From: an uncultured Cryomorphaceae bacterium | Lineage (GTDB): Bacteria; Bacteroidota; Bacteroidia; Flavobacteriales; Schleiferiaceae | Direction of reading: 5' to 3' | DNA length: 64,000 nt | Assembly: GCA_913031435.1 (NCBI GenBank) | Contig: CAJWFD010000006.1 | Span: forward strand, 1-64,000 | Shown: one piece after another, positions 1 through 64,000 of the stretch | Position numbering within the stretch: the stretch's first letter is position 1 | Layout of the letters: the number at the start of each line of letters is the position of its first letter | Translations under genes and position numbers: made by a program | The notes under the pieces: generated by a model | Told to the model about the DNA's origin: nothing | The model's input: only the letters and a program-made list of their open reading frames with translations | Databases searched by the model: none

Positions 1-320
1 GTGCCGTAGTTGGCTATCCTCATGATATCAAGGGCCAAGGCATCTACGCTTATGTGATTCTGAAAAATGGAGACCATGAAGCTGCAGAAGTCCGTCGATC
101 GATTATGGATAAACTTATTTTAGCAATTGGTCCAATCGCTAAACCTGATGTAATACAAATCGTAACAGGTCTGCCAAAGACCCGGTCTGGTAAGATCATG
201 CGAAGAATACTGCGTAAAATAGCGGAGAGAGATACCAGTAATCTTGGAGATACATCTACCCTCTTAGATCCTGGCATAGTGGAAGAAATCAAAACCGGCG
301 CGCTAGAGTTATTGTTTTAA
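1..320 (+). CDS. acs: Acetyl-coenzyme A synthetase, C-terminal fragment
   Basis: This is the last ~105 residues of an acetyl-CoA synthetase (acetate + ATP + CoA to acetyl-CoA); the gene begins before the window and is open from base 3. The visible part is the small C-terminal lid domain of the ANL adenylating family. It starts [18 protein letters not shown] and carries the [11 protein letters not shown] motif, whose Lys (in SGK) is the catalytic residue that is reversibly acetylated in characterised Acs enzymes. The closing [14 protein letters not shown] is also typical of Acs. A GTG at 54 is internal, not a start. The SSAT-like acetyltransferase follows after 9 bases. Calling it Acs rather than another acyl-CoA synthetase is confident because of the DTSTL tail. 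Confidence 0.93.
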
Positions 321-329
321 ATTAGCCTC

Positions 330-800
330 ATGATCAAAATTAGAGTTGCACAAAAAGTGGATATGAAAGCAGTCCATGGACTGATAACAGAACTCGCTAT
401 TTATGAAAAAGAGCCGGATGCAGTAAACATTACTGTCCAAGATCTAGAAAGAGATGGTTTTGACTTACAAAAATTCGATTGTTTTGTTGCGGAGCAAGTA
501 GCTACAAAACAAATTGTAGGCATGGCACTTTACTATGCTAGATATAGCACATGGAAAGGATCCACGCTTCATCTAGAAGACTTGTATATCCAACCGTCAT
601 TCCGAGGGTTGGGGTTAGGTCGAAAACTATTTGATGAAGTCGTTAAAATAGCAATTGACGAGAATGTCGGTAGAATGGAATGGACTGTACTTGAATGGAA
701 TAAGACTGCGATTGAGTTTTATAAAACCTACAACGCGACATTAGATCCAGAGTGGCATTTAGGTACTTTCAGTAATGAACAATTACAAAAATTTAAATGA
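330..800 (+). CDS. GNAT acetyltransferase, spermidine/spermine N-acetyltransferase-like
   Basis: A 156-residue single-domain GNAT enzyme, cytoplasmic. The acetyl-CoA binding motif A is at about residues 82-100 (LEDLYIQPSFRGLGLGRKL), with the R/Q-x-x-G-x-G loop as RGLGLG. The LED before it (Glu83) and the FY at 130-131 match the positions of the catalytic Glu and Tyr in the diamine acetyltransferase (SSAT) subfamily, so a polyamine or diamine substrate is plausible but inferred. The conserved TWKG near 74-77 also resembles SSAT. The stop overlaps the start of lysC by four bases (ATGA), so the two are probably translationally coupled; nothing else connects it to aspartate metabolism. Confidence 0.85.
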   Translation: MIKIRVAQKVDMKAVHGLITELAIYEKEPDAVNITVQDLERDGFDLQKFDCFVAEQVATKQIVGMALYYARYSTWKGSTLHLEDLYIQPSFRGLGLGRKLFDEVVKIAIDENVGRMEWTVLEWNKTAIEFYKTYNATLDPEWHLGTFSNEQLQKFK

Positions 801-2059
801 GTACGCCGGTAGTTTTTAAATTTGGAGGTGCGTCCGTAAAAGATGCAGAAAGTGTCCAAAACATTGCGAAGATCATTAGCAACTACCCTTCGCGTCCTAT
901 GGTTGTGGTAGTGAGTGCTATGGGTAAAATGACAAACGCATTTGAGAGGGTTGTAGAAGCCTGGAACAATAAAAATACCATCCTTGCAGAAAAGGAAATA
1001 GAAGCGATAGGTGAATTTCATCAAAAAATCATTGGTGACCTATTTCCAACCCCCCCTATAGAACTGCTTGAGCAAATTGATTTTTGGATGCAATCGCTTA
1101 AATATGGGATATCTGAACAAGAGGTAGGCTATTCGAAGCAATACGATTTTATTGTTCACTTCGGGGAATTTATTTCTACTAGAATTATTTCAACTTTCGT
1201 CAATCAATTCACTCCATCCGTGTGGTTAGACACCACTAGATTGGTGAAAACAGATCATCATTTTAGGAGAGCAACGGTAGATTGGCAGGCAACTGAGACA
1301 GCTATTCCTGCAGGTATACATTTAGACAAGGTTAATTTCGTTCAAGGATTTATCGGTAGTGACCCCGATGGCAACCCAACTACCTTAGGGCGCGAAGGAT
1401 CTGATTATTCAGGTGCTGTTTTCGCTTATTGCCTGAAAGCTGCAAACTTAACCATATGGAAAGATGTGCCTGGTATGTTGAATGGCGATCCGAAAATATT
1501 TAAGAATACTCAGAAGATTCACACCCTCCCTTATTCCGAAGCAATTGAATTGGCTTTTTATGGTGCCTCGATAATACATCCAAAGACCATTCAACCTATG
1601 CAGCGAAGGTCGATTCCTCTTTACATAAAAAGCTTCATGAACCCTAATTCGGATGGAACAGTAATTAGTGGAGTGGAAGTCTCAAAACCAAAAATAGCTA
1701 ACTTTATACTAAAGAGAGACCAGGCCTTGCTAGAGATTAGCACTACTGATTTAGCTTTTATCGTAGAACATCACCTAAGTGCTGTATATCAATTATTTGC
1801 AAGTAATGGCATAGAGGTCAACCTGATGAGGAACACCGCAACAAAGGCTATTTTTTGTATTAATAATGACCGAATTATTGTACCCAAAGTAACTAGAGAA
1901 TTGGAGAAAACCTTCGAGGTAGAGCTTCAAAAAAAGGTGGAGCTCCTAACGATACGTCATTATTCTGCTGAAGATGAGCATAGAGAAACCCGAGGGCTCC
2001 ATATATTGCAGGAGCAAAGAACGCAAGACACGGTTCAGTTCGTTTTTAAACGGTCTTAA
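797..2059 (+). CDS. lysC: Aspartate kinase (monofunctional)
   Basis: Aspartokinase phosphorylates aspartate, the first step to lysine, threonine and methionine (and diaminopimelate for the wall). The 420-residue protein opens with the signature KFGGAS (residues 8-13). It has the catalytic-domain motif TTLGREGSDYSG near the middle and WKDVPGMLNGDP, where the nucleotide and aspartate bind. The last ~130 residues, from about KPKIANFILKRD, are the regulatory ACT region. No homoserine dehydrogenase domain is fused. The gene overlaps the upstream acetyltransferase by four bases. Its 3' end overlaps the convergent dehydrogenase gene by 14 bases, with no terminator between them. Confidence 0.95.
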   Translation: MSTPVVFKFGGASVKDAESVQNIAKIISNYPSRPMVVVVSAMGKMTNAFERVVEAWNNKNTILAEKEIEAIGEFHQKIIGDLFPTPPIELLEQIDFWMQSLKYGISEQEVGYSKQYDFIVHFGEFISTRIISTFVNQFTPSVWLDTTRLVKTDHHFRRATVDWQATETAIPAGIHLDKVNFVQGFIGSDPDGNPTTLGREGSDYSGAVFAYCLKAANLTIWKDVPGMLNGDPKIFKNTQKIHTLPYSEAIELAFYGASIIHPKTIQPMQRRSIPLYIKSFMNPNSDGTVISGVEVSKPKIANFILKRDQALLEISTTDLAFIVEHHLSAVYQLFASNGIEVNLMRNTATKAIFCINNDRIIVPKVTRELEKTFEVELQKKVELLTIRHYSAEDEHRETRGLHILQEQRTQDTVQFVFKRS

Positions 2060-2990
2060 GTGCCGCCAATATTTTAGCGCCTAAATCTCTACCCATTTTT
2101 TCAAAACTTTCTTGAGTCCACCCAGCAATATGAGGAGTTATAATCACATTATCCAATAGCAGTAACGCGTTCAATGCAACTGGCAACTCGGTCTCAAAGA
2201 GGGAAGTGAAATTTGACTTTTCATACTCCAGTACGTCAAGACCGGCACTCAATACATGACCAGATTCTAGTGCCGCTAAGAGCGCAATCGTATTTGTTAT
2301 TTGTCCACGCGCTGTATTTATAAAATGAACAGGCTTTGCGAAGTCATTAAAGAACATCTCACCGGCGAAGTAGTGCGTCTCTTTATTGTACGGTAAATGA
2401 ATACTAACTACGTCTACCTCAGCCTGCAGCGTTGCCAAACTGCATTCTATCATAGTACCCTCAGTATAGTCAAAACGATATTTATCATACGTGTAAACTT
2501 GAACGCCCATGGAGTAAAGGAGTTTTGAAAATTCAGCTCCCATCACTCCATATCCTATGACCCCTACTTTGAGCGCTTGTAATTCACGGCCTTTGTTTTC
2601 TTCTCGCGACCAAATACCTTTTCGAACCTCAGCACCAGCCCTTGGCAAGTGATTTAAAGCACTTAACAACATGGCTAAAGAATGTTCCGCGACTGCTCTA
2701 GCGTTGCCTTCAGGGACCCTAATACAAGTAATACCTTGTAATTCAGCTTGTGCCAAGTCTATGTTTTCTAAACCCGCACCCAAACGCCCTATCACCTTTA
2801 AATGGGGGAATTGAAATAGAAATTTCGCATTAATAGGCATTCGAGATCGAATAACTAGCACAGTACTATCGAAGTACGATTCGGGGAAATCTAATAACGG
2901 GCTTGTATAATCTCTGATTAAATCTAAGCCTCCTTGAATGAGTGCCTCCTCTAAAAAAGGATGAGTATCATCCAGTAACAAAGCCGTCAT
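2046..2990 (-). CDS. D-2-hydroxyacid dehydrogenase, phosphoglycerate dehydrogenase-like
   Basis: A 314-residue NAD-dependent D-isomer 2-hydroxyacid dehydrogenase. The Rossmann loop is GYGVMG at 146-151. The catalytic residues of the family can be placed at Arg228 (NTARG), Glu257 and His287 (TPHIAG). The length, without an ACT domain, fits the short phosphoglycerate dehydrogenase-like enzymes of Bacteroidota; serine biosynthesis is likely but the substrate cannot be read from sequence. The ATG overlaps the mgtE stop (TAATG), so rsmA-mgtE-dehydrogenase forms one overlapping leftward unit. Its end runs 14 bases into lysC from the other strand. Confidence 0.88.
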   Translation of the reverse strand: MTALLLDDTHPFLEEALIQGGLDLIRDYTSPLLDFPESYFDSTVLVIRSRMPINAKFLFQFPHLKVIGRLGAGLENIDLAQAELQGITCIRVPEGNARAVAEHSLAMLLSALNHLPRAGAEVRKGIWSREENKGRELQALKVGVIGYGVMGAEFSKLLYSMGVQVYTYDKYRFDYTEGTMIECSLATLQAEVDVVSIHLPYNKETHYFAGEMFFNDFAKPVHFINTARGQITNTIALLAALESGHVLSAGLDVLEYEKSNFTSLFETELPVALNALLLLDNVIITPHIAGWTQESFEKMGRDLGAKILAALKTV

Positions 2991-4333
2991 TAGTAACCTA
3001 TAATAAGTCTTCCTATTTGGAAGTAAATGATCAATCCAATCACGTCGTTAGCAGTCGTTATAAAAGGACCTGTTGCTAAAGCTGCATCTATCTTAAACCT
3101 GTTGAGCATCAATGGAATAAATGTTCCAAATAAAGAAGCAAAAACAATTACCGTAAGAAGAGAAATGCTGACCGTTAACGTAATCAATTGGTCATAACCT
3201 AATAATAAGCCTGCACCATACATCACTACAGAAAGGATGAGCCCATTAAACAGACCTACTGACAACTCCTTGATGAGTTTTTTACTCATATTTTCAGGCT
3301 TCCGATGGCTGGCAAGTGACTGAACAACAATCGCAGAAGACTGTACACCAACATTACCCGCCATTGCAGCGATTAAGGGCATGAAAAAAGCTAAAGCAGG
3401 AACGAGTTTAATATCCTCTTCATTTTTCCCGATTATTACGGCTACTATCAATCCTCCAAAAAGACCTATCAATAGCCATGGTATGCGTGCTCGGGTCACT
3501 TCGTAGACACTATCATCACTTTCCACCTCATCGGTAAGTCCAGATGCTAACTGATAATCTCTTTCCGCTTCTTCACGTATGAAATCCACTACATCATCCA
3601 GAGTAATACGGCCTAATAACTCTCCTGCGGCATTCACTACAGGAAGAATAAATAGGTCATACTTCTGCATCATATTAGCAACATCTTCGGCAGGAACTGT
3701 ACTCAAAACAGAATGCTCAATAGGTCTATACAAATCTGATATATTATCTGTACGCTTTGCAGTAAGAAGCTTTTTCAAACTTAAAGTTCCAACGAGAATC
3801 TCATTATCATTAACTACGTAAACCGCGTGTACAGTATCAATATTCTCAGCTTGGTTTCGCATTGCCACAACACATCTAAGTGCAGTCAAATCTTCACTCA
3901 CCTTTACAAGTTCAGTAGCCATAAGAGCTCCCGCAGTATCCTCTTCATGCGTAAGTAACTGGGCAATTCTTTTCGCTTGCTCTACATCTTCTACCTGAGA
4001 CAATACTTCCTTCGTGAGATCGTCTGACAACTCCGAAAGCAGATCAGCGGCGTCATCAGAATCCATATTACCGACCAATTCTTGTGCAATTTCTTCAGAT
4101 GAATAACTGGCAATAAGCTGTGTACGTTCGTCTTGATCAAGTTCCACTAAAACATCAGCTGCTTTTTCCGGAGATAACTTCTCGAAAATAAGGGAACGTT
4201 CTTCTGGCTCAAAAGTCTCTAGCACCTCAGCTATATCAGCTGCGTGAATTCCTTCAAGAAGTTGTAAAAACTCAACATCAGACAAGGCTGACATAGCTTT
4301 TATAATACGTGATCTAACGCTCAACTCTTCCAT
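2990..4333 (-). CDS. mgtE: Magnesium transporter MgtE
   Basis: A Mg2+ channel/transporter of the inner membrane, 447 residues as usual for the family. Residues ~1-130 are the acidic helical N domain (repeats around LLEGIHAADIAEVLE and LSPEKAADVLVELD), followed by two CBS domains to about 255. The C-terminal membrane domain has about five helices and contains the family signatures AMAGNVGVQSSAIVVQ and GPFITTANDVIG; the Asp in the latter is the pore residue that binds Mg2+ in characterised MgtE. The start overlaps the end of rsmA by 20 bases and the stop overlaps the next ATG. The CBS and N domains gate the pore by sensing cytosolic Mg2+ in known members. Confidence 0.96.
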   Translation of the reverse strand: MEELSVRSRIIKAMSALSDVEFLQLLEGIHAADIAEVLETFEPEERSLIFEKLSPEKAADVLVELDQDERTQLIASYSSEEIAQELVGNMDSDDAADLLSELSDDLTKEVLSQVEDVEQAKRIAQLLTHEEDTAGALMATELVKVSEDLTALRCVVAMRNQAENIDTVHAVYVVNDNEILVGTLSLKKLLTAKRTDNISDLYRPIEHSVLSTVPAEDVANMMQKYDLFILPVVNAAGELLGRITLDDVVDFIREEAERDYQLASGLTDEVESDDSVYEVTRARIPWLLIGLFGGLIVAVIIGKNEEDIKLVPALAFFMPLIAAMAGNVGVQSSAIVVQSLASHRKPENMSKKLIKELSVGLFNGLILSVVMYGAGLLLGYDQLITLTVSISLLTVIVFASLFGTFIPLMLNRFKIDAALATGPFITTANDVIGLIIYFQIGRLIIGY

Positions 4334-5105
4334 CTTCTATGGCGTTTAGCAATTCAACAAATTCTTCATATCCCAATTGCTCTGCACGTTTGCTTAAGTA
4401 CGGGTGGTCAAAACCTTCTGGCAAGTTAATGACTTTCAATGCATTGCGCAGTGTTTTTCTACGTTGCCCAAATCCGGCTTTAACTCCTCGCTTTAACAAC
4501 TTGAACGGAATATCCGGTTCTGAGTTTCTACGAACCATGTGCATGACACCGCTTTCCACCTTTGGAGGTGGACTAAAAACTTCCGGTGGTACTGTAAAAT
4601 CATAAGTGAGGTCAAAATAGGCTTGGCATAACACCGAAAGAATACCGTACGTCTTACTGCCCGGTCCAGCGCACAGTCTTTGGGCAACTTCCTTCTGAAA
4701 CATACCTCCAAACAGCGGAATTTGATCTCTGTTTTCGAGTACTTTAAATACTATTTGAGAAGATATATTGTAAGGGAAATTACCGATCAAAGCGAAACGT
4801 TCATCCCCGAATGTCAACGAAGGGTTCCACTTTAAAAAATCCTCTTCTAATATTCGAGCACTGATGACATTATAATTCGCTTTCAGATAACTTACACTGT
4901 CTCTATCTATTTCTACTACCCATGTCTCAATATGAGGCATTCGTAATAAATACTTCGTCATGACTCCCATTCCGGGTCCCACTTCCAACACTTTATCAAC
5001 TCCTTCAAAAGGAACCACATTCGCTATACGTTCCGCGATGGATTCGTCCTTTAAAAAGTGCTGACCCAAGTGCTTTTTAGCTCGTACTTGTCCATTATAC
5101 CTCAT
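4314..5105 (-). CDS. rsmA: 16S rRNA dimethyladenosine transferase RsmA (KsgA)
   Basis: Dimethylates two adjacent adenines near the 3' end of 16S rRNA during small-subunit maturation. The 263-residue protein has KKHLGQHFL at residues 11-19, the SAM-binding LEVGPGMGVMT, the catalytic NFPY motif (IGNFPYNISSQ) and FSPPPKVES, all diagnostic of the KsgA/Dim1 family. It is the first gene of the leftward unit rsmA-mgtE-dehydrogenase and diverges from fbp across about 90 bases that hold a small palindrome at 5135-5151. Confidence 0.97.
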   Translation of the reverse strand: MRYNGQVRAKKHLGQHFLKDESIAERIANVVPFEGVDKVLEVGPGMGVMTKYLLRMPHIETWVVEIDRDSVSYLKANYNVISARILEEDFLKWNPSLTFGDERFALIGNFPYNISSQIVFKVLENRDQIPLFGGMFQKEVAQRLCAGPGSKTYGILSVLCQAYFDLTYDFTVPPEVFSPPPKVESGVMHMVRRNSEPDIPFKLLKRGVKAGFGQRRKTLRNALKVINLPEGFDHPYLSKRAEQLGYEEFVELLNAIEDGRVER

Positions 5106-5134
5106 GGTTGTAAAGGTAAGGTTTTGAACTTCGA

Positions 5135-5151
5135 GTTAATGCCATATTAAC
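5135..5151. promoter_or_regulatory. Inverted repeat in the rsmA/fbp divergent promoter region
   Basis: GTTAAT and ATTAAC form perfect 6-base half-sites separated by GCCAT, about 30 bases upstream of rsmA and 42 bases upstream of fbp. It could be an operator or chance in AT-rich DNA; there is no second copy nearby. Confidence 0.25.
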
Positions 5152-5192
5152 GTAACTTGCGAGGACCTATTACAAACCATTATCCACTAACC

Positions 5193-6203
5193 ATGGTACA
5201 ACCTACTACCCTCGGCGAATTCATCGTTGAGAACCAACAAGATTTCCCTTATGCAACTGGGGAACTTAGTCATTTATTAACCTCTATTCGACTGGCCGCT
5301 AAGGTGGTAAATCGGGAAATCAACAAGGCTGGCCTTGTTGATATTCTAGGTGCCATAGGTAGAGATAATATTCAAGGTGAAGCACAGCAAAAACTGGATG
5401 TTATCGCTAATGATACATTTATGCGTGCGCTCAGAAGTATGGGACAAGTTTGTGGCGTCGCTTCAGAAGAAGAAGAATACTTTGTGAGTTTCGATGACGA
5501 TATCCATAGCGAAGCAAAATATATAGTTCTGATGGATCCGTTAGACGGTTCAAGTAATATTGATGTAAACGTCAGTGTTGGGACTATTTTCTCTATTTAC
5601 CGTAGAACAACACCTGTTGGAATTCCTGTTACATTGGAAGATTTTCTACAACCTGGCGACGCTCAAGTTGCAGCCGGTTATGTGGTCTATGGTTCATCTA
5701 CTATGCTTGTATATACGACAGGAAGCGGTGTGAATGGATTCACTCTAGACCCCAGTATTGGAGTGTTTTGTCTATCTCACCCAAACATGCATATCCCTGA
5801 GACAGGTAAAATATACAGCGTTAACGAAGGGAATTATGTTCATTTCCCTGAAGGAGTGAAACAATATATCAAATATTGTCAAGAATATGACGAAGCCTCT
5901 GGAAGGCCATATACTTCTAGATATATAGGCTCATTAGTTTCTGATTTTCATCGCAATCTTATCAAAGGTGGTGTTTATCTTTATCCAACTGGAACTATGG
6001 CTCCAAAGGGAAAATTGAGGCTCCTGTACGAGTGTAATCCACTCGCCTTTATTGTTGAACAAGCAGGCGGTAGCGCAACAGACGGAAAGCGTAGGATCAT
6101 GGAACTTCAACCGAGCGAATTGCACGAAAGAGTTCCTTGCTTCATTGGCTCTCCGAAAATGGTGGATACAGCCCACGCGTTTTTGCGCAAATACGAAGAA
6201 TAA
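5193..6203 (+). CDS. fbp: Fructose-1,6-bisphosphatase class I
   Basis: Hydrolyses fructose-1,6-bisphosphate to fructose-6-phosphate in gluconeogenesis. The metal and phosphate site motif [16 protein letters not shown] is intact, followed by [14 protein letters not shown] and, near the end, [21 protein letters not shown]. The frame is open from 5157, but the ATG at 5193 gives [15 protein letters not shown], which matches where class I enzymes of this phylum begin, so the 336-residue form is preferred. mfd starts 3 bases after the stop and is probably cotranscribed. Confidence 0.95.
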
Positions 6204-6206
6204 ACA

Positions 6207-9200
6207 TTGGAACTGGCAGATATATTATCACTTTACGATCATCACCCTTTAGTAAAAGAATTAATTTCTGCCTCCAATAATGGTACTCAAACTTCCATAG
6301 GTTTTAGAGCAGCCAGTTGCTCGCATACGGCAGTATTAGCAGCTGCTACTTACCTGAGTACGGGCTCAACACAACTTATTGTGACTAACAGTAAGGAGGA
6401 TGCCGCATATTTACAAAATGATTTAGAGAAACTACTGGGCAAAGCACCCTGCTATTTTTATCCAGCGTCTTACCGTAGACCTTATGAAATAGAACAAACT
6501 GACAATGCGAATGTGTTACTTCGAGCTGAAGTATTAAACCACTTAAGCAGTAAACGTCGTCCTCCGATAGTAATCACCTATACCGATGCGCTTTTTGAAA
6601 AAGTTATCACTCGAAAGGAGCTGGAAACCAATACACTAAAATTACATGTCGGTGAGCACATCAGTCTCGAATTCCTGAATGAAACTCTTTTTGAGTACCT
6701 ATTTGAAAGGGTGGATTTTGTGGTTCATCCAGGTCAATTCTCTGTTCGTGGGGGAATAATCGATATTTTTTCTTTCTCAAAAGACCACCCCTATCGCATC
6801 GAATTCTTTGACGATGAAGTGGAGAGTATTCGCTACTTCGACATAGAAACGCAAAAAGCGGTTGGACGTGCCACAAAAATGAGCATCGTACCCAACGTTG
6901 AAAATAAATCCTTCATCGAGACGCGAGTCACTTTCCTGAGCTATCTACCTAAAAACACCACCGTATGGTTAGACACTCCATCTATGGTCGTTGCGAGGTT
7001 AGAAAAGCTAATGGAACTAGCACATGAAGCCTATGCCGACCTAGGGGATGCAATCAAACGAGGGGCCCCAAGTGAGCTGTTCTTATCAGGTAGTGCACTT
7101 AAGCGAAGTCTTATGGAATACACCAGAGTGGAGTTTGGACGTCCAGAATGGCACAGCAAAACAATCGAAAGTAAGGCATTACCGCAACGCGCATTTAATA
7201 AAGATTTCTCACTACTTGCGCAAACCCTTTTAAATGCAGAGAACAACGATATAAAAACCGTATTGATGTGCTCAAACCCAAAGCAGGTTCAACGCTTTGC
7301 TGCCATATTCGAAGATATCAAACTGCTGCCCACCTACAGCACAACAGCGGTCGCTCTACACGAAGGCTTTGAGGATGGTCATGCAGGACTTTACCTTTAT
7401 ACGGATCATCAGATATTCGATCGCTACCAAAGGTTTAATATAAAAAATGGTGCGCAAAAAAAACAAGCTATAACTCTAGAGCAAATCAATGCTCTGGAGT
7501 TTGGAGACTTTGTAACCCACGTAGATCATGGTGTAGGTAAGTTTGGTGGATTACAAAAAGTAGACAACAACGGCACCATTCAAGAGGCTATTAAACTTGT
7601 TTATAGAGATAATGACATACTATATGTCAGTATCCATTCGTTACATAAAATCAGTAAATACAACGGAAAAGACGGCACCGCACCACAACTTCATAAATTA
7701 GGTAGTGCGCAATGGCAAACACTGAAAAAGAAAACGAAGGCGAAAGTCAAAAAGATTGCGTTCGACCTTATCCAACTTTATGCCAAGAGAAAAGAAGCTA
7801 TTGGCTACCCTTGTGCACCGGATAGTTATTTACAACATGAACTTGAAGCGAGCTTCGTCTATGAAGACACTCCTGATCAGGTAAGCTCCACAGAGGCTAT
7901 TAAAAAAGATATGGAAAGTGCTATGCCTATGGACCGTCTGATCTGTGGCGATGTTGGTTTCGGAAAGACCGAAATTGCCATACGTGCAGCATTCAAAGCT
8001 GTGGCAAACGGTAAGCAAGTAGCTGTATTAGTGCCTACTACCATACTGGCCTTCCAACACTTCAAGACCTTTACCGAGCGACTAAGTAATTTTCCGGTCA
8101 CGGTAGATTACATCAATAGATTCCGCAATACTGCACAACAGAGAGAGACTGTTAAAAAGTTAGCGACAGGAGAGGTCGATATACTCATAGGGACCCACAA
8201 GCTTGTCAGTAAGTCCGTTATATTCAAAGACTTAGGTCTATTGATCATAGATGAAGAACAGAAATTCGGCGTAGGCGTAAAAGACAAAATAAAATCACTC
8301 AAAGTGAATGTAGATACCCTTACACTAACTGCCACGCCCATCCCAAGAACGCTTCAGTTCTCTCTAATGGCAGCACGTGATTTGAGTATCATGACAACTC
8401 CTCCACCGAACAGACAACCTATTGAAACCGAGCTTATAGGATTCAATGAAGAAGCCATTCGCAACGCTATAAGCTACGAGATACAACGTGGTGGACAGGT
8501 TTTCTTTATCAACAATCGCGTTAGTAATATTCAGGAAGTAGCTGGAATGATTAGTAGGCTGGTACCAGACGCGTCTATAGGTATTGGACATGGACAGATG
8601 GATGGTAAGAAACTTGAAAAGGTCATGCTCGACTTTATGGATGGTAAATTTGATGTGCTCGTTGCAACCTCTATTATAGAAAGTGGACTCGACGTACCTA
8701 ATGCCAATACCATATTGATCAATAATGCCAACCATTTTGGAATGTCAGACTTGCATCAAATGCGCGGTCGCGTAGGGCGGTCAAATAAAAAAGCATTTTG
8801 TAAGCTCATCACACCACCACTCACTACACTAACAGATGAGGCTCGAAAACGCCTTAAAGCCCTCGAGCAATTCACAGATCTTGGAAGCGGTTTTAAAATT
8901 GCTATGAAAGATTTAGAAATCAGAGGCGCTGGAGATATGCTTGGTGGAGAGCAAAGCGGCTTCATATCAGATATGGGGTTTGACACTTACCAGAAAATTC
9001 TGGCTGAAGCAGTTAAAGAATTACAAGAAAATGAATTCAAAGATCTCTATGAGCAAAAAGTCAAAGAAAAAGGATCTGACTTTGTTAATGAGGTTCAAAT
9101 AGACTCAGATCTAGAATTACTTATTCCCGATCATTATGTCAATAATATCGAAGAGCGACTTAAGCTCTATCAAAGACTAGGTGCAATAGAATCTACAGAA

Positions 9201-9560
9201 GAACTCGATATCTTTAAACTTGAACTTGAGGATAGATTTGGGCCTGTTCCACAGCCCGTTGAAGCGCTGCTCTATTCAGTACGTATTAAGTGGCTCGCAA
9301 GACATATTGGATTTTCTAAGCTCATCATTAAAGGAGGTAAGCTGATCGGCCATTTCGCCGCAGAGAATAACTCAGCGTACTATCAATTAGCAATTTTCTC
9401 TGCTATTTTAGACTATCTACAGCGAAATCTAAGAAAAATACAGGTCAAGCAGAAGGGTGAAAAACTAACATTTGTGGTGCAAGACATCACGGAATTAGAG
9501 CAAATACATACCATTTTCCAAGACATTACGGATACTGAAAAAACAACCTTACAAAAATGA
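6207..9560 (+). CDS. mfd: Transcription-repair coupling factor Mfd
   Basis: An ATP-dependent translocase that removes RNA polymerase stalled at DNA lesions and recruits UvrA. The 1117 residues contain, in order: the UvrB-like N-terminal module; the CarD-type RNA polymerase interaction domain (starting around LEFGDFVTHVDHGVGKF); the helicase core with Walker A GDVGFGKTE and motif II DEEQ; the TRG-like ITPPLTTLTDEARKRL region and DLEIRGAGDMLGGEQSG; and the TRCF C-terminal domain. The start is a TTG at 6207, three bases after the fbp stop; no ATG in frame lies close by and the N-terminus aligns well from here. dinB-like overlaps the stop (ATGA). Confidence 0.95.
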   Translation: MELADILSLYDHHPLVKELISASNNGTQTSIGFRAASCSHTAVLAAATYLSTGSTQLIVTNSKEDAAYLQNDLEKLLGKAPCYFYPASYRRPYEIEQTDNANVLLRAEVLNHLSSKRRPPIVITYTDALFEKVITRKELETNTLKLHVGEHISLEFLNETLFEYLFERVDFVVHPGQFSVRGGIIDIFSFSKDHPYRIEFFDDEVESIRYFDIETQKAVGRATKMSIVPNVENKSFIETRVTFLSYLPKNTTVWLDTPSMVVARLEKLMELAHEAYADLGDAIKRGAPSELFLSGSALKRSLMEYTRVEFGRPEWHSKTIESKALPQRAFNKDFSLLAQTLLNAENNDIKTVLMCSNPKQVQRFAAIFEDIKLLPTYSTTAVALHEGFEDGHAGLYLYTDHQIFDRYQRFNIKNGAQKKQAITLEQINALEFGDFVTHVDHGVGKFGGLQKVDNNGTIQEAIKLVYRDNDILYVSIHSLHKISKYNGKDGTAPQLHKLGSAQWQTLKKKTKAKVKKIAFDLIQLYAKRKEAIGYPCAPDSYLQHELEASFVYEDTPDQVSSTEAIKKDMESAMPMDRLICGDVGFGKTEIAIRAAFKAVANGKQVAVLVPTTILAFQHFKTFTERLSNFPVTVDYINRFRNTAQQRETVKKLATGEVDILIGTHKLVSKSVIFKDLGLLIIDEEQKFGVGVKDKIKSLKVNVDTLTLTATPIPRTLQFSLMAARDLSIMTTPPPNRQPIETELIGFNEEAIRNAISYEIQRGGQVFFINNRVSNIQEVAGMISRLVPDASIGIGHGQMDGKKLEKVMLDFMDGKFDVLVATSIIESGLDVPNANTILINNANHFGMSDLHQMRGRVGRSNKKAFCKLITPPLTTLTDEARKRLKALEQFTDLGSGFKIAMKDLEIRGAGDMLGGEQSGFISDMGFDTYQKILAEAVKELQENEFKDLYEQKVKEKGSDFVNEVQIDSDLELLIPDHYVNNIEERLKLYQRLGAIESTEELDIFKLELEDRFGPVPQPVEALLYSVRIKWLARHIGFSKLIIKGGKLIGHFAAENNSAYYQLAIFSAILDYLQRNLRKIQVKQKGEKLTFVVQDITELEQIHTIFQDITDTEKTTLQK

Positions 9561-10198
9561 AAGTAGCCCAGTACCTGTTGCAAAGGACCACAGAAATAAA
9601 TCAACATCAACAAACCTTTCATCGGCTGTTCTATTTTTTAGAAGATCAAGAACTCCTCTTTATCCCAGAAGGAGAAAGTTGGGCGGCTATTGAATGCATA
9701 GAGCATCTAAATTTCGTTTTTGAACACTATTTACCTCAACTCAAAGCAATTTGTATCTCTGATGCTAGTACTACAGAACAAACCGAGATATCCCTTAACA
9801 AGTCGTCTACTTTGATCAGGAAATTCATGACCAAAAATCTGGGCTTATGGCAGAGAAGTATCCGCGCAGCGGGAAAAGTAAAGCCACGAAGACTGCAAAA
9901 GCATGGTCATAAATTTAGTCCACAAAAGGCGATGGAAAACTTCATTGATGATCTAGATCAACTTAAGAAAATTATCAGCATCATCGTCTCTAGCACTACT
10001 TTAAGCAACACTAAGGTCAATACGACGAGACCCTTGTTGAAAATACGATCCGTGACTGCTATTGAGTACTTGATTCCTCATATAGGTCGTCATCTAAACC
10101 AAGCCGAGCGTATTCTTAATGGCGGACATCTTTCGCGTGAGCAACAGTCAAATAACCCAGACCTCATCTACCCCACCAGCGCTGAAAGAATAGCGTAG
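9557..10198 (+). CDS. DinB-like four-helix metal-binding protein
   Basis: A 213-residue predicted cytoplasmic helical protein of the DinB/YfiT superfamily. The three histidines that bind the divalent metal in this fold can be placed at His50 (ECIEH), His175 and His179 (IPHIGRHLNQAERIL). The central stretch, about 105-120, is unusually basic (KVKPRRLQKHGHK). Members include thiol-dependent S-transferases, but most are uncharacterised and no substrate can be named. It overlaps mfd by four bases, so it is probably the last gene of fbp-mfd-dinB, closed by the hairpin at 10221-10243. Confidence 0.75.
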   Translation: MKVAQYLLQRTTEINQHQQTFHRLFYFLEDQELLFIPEGESWAAIECIEHLNFVFEHYLPQLKAICISDASTTEQTEISLNKSSTLIRKFMTKNLGLWQRSIRAAGKVKPRRLQKHGHKFSPQKAMENFIDDLDQLKKIISIIVSSTTLSNTKVNTTRPLLKIRSVTAIEYLIPHIGRHLNQAERILNGGHLSREQQSNNPDLIYPTSAERIA

Positions 10199-10213
10199 TA
10201 TTTAAATTACTGC

Positions 10214-10249
10214 AAAAAAAAACCGGTTGCGCTGCAACCGGTTTTTTTT
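10214..10249. terminator. Bidirectional intrinsic terminator
   Basis: A perfect 10-bp stem (AACCGGTTGC / GCAACCGGTT, at 10221-10230 and 10234-10243) with loop GCT is flanked by an A-run on the left and a T-run on the right. It lies between the convergent dinB-like and PorP-SPOR genes and can end transcription from both sides. Confidence 0.93.
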
Positions 10250-10270
10250 GAATGCTCTTTAAAATCAGTA

Positions 10271-11785
10271 TTACAAGACTTTGATCCAAAGTTTGCCGCC
10301 ATACTGGCCATTAAACCCTGATTCTCGTGCTTGCTTTGCAGATTCATAGTTGTTAAATTTCAGCAAGAATACATAGAACATATTATTACTTGGATCTTGG
10401 AATACATCAGCACCAACGCCCTGTGAACGCAACTTATTTTGAAGCTTCGCAGCGTTGTTCCTTGCACCAAAAACACCTGCGGTTACATAATACCCTTGTG
10501 ATCCAGCTTGGACGTTGCCAGCATACTGGGTAGGATCGTAACCCTTTATGTTACTGTTCGTTCTACCTCCTTGCGGGGTGTTCGGATACGCAGTAGTTGT
10601 ACTTCCGTTCCCTAATGGATTCGTGCTATTTATAGTTTGAACTCCATTAGATCCATTAGCGTTTTGGTTAGAACTAGATTGGGAATTGTTTGCCGCTGCC
10701 TCGGCGGCCGCGATGGTTAGCTCACCTTTCATGGCCTCTTTTTCAGCATCAAATAGGGCTTTCTGACCTTCTGTTACTTCATCTTTAAACTCATCTAAAC
10801 GATCGTTTAGAAGATCTTCTAAATCACCAGACTGGCGACGTTGACGATCCTTCAGCTTTTTGATTTCATTCTCAAGACGCTTGTCTTTCTTGCTTTCACC
10901 AAAAGAATAACGAAGCATGAACTCATGAGAATTTCCTAGGGCAAAACCATAGGTATTCAATGAGAAGTCATACGCGTATCCGATGGTAATGTTCTCCGTT
11001 AGGTGAACTCCTGCATTCCCTGTTACGGCATAGGAAGAACGGTAAGCTGCACCTACAAAGAAATATTCATTATGGTTAAACATCAAACCAGCATCAATCT
11101 GAGGAACAGTAAACTGATTCGCTCTGATGGTTAAATAAGGACTTAAAGTCATTAGACCTTTTTGCATTTGAACATCATACTGTGTGTTTACCACGAAGTG
11201 ACGCATGTATTGATACTGGAACGGGCTAATGATGTAATTATCACTAAAGTCAATTGCTGGAGCCAATAAATTAGGTACTGCAGCACCAATATTAAAATCT
11301 CCAAATTTTAGATTAAAACCGAAATTCAGATCAAACGTTCCTCTATTCAGTTGTGAGTATAAGACGGGGTCTAATTCATCTTGAACGCGAATACCAGCTA
11401 TGTTAATAGTGTTGTTGACATAACCAGCACCCATCCCTAGGCTCAAACTATTCTCATCCGAAAATTTTACATGCCAAGCATAAGAACCGTAGAATCCTGA
11501 ACGCGAGACTATATCTGTTACATCATTAAAGGCATAACCGCTATATCCGAATTTAAGATCGTTTTGATTGCCGTTAAACGACATAAACTGCGTCTCAGGA
11601 GAACCTTGAACATCAGTCCACTGGCGACGATTTAATACAGTAATTTCAGTTTTTCCATCAATACCGCTAAATGCAGGATTAAATAGATATGCTGTATTTA
11701 GATAATTTGAAATCAAAGGAAGCTGTTGCGCTTTTGCTGTTACACTCCCTAACAGTATCGCTACTATTAAAATTGAATTTTTCAT
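10271..11785 (-). CDS. PorP/SprF-family outer membrane protein fused to a SPOR domain
   Basis: 504 residues. A signal peptide (1-19, cleaved near AKAQ) precedes a PorP/SprF beta-barrel-type domain at ~20-296 (QLPLISNYLNTAYLFNPAFSG is the family hallmark). Then come a charged, probably coiled-coil segment at ~297-362, an Asn/Ser/Gly-rich linker at ~365-430, and a SPOR domain at 431-504 (GYYVTAGVFGARNNAAKLQ to the C-terminus). PorP/SprF proteins work with the type IX secretion system in the outer membrane and are often partnered with SprB-like adhesins. SPOR domains bind denuded peptidoglycan, so this protein may tie the barrel to the cell wall (inference). It lies 2 bases downstream of the CHU_C protein gene, a typical SprB-SprF-like pairing. 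Confidence 0.88.
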   Translation of the reverse strand: MKNSILIVAILLGSVTAKAQQLPLISNYLNTAYLFNPAFSGIDGKTEITVLNRRQWTDVQGSPETQFMSFNGNQNDLKFGYSGYAFNDVTDIVSRSGFYGSYAWHVKFSDENSLSLGMGAGYVNNTINIAGIRVQDELDPVLYSQLNRGTFDLNFGFNLKFGDFNIGAAVPNLLAPAIDFSDNYIISPFQYQYMRHFVVNTQYDVQMQKGLMTLSPYLTIRANQFTVPQIDAGLMFNHNEYFFVGAAYRSSYAVTGNAGVHLTENITIGYAYDFSLNTYGFALGNSHEFMLRYSFGESKKDKRLENEIKKLKDRQRRQSGDLEDLLNDRLDEFKDEVTEGQKALFDAEKEAMKGELTIAAAEAAANNSQSSSNQNANGSNGVQTINSTNPLGNGSTTTAYPNTPQGGRTNSNIKGYDPTQYAGNVQAGSQGYYVTAGVFGARNNAAKLQNKLRSQGVGADVFQDPSNNMFYVFLLKFNNYESAKQARESGFNGQYGGKLWIKVL

Positions 11786-11787
11786 AC

Positions 11788-13788
11788 TTAGAAGTTGTTA
11801 AGGATAGTTACTGCTGCCTTGACCCTAATCTCATTATTATGGGTGAGCACATAGTAGTACGTGCCATCTTCAAGTTTAGCACCGCCATCCGTGGTTCCAC
11901 CCCACATGTTGTTGTAGATCTCTTGATTGTAGACCGGAGTACCCCAGCGAGTATAGACATTAAACTCGCAGTCATCACCCGAGGTAACTCCACTTAGGTC
12001 CAAGACGTCATTCTTACCGTCAGAGTTAGGAGTGATCACGTTTTGAACGTTAGCGTAAATGGTAGCATAGATAATGGTCGAATCTTGTTCTTGCACAAAG
12101 ACCTGAACACTTGCTGTATCTGTACATCCATTAATATCTTCTACTTCAATGTAATACGTAATCGTATCCACAGTAGGTAACGCATCAGTACTTTCACCTT
12201 GCTGGTTACTAAAGGTTGAGGGCGCATCTGCAAACCAATAATAGCTCACTCCACCAGTAGAACTTAGCGTTGTGCTCTGTCCTGGACTAATAATTTGAGG
12301 TGAAGCAGTCGCTGATGCCACTAGAGTATAATTATACACATCTAAGGTGTCTACTGTTCTACATTGATTCACACCAAAGGCCTCAATAACGTATTGACCA
12401 GGAGCTTTTATGTAATTTTGCTTACCTACAAATAGTCCACCATTCCAAGCAAAATTTAAAGCATTACTATTCAGGGAAATTAAAAGGCTGTCATAAGCAC
12501 ATATTCCTAAAGAATCTCCTGGAAGAATATTGATGTTTGGAAAGTTTACGAAGTTCACGGTGGTTTCGTTCGTAATGAACGAACAAGCCTCGTTGGTCAC
12601 CAACAATCTATAATCTGCTGTATCTGCAACAATTGAGGTATCAATGGTGATCCAAGGCATGGTGTCATTTGCAATACTCAACCAATTTGAAGATCCGGAA
12701 GGATACGCGATTTGCCATTGGTATTCCCACGAATCGTTCAACACTGTATCCATGGCAGTAAGCAACGTCGAATCAGTTATACATAAAGTTTTAGTTGGCA
12801 AAGACTGTCCCGGCCAAGGTTGATTTAAAATAACGGTGGAGGGAACTGTATCCACTATAACTGAGAACGCGGAGGATGTATCTGTACATCCGCCAGGCAT
12901 AGAGATAACCTCCAAATACCATTGGTTCGTGGTATCAACATTTATTAGAGCAAGTGTGTCATTAACGGATGGATACCAAACCGTATCACCAAAAACGTTA
13001 AGACTGTCGTTTTTCAACCATTGAAATTTATAGCCTGTGATTCCCGGTGAAGGGAAAGAGAAATATTCTAACGTAGCAACTGTTCCTTCACACATTCGGA
13101 TAGAATCAATGCCTACATAGTTAACGCCAGCAGCAGAATTTGCAAACACTTCTGTTCCGGGCATGTAAGAATTAATTATAGTATCACTGGATGTCGCATC
13201 ACAAAGCGCAGCATTTACTTCTACTGCATATACCCCGGATACGGTAACAAAAAGGGTGTCATCTGTTTCACCGGCTATAGGTCCACCTCCAGCTAACCAT
13301 TGGTAAGTGTATGACTGTCCTGCAGGAGGAGTATCTGCTATAAGGAGCGCTGTATCTCCTTCACAAAAAGTAAGGTCTCCAGCTTTATCAAACCAATTAT
13401 AGGCAGAGAAGCTGGTGATTGGGTTCGCACCTATAATAACATTTGAAATGGTATCACTAATTCTTAATGGGTTTGAAGAGACTAGTCTGAAGGAATAAAT
13501 ACCTTGAGGTAGTGCATCTGGAACAATGACATCAATCGCATTTCCAGTGCTAGCACCATAAGCAAGTAAGGGAGCGATGGATACAAACGACCCACTAAAG
13601 TTTCCGGAACCATTACTGACTTCAACGGAGAAGGTGTTACCTACATTAAAGGGTGATGAAACATCAAAACCAAATACAATAGTATCTCCTTGGCAGGCTT
13701 GTAAGCTTATTGACTCATTACTGGTTGATTGTCCATTCATGGACATCGATCCAATAATCATCATCATCGAGAGTAAAACTTTTCTCAT
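11788..13788 (-). CDS. Secreted Ig-like/PKD-type protein with type B T9SS C-terminal (CHU_C) domain
   Basis: 666 residues with a signal peptide (MRKVLLSMMMIIGSMSMNGQ). The body is an array of beta-sandwich-like segments with recurrent FQWL/YQWL and CxDT/CxTD patterns (for example YTYQWLAGG, YKFQWLKND, YEYQWQIAY). The last ~85 residues are the gliding motility-associated C-terminal domain (VITPNSDGKNDVLDLSG, TRWGTPVYNQ, DGTYYYVLTH), the type B signal for type IX secretion and surface attachment. The PorP-SPOR gene follows directly, so the pair probably forms an adhesin/outer membrane partner unit. The ligand is unknown. Confidence 0.9.
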   Translation of the reverse strand: MRKVLLSMMMIIGSMSMNGQSTSNESISLQACQGDTIVFGFDVSSPFNVGNTFSVEVSNGSGNFSGSFVSIAPLLAYGASTGNAIDVIVPDALPQGIYSFRLVSSNPLRISDTISNVIIGANPITSFSAYNWFDKAGDLTFCEGDTALLIADTPPAGQSYTYQWLAGGGPIAGETDDTLFVTVSGVYAVEVNAALCDATSSDTIINSYMPGTEVFANSAAGVNYVGIDSIRMCEGTVATLEYFSFPSPGITGYKFQWLKNDSLNVFGDTVWYPSVNDTLALINVDTTNQWYLEVISMPGGCTDTSSAFSVIVDTVPSTVILNQPWPGQSLPTKTLCITDSTLLTAMDTVLNDSWEYQWQIAYPSGSSNWLSIANDTMPWITIDTSIVADTADYRLLVTNEACSFITNETTVNFVNFPNINILPGDSLGICAYDSLLISLNSNALNFAWNGGLFVGKQNYIKAPGQYVIEAFGVNQCRTVDTLDVYNYTLVASATASPQIISPGQSTTLSSTGGVSYYWFADAPSTFSNQQGESTDALPTVDTITYYIEVEDINGCTDTASVQVFVQEQDSTIIYATIYANVQNVITPNSDGKNDVLDLSGVTSGDDCEFNVYTRWGTPVYNQEIYNNMWGGTTDGGAKLEDGTYYYVLTHNNEIRVKAAVTILNNF

Positions 13789-13884
13789 AGAAGTTTTTGG
13801 GTTAAGTTCACACAGTGTTTAAACTATGACTTTGCTAATTTCGTAATAGAATATCAATAACCATGCTACGAATACTCATTAAAC

Positions 13885-14367
13885 ATGGTATTCTATCAAC
13901 AACTACACCCTATGACCCAAGATTTAAAACAAAGAGTAAAGACACTCCTCTTAAATTATGAGGATTTACAAGGAATTGTGCTGCAAAAAAAAGTGGTTAC
14001 GCTGTTGGACGCAAACATCCCATATTATAATTGGAGTGGATTCTACTTTATGAATAATGAAAAACAACAGCTTGAGATTGGGCCGTATGCAGGTGCTTTA
14101 ACAGATCATATTACCATTCCATTTGGAAAAGGGATTTGCGGCCAAGTAGCCGAAAGCGGAACCTCTTTTGAAGTGCCTGATGTTGATCAGCAAGATAATT
14201 ATCTAGCCTGTAGCATAGATACAAAGAGTGAAATAGTGGTTCCCATGTTTCTTGGAGAACAGCTCATAGGGCAAATAGATATTGACTCTCATTCTGTCGA
14301 TCCGTTCACTGCTGAAGACCATGAATTATTATCATGGATAGCAGGATATGTGGCCCAGCGTCTTTAA
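13885..14367 (+). CDS. GAF-domain protein, free methionine-R-sulfoxide reductase-like
   Basis: A 160-residue single GAF domain. YNWSGFYFM (48-56), the glycine-rich GPYAG, FGKGICGQVAESG (Cys85) and ACSIDTKSEIVVP (Cys109) follow the free-methionine-(R)-sulfoxide reductase (fRMsr, MsrC) pattern. fRMsr enzymes have three conserved cysteines; here the first, expected about ten residues before Cys85, is replaced (D74/H75 region), so two remain. Activity is possible but unproven. The start may be the ATG at 13912 (MTQDLKQ) rather than 13885. The stop codon shares TTAA with the stop of the convergent permease gene. Confidence 0.78.
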   Translation: MVFYQQLHPMTQDLKQRVKTLLLNYEDLQGIVLQKKVVTLLDANIPYYNWSGFYFMNNEKQQLEIGPYAGALTDHITIPFGKGICGQVAESGTSFEVPDVDQQDNYLACSIDTKSEIVVPMFLGEQLIGQIDIDSHSVDPFTAEDHELLSWIAGYVAQRL

Positions 14368-15617
14368 GCTTGCATGCGGATTGCATCAACAGGATTCAAT
14401 CGAGATGCCATCCAGGCAGGAATAAAACCGGAGATCAGCCCTATGGCACCGCTAAGCCCTAAACCAACTAATACGTTTTCCATGCTTAAAAATATCTCAA
14501 AATCAAATGCCCTAGCGGCGGCATAGGCACCTAACCAAACAAGCAATAGCCCAGCTGCACCGCCTAAAAGACATAGGACGACGCTTTCCGTTAGAAACTG
14601 GATAAGGACTACGAAATTTTTAGCCCCAAGTGCTTTTTGTATGCCAATCTCATTCGTACGCTCCCGGACACTCACAAACATAATATTAGCAATTCCAAAG
14701 CCCCCAACCAGAATTGAAAAACCGCCAATAACAGTTCCTACTAAGCCTAAGACGGCAAAAAGACTGTCCAACTGTCTTGAAATAAGCGATGGATCATTAA
14801 GTGAGAAATCGTCATCATCACCTGGCCTTAGTCTTCGGACAGAACGCATTATACCTGTTAATTCATCTTTTAACTGATCTACTGAAACACCTTCTTTAGG
14901 GCTGATCATTATTGCATTTCCGTCATTACGATCGGTGTTTACAATAGTTCGGACAAACTTATATGGGACTATAACTTGTGCGTCTTTGCTCTGTCCAATG
15001 ATGCTTTCGCCCTGTTTTTCGAATACGCCGATAACAGATAATTTCCGACCTAAAATACTGATTTTTTGTCCGATAGGATTCTCTCCAGATACGAACAAAC
15101 CCTCAGCAATATTTGACCCTAAAATACAAAAGGGTTTTCCAACGCTAATTTCGGGTGCTGTAAAGTATCTACCACTTTCGAGCTCAAAATCCCAGATTTG
15201 ATTGTACTCAAACGTTATGCCGATAACTTCAATTCCACCAACTTCAGAGCCATTGCGCTTTGCGGGTATACCTCCTCCACCTGCGACAAAGGCAATATTC
15301 TCGGAAAGTTGGCTCCGTTTTCGCAATAAGTCTGCCTCTTTACTTAGTGGGTAAGGTCTGTTTAGATATTTCCACCAAGCGAATTCTCCTCCGCCTCCCC
15401 AAGGCCATTTTTGAACGTAAACAACATTATCACCAAGCTCGCTTACGCTGTCTCTTATGTTTTTTTCCAAAGAGTCCACAATAGAGTAAACTAGGATGAT
15501 TGCAAAGATGCCAATGGTAATGCCAAGAAGAGATAAAAAAGTCCGTAACTTATTTACTGTCAATGAGATGATAGCGAAAAATAAACTTTCTTTTACGAGT
15601 CTAATAATAAGGATCAC
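14364..15617 (-). CDS. MacB/FtsX-type ABC transporter permease
   Basis: A predicted inner membrane permease with one N-terminal helix (NKLRTFLSLLGITIGIFAIILVYS), a large periplasmic MacB core region of about 200 residues and three C-terminal helices, the standard MacB/LolE topology. The conserved GGFGIANIMFVSVRERTNEIGIQKALGA motif is present. The frame is open to a TTG at 15638, but that TTG is the last three bases of a perfect -7 promoter box, so I chose the GTG at 15617 (417 residues). No ATP-binding subunit is adjacent, so the partner must be elsewhere. Substrate unknown; the stop overlaps the GAF gene by four bases. Confidence 0.85.
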   Translation of the reverse strand: MILIIRLVKESLFFAIISLTVNKLRTFLSLLGITIGIFAIILVYSIVDSLEKNIRDSVSELGDNVVYVQKWPWGGGGEFAWWKYLNRPYPLSKEADLLRKRSQLSENIAFVAGGGGIPAKRNGSEVGGIEVIGITFEYNQIWDFELESGRYFTAPEISVGKPFCILGSNIAEGLFVSGENPIGQKISILGRKLSVIGVFEKQGESIIGQSKDAQVIVPYKFVRTIVNTDRNDGNAIMISPKEGVSVDQLKDELTGIMRSVRRLRPGDDDDFSLNDPSLISRQLDSLFAVLGLVGTVIGGFSILVGGFGIANIMFVSVRERTNEIGIQKALGAKNFVVLIQFLTESVVLCLLGGAAGLLLVWLGAYAAARAFDFEIFLSMENVLVGLGLSGAIGLISGFIPAWMASRLNPVDAIRMQA

Positions 15618-15635
15618 AGAGCAAGAGGTTTCTTC

Positions 15636-15643
15636 CAAAATTA
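15636..15643 (-). promoter_or_regulatory. -7 box of the MacB-type permease gene
   Basis: Read on the minus strand the bases are TAATTTTG, an exact TAnnTTTG match about 19 bases before the GTG at 15617. No good -33 TTG was found at 18-20 bases upstream. Confidence 0.45.
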
Positions 15644-15678
15644 GGTGAATAATTAGATAAAAAGGAGGTGGAAAATAT

Positions 15679-15686
15679 TACTTTTG
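15679..15686 (+). promoter_or_regulatory. -7 box upstream of purH
   Basis: TACTTTTG is an exact TAnnTTTG match 37 bases before the purH ATG. A clear -33 element is not visible. The SD-like AAAGGAGGTGG at 15661 is too far from the start to be a ribosome binding site. Confidence 0.45.
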
Positions 15687-15722
15687 ACTCTTCTTATATA
15701 TCTCACTTCAAAGAAGAATACC

Positions 15723-17228
15723 ATGCGCATTCAAAACGCACTTATTTCTGTTTTCCACAAGGACGGCTTAGGGCCAATAGTAGATGCGCTTAATGCATCT
15801 GGTACAACCCTTTATTCTACAGGAGGCACACAGGCCTTTATCGAAGAAAGAGGGATTTCAGTGGAACGTGTTGAGGATCTCACCTCTTACCCTTCCATAC
15901 TTGGAGGGAGAGTTAAAACATTACATCCCAAGGTTTTCGGCGGTATTCTATCAAGACGAGAAAACGAGAGTGACCGTTTGCAAATGAAGGAATTTGACAT
16001 TCCCTATTTTGATTTAGTGATCGTAGACCTTTACCCATTTGAAGCGACTCTTGCTTCTGGAGCGTCGGAAACAGATATCATCGAAAAAATTGATATCGGT
16101 GGTATTTCGCTTATCCGTGCAGCAGCTAAAAATTTTAAGGATTGCTGGATTATTTCTAATAGAAATCAATATAATGAAGCACTATCAATACTGCGAGGTG
16201 AACATGGTGCGACACTGGATGTCAGAAGAAAATATGCACTCGAAGCCTTCGATGAGAGCAGTAATTATGACACTGCCATTTACCGCTATTTTGCAGGTGA
16301 CAGGTTAGATTTAAAGGTATCAAACAGAACCCGACAGACGCTCAGATATGGCGAAAACCCACATCAAGAAGCAGCTTTTTATGGCAATATAGATGATGCT
16401 CTTGAGCAGATTCACGGCAAAGCACTGAGCTACAACAATTTACTCGACATCGACGCAACAGTTAATCTCATAAAGGAATTTGAAGACACTACCATAGCGA
16501 TCATTAAGCACAACAATGCTTGCGGCCTCGCAACTCGTTCTACATTAGAGCAAGCTTGGGATGATGCATTGGCGGGAGATTCCGTAAGTGCTTTCGGTGG
16601 AGTTATTGCCTCAAACAGAACCATAGATAGTGCTACGGCATTAAAAATGAATTCTTTGTTTTTTGAGGTACTCATGGCACCAGGTTTCGATGAGGATGCC
16701 TTGGTCATTTTAAAAAGCAAGAAAAATAGAGTACTTCTTATAATGAAGGATTTTAAGGTTCCGGAGTATAGTTTAAGAAGTGTTTTAAATGGCACCCTCG
16801 TTCAAGCTAGAGATCAAAAAACTGAATCTATTGAGGATATGACCACAGTTACTGACTTATCTCCTACTGAAGAGCAGTTTCAAGACTTGTTGTTTGCAGC
16901 GAAAGTATGTAAGCATACGAAAAGCAATACCATTGTCCTGGCAAAGGGAGGCCAGTTATTGGGTTCAGGAACTGGACAAACATCTCGAGTAGACGCCTTA
17001 AATCAAGCTATAGAAAAAGCAGATAGATTTAATTTCAGTCTTGAAGGCGCCGCGATGGCATCAGATGCATTCTTTCCCTTTCCAGATTGTGTGGAGATTG
17101 CTAAAAACGCCGGAATTAGCTGTGTAGTTCAACCTGGAGGCTCTATTCGAGACAAAGAAAGTATTGAATTCTGTAACAGTCATAAAATGACTATGGTTAC
17201 TACGGGAATTCGTCATTTTAAGCACTAA
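15723..17228 (+). CDS. purH: Bifunctional AICAR formyltransferase / IMP cyclohydrolase
   Basis: Carries out the last two steps of de novo purine synthesis (AICAR to FAICAR to IMP). The N-terminal MGS-like cyclohydrolase domain starts IQNALISVFHKDGL and includes STGGTQAFIEERGI, PSILGGRVKTLHPKVFGGIL and VVDLYPFEAT; the AICAR transformylase domain contains LRYGENPHQEAAFY, IIKHNNACGLA and the closing VQPGGSIRDKE. The frame is open from 15684, but the ATG at 15723 (MRIQNAL) fits the family start and gives 501 residues. It is separated from mreB by 19 bases. Confidence 0.96.
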   Translation: MRIQNALISVFHKDGLGPIVDALNASGTTLYSTGGTQAFIEERGISVERVEDLTSYPSILGGRVKTLHPKVFGGILSRRENESDRLQMKEFDIPYFDLVIVDLYPFEATLASGASETDIIEKIDIGGISLIRAAAKNFKDCWIISNRNQYNEALSILRGEHGATLDVRRKYALEAFDESSNYDTAIYRYFAGDRLDLKVSNRTRQTLRYGENPHQEAAFYGNIDDALEQIHGKALSYNNLLDIDATVNLIKEFEDTTIAIIKHNNACGLATRSTLEQAWDDALAGDSVSAFGGVIASNRTIDSATALKMNSLFFEVLMAPGFDEDALVILKSKKNRVLLIMKDFKVPEYSLRSVLNGTLVQARDQKTESIEDMTTVTDLSPTEEQFQDLLFAAKVCKHTKSNTIVLAKGGQLLGSGTGQTSRVDALNQAIEKADRFNFSLEGAAMASDAFFPFPDCVEIAKNAGISCVVQPGGSIRDKESIEFCNSHKMTMVTTGIRHFKH

Positions 17229-17247
17229 TTTTTATTACCTTGAAGGC

Positions 17248-18276
17248 ATGGGTTGGTTAAGTTTCATGACAGAAGATATAGCGATTGACTTGGGTACAGC
17301 CAATACGCTAATTACATATCAAGACAAGGTGGTCGTAGACTCACCTTCAATTGTTGCGATGGATAGGCGCAGTGGACAGATCATTGCCGTAGGCAAGGAA
17401 GCTCGTCAAATGCACGGAAAAACGCACGAAAACATCAAGACCATACGTCCCTTGAAAGATGGTGTCATTGCTGACTTTGAAGCATCTGAGCACATGATAC
17501 GTGAGCTTATCAAAAGTATCCCTGCTTTCAAGAAACGTTTATTTCCTCCAAGTTTAAGAATGGTTATTTGTATTCCATCAGGAATAACAGAGGTCGAAAA
17601 AAGAGCAGTAAAAGACAGTGCTGAGCATGCTAATGCGAAGGAAGTATATCTTATTCATGAGCCCATGGCTGCTGCGGTAGGAATTGGGGTAAATGTTCTT
17701 GAACCTAAAGGAAATATGATTATCGATATTGGTGGTGGAACTACGGAGATTGCTATCCTTGCTATGGGTGGTATTGTCTGTGACAAAAGCATCAAAGTAG
17801 CCGGAGATGTTTTTACAAATGATATTGCCATGTACATGCGTGCCCAGCATAACTTATTTGTTGGTGAGCGAACCGCGGAGAGTATAAAAATCTCAGTGGG
17901 TGCTGCACTTGAAGACTTAGATGACGCACCAGAGCCTTTCGCTGTTCAGGGAAGAGATTTACTCACCGGTAAGCCTAAACAAGTTCTTGTCACCCATGGA
18001 GAGGTAGCCCGTGCTCTTGAAAAGAGCATCACACGAGTAGAAGACGCTGTTATGGAGGCCTTGAGTAACACACCTCCGGAATTAGCTGCAGATATTTACA
18101 ACTCAGGGATCTATTTAGCTGGTGGAGGTTCTATGCTGAGAGGTTTAGATAAACGTATCTCAAGAAAAACTGATCTCCCTGTGTATGTTGCAGAGGATCC
18201 GTTGAGGGCAGTTGTTCGCGGTACTGGTATTGTGCTGAAGAATATTGAGCATTTCAAGAATATATTAGAAAGTTAA
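17248..18276 (+). CDS. mreB: Rod shape-determining protein MreB
   Basis: A bacterial actin that organises lateral wall synthesis. The 342-residue protein has the actin-fold phosphate loops DLGTANTLI near the N-terminus and IDIGGGTTEIAIL in the middle, plus AGGGSMLRGLD near the C-terminus. MreB-specific features include HEPMAAAVGIG and VCDKSIKVAGD. It is the first gene of the elongation cluster mreB-mreC-mreD-mrdA-rodA, in the order usual in this phylum. Confidence 0.97.
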   Translation: MGWLSFMTEDIAIDLGTANTLITYQDKVVVDSPSIVAMDRRSGQIIAVGKEARQMHGKTHENIKTIRPLKDGVIADFEASEHMIRELIKSIPAFKKRLFPPSLRMVICIPSGITEVEKRAVKDSAEHANAKEVYLIHEPMAAAVGIGVNVLEPKGNMIIDIGGGTTEIAILAMGGIVCDKSIKVAGDVFTNDIAMYMRAQHNLFVGERTAESIKISVGAALEDLDDAPEPFAVQGRDLLTGKPKQVLVTHGEVARALEKSITRVEDAVMEALSNTPPELAADIYNSGIYLAGGGSMLRGLDKRISRKTDLPVYVAEDPLRAVVRGTGIVLKNIEHFKNILES

Positions 18277-18288
18277 TTCCACTATGCT

Positions 18289-19077
18289 ATGCAGCAACTG
18301 ATACTTTTCATCTCAAAGTATCGCAATAATCTGTTGTTCGTAGCTTTGTTGCTGTTGGCACTGGTTCGACATTCCTTGAAAAATCCTGTTTCAGAACACC
18401 ACTTTAATAAAATTCTATCCAGTGCTTCTGCAGAGTTTCAGAACTTCACGTCTAACTGGAAACATTATTGGTCCTTAGATGAGGTGAATGAGGAACTAAC
18501 TCGCGAGAATTCCGCACTAAAAGCATCACTTTTTCAAAATTCGCATCCGAGCTTTGCGCAAAGTACGGGATACTCCTTTATACCTGCAAAAGCCATAGAA
18601 TACTCCTATAAAAAATTAAACAACTACATTCTCATAGACGCTGGACGCCTTAAGGGGGTTCAAGAAGGAATGGGTGTTATAAGTTCAAAAGGATGGATAG
18701 GTACGGTTACTGAAACCACTAAGAGTTTTGCATTTGTAACGCCTTTTATTCACTCTAAGGGAGCGATTGGTGCAAGGATCAAGAATAAGGGACTTGGTGA
18801 ACTTGTCTGGCAAGGTGATCCAAACAAAGGAATGCTAACAGATCTACAACGCGAATTCAAACCTGTAAAAGGAGACAGTATTTATAGTTTTACGAGAGCC
18901 GTAGTTGCACCGCCTATACTCACTGGAATAGTGAGCACAGTTTCGCAAAACCAAGAAGATCTGAGTTGGAACGCTCAGGTTGATCTTACTGTAGATTTTT
19001 CAAATATCGACTGGTTGTACGTATGCAGTTTTAACCGATCCTTTGAATTGGATTCATTAACAGCTAAACTTGAATGA
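18289..19077 (+). CDS. mreC: Rod shape-determining protein MreC
   Basis: A 262-residue bitopic periplasmic scaffold. There is one N-terminal membrane helix (about 13-26), a coiled-coil stretch (SLDEVNEELTRENSALKASL) and the MreC beta domain from about residue 95 (YILIDAGRLKGVQEGMGVIS is the family hallmark, later WIGTVTE). It connects MreB to PBP2 in the elongasome. It overlaps mreD by four bases (ATGA). Confidence 0.93.
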   Translation: MQQLILFISKYRNNLLFVALLLLALVRHSLKNPVSEHHFNKILSSASAEFQNFTSNWKHYWSLDEVNEELTRENSALKASLFQNSHPSFAQSTGYSFIPAKAIEYSYKKLNNYILIDAGRLKGVQEGMGVISSKGWIGTVTETTKSFAFVTPFIHSKGAIGARIKNKGLGELVWQGDPNKGMLTDLQREFKPVKGDSIYSFTRAVVAPPILTGIVSTVSQNQEDLSWNAQVDLTVDFSNIDWLYVCSFNRSFELDSLTAKLE

Positions 19078-19577
19078 AGGAACTTCGTATCATAGCAATA
19101 TCTTGTCTCGCCGTTGTTATACAATGGGGCTTTATTCAGGAGCTTCCTATGTCGAGATTTGGAAATCCTTACATCTATTTGTGGGTTTTTCTAGTCTTAC
19201 CTTTTAATACGAGTAAATTCAGTAATTATCTCTACGCTTTTATTCTGGGCAGCATCATTGATGGACTAGAACAAAGTGGAGGTGCACATACCGTGGCTTC
19301 ACTTGCTATGGTCTTAGCGAAACCCTACGTTGAAAACGTACTCTATGGTTTTAAAGATGGAAAGTCTGACGAGGGATTGATACATCTACCGTTGCCGAAT
19401 TTTATTACGCAGACCACTGTTTTAGTACTCCTACACCATACCATATTGTATTTCATGGAAAACTCCGGAGTAAATCATACCTCTGAGCTTGTTTTACGCA
19501 CGCTGGTTTCTACAGCACTCACTATTTTACTACTAAGTATAGGTCACCTACTATTTTCGAGAAAATATGCTGCGTAA
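19074..19577 (+). CDS. mreD: Rod shape-determining protein MreD
   Basis: A 167-residue integral membrane protein with about five hydrophobic segments, the size and topology of MreD. Sequence conservation in this family is low; assignment rests on position between mreC and the PBP2 gene together with the membrane profile (including LYAFILGSIIDGLEQSGG near 56-73). The 3' end overlaps mrdA by 11 bases. Confidence 0.88.
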   Translation: MKELRIIAISCLAVVIQWGFIQELPMSRFGNPYIYLWVFLVLPFNTSKFSNYLYAFILGSIIDGLEQSGGAHTVASLAMVLAKPYVENVLYGFKDGKSDEGLIHLPLPNFITQTTVLVLLHHTILYFMENSGVNHTSELVLRTLVSTALTILLLSIGHLLFSRKYAA

Positions 19578-21417
19578 AGGACTTTTCTTCGTCGTATTAA
19601 TTCTCATCACTCTACTGCTTTGTGTTCGGTTATTCTATGTACAGATCCTTAATGACGACTACGCGGCAAGAGCAGAAAGGAATGCAACTGCAAGTGAGAA
19701 ACTATATGCGCCCAGAGGCTATGTTTATGACCGCCATGGAGAATTAATGATTGGCAATAGTCCTGCTTATGACCTCATGGTAAGTCCATATCTCATAAGC
19801 GATCTAGATACGATTGGCTTAAGCGAACTCATTGAGATATCTCCGAAGAAGATTCGCGAAAGTTTAGAGAAGGCGAAAAAATACAGCTACTTCAGAAGCA
19901 GTATGTTTATGAAAATGTTGCCTAAAGAACATTATACAAAGATCAATACAGAGCTTAGGAAATTTCCTGGATTTTTCGCTCAAAAACGAATTTTACGAAA
20001 TTACCCGAGTACTGCAGGAGCAAATGTTGTAGGATTTATTGGTGAGGTTAACACAGAGTACATCAATGCCCACACAGAATATAGTCAAGGGGATTTAATA
20101 GGCAAGAGCGGGATTGACAAAAGCTATGAATCGGACCTCAAGGGAAAACACGGCAAGAGATATTACGTGGTTGACCACAGAAATCGAAAAATAGGCAACT
20201 GGAAAGATGGTGCGCATGACGAGCTACCTATTCCTGGAAAGGACATGACCAGTAGCATTGACCTGGAGCTTCAATTATATGGCGAATTACTCATGACCGG
20301 TAAGCGCGGTTCTATTGTTGCCATAGAACCTGAAACAGGCGAAATATTAGCACTGATTAGCGCGCCCAATTACAATCCGAATGAACTCGTAGGTAGGGTT
20401 CGAAGCCGGAATTATACCGCGCTTTATTATGACAGTATAAATAAGCCGCTATTTGATAGGGGTATTCTCGCAGAGTATCCTCCAGGTTCCCCGTTCAAAC
20501 TGATCAATGCATTAATTGGGCTTCAAGAAGGTGTAATATCATCTGCTACAACCCTTACATGTCGCCATGGATTTCATTTTGGATCTCTCACTGTGGCTTG
20601 CCACTGTAAGGGAGGTCCGTTAAACTTGAAACAAGCCATATCAGAGAGTTGTAACAACTATTTCTGCACGATCTACCAACGTATTATAGATAACCATGGG
20701 GATTCTCACGCAGGCATGAATACATGGAGTGACCATGTTAAAAGTTTTGGCTTAGGGAAATACTTAGGTAATGATCTACCAACAGGACGTAAAGGATTAG
20801 TTCCAGATGCTGACTACTATGATAGATTCTTAGGTTACTCATCATGGAGAGGAGCTACTACGGTCTCTAACGGTATAGGACAAGGAGAATTAGTATCTAC
20901 ACCTATTCAATTAGCAAACATGACTGCTGCAATTGCAAACAGAGGCTATTACTTCACTCCTCATATTGTGAAATCAATAGTCGGATCCCAAATAGACAGC
21001 AGCTTCAGTATAGCAAAGCACACCACAATAGACCCGCAACATTTCAACATTGTTGTTGACGGTATGTATGATGTATTTGAAACAGGGACAGCGAGGGGGT
21101 CCAGATTACCTGATATTTCTCAATGTGGAAAAACAGGGACAGCACAGAACCCTCACGGACAAGACCATAGTATTTTCGTAAGTTTCGCACCTAAAGACCA
21201 TCCTAAAATAGCCATTGCCGTAATCATTGAAAATGGGTATTGGGGCTCTCGATGGGCTGCACCAATTGCCAGTCTAATGACGGAGAAATATCTCACAGAC
21301 ACCATTACAAGGCCCGCTATAGAACAAAGAATGATAGACGGAGCACTTCACGAAGAATACCGCTTACAACATTTGTCTATTTATGGTGAAGACAGTACAT
21401 ATCAAGCTAATTTCTAA
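19567..21417 (+). CDS. mrdA: Penicillin-binding protein 2 (elongation transpeptidase)
   Basis: A class B PBP that cross-links peptidoglycan during elongation. The 616-residue protein has one N-terminal membrane anchor (5-25), a dimerisation/pedestal domain (APRGYVYDRHGELM) and a transpeptidase domain. The active-site motifs are SPFK at 308-311 (nucleophile Ser308), SCN at 361-363 and KTG at 522-524. The SxxK context PPGSPFK is slightly divergent from the usual PGSTFK, but all catalytic residues are present. Its stop overlaps the rodA start (TAATG), consistent with coupled synthesis of the PBP2-RodA pair. Confidence 0.95.
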   Translation: MLRKGLFFVVLILITLLLCVRLFYVQILNDDYAARAERNATASEKLYAPRGYVYDRHGELMIGNSPAYDLMVSPYLISDLDTIGLSELIEISPKKIRESLEKAKKYSYFRSSMFMKMLPKEHYTKINTELRKFPGFFAQKRILRNYPSTAGANVVGFIGEVNTEYINAHTEYSQGDLIGKSGIDKSYESDLKGKHGKRYYVVDHRNRKIGNWKDGAHDELPIPGKDMTSSIDLELQLYGELLMTGKRGSIVAIEPETGEILALISAPNYNPNELVGRVRSRNYTALYYDSINKPLFDRGILAEYPPGSPFKLINALIGLQEGVISSATTLTCRHGFHFGSLTVACHCKGGPLNLKQAISESCNNYFCTIYQRIIDNHGDSHAGMNTWSDHVKSFGLGKYLGNDLPTGRKGLVPDADYYDRFLGYSSWRGATTVSNGIGQGELVSTPIQLANMTAAIANRGYYFTPHIVKSIVGSQIDSSFSIAKHTTIDPQHFNIVVDGMYDVFETGTARGSRLPDISQCGKTGTAQNPHGQDHSIFVSFAPKDHPKIAIAVIIENGYWGSRWAAPIASLMTEKYLTDTITRPAIEQRMIDGALHEEYRLQHLSIYGEDSTYQANF

Positions 21418-22682
21418 TGTACGGAGCACGAAACAGAAGTAAATTAAAAGTCGACTGGGTGATTGTATCACTCTACTTTTTCCTGTGCTTTTGGGGATGG
21501 CTTAGTATATATGCAGCAGTATATGACAAAGAATCAAGCAGCATATTTGACCTTAGCAAAGAATACGGGAAACAAAGCCTCTGGATCGCAGGAGGAATTG
21601 GTATTATCCTATTAGTCTTTATCACAAACTACCGAGTTTGGACTAATTTTGCCCCTATCTGGTATGCCTTTAGCATTGTGCTTCTACTCGCCGTACTCAT
21701 CGTAGGTAAGGAAATTGGTGGTGCTCGGAGCTGGTTTGGGCTGGGGGGGTTCAGTTTACAACCCTCTGAAGTCGGAAAATTTTCTACCGCACTTATGCTC
21801 GCTTTTTATGCAGGGCTGCCACGAAAAAGTTTTGCAAAATGGTCACATCGTATTGTTGGGTTGGCCATTGTATTGATACCCGGTTTTCTTATAGCTATTC
21901 AGCCTGACCTTGGCTCTACCCTGGTATACTTGAGCCTTGTATTGGTATTGTATAGAGAAGGGATGCCCGGTTATTACATTGGTGCGGTTTTAATCATGAT
22001 CATTTTGAGCATTGCAGGACTGATCCTAGAGCTTCAAACTTCTCTGATCATACTAGGTTCCATGTCACTCATTGCCCTTTTAATACTGCCTAAGAATGCA
22101 AAACCAATCATCGCTAATGTTTCCTTGCTCAGTGTCTCATCTTCTATAGTGTTCGCTGTTGGAAAGGTTATGGAAAACGTCCTTGCTCCTCATCAGCAGA
22201 TTAGAATTAAAGTTCTTTTAGGCCTTGAAGATGACCCATCAGGAGCTGGCTACAATACCCTGCAGTCACTCATTGCTATAGGATCCGGTGGTTGGATGGG
22301 AAAAGGCTTTCTAAACGGTACGCAGACTAAACTTCATTTCGTTCCAGAGCAAAGCACCGATTATATTTTTTGTACTGTTGGAGAAGAATGGGGCTTTCTT
22401 GGCACCCTCTTATTGATGATAAGCTTTGCAGTATTAATTGGTCGAATACTTTGGTTAGCAGAAAGACAAAAAGACACCTTCAGTCGAGTCTATGGATATG
22501 CAGTTGCTAGTATTTTCTTTTCGCACTGGGTCATCAACATTGGAATGACTATTGGGCTTGTGCCGACCATAGGTATTCCGCTCCCCTTCTTTAGCTATGG
22601 TGGATCGTCACTTTGGGGCTTTACTCTACTGCTCTTTATATTTGTAAAGCTAGATGCTGAAAGATGGAACAGACTCTCTTAG
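21417..22682 (+). CDS. rodA: SEDS glycosyltransferase RodA
   Basis: A 421-residue, roughly ten-helix SEDS-family peptidoglycan polymerase. The signatures GGARSWFGLGGFSLQPSEVGK, QPDLGSTLVY, FVPEQSTDYIFCTVGEEWG and GIPLPFFSYGGSSLWG are intact. It polymerises lipid II glycan strands together with PBP2, whose gene it overlaps by one base. It ends the mre operon and is followed by a strong hairpin. Confidence 0.96.
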   Translation: MYGARNRSKLKVDWVIVSLYFFLCFWGWLSIYAAVYDKESSSIFDLSKEYGKQSLWIAGGIGIILLVFITNYRVWTNFAPIWYAFSIVLLLAVLIVGKEIGGARSWFGLGGFSLQPSEVGKFSTALMLAFYAGLPRKSFAKWSHRIVGLAIVLIPGFLIAIQPDLGSTLVYLSLVLVLYREGMPGYYIGAVLIMIILSIAGLILELQTSLIILGSMSLIALLILPKNAKPIIANVSLLSVSSSIVFAVGKVMENVLAPHQQIRIKVLLGLEDDPSGAGYNTLQSLIAIGSGGWMGKGFLNGTQTKLHFVPEQSTDYIFCTVGEEWGFLGTLLLMISFAVLIGRILWLAERQKDTFSRVYGYAVASIFFSHWVINIGMTIGLVPTIGIPLPFFSYGGSSLWGFTLLLFIFVKLDAERWNRLS

Positions 22683-22715
22683 GACAGTTGACCCCGATAG
22701 ATTTAAAGTAACCGT

Positions 22716-22757
22716 AAAAAAAAGCCCCCGAACATCTATGATGTTCGGGGGCTTTTT
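22716..22757. terminator. Bidirectional intrinsic terminator
   Basis: A perfect 13-bp stem (AGCCCCCGAACAT / ATGTTCGGGGGCT, at 22723-22735 and 22741-22753) with loop CTATG is bounded by A-run and T-run. It lies between the convergent rodA and PpiD-like genes. Confidence 0.95.
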
Positions 22758-22770
22758 AAATATCAATGTC

Positions 22771-24891
22771 TTAGAACATCATGTAGCGATTGTCTTTAAC
22801 ACTCGCTTTATCTTCAAGCGCCTTGTAGGCTTGTACACTTACTAAGTTTCTTAAACTACGTTGTGTCGACTTCGCTTGATTTAAATAATCCACTGTCGGA
22901 GCAGGCTGTGCGGGCTGTGTGATCGCAACAAAAGCACCACTTTCGCCCGCAATCACATCACTCATTTCACCTGGTTCTAAACCACATATGGCACCGACTA
23001 CTTGAGGCTCGTTACCTACTCCTGCAATATTTACATTGTTGATTCTGAAACTCATTGAACGCGGCTCGCTAACCATTGCAGCAGCGAAGGCATCAATAGT
23101 CGTTGCACCAGAGATGGCGGATTCCATGCGTCTTACAACGATATCTCGCTTTGCATTTTTCTTTGCACCTTCCTGACATTGATCAGAAACAAGGGCAAAA
23201 GGCGTCGTACCCTCCTCAAGCTTATCCGTAAGTACTACAACGACGTATCCTTTACCGTCATTCTCTAGCAAGCCAATATTCCCTTCCTCACGGTCATCAT
23301 CCCAAGCCCAACGTACCACTCTTCTAGAATTACCTAGTCCAGGAACAACCTCGTCAAATCTAACAAGGTTGCGCGCAGGACGCAAGAATAAACCTTGATC
23401 TGAAGCTAATGCTCTATAGTCATCAGAGGACTGAGCCGCCGCTGCATAAGTTGAAGCCTGTCCATAGAGTGATTGAATAGTTTCATCTGATGGAGAGATT
23501 TGGCGTATAATTTGACCCACTTTGAAAGCTTCATTAGCTCCCTTTTGGTCAATAATTTCGATGATATGGAAGCCAAACTGCGTTGGAACTAAACCCATAT
23601 CCCCTTCATTACCTAGGTAACAAAAGTTTTCAAATGGCCTGGCCATGGCTCCTCTGGGGAAATATCCTAAATCTCCACCCTTAGCTTTAGCGACAACATC
23701 AGATGAGAACTGCTCACTAATTGTTTCAAAAGCTGAAGGGTTTGACTTCAAATAGGCAAATAAACTATCAGCAGTTGCTTTAGCTTCCATAGGACTAGCG
23801 GTAACACTTGGATCAGCACGTGTAGCGCCAGCAAATGGTATGAGTATATGACGAGCATTGACACTATCTGCTAACATTTTTCTATCTACAATCTTCATGA
23901 CAGAAAACGCTGTTCCAAGATCAATAGGACCTTTTTGATAGCCAATATCCTGGCCTGAAACAAGTGTATCTAATCCACTACCTACCAATTCCGTCTGTGT
24001 AAAGTATTCTGAAATGAATCGAACGTCACTGTGTAGATTCACAAAAACCGAATCATCTTCAATGCTGAACCATTCAATTGCCAGTAATGCTAATTCAGCA
24101 CGAACAGCATCACGATCTGCTTGAGATGGTGCAAGTGGGAAGTTGATGAATTCAATGTTTCTCGCCGCCTTCTGAGGGAAATCAGCTTTGTTTTTAGCGT
24201 AATATGATTTAACATCAGACTCTGTGACATCGATTTCATCTTCGTTCACATCGATGTAAGGAACGTAGACATATTGTGCAGGATGCTGCGCATCACCTCT
24301 TGCGAGATCCGCTTCGATAAGACTAGCTGGCATAAACACACCTTTTTCTAGTGCATTTGTAAACTTGAAGTTTTTTGCTTGGCTACTTACGGCGCGTTCA
24401 AATGCTAACCATTGCGTCCACATCTCTGTGCTCTGTTCGTTCACATCGCGGTTATCACGAACTTGTGCCACATAACTGCGGAACATATTTTCATCAAACT
24501 GGCCATTCGCTCCAGCAAAACTTTGACGAATATTTGGGTTATTAATGATGTCAAGATAGATTTCCTCTTGGCTTACGTTCATGCCTGAAGCATCAAGTTC
24601 CTCCGCTAAGATCTCGTCAGACATCATACTGTTCCAAACTAAATTTGACAGTTGAATACTACTGGCAGTGGCGTATTGATCCGGATTACCTGTTTTGAGC
24701 TCTTCCATAGCCTGACTTAATTCCAGACGAGAAATGTCTCTACCATTGACAGAACCCACTACGTTAGGATCTCCAAAAAACTTAGACCCTCCTGATTTGA
24801 ATAAATCACCTAAAAGGAAAGCCATGAGTGCTACAAAAACGACGACCACTAATAGTCCGGAGCGCTTTCTAATGTTTTGAATTGTTGCCAT
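22771..24891 (-). CDS. PpiD-like peptidyl-prolyl isomerase (SurA N-terminal domain foldase)
   Basis: A 706-residue membrane-anchored periplasmic folding factor. A single helix near the N-terminus (LLVVVVFVALMAFLLGDLF) is followed by a SurA_N-like helical region (SRLELSQAMEELK to about 160). A parvulin rotamase domain lies at about 335-460 (NARHILIPF, GGDLGYFPRGAM, VPTQFGFHIIEI), and a long C-terminal region may hold a second degenerate parvulin-like unit. It probably helps outer membrane and secreted proteins fold. It is the last gene of the envelope cluster, 49 bases after the CorC-type gene; a near-match -7 box (TATATTCG) in that gap may give it its own promoter. Confidence 0.88.
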   Translation of the reverse strand: MATIQNIRKRSGLLVVVVFVALMAFLLGDLFKSGGSKFFGDPNVVGSVNGRDISRLELSQAMEELKTGNPDQYATASSIQLSNLVWNSMMSDEILAEELDASGMNVSQEEIYLDIINNPNIRQSFAGANGQFDENMFRSYVAQVRDNRDVNEQSTEMWTQWLAFERAVSSQAKNFKFTNALEKGVFMPASLIEADLARGDAQHPAQYVYVPYIDVNEDEIDVTESDVKSYYAKNKADFPQKAARNIEFINFPLAPSQADRDAVRAELALLAIEWFSIEDDSVFVNLHSDVRFISEYFTQTELVGSGLDTLVSGQDIGYQKGPIDLGTAFSVMKIVDRKMLADSVNARHILIPFAGATRADPSVTASPMEAKATADSLFAYLKSNPSAFETISEQFSSDVVAKAKGGDLGYFPRGAMARPFENFCYLGNEGDMGLVPTQFGFHIIEIIDQKGANEAFKVGQIIRQISPSDETIQSLYGQASTYAAAAQSSDDYRALASDQGLFLRPARNLVRFDEVVPGLGNSRRVVRWAWDDDREEGNIGLLENDGKGYVVVVLTDKLEEGTTPFALVSDQCQEGAKKNAKRDIVVRRMESAISGATTIDAFAAAMVSEPRSMSFRINNVNIAGVGNEPQVVGAICGLEPGEMSDVIAGESGAFVAITQPAQPAPTVDYLNQAKSTQRSLRNLVSVQAYKALEDKASVKDNRYMMF

Positions 24892-24940
24892 TGTAATACA
24901 GTTAAAGTAATGAGTTTGCGAATATAGGATATACGGCCAA

Positions 24941-26194
24941 TTAAATAGCCTTTACAAGTACCTCTTCGAGTCTATTTGATCGAGTTTTTTGAATGATGAG
25001 TAAATAATCTTCTGTTCTTACCACGGTCCCCTTCTCCGGAAGGCTCTGAAAGACGTCTAATACATAGCCTCCCAACGTGTTGTAATTCTCGTTTTCAGGG
25101 ATGTTTAGACCCCATTTTTCATTGATATCCGAAACCTCGATTCGAGCTGAAAACAACCATTCCCCTTCGTTGATCTTACGCTCAAGGAGTACTTCTGAAT
25201 CATGCTCATCCTCGATTTCCCCAAAAATCTCTTCAATAACATCCTCTAAGGTGATCATCCCACTGGTCCCGCCGTGTTCATCCAAAACCACAGCCATATT
25301 TCGTTTTTCCTGAGTAAACAGATTTAAAATTTCATCAGCGCGCATACTTTCCGGAATAAAGCTGACGGGACGCAACACACGTTGCAAATTCTCTGGTTTT
25401 TTAAACAACTCGAAAGCATGAACGTAGCCGATTATTCTATCAATATTTTCCTCAAAAACAATCAGTTTACTATAACCTGATTCAATAAAAAGTTCACGAA
25501 CCATGTTTGGTGTGGTATTTACTTCAACACCTTCAATTTCTGTCCTAGGCACCATGAATTCGCGCGCTTTTGTTTCGGGAAAGTCCAGTGCATTCTTGAA
25601 AATTTCAAACTCAGGGTCTACCTCAATCTCTCCCTGATTTACGATTGGTGCGCGCTCTTTAAAAAAGTGATTCAATTCCAACCTACCAAAAACAATAGTT
25701 TCTTCTTCCACTTCTAATCGGAATATATACTTCAAGAAGAATTGACTTAAACCAAGCATTAGCGCACTAGGCAGTCTCAGTAGCCAGAAAATAATGAATG
25801 CTGGAAAACTTAACCAATGCATTATCCCTTCCGCATTTTGCCTAAAAAGTGTTTTCGGTAAGAACTCAGCAAAAATGAGAATGATAACTGTGGAAAGAGA
25901 AGTTTCTAAAAGCAGTATGACATATTCTAAAGTAGACCATTCGCTGAGAATGGGGCCAAGTAGTCGGTGCATGTAGTTTCCATACAATACTAAAGCCACG
26001 TTGTTTCCTACTAAAATGGCAGCAATAAAGGCTGCCGGACGATCTATTAAATACCCCAATACTCTATATGAAACGCCTCCTTTTTGACGTTCAAGTTCAA
26101 CGTGAAGCTTATTTATACTTAGGTAAGCCATCTCGAGTCCTGAAAAGAGGGCTGACGAGATAACCGCTAAAGTAATTAAGACCAGTATACTCAA
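24941..26194 (-). CDS. CNNM/CorC-HlyC-type membrane protein (DUF21-CBS-CorC_HlyC)
   Basis: 417 residues: a DUF21 membrane domain with about four helices (1-~190), a CBS pair (about 205-330, MVPRTEIEGVEVNTTPNMV and MITLEDVIEEIFGEIEDEHD) and a CorC_HlyC domain (about 345-410). Such proteins are often annotated hemolysins, but characterised members are Mg2+/Co2+ transport or resistance factors. It is a paralogue of GldE at 54636 with the same domain order. Here it sits one base after the 63-residue membrane protein in the lptC cluster, so an envelope role is possible. Confidence 0.88.
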   Translation of the reverse strand: MSILVLITLAVISSALFSGLEMAYLSINKLHVELERQKGGVSYRVLGYLIDRPAAFIAAILVGNNVALVLYGNYMHRLLGPILSEWSTLEYVILLLETSLSTVIILIFAEFLPKTLFRQNAEGIMHWLSFPAFIIFWLLRLPSALMLGLSQFFLKYIFRLEVEEETIVFGRLELNHFFKERAPIVNQGEIEVDPEFEIFKNALDFPETKAREFMVPRTEIEGVEVNTTPNMVRELFIESGYSKLIVFEENIDRIIGYVHAFELFKKPENLQRVLRPVSFIPESMRADEILNLFTQEKRNMAVVLDEHGGTSGMITLEDVIEEIFGEIEDEHDSEVLLERKINEGEWLFSARIEVSDINEKWGLNIPENENYNTLGGYVLDVFQSLPEKGTVVRTEDYLLIIQKTRSNRLEEVLVKAI

Positions 26195-26195
26195 C

Positions 26196-26387
26196 TTAAT
26201 TATTGTTTTGTTGATGTTTGATGCGTGATCTCCGACGTAGAGTATACATAAACACTGCTACTCCCAAAAAAAGTGAATAGCGCATAGTTGTGTTCCAATC
26301 CGCTCCCCATGCATCATAAATATGAAAAGTACTGATCGCTGCTACTCCTATCCAGAGTACCTCCACTAATTTCATTGCTTTATTCAT
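26196..26387 (-). CDS. Small two-helix membrane protein
   Basis: 63 residues, two hydrophobic segments (about 7-23 and 36-50) and a basic C-terminal tail (LRRRSRIKHQQ). No family recognised. It overlaps the end of lptC by 8 bases and precedes the CorC-type gene by one base, which strongly supports that it is translated. A small protein of this kind at this position is plausible as an accessory to lipopolysaccharide transport, but that is inference. Confidence 0.7.
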   Translation of the reverse strand: MNKAMKLVEVLWIGVAAISTFHIYDAWGADWNTTMRYSLFLGVAVFMYTLRRRSRIKHQQNNN

Positions 26388-26928
26388 CGTCTATTGTTAT
26401 TTGTCCTTGCACTTTAAATATGCGATAATTATTAAATTCTTGATCTGCTTCAAATCCCTTTCCAATGATCAATTGACCATCAGTCTTTATTTGCACCGCA
26501 GATTCACTATGGATTCTCTCGTTAGCTTTGTCCCAATAAAGTAGCTCTGTTTCCATCTGCTCCCCTTTACCATTTGTGACGATAACATTCCCACCTATGG
26601 CCCAAAGGTCTTCCTTCTTTTGCTGCCTTGCTGTGTCAGCCGTCAATACCGTCGACGAAATAGCTTCGCCATTATAAAAACGAACTTCCAGTCTTCTTCC
26701 GAAAAAGACATAAGGAGGGTCAATATTTCCGAAATCTTGAATTATGCCAGCCGCTATCTCAAGAACATTTATACCGCTATCGCTGTAGACAATTCTCGCA
26801 TGATGTTGCTCATTTAGGGGATACAACATGGGCGTTGCACTAACCTGCTCTACATCCTGGGTATCATTTGTGCAGCTTGCGATTAAAAAGCTTAGAATAA
26901 GACCAAAAAAAGCACGGTAAAAATCCAC
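26380..26928 (-). CDS. lptC: LPS export periplasmic protein LptC (lipoprotein form)
   Basis: 182 residues. Instead of the usual single helix anchor, the N-terminus is a lipoprotein signal with the acylated Cys at 19 (FLIASC). The rest fits the LptC/OstA-like beta-jellyroll: GRRLEVRFYNGE, LTADTARQQKKEDLWAIGGNVIVTN, ETELLYWDKANERIHSES and a final GQITIDDE. LptC passes lipopolysaccharide from the inner membrane LptBFG to LptA. The next gene overlaps by 8 bases; a leftward terminator at 26961-26998 lies just upstream and separates it from the TPR gene, so it likely has its own promoter. Confidence 0.82.
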   Translation of the reverse strand: MDFYRAFFGLILSFLIASCTNDTQDVEQVSATPMLYPLNEQHHARIVYSDSGINVLEIAAGIIQDFGNIDPPYVFFGRRLEVRFYNGEAISSTVLTADTARQQKKEDLWAIGGNVIVTNGKGEQMETELLYWDKANERIHSESAVQIKTDGQLIIGKGFEADQEFNNYRIFKVQGQITIDDE

Positions 26929-26960
26929 AATTGGTATTTATTATTAAGCTAAAGGTACAT

Positions 26961-26998
26961 CGAAAAAAAAATCCCCGAACTCAAACGCTCGGGGATTC
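26961..26998 (-). terminator. Leftward intrinsic terminator after the TPR gene
   Basis: ATCCCCGA at 26971-26978 pairs with TCGGGGAT at 26989-26996; on the minus strand the hairpin is followed by a run of eight T. It ends the coaX - outer membrane protein - TPR unit before lptC. Confidence 0.9.
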
Positions 26999-27021
26999 AA
27001 CTTGTTCTTAAGAGGTCTCTA

Positions 27022-28434
27022 TTAATAGAACTTAATAGACACTGTTTCGTTGATCCAACAACCTATATTGATGCTGTCTCCTTCTTTAAAACCTAATTGG
27101 AACGCAACACCTTTATCCGGTACTACTTTTGAGTAGGCTGATATCAATTGATTGGCTTTATCAGCAATGCTAGGGTCAATACTTCTTGCATACGTAAGCT
27201 TGTTAATTGCTGCCCAATAAACGGCGTTTTTCTCCACGGCATTAGCACCACATTCACCTGCTGCACTTGCATACAAAGTTGCCAAGTATAAGTAAGGGTT
27301 ACCCCAATTCTTACGTAACTGTCCTGCTTTTAAACAATTTCGCTTCGCTGAAGGCAAATCACCCATCTTATTATTCACGTAGGCAAGCCCCATATAATCA
27401 TCAGAGGTTTTACGAAGATCTTCTTCTTGGTCAATTGCCTCAGTGTAATACTTCTTGGCCATTGACCAATCACTCTTACGAACACCCAGTATTGCCATAG
27501 ATCTAGCAGCACCAGCAGATGGTTCTAATTCGTATAAGCGTTCTGCTACTAATAAAAAAACGGGGTTATCCGTGCAGCTTGTTAGCTCACCGTCTTCGCC
27601 TGTACGCTCTTTTTGAAGCATTTTACCAGCACGTTTGAGCCATTCCGTATCATCTATATGCTCATTAAATTTAGCTTCGTTGTATATGATCGCGAGCTTC
27701 TCACAGGTAAGGAGTGGACTAAGTGCCTTTTCAATATTGCTTTGAACTTTATCATAGTTCGACATGTTTTTCTCACTCTTTGCGAGAGTTTTCAACTCTT
27801 TCGCAGAAAGTTCTACGGTATCAGCCTTTGCAGAAAGAACACTTATGTCATTACTATATCTCATTGAATTGTACTCCAAAGCCTCTATGGCCCGGTTGTA
27901 AACAATGAATAGTTCATCAACGTCCTTAGTGACATTAAACCATTTGATATTGGTTAGGAAATATGCGTTAAGTTGACTTGCAGACATGTCATTACCCGCA
28001 ACGGTATAAGCTGCATCAAAATATTGAGCAGCCTGCTCTACACTGTCTGAATTATACTTAATATACTTCGATGCCTTTTCTGAAAGAACATAGCCTTCTT
28101 TTCCAGGAAAATAGATTAACCTATCATCGTAAAGCTTCACCAAAATTTCTATGTAACCCTGTTTTTCAACAGCGTCAGTGGTTGACTTAATTTTTGTCTC
28201 TACGATCTTTGGACCATAGATAAATGTTGCTTTTTTGGCACCCGGGCATGTTTGATAAACATTTAACCAAGGCTCAAACGCATCTAGATAATTCTTACTC
28301 TGGTAGTACGAGCCAAAAATATTGTAACCCTCATAGCAACTTACCGAATCGGCAGTCGATGAGCCCCATTTACCTTGACCTTTAACTCCAACAGTCATTA
28401 AAACTGCTCCAAGAACGAATAAAATTCGTTTCAT
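27022..28434 (-). CDS. Periplasmic tetratricopeptide-repeat protein
   Basis: 470 residues with a signal peptide (MKRILFVLGAVLMTVGVKGQG). The mature part is helical with degenerate TPR-like units: early DAFEPWLNVYQTCPGAKK, and more regular ones after about 320 (DWSMAKKYYTEAIDQEEDL, DDYMGLAYVNNKMGDLPSAKRN, GNPYLYLATLYASAAG). It follows the outer membrane protein gene by 13 bases and is closed by a terminator. Synteny with coaX, an outer membrane protein and lptC suggests an envelope function, but the partner is unknown. Confidence 0.75.
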   Translation of the reverse strand: MKRILFVLGAVLMTVGVKGQGKWGSSTADSVSCYEGYNIFGSYYQSKNYLDAFEPWLNVYQTCPGAKKATFIYGPKIVETKIKSTTDAVEKQGYIEILVKLYDDRLIYFPGKEGYVLSEKASKYIKYNSDSVEQAAQYFDAAYTVAGNDMSASQLNAYFLTNIKWFNVTKDVDELFIVYNRAIEALEYNSMRYSNDISVLSAKADTVELSAKELKTLAKSEKNMSNYDKVQSNIEKALSPLLTCEKLAIIYNEAKFNEHIDDTEWLKRAGKMLQKERTGEDGELTSCTDNPVFLLVAERLYELEPSAGAARSMAILGVRKSDWSMAKKYYTEAIDQEEDLRKTSDDYMGLAYVNNKMGDLPSAKRNCLKAGQLRKNWGNPYLYLATLYASAAGECGANAVEKNAVYWAAINKLTYARSIDPSIADKANQLISAYSKVVPDKGVAFQLGFKEGDSINIGCWINETVSIKFY

Positions 28435-28447
28435 AATTTAATTGTTT

Positions 28448-29818
28448 TTATCTGTATTTAAATTTCTGGAACCATTTATCGTTGAGCGTGATACCCAAAT
28501 TAAAGTTCCAATAATCCTCTTTCAAATTAGCTGTATTTCCATCCCAGCGTTGTCCCCTTCCTATACTTACATTTAAAAAACTTGCCTTTTGCTCACCAGG
28601 TGCTAAAGAACGATAGACGACAGGTAAACTCATTCCTATGTTGATCTCTCTAGAGGTGTAGGCGTCTTCATCCCAACGATACTGACCGTACTCTTGAAAC
28701 GCACCAATTCTATATCTGGCCACCGTGAGGTAATTAGAGCTACTCTTGAGGACGGGAAAGAGGTACAACGGCACCATCACAGCACCAGCACTTATGCGCT
28801 TGCTGCTCAACATCGCAGACTCCGATGGTGTACCACCGAAAGATGTGAATGACTTAAACTCTTGCCAGTTCGTGACACGATAGTCTACGACTATATCCCA
28901 TGCGTTTACAGGAACATTTTCCACAATTTTACTGATACCAATCCCAATTCCATAAGAAGTTGGAAGTGTCACAGTACCGTTTTCACTTAAATTATAAAAA
29001 AGAGTATCTATAGGTGTTTCTACAATACCACTATTAATAAATGAATATTGCGTTGTAATCTCACGTGCATTCATGGCGCGACCAAAACCATACACAGCAC
29101 CACCGGCAATTTTATAATTTCCTATTTTGCCTTGCAACTGAGTGCCTAAATCAAAAGAGAAATCACTAATTCCGATTTTTTGAGTTTTACTCACTGATAA
29201 AAACGCAGGATTGACAATAATCGTCTTATCACTTTGGGTAGTTTCGCCAAAAATGTATTTGACATTAGCCCCAAGTGAGAACCAATCAACGGGTCTCACT
29301 GCTAGTCCAAAAGTAAACTTGTCATAGCCACCCGATCCCGTCGAGCGGTATTCATAAAGGCCAAAATCATCTGAAGAATCAGCCACGCTGATAGAATAAC
29401 CTTTTGCAGCAAAAGGACTCAACGAAAATGATCCCGCTATCCAATCTGAAAATTTAAAACCAAAACCAAAGTAATCAAAGTAGGTATTGTAGTTAGCTTG
29501 GTCCACACTATCCGCAGAAATAGTATGTCTAAATGTTCTGTGTGCACCACTCATTTCCAAAGTAGCGTACTCCATATTCATATAACCTGCTGGGTTCATC
29601 ATGTTGATGGTATACCTGTCGGAATAGGCAATACCTGTGCCGCCTAGGCCCAAATAGGTTGGAGTAATACCAAAAGAAGTTTCTCCAATACCGTTAATAC
29701 TTAGCGGGCTCACTGAATTCGTCTGTGCTGAAGCACCTTGGGTATTCACAAGAAATACGACAAGTGCACCAAAGAAGATTAAGGACTTCAAACTGTGCTT
29801 ATTTTTGGTTGTATTCAT
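28448..29818 (-). CDS. Outer membrane beta-barrel protein (FadL/PorV-like)
   Basis: A predicted outer membrane protein of about 456 residues. I chose the ATG at 29818 (MNTTKNKHSLKSLIFFGALV), which gives a normal signal peptide ending GASAQ; the frame is open to 29860. The mature N-terminus (SPLSINGIGETSFGITPTYLGLGGTGIAY, NMMNPAGY) resembles FadL/PorV-type barrels. Alternating aromatic beta-strand patterns fill the rest, and it ends in aromatic/basic residues (FQKFKYR). It overlaps the end of coaX by 20 bases. Transport substrate unknown. Confidence 0.78.
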   Translation of the reverse strand: MNTTKNKHSLKSLIFFGALVVFLVNTQGASAQTNSVSPLSINGIGETSFGITPTYLGLGGTGIAYSDRYTINMMNPAGYMNMEYATLEMSGAHRTFRHTISADSVDQANYNTYFDYFGFGFKFSDWIAGSFSLSPFAAKGYSISVADSSDDFGLYEYRSTGSGGYDKFTFGLAVRPVDWFSLGANVKYIFGETTQSDKTIIVNPAFLSVSKTQKIGISDFSFDLGTQLQGKIGNYKIAGGAVYGFGRAMNAREITTQYSFINSGIVETPIDTLFYNLSENGTVTLPTSYGIGIGISKIVENVPVNAWDIVVDYRVTNWQEFKSFTSFGGTPSESAMLSSKRISAGAVMVPLYLFPVLKSSSNYLTVARYRIGAFQEYGQYRWDEDAYTSREINIGMSLPVVYRSLAPGEQKASFLNVSIGRGQRWDGNTANLKEDYWNFNLGITLNDKWFQKFKYR

Positions 29819-30557
29819 GGAGTCGCATGAGTGCGTATAATTCATAATTAGAGGGTGCAAATATGTACTTTTTTAAGTGCTTAGACAAACGTGGAGCATC
29901 ACCACCGCAAATAAACACTTCGTCTAACTCATATGCAGACACATATTGCTCTGCCATAGCTCTTATCTCTCCTCGTATTGCAATATCTACGCCAGCTTGA
30001 AGACTACTCTGGGTATCCAAACCAAGAATCATAGTAGAATCACTATATGCAGCTTCTGGAAGACCATTTGTATAGGTATTCATTGCCTTGTAGCGCATGT
30101 TCCAGCCAGGTGATATTGCGCCACCCATAAAACGACCATTTCTCACCAAATTATAAGTAATGCAAGTGCCCATGGTGATCAGGAGAAAGTTCTTTTGAGT
30201 TTCTAAATAACGTGCGTTCGTAAGCGCCCATCTATCGGAACCGAGCGACTCAGGAGAAGTGTAGTCCATGTCTAGTGGCATCGAATTTTGGGCACCAAAC
30301 CAGTGGACATCAAGAGCTGATGATGGCAGCTCAGAAAGACCACTTGTTGACACTCCAAATGTTTGAATAGAACCTTTGGCCTGGTGTTGGTGGACGAAAG
30401 CTAAAATTGATTTTTCATCGCTTGTATCAAAAATCTCGTAGAGCTTCATCAACCCCTCCACGAACAGTGCGATTTTCGTCTTTGTGTTTCCGCTGTCTAT
30501 GACCAAAAGTGGAAGATGTCTTGTGTCTTCGGAAGTAATGTCTTTATTTTCAGTCAT
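29799..30557 (-). CDS. coaX: Type III pantothenate kinase
   Basis: Phosphorylates pantothenate in the first step of coenzyme A synthesis. The 252-residue ASKHA-fold enzyme has the phosphate loop DSGNTKTKIAL near residues 21-31, GSDRWALTNARY, the acidic/phosphate motif LITMGTCITYN, and GGAISPGWNMRYKAMNTYT, all diagnostic of CoaX. It is the first gene of the leftward cluster and overlaps the following outer membrane protein gene. A near-match -7 element (TATCTTGC on the minus strand) lies about 25 bases upstream. Confidence 0.93.
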   Translation of the reverse strand: MTENKDITSEDTRHLPLLVIDSGNTKTKIALFVEGLMKLYEIFDTSDEKSILAFVHQHQAKGSIQTFGVSTSGLSELPSSALDVHWFGAQNSMPLDMDYTSPESLGSDRWALTNARYLETQKNFLLITMGTCITYNLVRNGRFMGGAISPGWNMRYKAMNTYTNGLPEAAYSDSTMILGLDTQSSLQAGVDIAIRGEIRAMAEQYVSAYELDEVFICGGDAPRLSKHLKKYIFAPSNYELYALMRLHEYNQK

Positions 30558-30730
30558 GTAATCAATAAAATAGCCTCGTGCAAGATAGTAAGGGAAGGAC
30601 GAAAGGCACCATAATTAACAAATTCCTAGTATACCATGTTAAAATAAGATTGCCTACGGCGTTTGCTTGGTATAAAAGTACTGAGACGATCTAATAAGGC
30701 TTTTATGTGAGTGGTAATTAAAAGTTCAAC

Positions 30731-30928
30731 TCACTCAAAATAAAACAAAACTTCAATTTTAATTTTTAAGCTCTGGGCTATTTTCATGGCCAGCTCCAAA
30801 CTTGGTTTGTATCGATATTTTTCAATCGAAATAATCGTCTGCCTACTCACACCAACTTCTATCGCCAATTCCTCTTGCGTAAAACTCATTTTTTGCCTGT
30901 ATTCTCTGACAGTATTCATTAATATCAT
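30731..30928 (-). CDS. Small XRE-family helix-turn-helix regulator
   Basis: 65 residues, essentially one Cro/CI-type HTH: FTQEELAIEVGVSRQTIISIEKYRY with recognition helix around SRQTIISIE. This short class commonly controls an adjacent membrane protein gene. The start may be the second ATG (30919, MNTVREYR). It begins one base after the four-helix membrane protein gene, so it is the last gene of a leftward three-gene unit. The palindromes TGTAAA-N6-TTTACA upstream of the unit are its most likely operators (inference). Confidence 0.88.
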   Translation of the reverse strand: MILMNTVREYRQKMSFTQEELAIEVGVSRQTIISIEKYRYKPSLELAMKIAQSLKIKIEVLFYFE

Positions 30929-30929
30929 A

Positions 30930-31355
30930 CTATGATGTGCGATATAAGTACAGTTGAAATAGTGATTTAATGAAGGAAACTATTAGAAGTAAGACCAGTA
31001 CGAAAAATAATATTGCTCCATTCTTATTAAACGACGAACCTGTCAATAAAACGCCAATAAAGACAAATAGAGACAGCTCGTAGAGTACATAACCCAATTT
31101 ATAAGATTTGGAATTAATCATATCATCCCGTTCATCTTGAATCATTTTCTGTTTAAAAGACAACTCAAGAAGTGCATAAGCAGCTGAAAAATAAATGATA
31201 GCAAACACAGTAATCTGAATTGCTTTGCTCGAAACATGTGCCATATCCATTGAATTTAACCTGTGTTCATAAAAGAATGGCATGTAAATCAACGAGAATA
31301 GAACGGCAAATATTATTTCAATTAAAATTGAGCGCTCTCTTTTAGAAAACTTCAT
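30930..31355 (-). CDS. Four-helix membrane protein of an XRE-linked operon
   Basis: 141 residues with four predicted membrane helices (about 10-30, 45-65, 85-105, 112-132). The cytoplasmic loop after helix 2 holds KQKMIQDERDDMINSKSYKLGY, resembling the DERxxxIxxKA loop of the DUF2178-type membrane proteins that are usually found with small XRE regulators. No enzymatic motif is visible. It lies between the TolQ-like gene (14-base gap) and the regulator (1-base gap). Confidence 0.75.
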   Translation of the reverse strand: MKFSKRERSILIEIIFAVLFSLIYMPFFYEHRLNSMDMAHVSSKAIQITVFAIIYFSAAYALLELSFKQKMIQDERDDMINSKSYKLGYVLYELSLFVFIGVLLTGSSFNKNGAILFFVLVLLLIVSFIKSLFQLYLYRTS

Positions 31356-31369
31356 AAGCGACAGTATTA

Positions 31370-31786
31370 TTATTTCTGAATTACCCTTAGAATAAGTATC
31401 GCAAGTCTGGATATCGCGTAAGTAAATAGACCAAACAGCGGTGATAAAAGCGCTATTTTCAGTCCACCAGCTAAAATTGCAGGAGCAACTGGTCCTCCAA
31501 ATGCTTCTATCGCATCAAATGCACCAATTAGACCAATGAAAGCACCGATAAATCCTAAAGTCATTCCTAATACGCCACAATCGTTAACATGCTTCAACAT
31601 TTTACGTGACACTTCCAGATTAGAGGAGATGGTGAAAAAACCCCTTGCTATAAAGTATATAGACAGCAGCAAGCACATAAGGATAAGGGACATAAATAGA
31701 GCGCCACCTTCTAAAAATCTATTTAATAAGGTTGTTCCAACTAGTCCTGTAACAATTGCCATAATTCTAAATGTTTTAAGTTTCAT
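31370..31786 (-). CDS. Short MotA/TolQ/ExbB-like membrane protein
   Basis: 138 residues with about four hydrophobic segments. The stretch VLGMTLGFIGAFIGLIGAFDAIEAFGG followed by APAILAGGLKIALLSPLFGLFTYAIS resembles the core of the MotA/TolQ/ExbB proton-channel family (the GL..A / PA..A.GL..AL.TT.FGL pattern), but the protein is shorter than TolQ or ExbB (about 230 residues) and no ExbD/TolR partner is adjacent. First gene of the operon with the four-helix protein and the XRE regulator, behind a promoter flanked by palindromes. Confidence 0.7.
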   Translation of the reverse strand: MKLKTFRIMAIVTGLVGTTLLNRFLEGGALFMSLILMCLLLSIYFIARGFFTISSNLEVSRKMLKHVNDCGVLGMTLGFIGAFIGLIGAFDAIEAFGGPVAPAILAGGLKIALLSPLFGLFTYAISRLAILILRVIQK

Positions 31787-31792
31787 TAAAAA

Positions 31793-31810
31793 TGTAAAGT
31801 TTGTTTTACA
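31793..31810. promoter_or_regulatory. Putative operator B, TGTAAA-N6-TTTACA
   Basis: TGTAAA at 31793-31798 and TTTACA at 31805-31810 form an 18-base palindrome with a 6-base spacer. It overlaps the -7 box edge and the expected transcription start of the TolQ-like operon, the place for a repressor site. A copy with the same geometry lies at 31829-31846. Confidence 0.6.
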
Positions 31811-31816
31811 AAGATA
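31809..31816 (-). promoter_or_regulatory. -7 box of the TolQ-like/XRE operon
   Basis: On the minus strand the bases read TATCTTTG, an exact TAnnTTTG match 23 bases before the start codon at 31786. The -33 region at 19-base spacing falls in the centre of operator A and has no good TTG. Confidence 0.6.
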
Positions 31817-31821
31817 ATTAA

Positions 31822-31853
31822 TTTTTTATGTAAAGCTAACTTTACATAAAAAA
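31822..31853. promoter_or_regulatory. Putative operator A, perfect 14-base inverted repeat
   Basis: TTTTTTATGTAAAG and CTTTACATAAAAAA are perfect inverted copies separated by CTAA. The core TGTAAA-N6-TTTACA (31829-31846) has the same half-sites and spacing as operator B, 36 bases away centre to centre. It covers the -33 region of the leftward promoter. A terminator is an alternative, but it would end no obvious transcript, as the nearest leftward genes start downstream of it. Confidence 0.6.
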
Positions 31854-31937
31854 ACATTCAGCATTCACTTGATTTCCAGTATGCACTAGCACGAAAATAT
31901 TTTTGCCTTTAGTATTTCGGTAATTGAAATAGCGGCT

Positions 31938-31945
31938 TATATTTG
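31938..31945 (+). promoter_or_regulatory. -7 box upstream of tRNA-Phe
   Basis: TATATTTG, an exact TAnnTTTG match, ends 15 bases before the mature tRNA 5' end. The -33 element is weak. Confidence 0.6.
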
Positions 31946-31960
31946 CCGTCCTCTTAAAGG

Positions 31961-32033
31961 GGTGATGTAGCTCAGTTGGTAGAGCAAAGGATTGAAAATC
32001 CTTGTGTCGGCGGTTCGATTCCGTCCATCACCA
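31961..32033 (+). tRNA. tRNA-Phe (GAA)
   Basis: A 73-base cloverleaf. The acceptor stem GGTGATG pairs with CATCACC (31961-31967 with 32026-32032). The anticodon stem AAGGA/TCCTT encloses loop TTGAAAA with anticodon GAA at 31994-31996. The D-arm has AGCTCAGTTGGTAGAGC, and the T-arm has GGTTCGATTCC. Discriminator base A; the CCA end is not encoded. A promoter box lies just upstream and a terminator just downstream, so it is a single-gene unit. Confidence 0.98.
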
Positions 32034-32038
32034 CATCA

Positions 32039-32068
32039 AAGCCCTTCAGTTTACTGAGGGGCTTTTTT
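32039..32068 (+). terminator. Intrinsic terminator of tRNA-Phe
   Basis: An 11-bp stem (AAGCCCTTCAG with CTGAGGGGCTT, one G-T pair) with loop TTTA, followed by T5, starting 5 bases after the tRNA. Confidence 0.92.
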
Positions 32069-32069
32069 A

Positions 32070-32202
32070 TTTCAACGCAGTATTTAATAAAAAGTAGGGT
32101 ACACGTGGATTATCGCTTCTTACAAACACCATATTGCAAATGATTTAATTTTAATTCAAATGGAGTATCGTTTCCTGACTTTATCCGTGTAATACAAAGA
32201 AT
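32070..32202. other. Intergenic stretch before the duplicated-domain gene
   Basis: No gene, exact TAnnTTTG box or convincing hairpin is visible between the tRNA terminator and the ATG at 32203. No partial tRNA-Phe 3' end (attachment site) is repeated here. The promoter for the downstream gene must lie in this stretch but cannot be placed. Confidence 0.5.
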
Positions 32203-32802
32203 ATGACTGAGTTAAACTTCTACTACCCTTTTGCAATGTTTGCCCAAAATGTCAACCCCATTTTCATCGAGGCAATCTGGGGTAACAAAAAAAATGATGA
32301 TGGCACTTTGGCTGCAGAGATTCATCAAGCACAATGGCAGGAGTATCTGGAGATTTTCAAAGATAATACGGTATTGACTTTTCTGTATTTCTACATGCAC
32401 AGCGAAACAAACGACCAGCGCCTAATGGATCAGTTCATTACTCGCAAATATGACATACAGATTGAAAAGGAGTTGGAGGAAAGAGAGGAAAACGAGATTG
32501 CCACAGAAATCACGGAGCTTAATTATTATTACCCAATGTCCATGTTCATTCACAACGTCGACCACCATTTCATAGAAGAGGTTTGGGGCAAGGACCAATG
32601 GTATCAGGGCAAGCATCTTTCCACTCACCTTATTAATAAGTGGGAATATTATTTTCTTCAGAAATCGAGAGAAAACAACAAGCAAACTTTCGTACAATTC
32701 TATATTAAACTCAACAGTCACTGGAGAAGACAGTTAGATCTTCATATTGCAGCCATGTACTCCGAAAAAATCGCGTTAGCTCATGGTCGAATAGTCAGAT
32801 AA
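32203..32802 (+). CDS. Unrecognised protein made of two tandem copies of an ~80-residue domain
   Basis: 199 residues, no signal peptide or membrane segment, rich in aromatic residues. Residues 2-~82 and 104-~185 are two copies of one unit in register at offset 102 (103 in the second half). Shared positions include TELN, YYP, MF, NV, FIE and WG at 2-27/104-129, W45/W147, Y48/Y150, TF at 59-60/162-163, FY at 63-64/166-167, D76/D179 and I79/I182. A charged linker, KELEEREENEIA, separates them. I do not recognise the family and cannot assign a function. The gene stands alone between tRNA-Phe and a small coiled-coil gene, with codon use like its neighbours as far as can be judged by eye. Confidence 0.8.
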   Translation: MTELNFYYPFAMFAQNVNPIFIEAIWGNKKNDDGTLAAEIHQAQWQEYLEIFKDNTVLTFLYFYMHSETNDQRLMDQFITRKYDIQIEKELEEREENEIATEITELNYYYPMSMFIHNVDHHFIEEVWGKDQWYQGKHLSTHLINKWEYYFLQKSRENNKQTFVQFYIKLNSHWRRQLDLHIAAMYSEKIALAHGRIVR

Positions 32803-32960
32803 GGGCCTTACAAGCCCGTCATAGAGACATGATCACTGATGTAATATCACGGATGGACCAGTGACACTAACGTTTCTATGTGTTCATAACTTGGATTTAG
32901 CGACCCATTCATGGTCTTCATTTTACTCGAAATTTGAACAAATTGCTTACCCCCTGTAGT

Positions 32961-33176
32961 ATGCACCCTTTGAAAAAAGACGAACATAAGTTGTTAAATC
33001 GTATGAAGTTTGAAGCCAAAAACGTGCTTGAACATCTAAACCGTGTGGCTGAAGACAGTAAAAAAATCAACCAACAAGAAGTGGAACGTAGACTCCTAGA
33101 GATTGGTAGACATTCTAGAGAATTGGCTCAAGTTCAAAGAGCTATTGACTTGGAAATTCAAAAAAGCGGTAAATAG
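32961..33176 (+). CDS. Small charged helical protein
   Basis: 71 residues from the ATG at 32961 (MHPLKKDEH); the frame is open from 32934. It is almost entirely predicted helix with a heptad-like pattern (LNRMKFEAKNVLEHLNRVAED, VERRLLEIGRHSRELAQVQ). No cysteine, signal or membrane segment in this form. Function unknown. The pirin gene follows after 63 bases. Confidence 0.55.
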   Translation: MHPLKKDEHKLLNRMKFEAKNVLEHLNRVAEDSKKINQQEVERRLLEIGRHSRELAQVQRAIDLEIQKSGK

Positions 33177-33239
33177 ATTTCCCAAATCTAAAGAGGACTT
33201 TGAGGTCTTCTGCTGTTCAAACACTTAACAAAAAAGGCT

Positions 33240-33956
33240 ATGAAAACCGTATTTCATCCTTCAGCAACCAGAGGAAAAGCCAATCACGGCTGGCTCAACA
33301 GCCGGCACAGCTTCAGCTTCGCAAATTATCACGACAGTTCAAAGATGAACTTCGGTCTGCTTCGGGTCCTTAATGATGATGTGGTTTCGGGAGGACAAGG
33401 GTTTGGCCAGCATCCTCACAAGAACATGGAAATCATTTCAATTCCTCTTTCCGGTGACCTTAAGCATGAGGACAGTATGGGTAATAAAACGGTTATACGC
33501 GAAGGAGAAATTCAAGCAATGAGTGCTGGAACTGGTATTTTCCACAGCGAATACAATGCTAACATGGAGCAAGCTGTGGAGTTTTTACAGATTTGGATCA
33601 TCCCAAGGTCTCAAAATGTTTCCCCGCGTTACGATCAGACCGAGCTTCTTGACCTCCATTTGGGTAATACGTTACACCAAGTCTTGAGCCCTAACGTAAG
33701 TGATCAAGGTGTATGGATACATCAAGATGCTTGGTTCCATTTAGGAACATTTGACCAAGGCATTGAAACAGTTTACCCTATAAAAAAAGAAGGTAACGGT
33801 ATATATGCTTTTATTCTTGAGGGTTCCTTTGAAGTGAATGGGCAGCCGCTAGGGAAAAGAGATGCTATTGGAGTATGGGAGACCTTAGATCTAACTATTC
33901 TCGCACTAGAACCGAGTAGCCGGCTTTTGCTTATTGATGTTCCCATGGCATTCTGA
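33240..33956 (+). CDS. Pirin family protein (bicupin)
   Basis: 238 residues with the pirin N-terminal cupin: FGLLRVLNDDVVSGGQGFGQHPHKNMEIISIPLSG, then HEDSMGN and MSAGTGIFHSEYN. The metal ligands of bacterial pirins (two His in HPHKN, His of FHSEYN and a Glu) are all present. Some relatives such as YhhW cleave quercetin, but physiological substrates of most pirins are unknown. Cytoplasmic. No partner gene is evident; the next gene starts 107 bases later. Confidence 0.92.
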   Translation: MKTVFHPSATRGKANHGWLNSRHSFSFANYHDSSKMNFGLLRVLNDDVVSGGQGFGQHPHKNMEIISIPLSGDLKHEDSMGNKTVIREGEIQAMSAGTGIFHSEYNANMEQAVEFLQIWIIPRSQNVSPRYDQTELLDLHLGNTLHQVLSPNVSDQGVWIHQDAWFHLGTFDQGIETVYPIKKEGNGIYAFILEGSFEVNGQPLGKRDAIGVWETLDLTILALEPSSRLLLIDVPMAF

Positions 33957-34063
33957 TGAGCTAAGCACCTGGAAGCATTGATTTACAAAACACAACAGTA
34001 CTTAAAACGTTCAGAACAAACTTGAAAGAGGAATGTTAACTTTATCGACTTAAACGCTGCGCC

Positions 34064-35395
34064 ATGATGGAACCTATCAAAGGATTCTCAAAACTTTCTA
34101 AAGAAGCCAAACTGCAATGGCTAACCACGAACAACTTCGAGGATTCTGAAGAAGCTCAAAAAGTATTTCGAACGTATTGGCATGAGGATGATGATCTTCA
34201 AAAAAAACATGATGAGTTCATTGAAAACACAATGACCAATTATTTCATGCCATATGGAGTAGCTCCTAATTTCGAAATCAATGGGAAGCTTCACACTATA
34301 CCAATGGCCATAGAAGAGAGCTCTGTCGTAGCTGCAGCATCTAAAAGCGCGAGTTATTGGAAAGAACGCGGAGGGTTTAAAGTAGAAGTGATTTCCACAG
34401 AAAAAATTGGCCATGTACACTTCATGTATGAAGGTGACGCTACACCACTCTTCGATGATTTTACTCTTTTAGAAGAGCAATTAAGAGCCGCTACATCTGA
34501 ACTTACCGCGAATATGGAAAGCCGTGGTGGTGGAATTTCATCCATTACATTGATCGACAAAAGATCGCTACTGGCAAATTATTTACAGCTAGAAGTGTGT
34601 TTCGAAACGTGCGATTCTATGGGAGCAAATTTCATCAATTCCAATCTAGAAGTAATGGCTGGCTCACTAGAGCAATTTGCAAAAGATCACGTCCAGCTAG
34701 AGGCGAATAAACTGGAAGTTGTAATGCGTATTTTGAGTAATTACACTCCGAAGTGTATTGTAAAAGCCAGTGTTAGTTGTCCCATACAACAACTAGAAAG
34801 TGAAGGTATTTCTGCCTCAGAATTTGCGCGGAAATTTAAACGAGCCATCGACATTGCTAATGTAGAGCCTTACCGTGCTACAACCCATAATAAAGGGATC
34901 ATGAACGGAATAGATGCCGTCGTAATCGCAACAGGAAATGACTTCAGAGCAGTGGAAGCTGCTTGTCATACGCATGCATCTAGAAGCGGAAAGTATAAGA
35001 GCTTGACCCATTGTTCTATTGAAAATGATGTATTTAATTTCTGGATAGAAATTCCATTAGCACTTGGGGTAGTAGGAGGATTAACCAAACTTCATCCATT
35101 AGCGGTGAAATCACTTGAAATGTTAGGTAAGCCAAATGCGCACGAACTGATGGGTATTGTTGCCGTGAGTGGACTTGCTCAAAATTTCGCGGCCTTACGA
35201 GCTCTAGTAACCACTGGCATCCAAAAGGGTCATATGAAAATGCACCTCATGAATATTCTTACTCAGCTAGAGGCCACTAATGAAGAAAAGCAACAAATCG
35301 CAGCATTCTTTAAAGATAAAGTTCCACACCACAGAGAGGTCGTTAACCACTTCTGCAATGTAAGAGGGGTACCGATACCTACCGTTAAAAAGTAA
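34064..35395 (+). CDS. mvaA: Hydroxymethylglutaryl-CoA reductase, class II type
   Basis: Interconverts HMG-CoA and mevalonate. 443 residues. Catalytic motifs known from class II HMGR can be seen: the Glu in EESSVVAAASK, the Lys in HNKGIMNGIDAVV, the Asp in ATGNDFRAVEA, and the His in KGHMKMHLMN. The start is ATG at 34064 or the next ATG at 34067. The GHMP kinase gene follows after 5 bases. In Flavobacteriales this enzyme feeds the mevalonate route to isoprenoids, so it most likely works biosynthetically here even though such sequences are often labelled degradative. Confidence 0.93.
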   Translation: MMEPIKGFSKLSKEAKLQWLTTNNFEDSEEAQKVFRTYWHEDDDLQKKHDEFIENTMTNYFMPYGVAPNFEINGKLHTIPMAIEESSVVAAASKSASYWKERGGFKVEVISTEKIGHVHFMYEGDATPLFDDFTLLEEQLRAATSELTANMESRGGGISSITLIDKRSLLANYLQLEVCFETCDSMGANFINSNLEVMAGSLEQFAKDHVQLEANKLEVVMRILSNYTPKCIVKASVSCPIQQLESEGISASEFARKFKRAIDIANVEPYRATTHNKGIMNGIDAVVIATGNDFRAVEAACHTHASRSGKYKSLTHCSIENDVFNFWIEIPLALGVVGGLTKLHPLAVKSLEMLGKPNAHELMGIVAVSGLAQNFAALRALVTTGIQKGHMKMHLMNILTQLEATNEEKQQIAAFFKDKVPHHREVVNHFCNVRGVPIPTVKK

Positions 35396-35400
35396 GCTCT

Positions 35401-36297
35401 ATGGTGGTTAATTATAAAGCAAATGGTAAGCTCCTTCTCACTTCAGAGTATGCCATAACACAAGGAGCAAAAGGTCTTGCTGTACCTACTAAATACGGAC
35501 AAAACCTCAACTATATCTCGTCTGATAAAGACCGTTACATACGGTGGAACGCTAAAGGCGAAAATGGTGAAACGTGGTTCTGGGCGAAGTTCGATTTAGA
35601 TTTAAAAATCATAGATACCTCAGACCATCGCGTTGCTTTGACCTTAGTAAAACACCTAGATGTTATTCAACATAAAACCGCACTTCTCGACCAGCCAGGA
35701 ATCTTCACAACATTACTCGAGTTCCCCACTGAATGGGGACTTGGCACATCAAGCACTCTTGTAAGTTTATTAGCACAATGTGCCGAAGTAGATCCGCTAA
35801 CAGAATTCAGACTAGCCCATGGGGGCAGTGGCTATGATCTAGCCTGTGCAACGGCGCAAACACCTATCATCTATCAGCTCGAGGGGAGTACACCCATTGT
35901 AAAGACTGCTTCAATCAATTTTGATTTTAGCGATGACATAGGGTTTGTGTACAGCGGCAATAAACAACTTACAGCGGAGAGCTTGGATTTAGTAGCAAAA
36001 AAACCTTTCCTACAAAAACAAATTGAACGTTTTGATGATCTCACTCATGCCTTCCTGAATTCCAGTTCAGTACTAGAATTAGAAGAGGTCATTATGGAGC
36101 ATGAATGCTTAGTTAGTGAACATTTAAATCTTCCGAAAATAAAAGAAACTATGCTCTCCGGTTTTCCGGGTCAAGCGAAGAGTTTGGGAGGATGGGGAGG
36201 AGATTTTGCGCTAGTTACGCGCTTAAATACTTCCAAGAATTGGCTCAGCGATCATGGTTTTAAAGTAGTTTTTCCTTTTAAGGACCTCATCCTATGA
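35401..36297 (+). CDS. GYDIA-family GHMP kinase
   Basis: 298 residues. The GHMP ATP-binding motif is EWGLGTSSTLVSLLAQ, the family-naming segment is here GSGYDLACATAQTP, and the C-terminal LGGWGGDFALV matches GHMP motif 3. Coupling to HMG-CoA reductase (5-base gap) suggests a mevalonate or phosphomevalonate kinase role, but the substrate has not to my knowledge been established for this family. No signal peptide. Confidence 0.87.
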   Translation: MVVNYKANGKLLLTSEYAITQGAKGLAVPTKYGQNLNYISSDKDRYIRWNAKGENGETWFWAKFDLDLKIIDTSDHRVALTLVKHLDVIQHKTALLDQPGIFTTLLEFPTEWGLGTSSTLVSLLAQCAEVDPLTEFRLAHGGSGYDLACATAQTPIIYQLEGSTPIVKTASINFDFSDDIGFVYSGNKQLTAESLDLVAKKPFLQKQIERFDDLTHAFLNSSSVLELEEVIMEHECLVSEHLNLPKIKETMLSGFPGQAKSLGGWGGDFALVTRLNTSKNWLSDHGFKVVFPFKDLIL

Positions 36298-36338
36298 CTC
36301 GGCATCATAAAGGGCATAATAATTGGTACTTTTAAAGA

Positions 36339-38519
36339 ATGAGAAAAACTCTGTTGATCGCCTTACTATTGCTGATTACTCCTACGGTCTATGGGGCTCA
36401 CTTAGTTGGTGGAGAGATTTCTTATAAATGTGTAGGATCAAACGCAAGCGGGAATATTTATCAAATTCGACTGATCGTTTATAGAGATTGTAATTCATCA
36501 GGGGCTGCTTTCGATCAAGCCGCACCCATTAGCATCTATGGAGGTGCTTCTCAAAACATTGTAGTGCAAACCGTTAATGTTGCAAGAGGAGCAATTGTAG
36601 GAATACCAGCAGTTGTCGCCAATCCTTGTCTTCAAACACCTCCAAACGTCTGTACAGAACGTGCCACATATACGACGAATGTTGTTTTAGCGCCCAGTAC
36701 ACATGGTTATACTATTGTGTACCAAAGGTGCTGTAGAAACAATACCGTTAGTAACGTCGCTAACTCTGGGAATTGGGGATCCACTTACCACATTACTATT
36801 CCACCTCAGGATAGCATTTGTAATAGCTCCGCGAGTTTCACATCTGACCCACCTATTGTCATGTGTAAAGACGATAGCCTTAATATTGATTTTTCAGTTC
36901 AGGAGCTTGATGGTGACTCCGTATACTACTCCATGTGTCAACCCATAACTGGAGGGTCTCAAAATAACCCTGCACCAAACCCACCAAGTGCACCTCCATA
37001 CACGACTGTTCCTTTCGTGTTTCCTTACTCCGCAGCTTACCCTATGCCCTCTAATCCGCAAGTAGCGGTTGATCCAGTTTCAGGGATTCTAACGGGTACG
37101 CCTATCGGAACGGGACAATATGTCTTTGCTATTTGTGCAGCAGAATATGACTCAAACGGAGTATTGCTATCAACATTAAGGCGAGATTATCAGTTTAATG
37201 TTACTACGTGTCAAAGTAATGTAGTGTCAGATCCAACGCCACAAATTTTTCAGCCAAACACCATTTGTAATGGTACCACCATAACGTTTACAGACAGTTC
37301 ATACAACGGCACAGATTACCTATGGCTGTTTAACGACCCTAACAATCCTGGCGCTTCCTCTACCCAGCAAAGTCCAACTTATTCCTACCAAGACACAGGT
37401 ACTTATACCGTACAGCTTATATTGAACCCTGGCTGGCCCTGTACGGATACGGCAGAGGTAACCTATGAATTATATAATCCTGTAAATCCCGCCTTCTCTT
37501 TTTCAGGACCTGTTTGTTTTGATGAGAATTTAATCACTTTTCAAAATCAAAGTTCAAATGGGGGGCAAGCAACAGCCACTTGGGATTTTGGTGTCAACGC
37601 CTCCACCACAGCTTTTACAGGATGGAATCCGCCCCCTATTATATTTAATACCTGGGGAGATCAAATTGTTACCTTGACTATAGAAGAACAAGGGTGCGAG
37701 GATACATTTACAGATACAATACGTATTTACAGGAGACCAGAAACTGATGTGACCGTTCAAAATCAGGTCGGATGCGCTCCGTTTATCGTAGAATTCTGGG
37801 ACAGCACAGTGACGGATGGACAAATTATTTACAATTGGGACTTTGGAAACGGCATATTAAGTAATGACAGTGCTCCCGTCTACACCTATTACAATCCAGG
37901 AACATATGACCTCACACTGACTATTTATTTCATCGAAGGGTGCACTGATACAATCACAGTGCAATACGACGATTTTATCACGGTTCATCCTTCTCCGACC
38001 TCTTCGTTTATTGCTGATCCCTATACGACGACTATTTACACGTCTAATATTGAGATAACCGACTTAGCAGCGGCGCCTTCTGATGACATCATTACAGCAA
38101 TGGGAGATGGAAGTCTTTACTATAATTTAAAAACCTTCAACCACAGCTATTCCGACACGGGCTGGTTTGAGGTAGAGCATGTGGTCATCAACCCTTTTGA
38201 CTGTCCCGATACCACTACGGCAATGATCAGAATAAACCCTGAAACCTTGGTCTTTGTACCTAATGCTTTTACGCCAAACGGTAATGAGACCAATGAGGTA
38301 TTCAAAGTGACTGCAGTCGGAATTAAGGAATTTTCATTAATCATTTTCAGCAGATGGGGCGAAGTGATGTTCGAAACATTAGATCCGTCGGTAGGCTGGA
38401 ATGGTAGATCTGCTAATGACAAGGAGGCTATCGAAGGGGTCTATACTTGGCATGTCTTTGCCAAAGGCGAGAATGACAAGGTGATTCAGAAAAAAGGTTA
38501 TCTGACACTCTTCCGTTAA
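36339..38519 (+). CDS. Secreted PKD-domain protein with type B T9SS C-terminal (CHU_C) domain
   Basis: 726 residues with a signal peptide cleaved before AHLVGGEISYKC, a recognisable N-terminal module with many paired cysteines (YRDCNSSG, YQRCCRNN, ICNSSASF). At least two PKD-like repeats follow (SPTYSYQDTGTYTVQLIL; NWDFGNGILSNDSAPVYTYYNPGTYDLTL). The last ~90 residues are the gliding motility-associated domain (FVPNAFTPNGNETNEVFKV, FSRWGEVMFET, GVYTWHVFA). Probably exported by type IX secretion and attached to the surface. The stop shares TTAA with the convergent crcB stop. Confidence 0.92.
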   Translation: MRKTLLIALLLLITPTVYGAHLVGGEISYKCVGSNASGNIYQIRLIVYRDCNSSGAAFDQAAPISIYGGASQNIVVQTVNVARGAIVGIPAVVANPCLQTPPNVCTERATYTTNVVLAPSTHGYTIVYQRCCRNNTVSNVANSGNWGSTYHITIPPQDSICNSSASFTSDPPIVMCKDDSLNIDFSVQELDGDSVYYSMCQPITGGSQNNPAPNPPSAPPYTTVPFVFPYSAAYPMPSNPQVAVDPVSGILTGTPIGTGQYVFAICAAEYDSNGVLLSTLRRDYQFNVTTCQSNVVSDPTPQIFQPNTICNGTTITFTDSSYNGTDYLWLFNDPNNPGASSTQQSPTYSYQDTGTYTVQLILNPGWPCTDTAEVTYELYNPVNPAFSFSGPVCFDENLITFQNQSSNGGQATATWDFGVNASTTAFTGWNPPPIIFNTWGDQIVTLTIEEQGCEDTFTDTIRIYRRPETDVTVQNQVGCAPFIVEFWDSTVTDGQIIYNWDFGNGILSNDSAPVYTYYNPGTYDLTLTIYFIEGCTDTITVQYDDFITVHPSPTSSFIADPYTTTIYTSNIEITDLAAAPSDDIITAMGDGSLYYNLKTFNHSYSDTGWFEVEHVVINPFDCPDTTTAMIRINPETLVFVPNAFTPNGNETNEVFKVTAVGIKEFSLIIFSRWGEVMFETLDPSVGWNGRSANDKEAIEGVYTWHVFAKGENDKVIQKKGYLTLFR

Positions 38520-38902
38520 AGGCTGTTGGAAAGCTGAAGCTTCACGTATATGCCCCATACAACAAGTATGGATACGAACACACTCAGTAAAACGTAAGAA
38601 ACAGCTTCAACCCACTTCCCTTGTTGCAGTAGTATGACTGTTTCTAAACTAAACGTACTAAAAGTTGACCAGCCACCACAAATTCCCGTAGCAAACAACA
38701 GCTGCGCATGTGGTTTTCCTGCGGTCCATTTCATCACAAACACTAATAAAATACTGGCAAATAGATTAATGACAAAGGTGGCCCAGTGAATCTTACTAGG
38801 CATCAAACCCTGCTCTCGCAAAACAGAGCTCATGTAATAACGAAGTGATGCACCCAGTCCTCCTCCTATAAACACACTGACAAAAGCTACATATATTTTC
38901 AT
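38516..38902 (-). CDS. crcB: Fluoride channel CrcB/FluC
   Basis: 128 residues, four membrane helices. The Fluc signatures are GGGLGASLRYYMS, WATFVINLFASILLVF (pore Asn) and ATGICGGWSTFSTFSLET (the Phe box and Na+ site). Works as an antiparallel dimer expelling fluoride. No fluoride riboswitch was recognised; the gene overlaps the PAP2 gene upstream by four bases, so it is expressed as part of that unit. Confidence 0.95.
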   Translation of the reverse strand: MKIYVAFVSVFIGGGLGASLRYYMSSVLREQGLMPSKIHWATFVINLFASILLVFVMKWTAGKPHAQLLFATGICGGWSTFSTFSLETVILLQQGKWVEAVSYVLLSVFVSILVVWGIYVKLQLSNSL

Positions 38903-39438
38903 AAAAACTGACGATCTAATCTATGTAATAATCGCGCCACTATAACGCCGAAAAGTGCACCAGATAGGAGATCGAGTGGATAGTGAACACCTAAGTGAAG
39001 TCGTGAAAAACTTTGAATAATTCCGGCAATAAGCAAAATAGGAAACCATGATTTATGCAGCCAGTTTCTGGTTAAGAATGCTAAGCCAAAGGTGTTTGCC
39101 GCATGCGCAGAGAAGAAACCGTGAGGTGAACAATATACTAAAACACGCAGCCCTTCAACATCATGACATGGTCTAGGCCTAGCAATTGTGTGCTTGAAGA
39201 ACTCCGCACCCTGGTCCCAAATCAAAACTCCAACTATAATTAGTGCAGTCCTAAAAAGCCAAGTGCTGTGCGTGTCACTATGCTGAAATAACCGGGCAAG
39301 CAAGAGAACATACATTGGAATCCATGTAATGGTCTTTGTCACTGCGAGCCAAAAAGAATCCGTGGTAGATGGGAAAAGGGTATTTGCCTCTAAAAGAAGA
39401 GAGGTGTCAACCGCCGATATTGCGTCCCAAATGGCCAT
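38899..39438 (-). CDS. PAP2-family membrane phosphatase
   Basis: 179 residues with about five helices. The acid phosphatase triad is present: KHTIARPRP (motif 1), FFSAHAAN (motif 2, SAH in place of the common SGH) and SRLHLGVHYPLD (motif 3). Likely acts on a lipid phosphate such as undecaprenyl pyrophosphate or phosphatidylglycerophosphate, but the substrate is unknown. Its ATG overlaps the obg stop (TAATG). Confidence 0.9.
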   Translation of the reverse strand: MAIWDAISAVDTSLLLEANTLFPSTTDSFWLAVTKTITWIPMYVLLLARLFQHSDTHSTWLFRTALIIVGVLIWDQGAEFFKHTIARPRPCHDVEGLRVLVYCSPHGFFSAHAANTFGLAFLTRNWLHKSWFPILLIAGIIQSFSRLHLGVHYPLDLLSGALFGVIVARLLHRLDRQFL

Positions 39439-40436
39439 TACACCGGAGCATTCAATTTCTCCCAGATCATATCCTTAAGTTGCATAATATTGAAGTTTGC
39501 TACTGAGGATATGAAAACATGTGGTATGTCTTTAGGGAGTTGCACCGCTATTTCGGCTTGTAGATCTTCATCAATCATATCAGATTTCGTTACCGCTAGT
39601 ATCCTATCCTTATCTGCAAGCTCAGGATTGTATTTCACCAATTCACCGAGCAAAATATTATACTCTTTTTCATAATCATCTGCATCTGCAGGAATCATAA
39701 ATAATAGCAAAGCGTTTCTCTCAATATGACGAAGAAATCTATGGCCGAGACCTTTTCCTTCTGCTGCTCCTTCGATGATTCCCGGGATATCAGCCATTAC
39801 AAAAGACTTATATCCTCTGTAATCCACAATACCTAGATTTGGAACTAAGGTCGTAAACGGATAATTTGCTATTTCCGGCTTTGCCTTACTCACAACACTG
39901 AGTAATGTACTCTTGCCCGCATTAGGGAATCCAACCAGACCAACATCAGCAAGCACCTTTAGCTCTAAGATGAACCAACCCTCAACAGGTTCCTCTCCCG
40001 GCTGTGCAAACCTGGGAGTTTGAAAAGTAGGTGATTTAAAGTGAACATTACCCTGACCACCGCGACCACCCTTAACTAAGGTTTGTAGCTGACCATCGTC
40101 AGTGATTTCAAATAGAATTTCACCTGTTTCTTCGTCCTTAGCGACAGTCCCTAACGGAACATCGATATATTTATCCTCGCCGTCTGCACCCGATTTTTCC
40201 TGACCGGAACCGTTTAAACCACTTGATGCCTTAACGTGCTTCTGGTATTTCAATGGAAGTAACGTCCACATCTGCGCGTTTCCCCTAACGATTACATGAC
40301 CACCGCGTCCACCATCGCCGCCATCAGGGCCGCCTTTGGATGTCATTCGGTTTCTAAGAAGGTGCGTAGAACCTCTGCCTCCTCTACCGCTTTTGCAGTA
40401 AATTTTAACGTAATCAATGAAGTTGGTGCTTGACAT
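39438..40436 (-). CDS. obg: GTPase Obg (CgtA)
   Basis: A 332-residue ribosome-associated GTPase. The glycine-rich Obg fold spans about 1-158 ([24 protein letters not shown]). The G domain has [11 protein letters not shown] (G1), the Thr of [11 protein letters not shown] (G2), [25 protein letters not shown] (G3) and TKSD (G4). No C-terminal Obg-specific extension beyond residue 332. A hairpin at 40446-40473 lies 9 bases upstream of the start codon. Confidence 0.97.
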
Positions 40437-40443
40437 AATGCAA

Positions 40444-40475
40444 AAGAGCAGCTCCCATTATTGGAAACTGCTCTG
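40444..40475 (-). terminator. Hairpin between adk and obg (weak terminator or attenuator)
   Basis: On the minus strand GAGCAGTTTCC pairs with GGGAGCTGCTC (11 pairs, two G-U) around loop AATAAT, followed by TTTTG. The T-run is short and the obg start codon follows after 9 bases, so partial termination or a structured leader is possible. Confidence 0.5.
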
Positions 40476-40513
40476 CAAAAGTACAATTGTAAAAGTTGGT
40501 ATGGAACTTAACC

Positions 40514-41086
40514 TTAGAAAGAGTCTATGATACTTGCCAAACGGTCTGTGATTTCCGAAATAGAGCCTATCCCATTAACACCGTTATATTTATTTTGCGC
40601 CTCGTAATAGTTCTTTACGGGTGCCGTTTCATTATTGTATACATCTATTCGATGCTGAATAACCAGTGGGTTTGCATCGTCGACACGACCTGATGTTTTA
40701 GCCCTTGCTGCCAATCTTAGTTTCAATTCGTCCTCTGCAACCTCAAGCGCTACCATGCTCGTAATGGCTGTCCCTTGAGTAGTTAAAAAAACGTCTAACG
40801 CCTCGGCTTGGGCATTAGTTCTAGGAAAACCATCAAAGATGAATCCTTTTGCCTGAGGATTCTTGTTCACCGCATCCTTCAACATGGATATTGTCACAGA
40901 ATCCGGGACCAACGATCCTTGGTCCATGAACGATTTCGCTAATACTCCTAGCTCAGTTTGGTTTTTAATATTGAATCGAAATAGATCTCCAGTACTCAAG
41001 TGTACCAACTGGTAGCGCTCAACTAAAGATTCACTTTGGGTTCCTTTCCCTGCTCCTGGAGGGCCGAAGAGAACAAGATTTAACAT
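40514..41086 (-). CDS. adk: Adenylate kinase
   Basis: 190 residues, the short form without the zinc-type LID. P-loop FGPPGAGKGTQ at 5-15, the AMP-binding FIFDGFPRTNAQAEAL, and LAARAKTSGRVDDANP with the reduced LID. Maintains ATP/ADP/AMP balance. A near-match -7 box (TATCTTCG on the minus strand) lies about 25 bases upstream. Confidence 0.97.
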   Translation of the reverse strand: MLNLVLFGPPGAGKGTQSESLVERYQLVHLSTGDLFRFNIKNQTELGVLAKSFMDQGSLVPDSVTISMLKDAVNKNPQAKGFIFDGFPRTNAQAEALDVFLTTQGTAITSMVALEVAEDELKLRLAARAKTSGRVDDANPLVIQHRIDVYNNETAPVKNYYEAQNKYNGVNGIGSISEITDRLASIIDSF

Positions 41087-41201
41087 TTTGATAGTTTTTA
41101 ATTATTGCTGCGAAGATACCTATGGAGAGGAGAATATTGTACTATTGCATTGGATTTGAATAACATTTTCATTTTTCCGTCAACTAGAACCACACCACAA
41201 C

Positions 41202-42284
41202 ATGCGCACTCCATACTGTGTTATCATGGCCGGTGGGATTGGGAGCCGATTCTGGCCCATGTCCACTGAAGAATCACCTAAACAGTTCTTAGATTTTTTA
41301 GGAACAGGTGAAAGCCTTATTCAGCAAACTTACAGACGCGTCAGGAAAATCTTCGAACCTGAACATATCTTTGTTGTCACTCACGCTAATTACGCAGATC
41401 TGACTTCAACGCATCTGTCTGAATTACCTGTTAAAAACATCATTTTAGAGCCATTACGACGCAATACAGCACCCTGTATAGCCTACGCAGCGATGAAAAT
41501 TAAGAAGCGTGATCCAAAGGCGAACATATTTATTACACCAGCCGATCATTTGATCGTTGATGAAGATGCATTTGAGCGTCAAATAAGAAAAGGCTTGGAG
41601 AAAACAGATTCATCAGATTGCTTTGTTACTATTGGAATCAAACCGAACAAACCGGAAACAGGCTACGGATATATTCAGTTCGATGAAACTAAAAAAGAAG
41701 GCGAGATTTACATGGTAAAAGCCTTCACCGAAAAACCCGATATCGAACACGCCCAGAAATTTATTGACAGTGGTGATTTCCTGTGGAATGCAGGTATGTT
41801 CATTTGGAACATAGAGGCTTTGAGCGCCGGATTAGACAAGCATCTTCCGGAACTAATGAACACTCTAGGACGATCTTGGAAGGACTTGGACACTAAATAT
41901 GAGGCTGATAGTATTGCCAAAGTGTATGCGCAATGTGATAACATATCTATCGATTATGGACTCATGGAACGCTCCGAAAATGTACGCGTTCTTCCTACCG
42001 TGATGGGATGGTCTGACGTTGGAAATTGGGGAGCTATTTACGATTTGAGTACAAAAGATGCGAAAGGAAATGCACTTATCGGGAATTCTATTCTCGCTGA
42101 AGGTTGCGAGGGTTGTTTGATTGTCAATAGCGCACCAGGCAGAGCCCTAGTCCTAAATGACATGAAAGATAAAATAGTTGTTCAAACAGATAAAACAACC
42201 CTGACGTTCCCCATGGGTAATGATCAAGCAATAAAACAAATTGTCAAAGCGGTCAAAATACAGCTGGGAGAGAACTTTGTTTAA
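41202..42284 (+). CDS. manC: Mannose-1-phosphate guanylyltransferase
   Basis: Makes GDP-mannose for surface polysaccharides and glycoproteins. The 360-residue nucleotidyltransferase starts with MAGGIGSRFWPMSTEESPKQF (pyrophosphorylase signature) and continues with TPADHLIVDE, GIKPNKPETGYGYIQ, FTEKPD, and SIDYGLMERSENVRVLP. It lacks the C-terminal phosphomannose isomerase domain of bifunctional enzymes. Single-gene unit ended by the long hairpin at 42323-42375. Confidence 0.95.
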   Translation: MRTPYCVIMAGGIGSRFWPMSTEESPKQFLDFLGTGESLIQQTYRRVRKIFEPEHIFVVTHANYADLTSTHLSELPVKNIILEPLRRNTAPCIAYAAMKIKKRDPKANIFITPADHLIVDEDAFERQIRKGLEKTDSSDCFVTIGIKPNKPETGYGYIQFDETKKEGEIYMVKAFTEKPDIEHAQKFIDSGDFLWNAGMFIWNIEALSAGLDKHLPELMNTLGRSWKDLDTKYEADSIAKVYAQCDNISIDYGLMERSENVRVLPTVMGWSDVGNWGAIYDLSTKDAKGNALIGNSILAEGCEGCLIVNSAPGRALVLNDMKDKIVVQTDKTTLTFPMGNDQAIKQIVKAVKIQLGENFV

Positions 42285-42322
42285 GTTTAGGTAGCGCTTT
42301 TGGAGTCAAATAGCCTTTTTCA

Positions 42323-42375
42323 TTACCAAAAACCCCCGATCTGGCGCTTAGCAGCAGATCGGGGGTTTTTGGTAA
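42323..42375. terminator. Long bidirectional terminator hairpin
   Basis: Perfect 20-base arms at 42323-42342 and 42356-42375 (core AACCCCCGATCT / AGATCGGGGGTT) enclose a 13-base loop. The stem itself holds A5 and T5 runs. It lies between the convergent manC and fumC genes. Confidence 0.95.
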
Positions 42376-42386
42376 AATCAATATAC

Positions 42387-43781
42387 TTAGAGCTTCCCGA
42401 CCATGTCTTGTGGACGAACCCATAAGTCAAATTCATCCGCAGTCAAGTAGCCTAAGTTCACAGACTCCTCTTTAAGCGTGGTTCCGTTTTCATGGGCAGT
42501 CTTTGCTATTTTAGCCGCTTTCTCGTAACCAATCTTCGTGTTTAGCGCCGTGACAAGCATCAAACTGTTGTTCAAATGATTCTTAATCACTTGATGGTTC
42601 GGTGTGATTCCTATGGCACAATTGTTATTAAAACTTACACAGGCATCGCCTAAAAGGCCTGCACTCTGCAAAACATTTGCCGCCATTACGGGCTTGAATA
42701 CGTTGAGTTCGTAATGCCCTTGTGCGCCGCCAATAGTCACTGCCATTTGGTTGCCCATTACTTGAGCACAAACCATCGTCATCGCTTCCGCCTGAGTGGG
42801 GTTGACCTTTCCTGGCATAATAGAGGAACCTGGCTCGTTCGAAGGAATAGAAAGCTCTCCAATTCCTGAACGCGGCCCAGAAGCCAGCATTCTTATATCA
42901 TTTGCAATCTTATTGAGGCTAACTGCAAGGGTGTTTAGCGCGCCATGTGTTTCCACAAGTGCATCATGCGCCGCCAGCGCCTCAAACTTGTTCTCAGCCG
43001 TACGAAAGGGTTTTCCTGTGAATTCCGCAATATACTGAGCAACCGTTTCCGAATATCCATCAGGTGTGTTTATACCCGTGCCTACTGCTGTGCCGCCAAG
43101 CGCAACTTCACTCATATGGTCCAATGTGCTACGAAGTGCCTTTAAACCATGGTTTAATTGGCTTACATAGCCACTAAACTCCTGCCCTACGGTCAACGGA
43201 GTCGCATCCATAAGGTGCGTACGGCCAATCTTTACTACCGTCCAAAACTCTTTGCTTTTCGCGGCTAGTGTATCCCGCAACAACTCTACACCGGGGATAG
43301 TCGTCTCCACCACTTTCTTATAAATAGCGATGTGCATCCCAGTAGGGAATGTATCGTTTGAACTCTGGCTCTTGTTTACATCATCATTAGGGTGAATCAA
43401 ATTTTGTCCTTCTCCTAATTTATTTCCGGCCAAAACATGAGCTCTATTAGAGATCACCTCATTCGTATTCATATTACTTTGTGTGCCAGATCCTGTTTGC
43501 CAAATCACCAAAGGGAATTGATCGTTGTGCATTCCTTTTAAGATTTCGTCACAAACCGCTGCGATGAGGTCGCGCTTTTCTACTGCTAATATCCCTGCAT
43601 CACAGTTCGCGTAGGCTGCGGCCTTCTTCAAGTAGGCAAATCCCTCAATGATTTCCAAAGGCATAGTGCCTTCAGGACCAATTTTAAAATTATTTCTTGA
43701 ACGCTCCGTTTGTGCACCCCAATATTTGTCTGCGGGTACTTTCACTTCGCCCATGGTATCATGTTCTATTCTGTATTCCAT
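42387..43781 (-). CDS. fumC: Fumarate hydratase class II
   Basis: TCA-cycle fumarase, 464 residues, iron-independent class. Contains the superfamily signature [17 protein letters not shown], the substrate motif [28 protein letters not shown], and [10 protein letters not shown]. Preceded by an exact -7 box and followed by the shared hairpin. Confidence 0.97.
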
Positions 43782-43826
43782 GCTGTTATGATTGTATTTG
43801 ATTGATTATCGCTTCTGTTCCGTGTA

Positions 43827-43834
43827 CAAATTTA
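43827..43834 (-). promoter_or_regulatory. -7 box of fumC
   Basis: TAAATTTG on the minus strand, an exact TAnnTTTG match 45 bases before the fumC start. No clear -33 TTG. Confidence 0.5.
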
Positions 43835-43929
43835 CGGCACATACTCGAGGGCTTGACTACATTCACCCGGTATCTTAAAAGAGCGGAAAAATCTCACCTA
43901 CTTTTAATGCTCAAAAAGGATAGTGTGCT

Positions 43930-43937
43930 TATCTTTG
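43930..43937 (+). promoter_or_regulatory. -7 box of the 56-residue membrane protein gene
   Basis: TATCTTTG, an exact TAnnTTTG match, ends 21 bases before the ATG at 43959. Confidence 0.5.
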
Positions 43938-43958
43938 ACGTAGTTAAATGATCCAGTT

Positions 43959-44129
43959 ATGAAGTTTATAGGTTTCTTAGTTTTCTTAATCGTTGCGTTA
44001 ATGGGTTTTTCCATGTTGGCTTTTTTAGGCCTTTTCGTGGGCTACTGGTTGACTTTGATCGGTATTGAAAAGATTAACCCAAAACTCGCTCATGCTATTA
44101 TTGGTCATAAAGAAGATTCAGAAGAATGA
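43959..44129 (+). CDS. 56-residue single-pass membrane peptide
   Basis: A short frame starting MKFIGFLVFLIVALMGF, with one long hydrophobic segment (about 3-36), then IEKINPKLAHAIIGHKEDSEE as a short soluble tail. It is supported as a gene by an exact promoter box just upstream and a strong terminator 22 bases after its stop. No family recognised; it could be a signal-anchored small membrane protein. Confidence 0.6.
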   Translation: MKFIGFLVFLIVALMGFSMLAFLGLFVGYWLTLIGIEKINPKLAHAIIGHKEDSEE

Positions 44130-44150
44130 TATTACAACCTTGATATATAG

Positions 44151-44182
44151 AAAAAGCCGGTCCTTAAGGGCCGGCTTTTTTG
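44151..44182. terminator. Bidirectional intrinsic terminator
   Basis: AAAAAGCCGGTCC (44151-44163) pairs with GGGCCGGCTTTTT (44168-44180) around TTAA, with one G-T pair. Between the convergent 56-residue gene and the ArsC-like gene. Confidence 0.92.
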
Positions 44183-44196
44183 TTTCTACTTGTCCA

Positions 44197-44544
44197 TTAT
44201 AGCAGCGTCTTTATTTCATCCGCAGGTCTTGCTATAATGCCTTTTTGACCGTTAATAACAATGGGCCGCTGCATGAGCCTCGGATTTTCTATCATGGCTA
44301 GAATGATTTCATCTTCGTCCAATTCTAAATCTTTATATTCTTCTTTCCACAGTGCTTCATTGACACGCACTAAGTCTAAGGCGTCAAGATCTAGTGCCTC
44401 TAAAACACCCTCAAACTCCACAACATTCATGCTCTCCTGATCTTTCATATAGAGACGAACTTCATGTGTAATACCCTCTTGTTCTAACATTAACAAGGCT
44501 TCACGGGATTTTTGGCACCGGGGATTATGATAGATCTTCATCAT
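44197..44544 (-). CDS. ArsC/Spx-family thioredoxin-fold reductase
   Basis: 115 residues. The catalytic-type Cys10 is in NPRCQKSREAL, and RPIVINGQKGIIARP is the conserved cis-Pro and basic region of glutaredoxin-linked arsenate reductases. YffB-like and ArsC proteins share this pattern, so arsenate as substrate is only inferred. No arsenite pump or ArsR is nearby. It starts 5 bases after the end of the 1085-residue gene and is probably cotranscribed with it. Confidence 0.85.
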   Translation of the reverse strand: MMKIYHNPRCQKSREALLMLEQEGITHEVRLYMKDQESMNVVEFEGVLEALDLDALDLVRVNEALWKEEYKDLELDEDEIILAMIENPRLMQRPIVINGQKGIIARPADEIKTLL

Positions 44545-44549
44545 TTATT

Positions 44550-47500
44550 CTAGTAAGTTATGTGTAACGTTCCGTCCTCACGGATATCACCACACCGATT
44601 TTTTGCTTCAATTTGATAAAAGTAAACTCCAGGAGACAATACTTTTCCATCCCGATCTGCACCCCATTCAAAATTGATCACTGAGGTTTCGAACACCTTA
44701 AGTCCCCAACGATTGAAAAGAATGACATAAAATTCATCCCAATTTTCATTGGTATTGACAAGCCAATGGTCATTGATTCCATCGCCATTGGGAGTGATTA
44801 CATTAGGCACGTCAAAGGCCTCACCTGCAAAGTAAACATCAAATTTTTCCGTTAAGGTGTCGGATATACCACAGATACTGTCATAAGCGACCAGGGAGAT
44901 GTCATAAATTCCGGATTGCATTATTTGCAAGGGTGAGGGAGAACCCACTGATTGACCATCAATCAACCACTCAAAACCTTGAAATGCTTGGTTGTATACC
45001 GGGTTAAAATCAACGGCATCCCTAGTCTCACATTCCTCTAATGCCGTGTTGATTGCAAGAAAAGGTGAAGGTCTAAAGACAATTGTATCCGTGAAATTTT
45101 GTGAGAAATTACAATTGGTATCAATAACATCCAAGGTGATTCGGTTCGCACCTGAAGTGGGTAAAGTCACTTGCACACTGTTTGTACCAAATGTTGCTCC
45201 AGCTAAATTCCAATCAAGAACATAGTTCGTGGCTAAAGACGAATCTGAAACATGTCTGACACTGGCCTTAAAGAGTCTCGACGGATCGCAAAAATCGTAA
45301 TCATAATCAATCCAAACAGAATCGAAAGCTGGATTGACTTGGATTTCAAATGCGGTCGTATCCCAAGTATCACAAACCGTGTCTTGACCTATCACATTAA
45401 CGAAATAAGTACCCGGTATCGTGTATTGATATTGACCAATAGACCCGATATAGGCGAGGACAGACCCATCACCCCAATCCACAGTGAAGGATTGGACATT
45501 AATACTGGAATCTGCCACTACGAAACTACCGGGAAGACAAAATTCATCAGGAACTGGTGCTAAATCTAGGCGCGCATTCTGTATGTCTAAATCAATAACA
45601 GTCACAGCGAGATTACAATTACTAGAGCCATTTGTTGAGGAGTATACATTGGAGGGATAAGTAGGATAGGCGGAACTGCCTCCGCAACCAGCACAAACAC
45701 CTTGAAAAATCCTTCCGCGTGCGTCAAACCTAGAAGTGCCACCATCCACGTGTTCCCTGTCGGCTGAACCATAATAGGTGGCTAGTCTTGCCACCTGCCA
45801 CGATGGATCTATGACCAAGAAATAAAAATCGCGTCCATCTGTAACGGTTCGAACTGCCCCTGGAGTGGTGGTCAGACCGTCGGTAGTTCCTTCAGTATTT
45901 GGCGAACCACCCCATCCCGAAAAATACGTATTACCACATTCATCTACTAACAATGCAGTTGGACTCAAATCAACAGTTGTATTAGCACCGTCACCAAAAA
46001 CTAAGGTTTTTCTATTTACGAAGGTCTCGTTGGTAAGGTCAAGTTTGAACTCCATAAAGTATTGAGCACTTCCCGGCTGTCCCCAGAAATTAGAATCGGA
46101 GGCTACCAAACCACCCTTACTTTGGCCTACTAGAGTTACTAATGTTGCCGTATCTGATGGGTGATTTGTTTCAACAAAAAAATGTTGGTTGTAAGCTGTT
46201 CCTGAGCTCATGTGTGCTGCCTCTATTGAAATACTTGGGCCAAAATCAAGACTGATTAATAGACCATTATGTGATGATGAACCCGTGATATTGACGGAAT
46301 CACTCGCCACCATTAAATTAGCTTCAGTTGTTTTTATGGCTCCTGCAAGAAAGATTCTCGAAGATTGAGAAGCATTTCCTGTTTTCTCAGCAATACTCAA
46401 GCTATACAGAGCCTCGTGTCCAGAAGTACCCACATAAGTACTTGCAATAAGGGAGTCCATATTTCTGGACAAAACACTAAAAACACCGTCAAGTCCACCC
46501 TGGTGACTAGTTCCTCCAGCTGTGATAGGATATCCAGAAGAATCCGCCGTAGAAGCAACAAAAACATATCCACCACCACGCTGTACCTCAATCTCACCAC
46601 GAAATCCGTCACCGTAATTGAATCTTAAACTATCATTAAAGCCTTCATTATTTTCTCCGCCCAAAAAGCTGGATCCAAAAAGAGAAGTACCCGATGAATT
46701 GATCGCACTAACGAACATATCAGACCCGTTTGCAAAGGTGTAATACTCGGCTACGGCTTGGTTTCCTCCGCCAAAAGAAGTGTCATGGGCATTGCTCGTT
46801 GTAGGGAAATCCGAAGAGCCCGTTAAACCCAATACGTATAAGTTTCCAAACTCATCACAATCTAAACTATGTGGCTGGTCAAGATTAGTACCTCCTAAAT
46901 AAGCCGACCAAAGCAACTGGCTGCCATCTGCACTGAACTTACTAACTGCCGCATCAAAAAACCCTCCATTGAAAGTCACATCGAAGGACCCTAAAACAGT
47001 AGGATAACCCGTATTAAAAACTATTCCTCCGCCAAACGCATTTCCATTGTCATCAAAGGTTGCTGTATAACCGAAGTTATCGGCAGATGACCCAGAATAG
47101 GTGCTAAAGATATATATAGGGTCAATCACAAGTGTTTGAGAAATGTCATAAGCACCCAGAAGGTATTTAACATGATCTTCCCCCTTCTCATAGTGAGCTT
47201 TGATTTCATTTTCACCCTGATAAGCGAGGGGCAATCCCTCCTCTATGATTCCAATTCCCGTAGATAAACGTACTTTTTTTCGGTCCACCTCAATGGCATC
47301 CACACCACCATAAGCTACCGTGATTAAAGAGGGGTCTGCGCCCGCAGACACGACCCAATCGTATTTAACACCACCAGCGGCACCATAAACTAAAAGATCA
47401 ATTCCCGGATAAACATTTTTCGCCCTTAATTTTTCAAAGGACGGCACATTGGAACGCCACGAACTCTGCTTTCCCAGGTAAAAGTGGTTTTGATGTGGCA

Positions 47501-47807
47501 TTTGTGCTTCTCCCGACCAAGTCAAACGTCCAGCACCGGGGAACTTCACAGAGAAATGGACAAAGTGAAGGGTGTCAGCGTAATGATGGTGTTTGTCTTG
47601 ATCATGTTCAGGATGAAAATCATCTGAACTGAGAATACTAAAAACCAAGGAGTCTGGAGTCAAAAACAAGGCATTAGCTCCAAAACGATGAACATATTCG
47701 AAAGGCTCGTCCCATTGCCCATCATTACCTACAAAGCCCTGCTGGGCTGACGCCAAAGCACTGCTGATAAGTAGGATGATTAACAATAGTTTATGCATGA
47801 GAAGCAA
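44550..47807 (-). CDS. Large secreted SBBP-repeat protein with type B T9SS C-terminal (CHU_C) domain
   Basis: 1085 residues with a signal peptide (MLLMHKLLLIILLISSALASAQ). The N-terminal module (QGFVGNDGQWDEPFEYVHRF to about 230) resembles DUF7948. SBBP-type beta-propeller repeats follow (SKFSADGSQLLWSAYLGG, CDEFGNLYVLGLTGSSDFPTT, DECGNTYFSGWGGS). A PKD-like domain lies near 780-860, and the final ~90 residues are the gliding motility-associated domain (VITPNGDGINDHWLV, FNRWGLKVFETS, GVYFYQIEAKN). Exported by type IX secretion and probably surface-attached; ligand unknown. Confidence 0.92.
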   Translation of the reverse strand: MLLMHKLLLIILLISSALASAQQGFVGNDGQWDEPFEYVHRFGANALFLTPDSLVFSILSSDDFHPEHDQDKHHHYADTLHFVHFSVKFPGAGRLTWSGEAQMPHQNHFYLGKQSSWRSNVPSFEKLRAKNVYPGIDLLVYGAAGGVKYDWVVSAGADPSLITVAYGGVDAIEVDRKKVRLSTGIGIIEEGLPLAYQGENEIKAHYEKGEDHVKYLLGAYDISQTLVIDPIYIFSTYSGSSADNFGYTATFDDNGNAFGGGIVFNTGYPTVLGSFDVTFNGGFFDAAVSKFSADGSQLLWSAYLGGTNLDQPHSLDCDEFGNLYVLGLTGSSDFPTTSNAHDTSFGGGNQAVAEYYTFANGSDMFVSAINSSGTSLFGSSFLGGENNEGFNDSLRFNYGDGFRGEIEVQRGGGYVFVASTADSSGYPITAGGTSHQGGLDGVFSVLSRNMDSLIASTYVGTSGHEALYSLSIAEKTGNASQSSRIFLAGAIKTTEANLMVASDSVNITGSSSHNGLLISLDFGPSISIEAAHMSSGTAYNQHFFVETNHPSDTATLVTLVGQSKGGLVASDSNFWGQPGSAQYFMEFKLDLTNETFVNRKTLVFGDGANTTVDLSPTALLVDECGNTYFSGWGGSPNTEGTTDGLTTTPGAVRTVTDGRDFYFLVIDPSWQVARLATYYGSADREHVDGGTSRFDARGRIFQGVCAGCGGSSAYPTYPSNVYSSTNGSSNCNLAVTVIDLDIQNARLDLAPVPDEFCLPGSFVVADSSINVQSFTVDWGDGSVLAYIGSIGQYQYTIPGTYFVNVIGQDTVCDTWDTTAFEIQVNPAFDSVWIDYDYDFCDPSRLFKASVRHVSDSSLATNYVLDWNLAGATFGTNSVQVTLPTSGANRITLDVIDTNCNFSQNFTDTIVFRPSPFLAINTALEECETRDAVDFNPVYNQAFQGFEWLIDGQSVGSPSPLQIMQSGIYDISLVAYDSICGISDTLTEKFDVYFAGEAFDVPNVITPNGDGINDHWLVNTNENWDEFYVILFNRWGLKVFETSVINFEWGADRDGKVLSPGVYFYQIEAKNRCGDIREDGTLHITY

Positions 47808-47874
47808 GATAACTACTATCCTAACGAAAACCTTGATAGATTGTGCACGGATCGCCTAGTTAGGCTAAAACTTT

Positions 47875-48981
47875 CTAATATTCATCTGCATTAGCGCTTT
47901 CTCCTTGCGCCATTAAAAATGCTTTCAGGAACCTCGCTATGTTACCATTCATGACACCTTCTACATCTGAGGTCTCTTCCGCTGTTCTCACATCTTTGAC
48001 CAATTTATAGGGGTGCATTACATAATTTCTGATCTGCGAACCCCACTCAATTTTTTTCTTTCCTGCTTCAATCTCCGCTCGCTTTGCGTTGCGCTCAGCA
48101 ATTTCCTGCTCATACAGTTGAGACTTCAAAAGCTGGATGGCCTTTTCTTTATTCTTTAATTGGGAACGTGTTTCTGTATTTTCAATGACAATACCACTTG
48201 GCTTATGGCGTAAACGAACACCTGTTTCGACCTTATTTACATTTTGACCACCAGCTCCTGAAGAACGGAACGTATCCCAGGTGATATCACCCAGACTTAT
48301 CTTGATGTCTATAGTGTCATCTACTAATGGAAATACATAAACCGATACAAAACTAGTATGGCGCTTTGCATTGGAGTCGAAAGGTGATATCCTTACTAAT
48401 CTATGAACGCCATTTTCTCCTTTTAAAAATCCAAAAGCAAAATCACCCTCAATTTCAATAGTAACTGTTTTAATTCCGGCGACATCTCCCTGCTGCAAGA
48501 CAAGCTCCTTTGTGGTGTAACCTTGTTTTTCGGCATACATGATGTACATGCGCATGAGCATACCTGCCCAGTCACAACTCTCTGTTCCGCCCGCTCCAGC
48601 CGTGATTTGGAGTACTGCGCTCAACTTGTCTTCCTCGCCACTTAACATGTTCTTGAACTCTAACTCTTCAATCCAATTCTCACAAGACTTAAAAGCCTTA
48701 GTCAAATCAGTTTCCTTTAGTTCACCTTCTTTAAAGAATTCTAAACTCAATTCTGCTTCTCCGAACAAGGAGGCTGCTTTTTCATATCCTTCCACCCAAA
48801 ACTTCACGCCACGAAGAGCCTTCATGGTGATTTCCGCCTTCTTTGGATTATCCCAAAAGCTAGGCGCGGCAGTCTTCTCCTCTTCATTAATGATGTGGAT
48901 TCGCTTTTGCTCTAAATTCAAATAACTCTGCAAACGAATCAGTCGTTCACCCAATGCTTTGATTTGTTCTGATGTGACCAT
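47875..48981 (-). CDS. prfB: Peptide chain release factor 2
   Basis: Recognises UGA/UAA stop codons and triggers peptide release. 368 residues; the peptidyl hydrolysis motif GAGGQNVNK is present, and the recognition-loop region is [15 protein letters not shown] (SPF, the RF2 tripeptide). The gene is one unbroken frame: the region aligned with the programmed frameshift site (residues 19-22, SYLN, codons TAT TTG AAT) has no in-frame UGA. An exact -7 box (TAACTTTG, minus strand, 48989-48996) ends only 8 bases before the ATG, so the mRNA may have almost no leader. Confidence 0.96.
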
Positions 48982-48988
48982 AGAATAG

Positions 48989-48996
48989 CAAAGTTA
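48989..48996 (-). promoter_or_regulatory. -7 box immediately upstream of prfB
   Basis: TAACTTTG on the minus strand, an exact TAnnTTTG match; its last base is 8 bases from the ATG. A start point about 7 bases downstream would give a near-leaderless message. Confidence 0.45.
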
Positions 48997-49040
48997 AGCA
49001 TCCCGTGCTATCTTCACGCAGAATCTAAAGCTTCTAAACA

Positions 49041-50060
49041 ATGTTTACCGTAGACCTCCGTAGTGATACCGTAACGCGCCCCACGAATGCCATGCGCAAA
49101 GCAATGATGGATAGCCCGGTAGGCGATGACGTGCTCGGTGACGATCCAACCGTAATCAAACTAGAACGAATGATGGCCGAGAGGTTTGGCACCGATTCTT
49201 CTATGTTTTGTGTATCCGGTACTCAAGCAAACCAAATCGCATTAATGTCTCACCTAAGCCCAGGTGATGAGGTGATTTGTCATCCCTACGCACACATATA
49301 CAATTATGAAGGTGGCGGCATAGCGGCCAATGCCCACGCCTCTGTAGCGTTCACTGGTGACCCTAGGGGCATCATGCATCCCGATGGAGTTTTATCCTGT
49401 ATAAAAGCTGACGATATTCATTTTCCAAGAACCAGATTACTTGCCGTTGAGAACACCTCCAACAAGGGCGGAGGGACCTGTTACGAATGGGAGGAAATTG
49501 AGGCACTCAGATCTGTAGCTGCTTCAAACGGATTAACCTTCCATCTTGATGGCGCGAGGCTTTATAATGCACTGGTGGAAAAAGGACATCATGAAAGCGA
49601 CTACGGCGCAGCCTTTGACTCCATTTCTATTTGTCTCTCTAAAGGGCTTGGAGCTCCAATAGGCTCTGTACTTTTAGGTTCATCTGAATTTATAGAACAT
49701 GCTCGCAGAATTAGAAAGAGAATAGGTGGCGGATGGCGGCAAGCTGGATTTTTAGCCGGAGCAGCTATCTATGCTGTGGAAAATAATATAGGACGTTTGG
49801 CTATTGACCATGGTGCAGCGAAAGACATGGCGGTATTCCTTGCTCAACTTCCCATGATCGAATCGGTAGTTCCACCAGAAACTAATGTGCTTATTTTTAA
49901 ATTACAAGACGACCTGGATCAAGACGGTTTCATCAAGCATCTTGCGGAGAAAGGTATCGGAATAAGTCAAATGGGTCCTGGAAAATGTCGCATGGTTTTT
50001 CACCTCGACATCTCTCCAAATGGAATTATACATGTAAAGAACACCCTATCAAAATTCTAA
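49041..50060 (+). CDS. ltaE: Low-specificity L-threonine aldolase
   Basis: A PLP enzyme of fold type I that cleaves threonine/allo-threonine to glycine and acetaldehyde. 339 residues. DLRSDTVTRPT (5-15), GDDVLGDDPTV, the PLP-stacking SGTQANQIAL, LDGARLYNA and the lysine motif SICLSKGLGAPIGSVL are all present. Monocistronic; its stop overlaps the convergent recX stop (CTAA). Confidence 0.95.
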   Translation: MFTVDLRSDTVTRPTNAMRKAMMDSPVGDDVLGDDPTVIKLERMMAERFGTDSSMFCVSGTQANQIALMSHLSPGDEVICHPYAHIYNYEGGGIAANAHASVAFTGDPRGIMHPDGVLSCIKADDIHFPRTRLLAVENTSNKGGGTCYEWEEIEALRSVAASNGLTFHLDGARLYNALVEKGHHESDYGAAFDSISICLSKGLGAPIGSVLLGSSEFIEHARRIRKRIGGGWRQAGFLAGAAIYAVENNIGRLAIDHGAAKDMAVFLAQLPMIESVVPPETNVLIFKLQDDLDQDGFIKHLAEKGIGISQMGPGKCRMVFHLDISPNGIIHVKNTLSKF

Positions 50061-50506
50061 GCGTTGCGACTTTGTTCTTTTACTTCTTCAAAGGCCTTAA
50101 CAATAGTCTCATAATCATATCCTCGGCGCTGTAGTGATGAGGAGATTTGTGCTTTAGTTTTACTGACAAACCACCTATTAGTAAGATATAATGCATTCTT
50201 ATATATGGTGTTATAATCCACCAGGCCAACAATTCTATCTATGGTCACTAACGGTATGCGATGCTGCCTTAATCCTACTTTGATTTTACGCGGAGCCCAA
50301 TACTTTTGATGGAGCTTACCACGAGTATAGGCTTCTGCAAACCTATATTCATCCAAAAAATTATCCTCCATTAATGTAGCAATGACCTCCTCCTGTCTAT
50401 TTCTAGGAAGCTTCAATAGATCTAACTTTCTACTTACCTCAAATGGACTGCGCTCCTGATACGCACAATAATTCTGCAGTTTACTTAAAGCCTCCGTTGT
50501 TGTCAT
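50057..50506 (-). CDS. recX: Regulatory protein RecX
   Basis: 149 residues, helical three-repeat RecX fold: LQNYCAYQERSPFEVSRKL, ATLMEDNFLDEYRFAEAYTRGK, APRKIKVGLRQHRIP, and SSLQRRGYDYETIVKAFEEV. RecX modulates RecA filaments; recA is not in this window. The gene is preceded by the terminator of rng, so it has its own promoter. Confidence 0.93.
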   Translation of the reverse strand: MTTTEALSKLQNYCAYQERSPFEVSRKLDLLKLPRNRQEEVIATLMEDNFLDEYRFAEAYTRGKLHQKYWAPRKIKVGLRQHRIPLVTIDRIVGLVDYNTIYKNALYLTNRWFVSKTKAQISSSLQRRGYDYETIVKAFEEVKEQSRNA

Positions 50507-50522
50507 AGTATCAATGTTAACG

Positions 50523-50562
50523 AAAAAACCCGGAGTGAACCTATGTTCACTCCGGGTTTTCT
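50523..50562 (-). terminator. Intrinsic terminator of the HU-rng operon
   Basis: Perfect 16-base arms at 50525-50540 and 50545-50560 (core ACCCGGAGTGAAC / GTTCACTCCGGGT) around CTAT, with an A/T run on each side. It lies 15 bases after the rng stop. Confidence 0.95.
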
Positions 50563-50577
50563 TTACACTATATTACC

Positions 50578-52098
50578 TTAAAGGACTTTATTGTCCTTAT
50601 CCATAATACGCCATTCTAACATGGTGAACGCATCACGTGGTACAACTACGATTCTTTTACTGAACCTTTTCTGCCACTGCTTCTTGACACTCTTGAAGAA
50701 TCCCTTCGTTATGTACGCCTCAATAAAGGGGTGAACATGAACGAAAACTTCTTTTAACTCAAGTGCTCCCAGTTTACTAGCTATAGTATCGATAACCTGT
50801 ATAGGTGCTTCTACTAAACTGTCCGGATTCTGTTCTCGAGTTACGATCTTCGTTTCTGGTCGAACACGCTGCCTAGTCATCTCCATCAAACCAAACCTTG
50901 AGATAGGTAAGATTTTATGGCGAGCTCTATCGCGCTTCATATCCTCAGTCATTTTGTCAAAAATAAGGCGTCTGTTTTCCGCACTATTCATGTCAATGAA
51001 ATCCACAACAACCAATCCACCCATATCGCGCAGTCGCAACTGACGAGCAACTTCCTCAGCGGCCAAGAGATTTACCTGAAGTGCATTTGCCTCTTGATTC
51101 TCTGCTTTATTAGTGCGATTCCCTGAATTCACATCCACAACATGCATCGCCTCAGTATGCTCGATAATCAAATAAGCGCCCTTCGACATACTTACAGATT
51201 GGCCGAATGCACCTTTTATTTGGCGATCTACATTAGTGGATTGAAACAAAGGGGTTGGCCCGTTGTAAAACTTCACAATTTTGGAGGCATTAGGATGAAT
51301 ACCATCCAAATACTCTTTTACCTCTTCAAACAAGTCTTGGTTATCGATGGTAATCGATGCAAAACTCTCGTTAAAAACATCGCGCAAGAATGCGCTAGCT
51401 CTATTCATTTCGCGAAAAATTCTTACCGGCTTTTTAGATCGTTTAATGCTCTTGTGGAGAGTTTTCCACTTTCGCATTAAGTTGTCCAAATCAACCTGTA
51501 ATTCCTCCGCGCTCTGTCCTTTTGCGACAGTACGTATGATGACACCAAATCCCTTTGGCTTGATGCTTCTGACCAATTTTTTAAGCCTGTCCTTTTCGTC
51601 TCGTTCGCGTATTTTTTGACTTACGCTCACACGATTAGAGAATGGTACAAGCACTACAAAGCGACCAGCTATACTAACTTCAGCAGTGATCCTAGGCCCT
51701 TTCGTTGAAATAGGCTCCTTGGTTATTTGAACCAAGATTTGATCTCCTTGCTTAAGGACATCCCCAATATTTCCCTCTTTTTCAATGTTTGAGGTACTTT
51801 CGAAATTGGTGATGTTTGATTGCTGCTTGCCATTTAAAGTGCGGCGAAGAAACGTTCCCCAGGAATTTATCTGCGGCCCTAGATCGTGGTAGTGCAAAAA
51901 TGCATCTTTTTCATAACCAACATCTACAAAGGCAGCGTTTAGGCTAGTAGCCAACTTTTTAACGGTGCCTAAATAGACATCGCCAACAGAGAAACTGTCA
52001 TCTCCTTTTTCCTGAATTAGTTCTTGTAATCGCCCGTCTTCTAGTAGTGCAATGTCTGCTCGGTCAGAATCAGCACTAATGACTAATTCTGTACGCAT
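50578..52098 (-). CDS. rng: Ribonuclease E/G family endoribonuclease
   Basis: 506 residues, RNase G-sized without the long RNase E scaffold tail. The S1 domain is near the N-terminus (VGDVYLGTVKKLATSLNAAFVDVGYEKDAFLHYHDLG). The DNase I-like catalytic part contains VVDVNSGNRTNK and VVVDFIDMN, with the Mg2+-binding aspartates. The Cys-pair zinc link of E. coli RNase E is not seen. It is the last gene of HU - TPR - 30-residue peptide - rng. Confidence 0.94.
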   Translation of the reverse strand: MRTELVISADSDRADIALLEDGRLQELIQEKGDDSFSVGDVYLGTVKKLATSLNAAFVDVGYEKDAFLHYHDLGPQINSWGTFLRRTLNGKQQSNITNFESTSNIEKEGNIGDVLKQGDQILVQITKEPISTKGPRITAEVSIAGRFVVLVPFSNRVSVSQKIRERDEKDRLKKLVRSIKPKGFGVIIRTVAKGQSAEELQVDLDNLMRKWKTLHKSIKRSKKPVRIFREMNRASAFLRDVFNESFASITIDNQDLFEEVKEYLDGIHPNASKIVKFYNGPTPLFQSTNVDRQIKGAFGQSVSMSKGAYLIIEHTEAMHVVDVNSGNRTNKAENQEANALQVNLLAAEEVARQLRLRDMGGLVVVDFIDMNSAENRRLIFDKMTEDMKRDRARHKILPISRFGLMEMTRQRVRPETKIVTREQNPDSLVEAPIQVIDTIASKLGALELKEVFVHVHPFIEAYITKGFFKSVKKQWQKRFSKRIVVVPRDAFTMLEWRIMDKDNKVL

Positions 52099-52107
52099 AA
52101 CTATGGC

Positions 52108-52200
52108 TTACTTTTTCGTCTTGTGACGATTCTTTCTTAGACGCTTTTTACGCTTGTGCGTTGCTATCTTATGTCTTTTACGTTTTTTTCCGCTTGGCAT
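52108..52200 (-). CDS. 30-residue highly basic peptide, ribosomal-protein-like
   Basis: The peptide is MPSGKKRKRHKIATHKRKKR followed by ten more mostly Lys/Arg residues. The pattern resembles the very small AURKAIP1/COX24-like ribosome-associated peptides (bS22 type), so a ribosomal protein is the best guess, not proven. It sits in the HU-rng operon, 21 bases after the TPR gene and 9 bases before rng, which supports it as a real gene. Confidence 0.75.
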   Translation of the reverse strand: MPSGKKRKRHKIATHKRKKRLRKNRHKTKK

Positions 52201-52221
52201 AATGCTAATTTTTTAGTGTTA

Positions 52222-52695
52222 TTAATTCTGGAAATCCGTGGCAAAATCATTGATTCGATTTGCTTCTGGATATGTTTCTAAATAATCATTTGCTGTTGTC
52301 ACTGCTTCCGTAGTATCACCTACCTGAAGCATTGCTTGGACCTTGTTCAGCGTGTACAACTCTTCTTCCGGGTGCAACTGGCTAAGCTGATGGAACCTAT
52401 CTACGGCCTTCTCCCACTGGCCACTCATCATAGAAAAATTACCCAACCACATGAGTGCCTTCTCATGGTTAGGATCTTCCTTTAAAACCTCCAACAACAT
52501 ACCTATGGCCACCATAGGCGAACCTTCGCCACTTTGAATGATCGCTACAGCTTCATCCACTTTGGTATCCAGTCCACTTAACGCCACGACATCATCCTCT
52601 CCTTGATCCTCGTTATAAGGAGTTCTAGGAAGGTTAAAGATAGCGAATGCTGTGATTACAGCAACGGCCAATACTATGAGTTGATTACGTTTCAA
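52222..52695 (-). CDS. Membrane-anchored TPR protein
   Basis: 157 residues. One N-terminal helix (about 5-24) anchors it, with a short acidic spacer (EDQGEDDVV) and then two to three TPR-like units (AIGMLLEVLKEDPNHEKALMWLGNFSMM, WEKAVDRFHQLSQLHPEEELYTLNKVQAML, TEAVTTANDYLETYPE). It lies one base after HU in the same unit. Probably a protein-interaction scaffold facing the periplasm; role unknown. Confidence 0.82.
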   Translation of the reverse strand: MKRNQLIVLAVAVITAFAIFNLPRTPYNEDQGEDDVVALSGLDTKVDEAVAIIQSGEGSPMVAIGMLLEVLKEDPNHEKALMWLGNFSMMSGQWEKAVDRFHQLSQLHPEEELYTLNKVQAMLQVGDTTEAVTTANDYLETYPEANRINDFATDFQN

Positions 52696-52696
52696 T

Positions 52697-52990
52697 TTAT
52701 CCTTCTACTGCTACGTTTTCTTTAACACCTTCAACGAAAACTTTCGCAGGCTTAAATGATGGTATATAGTGAGCGGGTATGACAATAGTCGTATTTTTAG
52801 AGATGTTACGCCCTGTTTTCTGTGCACGTTTCTTCACGATGAATGAACCAAAACCACGGAGGTACACATTGTTACCGTCTTCAAGGCTATGTTTAATCTC
52901 TTTCATGAAACTTTCTACAACAGCTGTTACCTCTCCTCTTTCCATTCCTGTTTTATCAGAAATTTTAGTTACGATATCTGCTTTAGTCAT
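52697..52990 (-). CDS. HU/IHF-family DNA-binding protein
   Basis: 97 residues from the ATG at 52990 (MTKADIVTKISDKTG); the frame is open to 53038, but that extension runs through the promoter region. The HU core motifs GNNVYLRGFGSFIVKKRAQKTGRN and VIPAHYIPSFKPAKVF are present. It bends and compacts DNA. First gene of HU - TPR - basic peptide - rng, with a good promoter upstream. Confidence 0.94.
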   Translation of the reverse strand: MTKADIVTKISDKTGMERGEVTAVVESFMKEIKHSLEDGNNVYLRGFGSFIVKKRAQKTGRNISKNTTIVIPAHYIPSFKPAKVFVEGVKENVAVEG

Positions 52991-53035
52991 TTGCTCTTTG
53001 TTTTTAAGTCCTAATCGACTGGTTATTGAGGGGCG

Positions 53036-53065
53036 CAAATATACGTGTATATTCCTTATTTACAG
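53036..53065 (-). promoter_or_regulatory. Promoter of the HU-rng operon
   Basis: On the minus strand a -7 box TATATTTG (exact) is preceded by exactly 19 bases and CTG (one mismatch to the -33 TTG). The spacing matches the Bacteroidota primary sigma factor consensus. It also shows that the HU start at 53038 would be upstream of transcription. Confidence 0.75.
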
Positions 53066-53105
53066 TCTCTAATGGATATTTTTATGTTTAACTCAACATG
53101 CTACC

Positions 53106-54107
53106 GTGAACACCTTTAACACCTTTAGAATCAACATAGAAGAATACTATACTGGCCACAAAAGGAAGCTTCCTTGGCGTAAGGATAAGCCCGTGGCGTA
53201 TGAAGTTTGGCTCAGCGAAATCATCATGCAACAGACTCGCGTTGCACAAGGCACACCTTATTATGAGAAAATTCTAGCTGCATTTCCCAATGTAGAAACA
53301 CTTGCTTCTGCACCAGAAGATGAATTACTCGCCCTATGGACCGGTTTAGGCTATTATAATCGAGCTCGTAACCTGCAAAAGGGTGCCCGCCAGATCGTTC
53401 AGGAACATGACTCAAAACTACCAAGCACTTATAAAGAGCTTTTAACAATTGCAGGTATCGGTCCTTATACTGCTGCTGCGATTGCGAGCATATGTTTTAA
53501 CGAAGTCATTGGCGTTGTTGATGGTAACGTTTATCGAGTTTTGAGCAGGTATTTTGGAATTGACACACCCACGAACAGCAGTAAAGGAATAAAGTTGTTT
53601 CAGGAAATGGCCAATGAATGTATTAAGGGTACTTCTTCACCAGCAAATTACAACCAAGGAATTATGGAGTTCGGCGCATTGCATTGCACTCCTAAAAAAC
53701 CTGCCTGTTTGCGATGTCCAATAATTTCGGAATGCTCTGCGTTTCAGAACGGACAAACCTCTGAATTACCCGTAAAGCTGAAGAAATCCAAGCGAAATGC
53801 CAAAGACTTTCATTTTGCCGTTGTTCAGACGGCAGGAAAATGGGCATTACGTAAAAGAGATACGAAAGGCATCTGGGCTGGTTTATATGAGTTTCCTCAG
53901 CTATCATCGAGGCCAGCTCATGGTCACCTCTTACAAGATCCTATCGTACATAAACTCACACATTTAGATCTTACATGTCATTTTTGGGAAGTACCTCAAG
54001 ACCTCTTAAGCGAACCATTAATATTCTATTCAAAGGAAGAAATGACCATGCTAGGCATGCCGATTATCATCGCAAATTTTGTTGAAAATAAGCTCAAGCC
54101 TACCTGA
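53106..54107 (+). CDS. mutY: A/G-specific adenine glycosylase MutY
   Basis: Removes A mispaired with 8-oxoG. 333 residues from a GTG start. HhH-GPD core: WLSEIIMQQTRVAQGTPYYEKIL (catalytic Glu), LTIAGIGPYTAAAIASIC, VVDGNVYRVLSRYFGI (catalytic Asp). The [4Fe-4S] cysteines are in CTPKKPACLRCPIISEC. The C-terminal part is the Nudix-like 8-oxoG recognition domain (GIWAGLYEFPQL, KLTHLDLTCHFWEV). First gene of the mutY-ssb-gldE-gldD block. Confidence 0.96.
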   Translation: MNTFNTFRINIEEYYTGHKRKLPWRKDKPVAYEVWLSEIIMQQTRVAQGTPYYEKILAAFPNVETLASAPEDELLALWTGLGYYNRARNLQKGARQIVQEHDSKLPSTYKELLTIAGIGPYTAAAIASICFNEVIGVVDGNVYRVLSRYFGIDTPTNSSKGIKLFQEMANECIKGTSSPANYNQGIMEFGALHCTPKKPACLRCPIISECSAFQNGQTSELPVKLKKSKRNAKDFHFAVVQTAGKWALRKRDTKGIWAGLYEFPQLSSRPAHGHLLQDPIVHKLTHLDLTCHFWEVPQDLLSEPLIFYSKEEMTMLGMPIIIANFVENKLKPT

Positions 54108-54117
54108 TGAAAAAAAC

Positions 54118-54125
54118 TAACTTTG
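54118..54125 (+). promoter_or_regulatory. -7 box of ssb
   Basis: TAACTTTG, an exact TAnnTTTG match 31 bases before the ssb ATG. No convincing -33 TTG; it would let ssb-gldE-gldD be transcribed apart from mutY. Confidence 0.5.
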
Positions 54126-54156
54126 TAGTAAGGTTAACACATAGAAAATTCTCAAC

Positions 54157-54615
54157 ATGGCTGGAACATTAAACAAAGTAATGCTGATAGGAAACCTAGG
54201 TAAGGATCCTGAAATAATGCATTTTGAAAACGGAGGCTCGCTGGTTAAATTTCCAGTTGCAACTTCTGAAACCTACACGAATAAAGAAGGTCAGAAAGTG
54301 ACTAATACAGACTGGCACAGTGTTGTTATCAATGCGAAAGGCTTGGTTGATGTTGCGCATAAATATCTAAAAAAAGGTCATAAAGTCTATTTAGAAGGTA
54401 GAATCAAGACCCGAAAATGGCAGGATCAAACTGGTGCTGACAGATATACCACTGAAATTCAAGCGAATCAAATGACCATGCTAACCTCGCGTGCTGACGG
54501 TGAATCGAATTCAGGGTATGGAAACGAAAATCAAATACAGCCTCCCGTATCCGCTCCTCTGCCTTCCGTACCAAATAATAGCGGTCAGCAGGAAGAGGAT
54601 GACCTTCCTTTCTAA
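54157..54615 (+). CDS. ssb: Single-stranded DNA-binding protein
   Basis: 152 residues. The OB fold spans about 1-108 (NKVMLIGNLGKDPEIM, FPVATSETYTNKEGQK, WHSVVINAKGLVDVAHKYLKKGHKVYLEGRIKTRKW). A Gln/Pro/Ser-rich linker leads to the acidic tail DDLPF that recruits replication and repair partners. gldE follows after 20 bases. Confidence 0.96.
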   Translation: MAGTLNKVMLIGNLGKDPEIMHFENGGSLVKFPVATSETYTNKEGQKVTNTDWHSVVINAKGLVDVAHKYLKKGHKVYLEGRIKTRKWQDQTGADRYTTEIQANQMTMLTSRADGESNSGYGNENQIQPPVSAPLPSVPNNSGQQEEDDLPF

Positions 54616-54635
54616 GTCGAACGAAAAACCAAACA

Positions 54636-55955
54636 TTGGAAACAACGTCTGAAATTTTATCCGATTTCTACTATTTAGCCAACTCTTCTATTTCCATAGG
54701 GGCGGTAATATCCTTGCTTATTTTGGCCGTACTGTTGTTATTGTCTGCACTTTTTTCAGGCTCAGAAGTTGCGTTCTTCTCCTTGAGCGCAGCAGATCTA
54801 GAGACTATAGACGAAGAGGGTAAAAATCACCAAACTATTAAGGATTTATTGGATAAGCCCGAGGAATTACTAGGTACCATCCTTATAGCTAACAACTTTG
54901 TTAACGTAGGTATAGTTATTTTATCATCTTACGTACTCAATGAAACGTTCACAAACGACCAATGGAGTCCTCTACTCAAATTCGCAGTAGAAATCATCAC
55001 GATAACCGGAATGCTATTGCTGTTTGGAGAGATTTTACCTAAGGTATATGCGAATGCCGCTCGACTAGAATTCGCAAAGAAAACAAGTCCGTTACTCCGT
55101 AGAATACACTACGTTCTTAGACCACTGAGCAGCAGGCTAAGTAAAATTGTGAATCGGATCAATATCGAGGGTCGGGGACCAAGTTTAAGTGTGAATGATC
55201 TGGAGCAAGCACTAGAGCTTACGAGTGAAAACATGACGCCTGATGATGGGCAGCGCATACTTCAGGGAATTGTTCGCTTTGGCTCAACTACCGTTAAAGA
55301 AGTTATGACTCCGAGGACATCTGTTATCGCAATGGACGTCACTGCTAAGTACTTCGAAACGTTGAGACACATAACAGAAAGTGGCTATTCCAGAATCCCG
55401 GTTTTCGAAGAAAACCTGGACCAAATTAAGGGACTCTTGTACGTAAAAGATTTACTGCCTTACATGGATGCTAACGATACATTTGCTTGGCAAGACCTAG
55501 TTCGTACTCCCTTTTTCGTGCCGGAGAGCAAGAAGATAGACGATCTTTTAAAGGAATTTCAGCAAAGAAGAATTCACCTTGCAATAGTAGTGGATGAGTT
55601 TGGAGGCACCTCTGGGGTAATCTCTTTAGAAGATGTACTCGAAGAAATCGTTGGAGAGATTTCGGATGAATTTGACGATGATGACCTCGTATATAGTAAG
55701 TTAGATGATTTCAACTTTGTATTCGAAGCACAGACACCGCTAATTGATTTTTGTAGAGTGATACAGCATCCAAAAGATACTTTTGATGCTGTAGACGGAG
55801 AAAGCGATACGCTGGCTGGCTTGGTCCTTGAACTTGCCGGAAAGTTCCTCGAAAAGGATCAGACTATTAGTCATGAGCGCTTTACTTTCAAGGTAGAGAG
55901 CGTAGACCAGCGCAAACTTATTAGAATCAAAGTAACCATCAACCCTGAAACTTAA
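54636..55955 (+). CDS. gldE: Gliding motility-associated protein GldE (DUF21-CBS-CorC_HlyC)
   Basis: 439 residues from a TTG start. Domains: a DUF21 membrane domain (about 20-195, including LFSGSEVAFFSLSAADLE), a CBS pair (about 210-340, VMTPRTSVIAMDV, LAIVVDEFGGTSGVISLEDVLEEIVGEISDEFDDDD) and CorC_HlyC (about 350-435). Required with GldD for gliding in Flavobacterium; position between ssb and gldD fixes the identity. Its stop overlaps the gldD start (TAATG). Paralogue of the protein at 24941-26194. Confidence 0.93.
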   Translation: METTSEILSDFYYLANSSISIGAVISLLILAVLLLLSALFSGSEVAFFSLSAADLETIDEEGKNHQTIKDLLDKPEELLGTILIANNFVNVGIVILSSYVLNETFTNDQWSPLLKFAVEIITITGMLLLFGEILPKVYANAARLEFAKKTSPLLRRIHYVLRPLSSRLSKIVNRINIEGRGPSLSVNDLEQALELTSENMTPDDGQRILQGIVRFGSTTVKEVMTPRTSVIAMDVTAKYFETLRHITESGYSRIPVFEENLDQIKGLLYVKDLLPYMDANDTFAWQDLVRTPFFVPESKKIDDLLKEFQQRRIHLAIVVDEFGGTSGVISLEDVLEEIVGEISDEFDDDDLVYSKLDDFNFVFEAQTPLIDFCRVIQHPKDTFDAVDGESDTLAGLVLELAGKFLEKDQTISHERFTFKVESVDQRKLIRIKVTINPET

Positions 55956-56527
55956 TGCGCTCTATACTCCTCATAATATCACTTTTCTTAGGCATCGTTT
56001 CATGCACTAATGCACCCATCGCCCGGCCTACGGGTTTTATGAGAATTGGGCTTCCAGCTAGCGATTCGTCCATCGCATTAACCTCAGATTTCTGCGGTTT
56101 TAACGCACAGATTAAGGACCATGTGAAGGTGACGTATACAGACAGCGTAAATTGTTGGGTGGACCTGGTCTATCCAGATATAAAAAGCACCATACAACTG
56201 ACTTACAAGACTATTGACTCCAACTTAGATGAACTGCTTGTTGAAGCTCAGAAACTCGCTTATAAACATACAGTTAAAGCTACAGGGATGCGTGAGCAAG
56301 AGTTTTCTTATGAAGACAGTCATGTCTACGGTATGTACTATGAAATGTCAGGTGCGTCAGCAACTACCACACAGTTTTACGCCACGGATAGTAATTCACA
56401 TTTCCTCAGGGGAGTAATGTATCATTACAGCGCGCCCAACCCGGATAGTTTAGCTCCAGTAACCGATTTTATGAGGTCTGAAATATTAAGTTTCATCTCC
56501 TCTTTACAATGGAAATATGGGGAATAG
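55955..56527 (+). CDS. gldD: Gliding motility lipoprotein GldD
   Basis: 190 residues with a lipoprotein signal (Cys17 in GIVSC), then RPTGFMRIGLPASDSS, which is the conserved N-terminal element of GldD, and VNCWVDLVYPDIKSTIQLTYK. Essential for gliding motility and linked functions in F. johnsoniae; the biochemical role is not known. It overlaps gldE by one base and the DUF2007 gene by 11 bases. Confidence 0.93.
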   Translation: MRSILLIISLFLGIVSCTNAPIARPTGFMRIGLPASDSSIALTSDFCGFNAQIKDHVKVTYTDSVNCWVDLVYPDIKSTIQLTYKTIDSNLDELLVEAQKLAYKHTVKATGMREQEFSYEDSHVYGMYYEMSGASATTTQFYATDSNSHFLRGVMYHYSAPNPDSLAPVTDFMRSEILSFISSLQWKYGE

Positions 56528-56747
56528 AAAATTATTATTCGTAGCCGCAACACCTACAGAAGCTAGTCTCGTTTGCAACTTTTTAGAAGGTAACGGTATT
56601 AAAGTAGAAATGGAACACTATACCATGGCTTCTGTATTGCCAATTGGAGGTAGCTTATCCATTAAAGTATTTGTTTTTGAAGCGCAATGGGAACAGGCAT
56701 TTGAACTCCTTAAGTCTTACGCACAGAGAGAAATAGAGGATAGCTGA
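56517..56747 (+). CDS. DUF2007 putative signal-transducing protein
   Basis: 76 residues with the DUF2007 pattern: an early VAATPTEASLVCNFLEGNGI segment and a final VFVFEAQWEQAFELLKSY. Family members adopt a small ferredoxin-like fold and have no established function. It overlaps gldD by 11 bases and its end overlaps ctaA on the other strand by 38 bases. Confidence 0.82.
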   Translation: MGNRKLLFVAATPTEASLVCNFLEGNGIKVEMEHYTMASVLPIGGSLSIKVFVFEAQWEQAFELLKSYAQREIEDS

Positions 56748-57723
56748 TCGAAGATAGAATTGCAATACTTAATACTAAGTGAACGGGCTGCATAACCTCA
56801 GGAAGGCCTAAAAAGTAGAGTACTAAACCTACTGCCCACTCCAGTGCAATACCAAATATCAAAGCATTGAAACCCGGAATACTAGCCTTGGTCGCTCGTT
56901 TGGCATAAACAAGAATACTCGCAACCACTAAAATCAACCAAGCGAATGATCTATGGATCTCTGGTAAGGAAGATTTTACTCCCGGGATAATATCTATTCG
57001 TTGCGTCATTCCATTATCGAGGGCAGCATCAACCAACTCTCGCGTTTGTGTACCTAGGAATATCTGAGTGATCGTAAGTGATAAGAGTATTAATAATGTG
57101 ACAACCAAAACCTTAGGAAGCCTTGGGGCCTCTGTTTCGTTGCGTGCTCTCAACATTAATAACAATAGTACAATACCCACGGAGCCCATCATGTGAATTG
57201 TGATCTGGTTTGGAACAAGGTTCCCATCAACCACGGTCTTGCCAAGCCAAGCCTCAAACAACAACAAAAACAGCACTGCCACGGATAAAATAGCATTCAT
57301 GGGATTCTTTCGGGCACTTATAACGGCTAAAACCGCCAAAATTAAAATAGGTATGCCGCTCAGCGCACCGATAAGACGGTTTACAAACTCTATCCAGGTA
57401 TGAACAGGATTGAAAATACTATAATCGTGACGATCATATTTAGACCAATTAAGCTGGTTAAAGGTGGTTGACGTTGTAAAATCTGAATTGGCCACCCAAA
57501 AGTGGTTGTAACGTAAGATCATCTGACCTTCCTCAAACCCTCTGTTGTCTCGCCACGTAAGCGTTTCGACATCCGTAGGAGGAATCGTATAGCCAAAGCA
57601 CTGGGGCCAGTCTGGACATCCCATTCCCGAGCCAGTTGCGCGAACTATAGAGCCGGCAAGTATCACCAGAAAAATAAACACCAGTGAAATAGTTGCAAGA
57701 CGCTTAATTATAGGACTCCTCAT
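56710..57723 (-). CDS. ctaA: Heme A synthase (CtaA/COX15)
   Basis: 337 residues, about eight membrane helices. The family opening ATGSGMGCPDWPQCFG is present, as are the heme-ligand contexts EFVNRLIGALSG and IHMMGSVG and the later EIHRSFAWLILV. Converts heme O to heme A for aa3-type cytochrome oxidase. The HMA lipoprotein gene lies 9 bases upstream on the same strand. Confidence 0.93.
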   Translation of the reverse strand: MRSPIIKRLATISLVFIFLVILAGSIVRATGSGMGCPDWPQCFGYTIPPTDVETLTWRDNRGFEEGQMILRYNHFWVANSDFTTSTTFNQLNWSKYDRHDYSIFNPVHTWIEFVNRLIGALSGIPILILAVLAVISARKNPMNAILSVAVLFLLLFEAWLGKTVVDGNLVPNQITIHMMGSVGIVLLLLMLRARNETEAPRLPKVLVVTLLILLSLTITQIFLGTQTRELVDAALDNGMTQRIDIIPGVKSSLPEIHRSFAWLILVVASILVYAKRATKASIPGFNALIFGIALEWAVGLVLYFLGLPEVMQPVHLVLSIAILSSISYPLFLSVRKT

Positions 57724-57732
57724 TCTTAACTG

Positions 57733-58083
57733 TTATTTATTTATCAATACAGCGTCATATAGACCTCCACCAGCAACTCCTGCTACTGCAGCTAAGATAT
57801 CATCGTTCGATATTAAGGTAGAATCGAAAGACAAGGTTGCAGTACTGTCTTCAAACACAATAGCAAAGCGTTCTACGCCAACAGTTGCATTCAATTTCTT
57901 CTCAATAGCACCTTTGCAGCCCATGACACATGTCATTCCTGAAATAAATAATTTAGACTCTGCATTTGGAATAACCGCATCAGCCAAATGAACCGTTTTA
58001 GACGGTATCGTCAATACCTCAGGCTCCTGGTTTCCGCAAGAAAACAAGAACAGCATTGCTAGAAATAAGAAGCCATTTTTCAT
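57733..58083 (-). CDS. Heavy-metal-associated (HMA) domain lipoprotein
   Basis: From the ATG at 58083 the protein is 116 residues: lipoprotein signal with Cys16 (FLFSC), a spacer, and an HMA fold starting SKLFISGMTCVMGCKGAIEKKL. The metal site is C-x3-C (CVMGC) instead of the classic C-x2-C; later VERFAIVFEDSTATLSFD fits the betaalphabeta repeat. Probably periplasmic-side membrane-bound metal (copper) binding. The frame is open to 58164, but only the shorter form has an export signal. ctaA follows after 9 bases. Confidence 0.83.
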   Translation of the reverse strand: MKNGFLFLAMLFLFSCGNQEPEVLTIPSKTVHLADAVIPNAESKLFISGMTCVMGCKGAIEKKLNATVGVERFAIVFEDSTATLSFDSTLISNDDILAAVAGVAGGGLYDAVLINK

Positions 58084-58154
58084 CTTAATTATTTTTTTTT
58101 CAAAATTACGTTCCATTTTCCCATTCATTGCTTCAATTGTCACAATTTTGCAGC

Positions 58155-59087
58155 ATGAAGACAACTACTCAAAATCACCATCCATTCCTTCCGTGGATCA
58201 TGTTTATTGCGCTTGCTATGATATGGGGATCGTCGTTTATTTTAATGAAAAGAGGTCTTGGAAGCTTTACCTATAGCCAAGTTGGAACGCTACGTGTAAG
58301 TATTGCGGCGATTTTCATGAGTATCGTTGGTATTCGTCATTTCAAATACTTCATGCGAAAGGACTTATTCCCGTTAATCATTGTTGGCTTCCTTGGTAAT
58401 GCCATACCCTATGTCCTGTTTCCTTTAGCTGTAAACCACTTAGATAGCGCCGTAGTAGGGATTACAAACTCCCTCGTTCCGTTGTTTACTGTTCTCGTTG
58501 GTGGCTGGTTCTTTGGCCAGCGTGCGACAGGTCTCCAATGGCGGGGTGTAGCTGTAGGATTGATGGGAGCGGTTATTTTAATCCTTCCAGTTCAAAGTAT
58601 TTTGAATGGTGGGTTTCAATTAAAGGGAGAGCTTGGTTATGGTCTTTTTGGTGTGCTTGCCACTATGATGTATGGAACTTCAGTCAATACCTTAAAGATG
58701 AAGCTTCCACATCTGAAGGCTGTTACGGTGACAACATTGAGTCTAGCAACAGCAGCACCATTCACCATTACCTATAGCTTGATGAGTGGTGTCACGGAGG
58801 TCTTTAGAGACGATCCTCAAGCATGGAACAATTTCTTGTACATCTGTATTCTAGGGGTAGTTGGCAGCGGAATTGCGGTGATCCTTTTTAATAGGCTCAT
58901 CCAGTTAACGACCGCGTTGTTTTCCTCCTCTGTCACCTATGCCATTCCAATAGTAGCTGTATTTTGGGGCATTTTAGATGGTGAACATATATTATGGAAT
59001 CATTTACTCGGACTTGGTGTCATAGTAACCGGAATCTATCTGGTAAATTCCAAAAGAGAAAAGAAGGCGACCAAGAAAATCCAATAG
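58155..59087 (+). CDS. EamA/DMT-family transporter
   Basis: About 310 residues from the ATG at 58155 (MKTTTQNHH); the frame is open from 58128. Ten hydrophobic helices in two EamA halves: the first contains MIWGSSFILMKRGLGSFT, the second GYGLFGVLATMMYGTSVNTLK, with VTYAIPIVAVFWGILDGEH near the end. Likely exports or takes up a small metabolite; the substrate is not readable from sequence. Divergent from the HMA lipoprotein across about 70 bases. Confidence 0.88.
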   Translation: MKTTTQNHHPFLPWIMFIALAMIWGSSFILMKRGLGSFTYSQVGTLRVSIAAIFMSIVGIRHFKYFMRKDLFPLIIVGFLGNAIPYVLFPLAVNHLDSAVVGITNSLVPLFTVLVGGWFFGQRATGLQWRGVAVGLMGAVILILPVQSILNGGFQLKGELGYGLFGVLATMMYGTSVNTLKMKLPHLKAVTVTTLSLATAAPFTITYSLMSGVTEVFRDDPQAWNNFLYICILGVVGSGIAVILFNRLIQLTTALFSSSVTYAIPIVAVFWGILDGEHILWNHLLGLGVIVTGIYLVNSKREKKATKKIQ

Positions 59088-59140
59088 CACCTATATCCAT
59101 GGCATGTCTGCCAATGAGAAATACAAAATTTCACTAAACA

Positions 59141-59181
59141 TTAAGCCCCCCGATCGCAAGCGATCGGGGGGCTTAAAAATT
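59141..59181. terminator. Bidirectional intrinsic terminator
   Basis: Perfect 16-base arms at 59141-59156 and 59161-59176 (core GCCCCCCGATCG / CGATCGGGGGGC) around CAAG. Between the convergent EamA and M16 genes. Confidence 0.95.
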
Positions 59182-59201
59182 CAAATTATTTGCGCGGTAT
59201 A

Positions 59202-61265
59202 TTACTTAAATAAACTCTTTTTGACCTCGCTATTTAGTTTAATAGAATCTACGGTAATAACATAGCTCTGCGGGCCTGCAGTTTGCTCTATTACTTTCTG
59301 AAATTTAATTCCATCTATTTCCTGCCATTCGCGAACCGTTGTCGTGACGGAAATCTCACCTTGAGGTGTTTCCTGAGTCTCCGTACTTTTGTAGAGCAGA
59401 CCGGTGGCCAAGTCGAAATAGAACGTCTTATCTTCTTTTGACACTTGGTAAACTGATTTTCCATCAAGTATAGTTTGACCTTCAAAGTTGAATTTTTCAA
59501 TTTCAACCAACCAACCTAGCTCGTCCACCACATAGGCAGCCTGACTTTTTAAATCTTCAAGCTCCTCACCTTCCAAAGCACCACTTCCTTGCATCCCACT
59601 TTTTTCGCCTTTTCCATCCTTATAGAGCATTTTCATAACGGTCATGCCTTGCATCGTTTGCTCCATCATAAATGATCCAGGAGACATTTTAGCCGTATTC
59701 ATGCTCAATGTACCTGGCATACCTGGAATTTCAATAGATGCTTCTTGATGAATTGCTGTCAAGGCCTTTAGATTCTCTATGCCTCCCAAGGCAGTATAAT
59801 ATCCGTTAAATACGTTCATCAGAGAAACCCCTTCAGGCATGAATAGAAAAGTAGGTGATTCAGTAGACCGGCCGTCCTTGTTATAATACTCCACTGTACC
59901 GAAAGCATTTAAGCCTGCTGCTACATCTTGCGCCTTGCCAACCACGGTAATCGTGATATTTTCAATATTCATGTACTGTTTTGAAACGCGGAGCACATCC
60001 TCTGCCGTTACTGATTCTAATCGACTCAAGTAATTGTTGTAGTAATCAGTAGGCAACCCGTAACGTGCGATGTTCAGTGCAAAGCTTGCTGCACTAGACG
60101 TACTTTCTAAAGACCGGCCGAATGACCCACTTAAGCTGGCTTTTGCAGCAATTAAATCATCTTCTGATGCAAGCTCTGTTCTCATTCTATCAATCTCATA
60201 GAGAAATTCAACGATTGCGGAATCTGTCACACCATTTCTCACCTTTGCAGAAGCACCAAACGTACTGTTTAACTCATCTACACCGAAGTTAGAATACGCA
60301 CCATAGGTAAACGCCTTGTCCTCGCGAAGATTCGTAAAAAGTCTACCAGACATTCCACCTCCAAGGATTTGATTGGCAATACGCAATGGCTCTATATCCA
60401 CATGTCCTTGCTGTAGGTCAATAACATTACCCAACCAGACCACAGACTGAACCGCAGAAGGCTTGTCTACCATCACAACTCTCGAAGCCACGGGCATAGC
60501 TGTCTTTGCATACGTAAGAGCCGGTACTTCAGAAGCTTCCCATTTCTTCAATGCTTTACCTAGTTTCTTTTTTGCATCCTTAACGGTGATATCACCAATC
60601 ACCACCATATAAGCAATGTTTGGTCGGAAGTAGGTATTGAAGTACGCTTTACAATCTTCAAGAGTGATTGCTTCAACGCTAACGTCTGTCATGACCTCAC
60701 CATAAGGGTGGTTTAGTCCATAAAGAGCAACCCCCTTTAAATTGCCTGAAATCGCATCAGGGTCGTCTGCATTTGCTTGTAGACCTGAAGTCATTTGAGA
60801 TTTTAATTTTGTGAACTCGTCTTCCGGGAAGCTAGGGTTCAACAGTACATCAGATAAAATTGTAATCAGGTTATCCGTGTACTTACTCAAACCACCAACA
60901 TTGATTGAAGATGATCCCGTAGATAAATTGGCTCCCATAAAGTCAACCTCTTCATCCAACTCAGCTTTAGTCCTTGTTGAGGTACCTGCACCAATCATAT
61001 CACCAGCAATACTGACATAACCAGCTTTTTCTCCTTCAATTATAGGATCGCGATCTAACAAAAGTGTCATGCTGATCCGCGGTAATTTATGATCTTCAAC
61101 TACGAATACTTTTAATCCGTTTTTCAACTCAAAGCTCTCATAAGAAGCTATAGTTGGTATTCTTGCTGGCCCTGGAGTAGGTGCATTAGAACGGTCGATA
61201 GTCACTTGCGCCGTCAAAGTAAAGGCTGCAAAAAGTGCTACTATTGAATATATAAACTTTTTCAT
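59202..61265 (-). CDS. M16-family peptidase-like protein lacking the zinc motif
   Basis: 687 residues with a signal peptide (MKKFIYSIVALFAAFTLTAQ). Two M16 halves fill about 40-460. The place of the HxxEH motif reads SIAGDMIGAGTS, so zinc catalysis is lost in this chain. After about residue 480 there is a further domain of beta-rich, LolA-like appearance. Such chains pair with an active M16 partner, which lies directly upstream here (9-base gap), so the two probably form a periplasmic or surface peptidase. Confidence 0.88.
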   Translation of the reverse strand: MKKFIYSIVALFAAFTLTAQVTIDRSNAPTPGPARIPTIASYESFELKNGLKVFVVEDHKLPRISMTLLLDRDPIIEGEKAGYVSIAGDMIGAGTSTRTKAELDEEVDFMGANLSTGSSSINVGGLSKYTDNLITILSDVLLNPSFPEDEFTKLKSQMTSGLQANADDPDAISGNLKGVALYGLNHPYGEVMTDVSVEAITLEDCKAYFNTYFRPNIAYMVVIGDITVKDAKKKLGKALKKWEASEVPALTYAKTAMPVASRVVMVDKPSAVQSVVWLGNVIDLQQGHVDIEPLRIANQILGGGMSGRLFTNLREDKAFTYGAYSNFGVDELNSTFGASAKVRNGVTDSAIVEFLYEIDRMRTELASEDDLIAAKASLSGSFGRSLESTSSAASFALNIARYGLPTDYYNNYLSRLESVTAEDVLRVSKQYMNIENITITVVGKAQDVAAGLNAFGTVEYYNKDGRSTESPTFLFMPEGVSLMNVFNGYYTALGGIENLKALTAIHQEASIEIPGMPGTLSMNTAKMSPGSFMMEQTMQGMTVMKMLYKDGKGEKSGMQGSGALEGEELEDLKSQAAYVVDELGWLVEIEKFNFEGQTILDGKSVYQVSKEDKTFYFDLATGLLYKSTETQETPQGEISVTTTVREWQEIDGIKFQKVIEQTAGPQSYVITVDSIKLNSEVKKSLFK

Positions 61266-61274
61266 ATGTTAGGC

Positions 61275-62606
61275 TTATTCTGCTGCTTCAGCAGTAGGTT
61301 CTTCACTCTTTGGCAAGTACTTCAGGACAACTCTATTGTCCTTTACGAGGTACTTCTTCGCAACTCTTTGAATGTCTTCGCGAGTTACACTGCGGTATCT
61401 TTCTATCTCTGTGTTGATATAGTTTGCGTCCCCATAATAGGTATGGTAATCTGCTAGAGACTCTGCTATACCAGCCATTTTAGAATTACTTTGAATAAAG
61501 TTACTCTCCATCTGATTCTGAATCTTCTGGAATTCTCTTTCTGTAATCAATTCATTCTGCAGCTTCTGAATTTCTTCCTCCAAACCAGGAGTCATGTCAT
61601 CAATAGTTTTTCCTGCATTTGCTAGTGAAAAGGTGATGAATGCGCCACCCTGCTCCAATGAGAAAGGAAAGGCAAATACTTGCAGTGCGGTTTGATCCTC
61701 ATCCACCAAGCGCTTGTACATTCTAGAGGAAGGTCCTCCGCTTAACACAGAACTTGTCATCTGAAGTGCATACGCATCATCAGATGTTTGCGGGGGCATT
61801 CTATAGCCCATCATCATTGCGGGCAGTTGAATGTTGTCATATATAATTGCCACTTTCTCGCCACCCAAAGCCGGCTCTTGAACCGTAGGCTGAACAACAT
61901 CAGCTCCTCTTGGTATATCTGCGAAGTAAGCCGCAATCAATTCTTTAGTTTTCGCAATATCAATGTCACCAGCGATACTTAAAGTCGCGTTGTTGGGAAT
62001 GTAGAATTTCTTGTAGAACGCCATGAACTCGTCTAGTTTAGCGGCATTCAAGTGATCCATAGAACCTATAGGAACCCAGTTGTAAGGATGGTCAGAATAC
62101 AAACGTTTCATCATATTTTCCAGCCATGATCCATAAGGCTGATTGTCTACGCGCTGGCGTTTTTCCTCTTTTACTACCTCTCGTTGCGTTTCCACACCTA
62201 TCGTTTGAATGTTTGCATGCAACATGCGCTCACTTTCTAACCACAGACCCAATTCCATTTGATTGGAAGGCAGTAGTTCAAAGTAGAAAGTCCTGTCCTG
62301 AGAAGTGTTGGCATTTAGTGCACCTCCAGCGTTTGTGACATAGCTATCGAACTCACCACGCTCAATGTTCTCCGATCCCTCGAACAACAGATGCTCAAAG
62401 AAATGTGCAAAACCGGTACGTTCGGTTTCTTCGTTTTTACTTCCTACGTGATACAATACAGTTACTGCAGCAATAGGAGTAGTGTGATCTTCATGAAGAA
62501 TAACGTGGAGTCCGTTGTCCAGGTCATACTCTTCAAATTCGATTTGATTTTGAGCACATAGAGATCCTGAAAAGACCAATGCACTCAACATGATGATATT
62601 TTTCAT
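61275..62606 (-). CDS. M16-family zinc peptidase, active chain
   Basis: 443 residues with a signal peptide (MKNIIMLSALVFSGSLCAQ). The inverted zinc motif is HFFEH (in GFAHFFEHLLFEG), and the downstream Glu ligand is plausible at the EVVKEEKR segment about 70 residues later. The second half contains YKRLVDEDQTALQV and SLANAGKTIDDM typical of the family. Probably periplasmic or outer-membrane associated. An exact -7 box lies upstream. Confidence 0.92.
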   Translation of the reverse strand: MKNIIMLSALVFSGSLCAQNQIEFEEYDLDNGLHVILHEDHTTPIAAVTVLYHVGSKNEETERTGFAHFFEHLLFEGSENIERGEFDSYVTNAGGALNANTSQDRTFYFELLPSNQMELGLWLESERMLHANIQTIGVETQREVVKEEKRQRVDNQPYGSWLENMMKRLYSDHPYNWVPIGSMDHLNAAKLDEFMAFYKKFYIPNNATLSIAGDIDIAKTKELIAAYFADIPRGADVVQPTVQEPALGGEKVAIIYDNIQLPAMMMGYRMPPQTSDDAYALQMTSSVLSGGPSSRMYKRLVDEDQTALQVFAFPFSLEQGGAFITFSLANAGKTIDDMTPGLEEEIQKLQNELITEREFQKIQNQMESNFIQSNSKMAGIAESLADYHTYYGDANYINTEIERYRSVTREDIQRVAKKYLVKDNRVVLKYLPKSEEPTAEAAE

Positions 62607-62631
62607 GTATTACTTTTTTTGAATAGTAGCT

Positions 62632-62639
62632 CAAATATA
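62632..62639 (-). promoter_or_regulatory. -7 box of the M16 peptidase pair
   Basis: TATATTTG on the minus strand, exact TAnnTTTG, with TTT (one mismatch to TTG) 19 bases upstream; the ATG is 26 bases downstream. Confidence 0.6.
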
Positions 62640-62697
62640 CATGGTGATTCAGCCTTAAAAAGAATAAACCCCTCTCCTTTTTTCAATCTTGGTTATA

Positions 62698-62733
62698 AAA
62701 AGAGTTGTTATTAAAAGAGTTGTCCTATATTTG
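62698..62733 (+). promoter_or_regulatory. rplU-rpmA promoter with an 11-base direct repeat
   Basis: A -7 box TATATTTG (62726-62733, exact) and a -33 TTG (62705-62707) are spaced 18 bases apart. AAAAGAGTTGT occurs twice (62698-62708 and 62713-62723), the second copy inside the -33/-7 spacer. The repeat may bind a regulator or be chance duplication. Confidence 0.7.
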
Positions 62734-62755
62734 CACCCCATAAAAATCAAGTATA

Positions 62756-63199
62756 ATGTACGCAATTGTTGAGATAGCAGGGCTTCAATACAAAGTTGAG
62801 AAAGACCAACGCTTGTACGTAAACCGCTTGAATCTTGAAGAAGGAGCTAAGGTTAAGTTTGACCGCGTTCTTTTAATAGAATCAGACGGCGACGTAAAGG
62901 TTGGCGCCCCAGTTATAGACGGAGCTAAAGTAGAAGCTACTGTCAACGGAGAAGTTAAAGGTGATAAAGTTCTGATCTTCAAAAAGAAGCGCAGAAAAGG
63001 ATACCAAAAATTGAATGGCCACCGCCAGAAATTTACTTCTATTACTATTAATAAAATCACTGCAAAAGCTCCAGCCAAAAAGGCAGCAGCTAAAGCAACT
63101 GAAGAAAAAGTAGTCGCTCCTAAGAAGCCTGCAGCCAAAAAGCCCGCAGCCAAGAAAGCAGCTCCTAAGAAAGCAGTAGCTAACGCAGACAATAAATAA
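62756..63199 (+). CDS. rplU: 50S ribosomal protein L21 with Lys/Ala-rich tail
   Basis: 147 residues. Residues 1-~103 are a standard L21 ([43 protein letters not shown]). From about 104 a low-complexity tail of AAKK/APKK units extends ~44 residues beyond the normal end. Such histone H1-like tails occur on L21 in some Bacteroidota. rpmA follows after 3 bases in the usual L21-L27 pair. Confidence 0.95.
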
Positions 63200-63202
63200 G
63201 AT

Positions 63203-63460
63203 ATGGCTCACAAGAAAGGTGTCGGTAGTTCAAGAAACGGACGTGAATCAGCAAGTAAGCGATTGGGTATCAAGATTTTTGGCGGCCAAGAAGCAATCGC
63301 AGGAAACATTATCGTACGTCAGCGTGGTACAAAACACAACGCTGGTGAGAATGTAGGTATTGGTAAAGACCATACTCTATTTGCTCTAGCAGACGGTAAA
63401 GTAGAATTCCGCAAAAGAAAAGACGATAAATCTTACGTAAGCGTCGTTCCAGTCGCTTAA
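63203..63460 (+). CDS. rpmA: 50S ribosomal protein L27
   Basis: 85 residues. Begins [20 protein letters not shown], as expected for a form without the cleaved N-terminal extension of Firmicutes, and continues [23 protein letters not shown] and the conserved [11 protein letters not shown]. The N-terminus reaches toward the peptidyl transferase centre in ribosome structures. Confidence 0.97.
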
Positions 63461-63483
63461 TTAGATCGTAGAAATCATAAATA

Positions 63484-63516
63484 GACCCGTAGCTCTCTGA
63501 GTTACGGGTTTTTTCG
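63484..63516 (+). terminator. Intrinsic terminator after rpmA
   Basis: ACCCGTAGCTC (63485-63495) pairs with GAGTTACGGGT (63499-63509), with one G-T pair, and is followed by T5. It ends the rplU-rpmA unit before the convergent epimerase gene. Confidence 0.9.
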
Positions 63517-63528
63517 TGACGTTACGTT

Positions 63529-64000
63529 TCATTCATTCGCCCCCCAACGCTCAGACAGAAGCGCACCAAAATCTGCAAATGACCTTGCAGGCAAGATGTA
63601 ATCTTTGACCATTGATTCACCGCTTGCGCCATTGTACGCAACACGCGAAAATAACATGATCCTCATCTGGGCGGTAAAGTAAGGTCCTATAATAGGTACA
63701 TGGCGAAGAAAACTAAAGGCTCGCATTCTATTCAGCCAAGGAATTCTATGCAATAGTTGCACCTTTAACTGAAGTCCTAAGCCGTTTGCCATCCCCATAA
63801 CAAGCTCGTTAAAATCTATGTTTTTAGATACTGCCGTAACGGGTGAAGTCAGTCGGCTTTCATGGCACATTCGAACGATCATCGCTACGTCCCTTACATC
63901 TACAACTCCGCTGCAACCATCTGTAATAAACGGAAGAGAATTATCGTAAACTCGCTGCCACAGTTTCTGCGGAGCACTTGCCTTAGGGCCAATGCCTAAA
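63529..64000 (-). CDS. NAD-dependent epimerase/dehydratase (extended SDR), C-terminal part
   Basis: The frame stays open to the right window edge, so the N-terminal Rossmann half with the catalytic YxxxK is not visible. The visible ~155 residues begin LGIGPKASAPQKLWQRVYDN, then PFITDGCSGVVDVRDVAMI, which is the C-terminal substrate-domain pattern of the dihydroflavonol reductase-like extended SDRs. Substrate unknown; could act in nucleotide-sugar or small-molecule metabolism. An ATG at 63882 is internal. Confidence 0.85.
   Translation of the reverse strand, partial: LGIGPKASAPQKLWQRVYDNSLPFITDGCSGVVDVRDVAMIVRMCHESRLTSPVTAVSKNIDFNELVMGMANGLGLQLKVQLLHRIPWLNRMRAFSFLRHVPIIGPYFTAQMRIMLFSRVAYNGASGESMVKDYILPARSFADFGALLSERWGANE

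What the first reader, a model, noticed from the sequence alone, without database searches (positions are those of the whole stretch)
32203..32802. Unrecognised protein consisting of two tandem copies of an ~80-residue aromatic-rich unit
Read directly: residues 2-~82 and 104-~185 align almost gap-free (offset 102, then 103). Sixteen identities fall in the first 26 positions (TELN, YYP, MF, NV, FIE, WG), and W, Y, TF, FY, D and I are conserved further on. I do not know a family with this signature, so it may be an undescribed domain. The clear identity between halves suggests a fairly recent or constrained duplication. A pseudo-dimeric binding protein is one possibility (inference).
Basis: partly seen in the sequence, partly recalled or inferred. 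Interest (0 to 1): 0.7.

Follow-up and report, generated by a model that had tools for sequence, protein, structure and literature searches.

The report
Internally duplicated orphan protein beside tRNA-Phe
A small marine bacterium and one close relative carry a conserved gene, beside a phenylalanine tRNA gene, for a protein built of two copies of an aromatic-rich unit with no recognisable relatives in any library searched; the gene and the duplication are real, but what the protein does is not known.

Summary
ORF 32203-32802 encodes 199 aa. Residues 2-87 and 104-190 share 30 identities, with a local alignment score of 134 against a maximum of 60 in 10,000 shuffles. The gene is real: the only homologue found, in a second Cryomorphaceae MAG (FRAM18_bin126), is 93% identical and syntenic, with dN/dS 0.06 and substitutions of 10/4/39 by codon position. 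None of the 13 differences between the two proteins falls on the 60 residues shared by the halves. No Pfam, NCBIfam, PHROG, PADLOC or PDB family matches convincingly. A profile of the halves finds no relative in the other 23 genomes of the genus, 88 genomes of the family, or about 400 each of order, class and phylum; phage, plasmid and IMG/VR searches also found none. In relatives that keep tRNA-Phe beside pirin the gene is missing. This points to one gain in this lineage, probably by horizontal transfer, because the internal duplication is far older than the split of the two species. AlphaFold2 models are low-confidence (pLDDT 38-47) and all-helical, so the fold is unresolved. Best reading: a soluble, helical, pseudo-dimeric accessory protein from an unsampled gene pool. 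It is a genuine ORFan family, but of modest interest without a function.

The parts
32203..32802 (+). 199-aa protein gene with internal tandem duplication (24.4 kDa, pI 5.6, no Cys, no transmembrane stretch)
   Evidence: orthologue in L030/L002 with dN/dS 0.06
32206..32463 (+). unit 1, residues 2-87 (pI about 4.6)
32464..32511 (+). acidic linker, residues 88-103 (EKELEEREENEIATEI)
32512..32772 (+). unit 2, residues 104-190 (pI about 8)
31961..32034 (+). tRNA-Phe(GAA) immediately upstream; flank that varies between species on both sides
32038..32065 (+). terminator-like hairpin after tRNA-Phe, suggesting the gene has its own promoter in 32066-32202
   Evidence: consensus match only; conserved in the orthologue
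32964..33176 (+). conserved 70-71-aa ORF (MHPLKKDE...), the downstream neighbour in all relatives examined with this region complete; not part of the duplicated protein

Best explanation
A lineage-restricted (ORFan) accessory gene. Shown: it is a real protein-coding gene under purifying selection, made of two homologous units of about 86 residues from an old internal duplication, and lying between tRNA-Phe and a conserved 70-aa ORF/pirin pair in one sublineage of a marine Cryomorphaceae genus. Inferred: it was gained once by horizontal transfer from an unsampled (mobile-element or phage-like) gene pool, at a site beside a tRNA gene where other genes also come and go. Inferred: the product is a soluble cytoplasmic, mostly helical protein whose two units pack as a pseudo-dimer through the conserved aromatic residues, with an acidic first unit plus linker and a neutral-to-basic second unit, and it acts by binding a partner rather than as an enzyme. 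The binding role is a guess from composition and symmetry.
For: Duplication statistics. Orthologue 93% identical in a syntenic position in an independent MAG. dN/dS 0.06, against 0.11 for pirin and 0.04 for HMG-CoA reductase next door; codon-position substitutions 10/4/39. 0 of 13 orthologue differences at the 60 residues identical between halves, P = 0.008. Relatives with tRNA-Phe and pirin close together lack the gene: G005, G006, G007, G015, G018, G021, and G017, which has an unrelated lipoprotein gene there. Absence from the genus, family, order, class and phylum samples. GC3 0.49 against 0.28-0.41 in seven other genes of the window, compatible with foreign origin. Charge split pI 4.6/8.0. 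Helix-like spacing of conserved residues: 16 pairs at i,i+4 against 9.6 expected. Low-confidence models are all-helical or nearly so. No hydrophobic stretch of transmembrane strength.
Against: Both AlphaFold2 models have mean pLDDT below 50, so helix packing and the pseudo-dimer are unproven. The i,i+4 excess was picked after the fact; the combined test of spacings 3+4+7 gives P = 0.13. No att-like repeat of the tRNA end was found and no integrase gene was seen beside it, so the transfer route is unsupported. GC3 of one short gene is weak evidence. Vertical descent with loss in the other species is not formally excluded.
Confidence: 0.35

Rival explanations
1. An old vertically inherited gene that was lost in most of the genus and family and survives only in this pair of species.
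For: Strong purifying selection and an old internal duplication mean the gene had a long history somewhere.
Against: It needs many independent losses: no trace in 23 other genomes of the genus or 88 of the family, and the empty arrangement is seen in both nearer and more distant relatives.
Confidence: 0.15
2. A counter-defence, defence or other phage-interaction gene carried as cargo at a tRNA-side hotspot.
For: Position beside tRNA-Phe, patchy presence, and different cargo at the same place in other species: an XRE regulator with two membrane proteins in the window, an SPFH protein in G020, a lipoprotein in G017.
Against: No PADLOC, PHROG or phage-collection match (the best PHROG E-value of 0.02 is at chance level). 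No IMG/VR relative. No integrase seen. A single gene, and more strongly conserved between two species than arms-race genes usually are.
Confidence: 0.2
3. A remote member of a known helical family that the profile of four sequences is too thin to reach.
For: Only two distinct sequences exist per half, so sensitivity to remote homology is limited; weak PHROG scores (phrog_18780 E 0.02, phrog_8145 E 0.02) appear.
Against: Pfam found nothing even at E 10 for any of the four half sequences. PDB profile hits (fucose-binding lectin 6htn, ETV6) are chance-level, and the lectin match rests on short W..WY stretches. Foldseek gave no match, but the model is poor.
Confidence: 0.25
4. Not a gene: a chance open frame or a shadow of an antisense ORF.
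For: Antisense frames of 99-107 aa exist.
Against: dN/dS 0.06 in the sense frame, third-position excess of substitutions (10/4/39) and internal homology between halves.
Confidence: 0.01

Closest known systems
Homologue in CAJJCK010000226.1 (uncultured Cryomorphaceae bacterium FRAM18_bin126; loci L002/L030)
   Same: 93% identical over all 199 residues, same two-unit build, same position between tRNA-Phe and the 70-aa ORF/pirin
   Different: Nothing of substance; the genes on the far side of tRNA-Phe differ
Internally duplicated pseudo-dimeric proteins in general (a way of building proteins, not a family)
   Same: Two homologous halves joined by a charged linker
   Different: No sequence relation to any known example was detected; the fold is not established

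Membership tests
Any Pfam-A / NCBIfam family | Score at or near the curated cut-off for the whole protein or either half | tested here: not met
   No Pfam family for the whole protein or halves, at E up to 10 for the four halves; only NCBIfam hit E 0.25, 10 bits against a cut-off of 434
PHROG phage protein families | Significant profile match (E < 0.001) | tested here: not met
   Best E 0.019-0.047, different families for different segments
PADLOC defence proteins | Profile match to a defence model | tested here: not met
   None for the 199-aa protein
Fucose-binding lectin (PDB 6htn) | Sequence match over a whole repeat or domain | tested here: not met
   Profile E 0.002 but no single stretch passes; the single-sequence search gives E 0.44, resting on short W..WY segments
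ORFan / taxonomically restricted gene | Real coding gene with no homologues beyond a narrow lineage | tested here: met
   dN/dS 0.06 and only one homologue found in all genomes searched; metagenome collections could not be searched
Pseudo-dimer of two like-folded domains | The two halves adopt the same fold and pack together | tested here: inconclusive
   AlphaFold2 pLDDT 38 (whole) and 47 (half); similar helix order in each half but not reliable

The most novel reading that the evidence does not exclude
The roughly 86-residue aromatic-rich unit is an undescribed protein domain with a fold or function of its own, circulating in unsampled mobile elements of polar marine flavobacteria, and here fused into a pseudo-dimer.
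Probability: 0.3. Interest if true: 0.45.

Novelty: new member of a known kind. Interest (0 to 1): 0.27.

Why it matters
ORFans under strong purifying selection with an old internal duplication show that protein families can have a long history that present genome collections miss. The two halves give an internal control (30 shared residues) for which positions matter, so the protein is a manageable target for a structure. Without a function it stays a catalogue entry rather than a surprise.

Tried and rejected
Searches for relatives that gave nothing: IMG/VR by protein, by half-profile, by C-terminal sub-profile and by two degenerate DNA patterns; GenBank phages and PLSDB plasmids by tblastn (one chance hit in a terminase at E 3); genus, family, order, class and phylum genome samples. 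Weak hits at E 0.001-0.01 (L003, L004, L027, L031-L036) were set aside: they score only 16-21 bits, cover part of the unit, and most carry stops or fall inside longer unrelated frames; L004 lies in a sugar-transporter gene and L027 in a run of secreted-protein genes. L003 and L031-L036 were not read individually. The genome-contig scan found only FRAM18_bin126. Duplication of the tRNA 3' end as an att site: none. Fold search with the low-confidence half model: no match, uninformative. Lectin and ETV6 PDB hits rejected as chance. A literature search for the Fram Strait MAG set gave nothing in the library. The DNA alignment used the wrong strand of L002 and was replaced.

Full report
Observation. 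The ORF at 32203-32802 (+) reads ATG to TAA and encodes 199 residues. Its halves align with one single-residue gap and 30 identities over about 88 columns. The local score is 134, whereas 10,000 shuffles never exceed 60 (Gumbel P of about 4e-12). Half of the identities lie in the first 27 positions (TELN.YYP..MF..NV...FIE..WG). The remaining part is weaker but still above chance on its own (score 55, 0.04% of shuffles). There is no meaningful DNA-level similarity between the halves, so the duplication is old.

Is it a gene? The one homologue found, in a second genome of the genus (G020, the same contig as CAJJCK010000226.1, an uncultured Cryomorphaceae MAG named FRAM18_bin126), is 93% identical and the same length. 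Comparing the two, dS is 0.49 and dN 0.029, giving dN/dS 0.06. Neighbours give 0.11 (pirin), 0.04 (HMG-CoA reductase) and 0.10 (the GHMP-kinase-like gene; name by my own reading, no Pfam hit). Substitutions fall 10/4/39 on codon positions 1/2/3. None of the 13 amino-acid differences touches the 60 positions that the two halves share (P = 0.008). So it is a conserved protein-coding gene in which the repeated residues are the constrained ones.

Surroundings. The gene lies between tRNA-Phe(GAA) (31961-32034, followed by a terminator-like hairpin) and a conserved 70-71-aa ORF, then pirin, HMG-CoA reductase and a further gene. In the orthologue's genome the order from tRNA-Phe onward is the same, but the genes on the other side of the tRNA differ: XRE regulator, 141-aa membrane protein and MotA/ExbB-like protein in the window, against an SPFH protein in G020. 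In relatives that keep tRNA-Phe near pirin (G005, G006, G007, G015, G018, G021) there is no homologue in the gap; G017 has an unrelated lipoprotein gene there on the other strand. No duplicated tRNA end or integrase was seen.

Distribution. No match in the 23 other genomes of the genus, and none convincing in 88 genomes of the family, 396 of the order, 395 of the class and 395 of the phylum with profiles of the halves or of the whole (the order, class and phylum are samples, and other phyla were covered only by the pattern-based scan). None in phages, plasmids or IMG/VR. The halves are 31-34% identical to each other while the orthologues are 93% identical, so the duplication predates the split of the two species by a wide margin. 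Together with absence from nearer and more distant relatives this favours one gain from elsewhere over birth in this lineage. The third-position GC of 0.49, higher than in the seven other genes compared (0.28-0.41), agrees, but weakly. The transfer itself is inference.

What it may be. The protein is acidic overall (pI 5.6), has no cysteine and no stretch hydrophobic enough to span a membrane. Unit 1 is acidic (pI 4.6), the linker very acidic, unit 2 near neutral to basic (pI 8.0). AlphaFold2 with the few available sequences gives essentially all-helical models with a similar helix order in both halves, but at pLDDT 38 (whole) and 47 (half), so neither the fold nor the pseudo-dimer is established. 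No Pfam, NCBIfam, PHROG, PADLOC or PDB family fits. I commit to a soluble helical pseudo-dimeric binding protein as the likeliest reading, at about one in three; phage-related cargo and a remote member of a known helical family remain open.

Verdict. Observation confirmed; interpretation partly supported (two homologous units and no known family: yes; recent duplication: no; pseudo-dimer: unresolved). It is a genuine taxonomically restricted gene, a known kind of thing, with modest interest until a relative, structure or partner is found.

Noticed in passing
32964-33176 (+): A 70-71-aa ORF (MHPLKKDE...) upstream of pirin is conserved across the genus in every locus examined with this region complete, with no Pfam match at E 0.01; a small conserved protein of unknown function.
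   Followed up: partly
30731-31786 (-): Beside tRNA-Phe on the other side: an XRE-type regulator (HTH_3), a 141-aa membrane protein without a Pfam match and a short MotA/ExbB-like protein; G020 instead has an SPFH/Band 7 protein there, so the tRNA flanks look like a site of gene turnover.
   Followed up: partly
L007:2643-3140: In genome G017 a lipoprotein-like gene (166 aa, weak DUF6567 similarity, E 0.011) occupies the gap between tRNA-Phe and the 70-aa ORF where the window has the duplicated gene.
   Followed up: partly
31822-31853: A perfect 14-nt inverted repeat (TTTTTTATGTAAAG / CTTTACATAAAAAA, 4 nt apart) lies upstream of the MotA/ExbB-like gene, at its likely promoter or a regulator site.
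   Followed up: no
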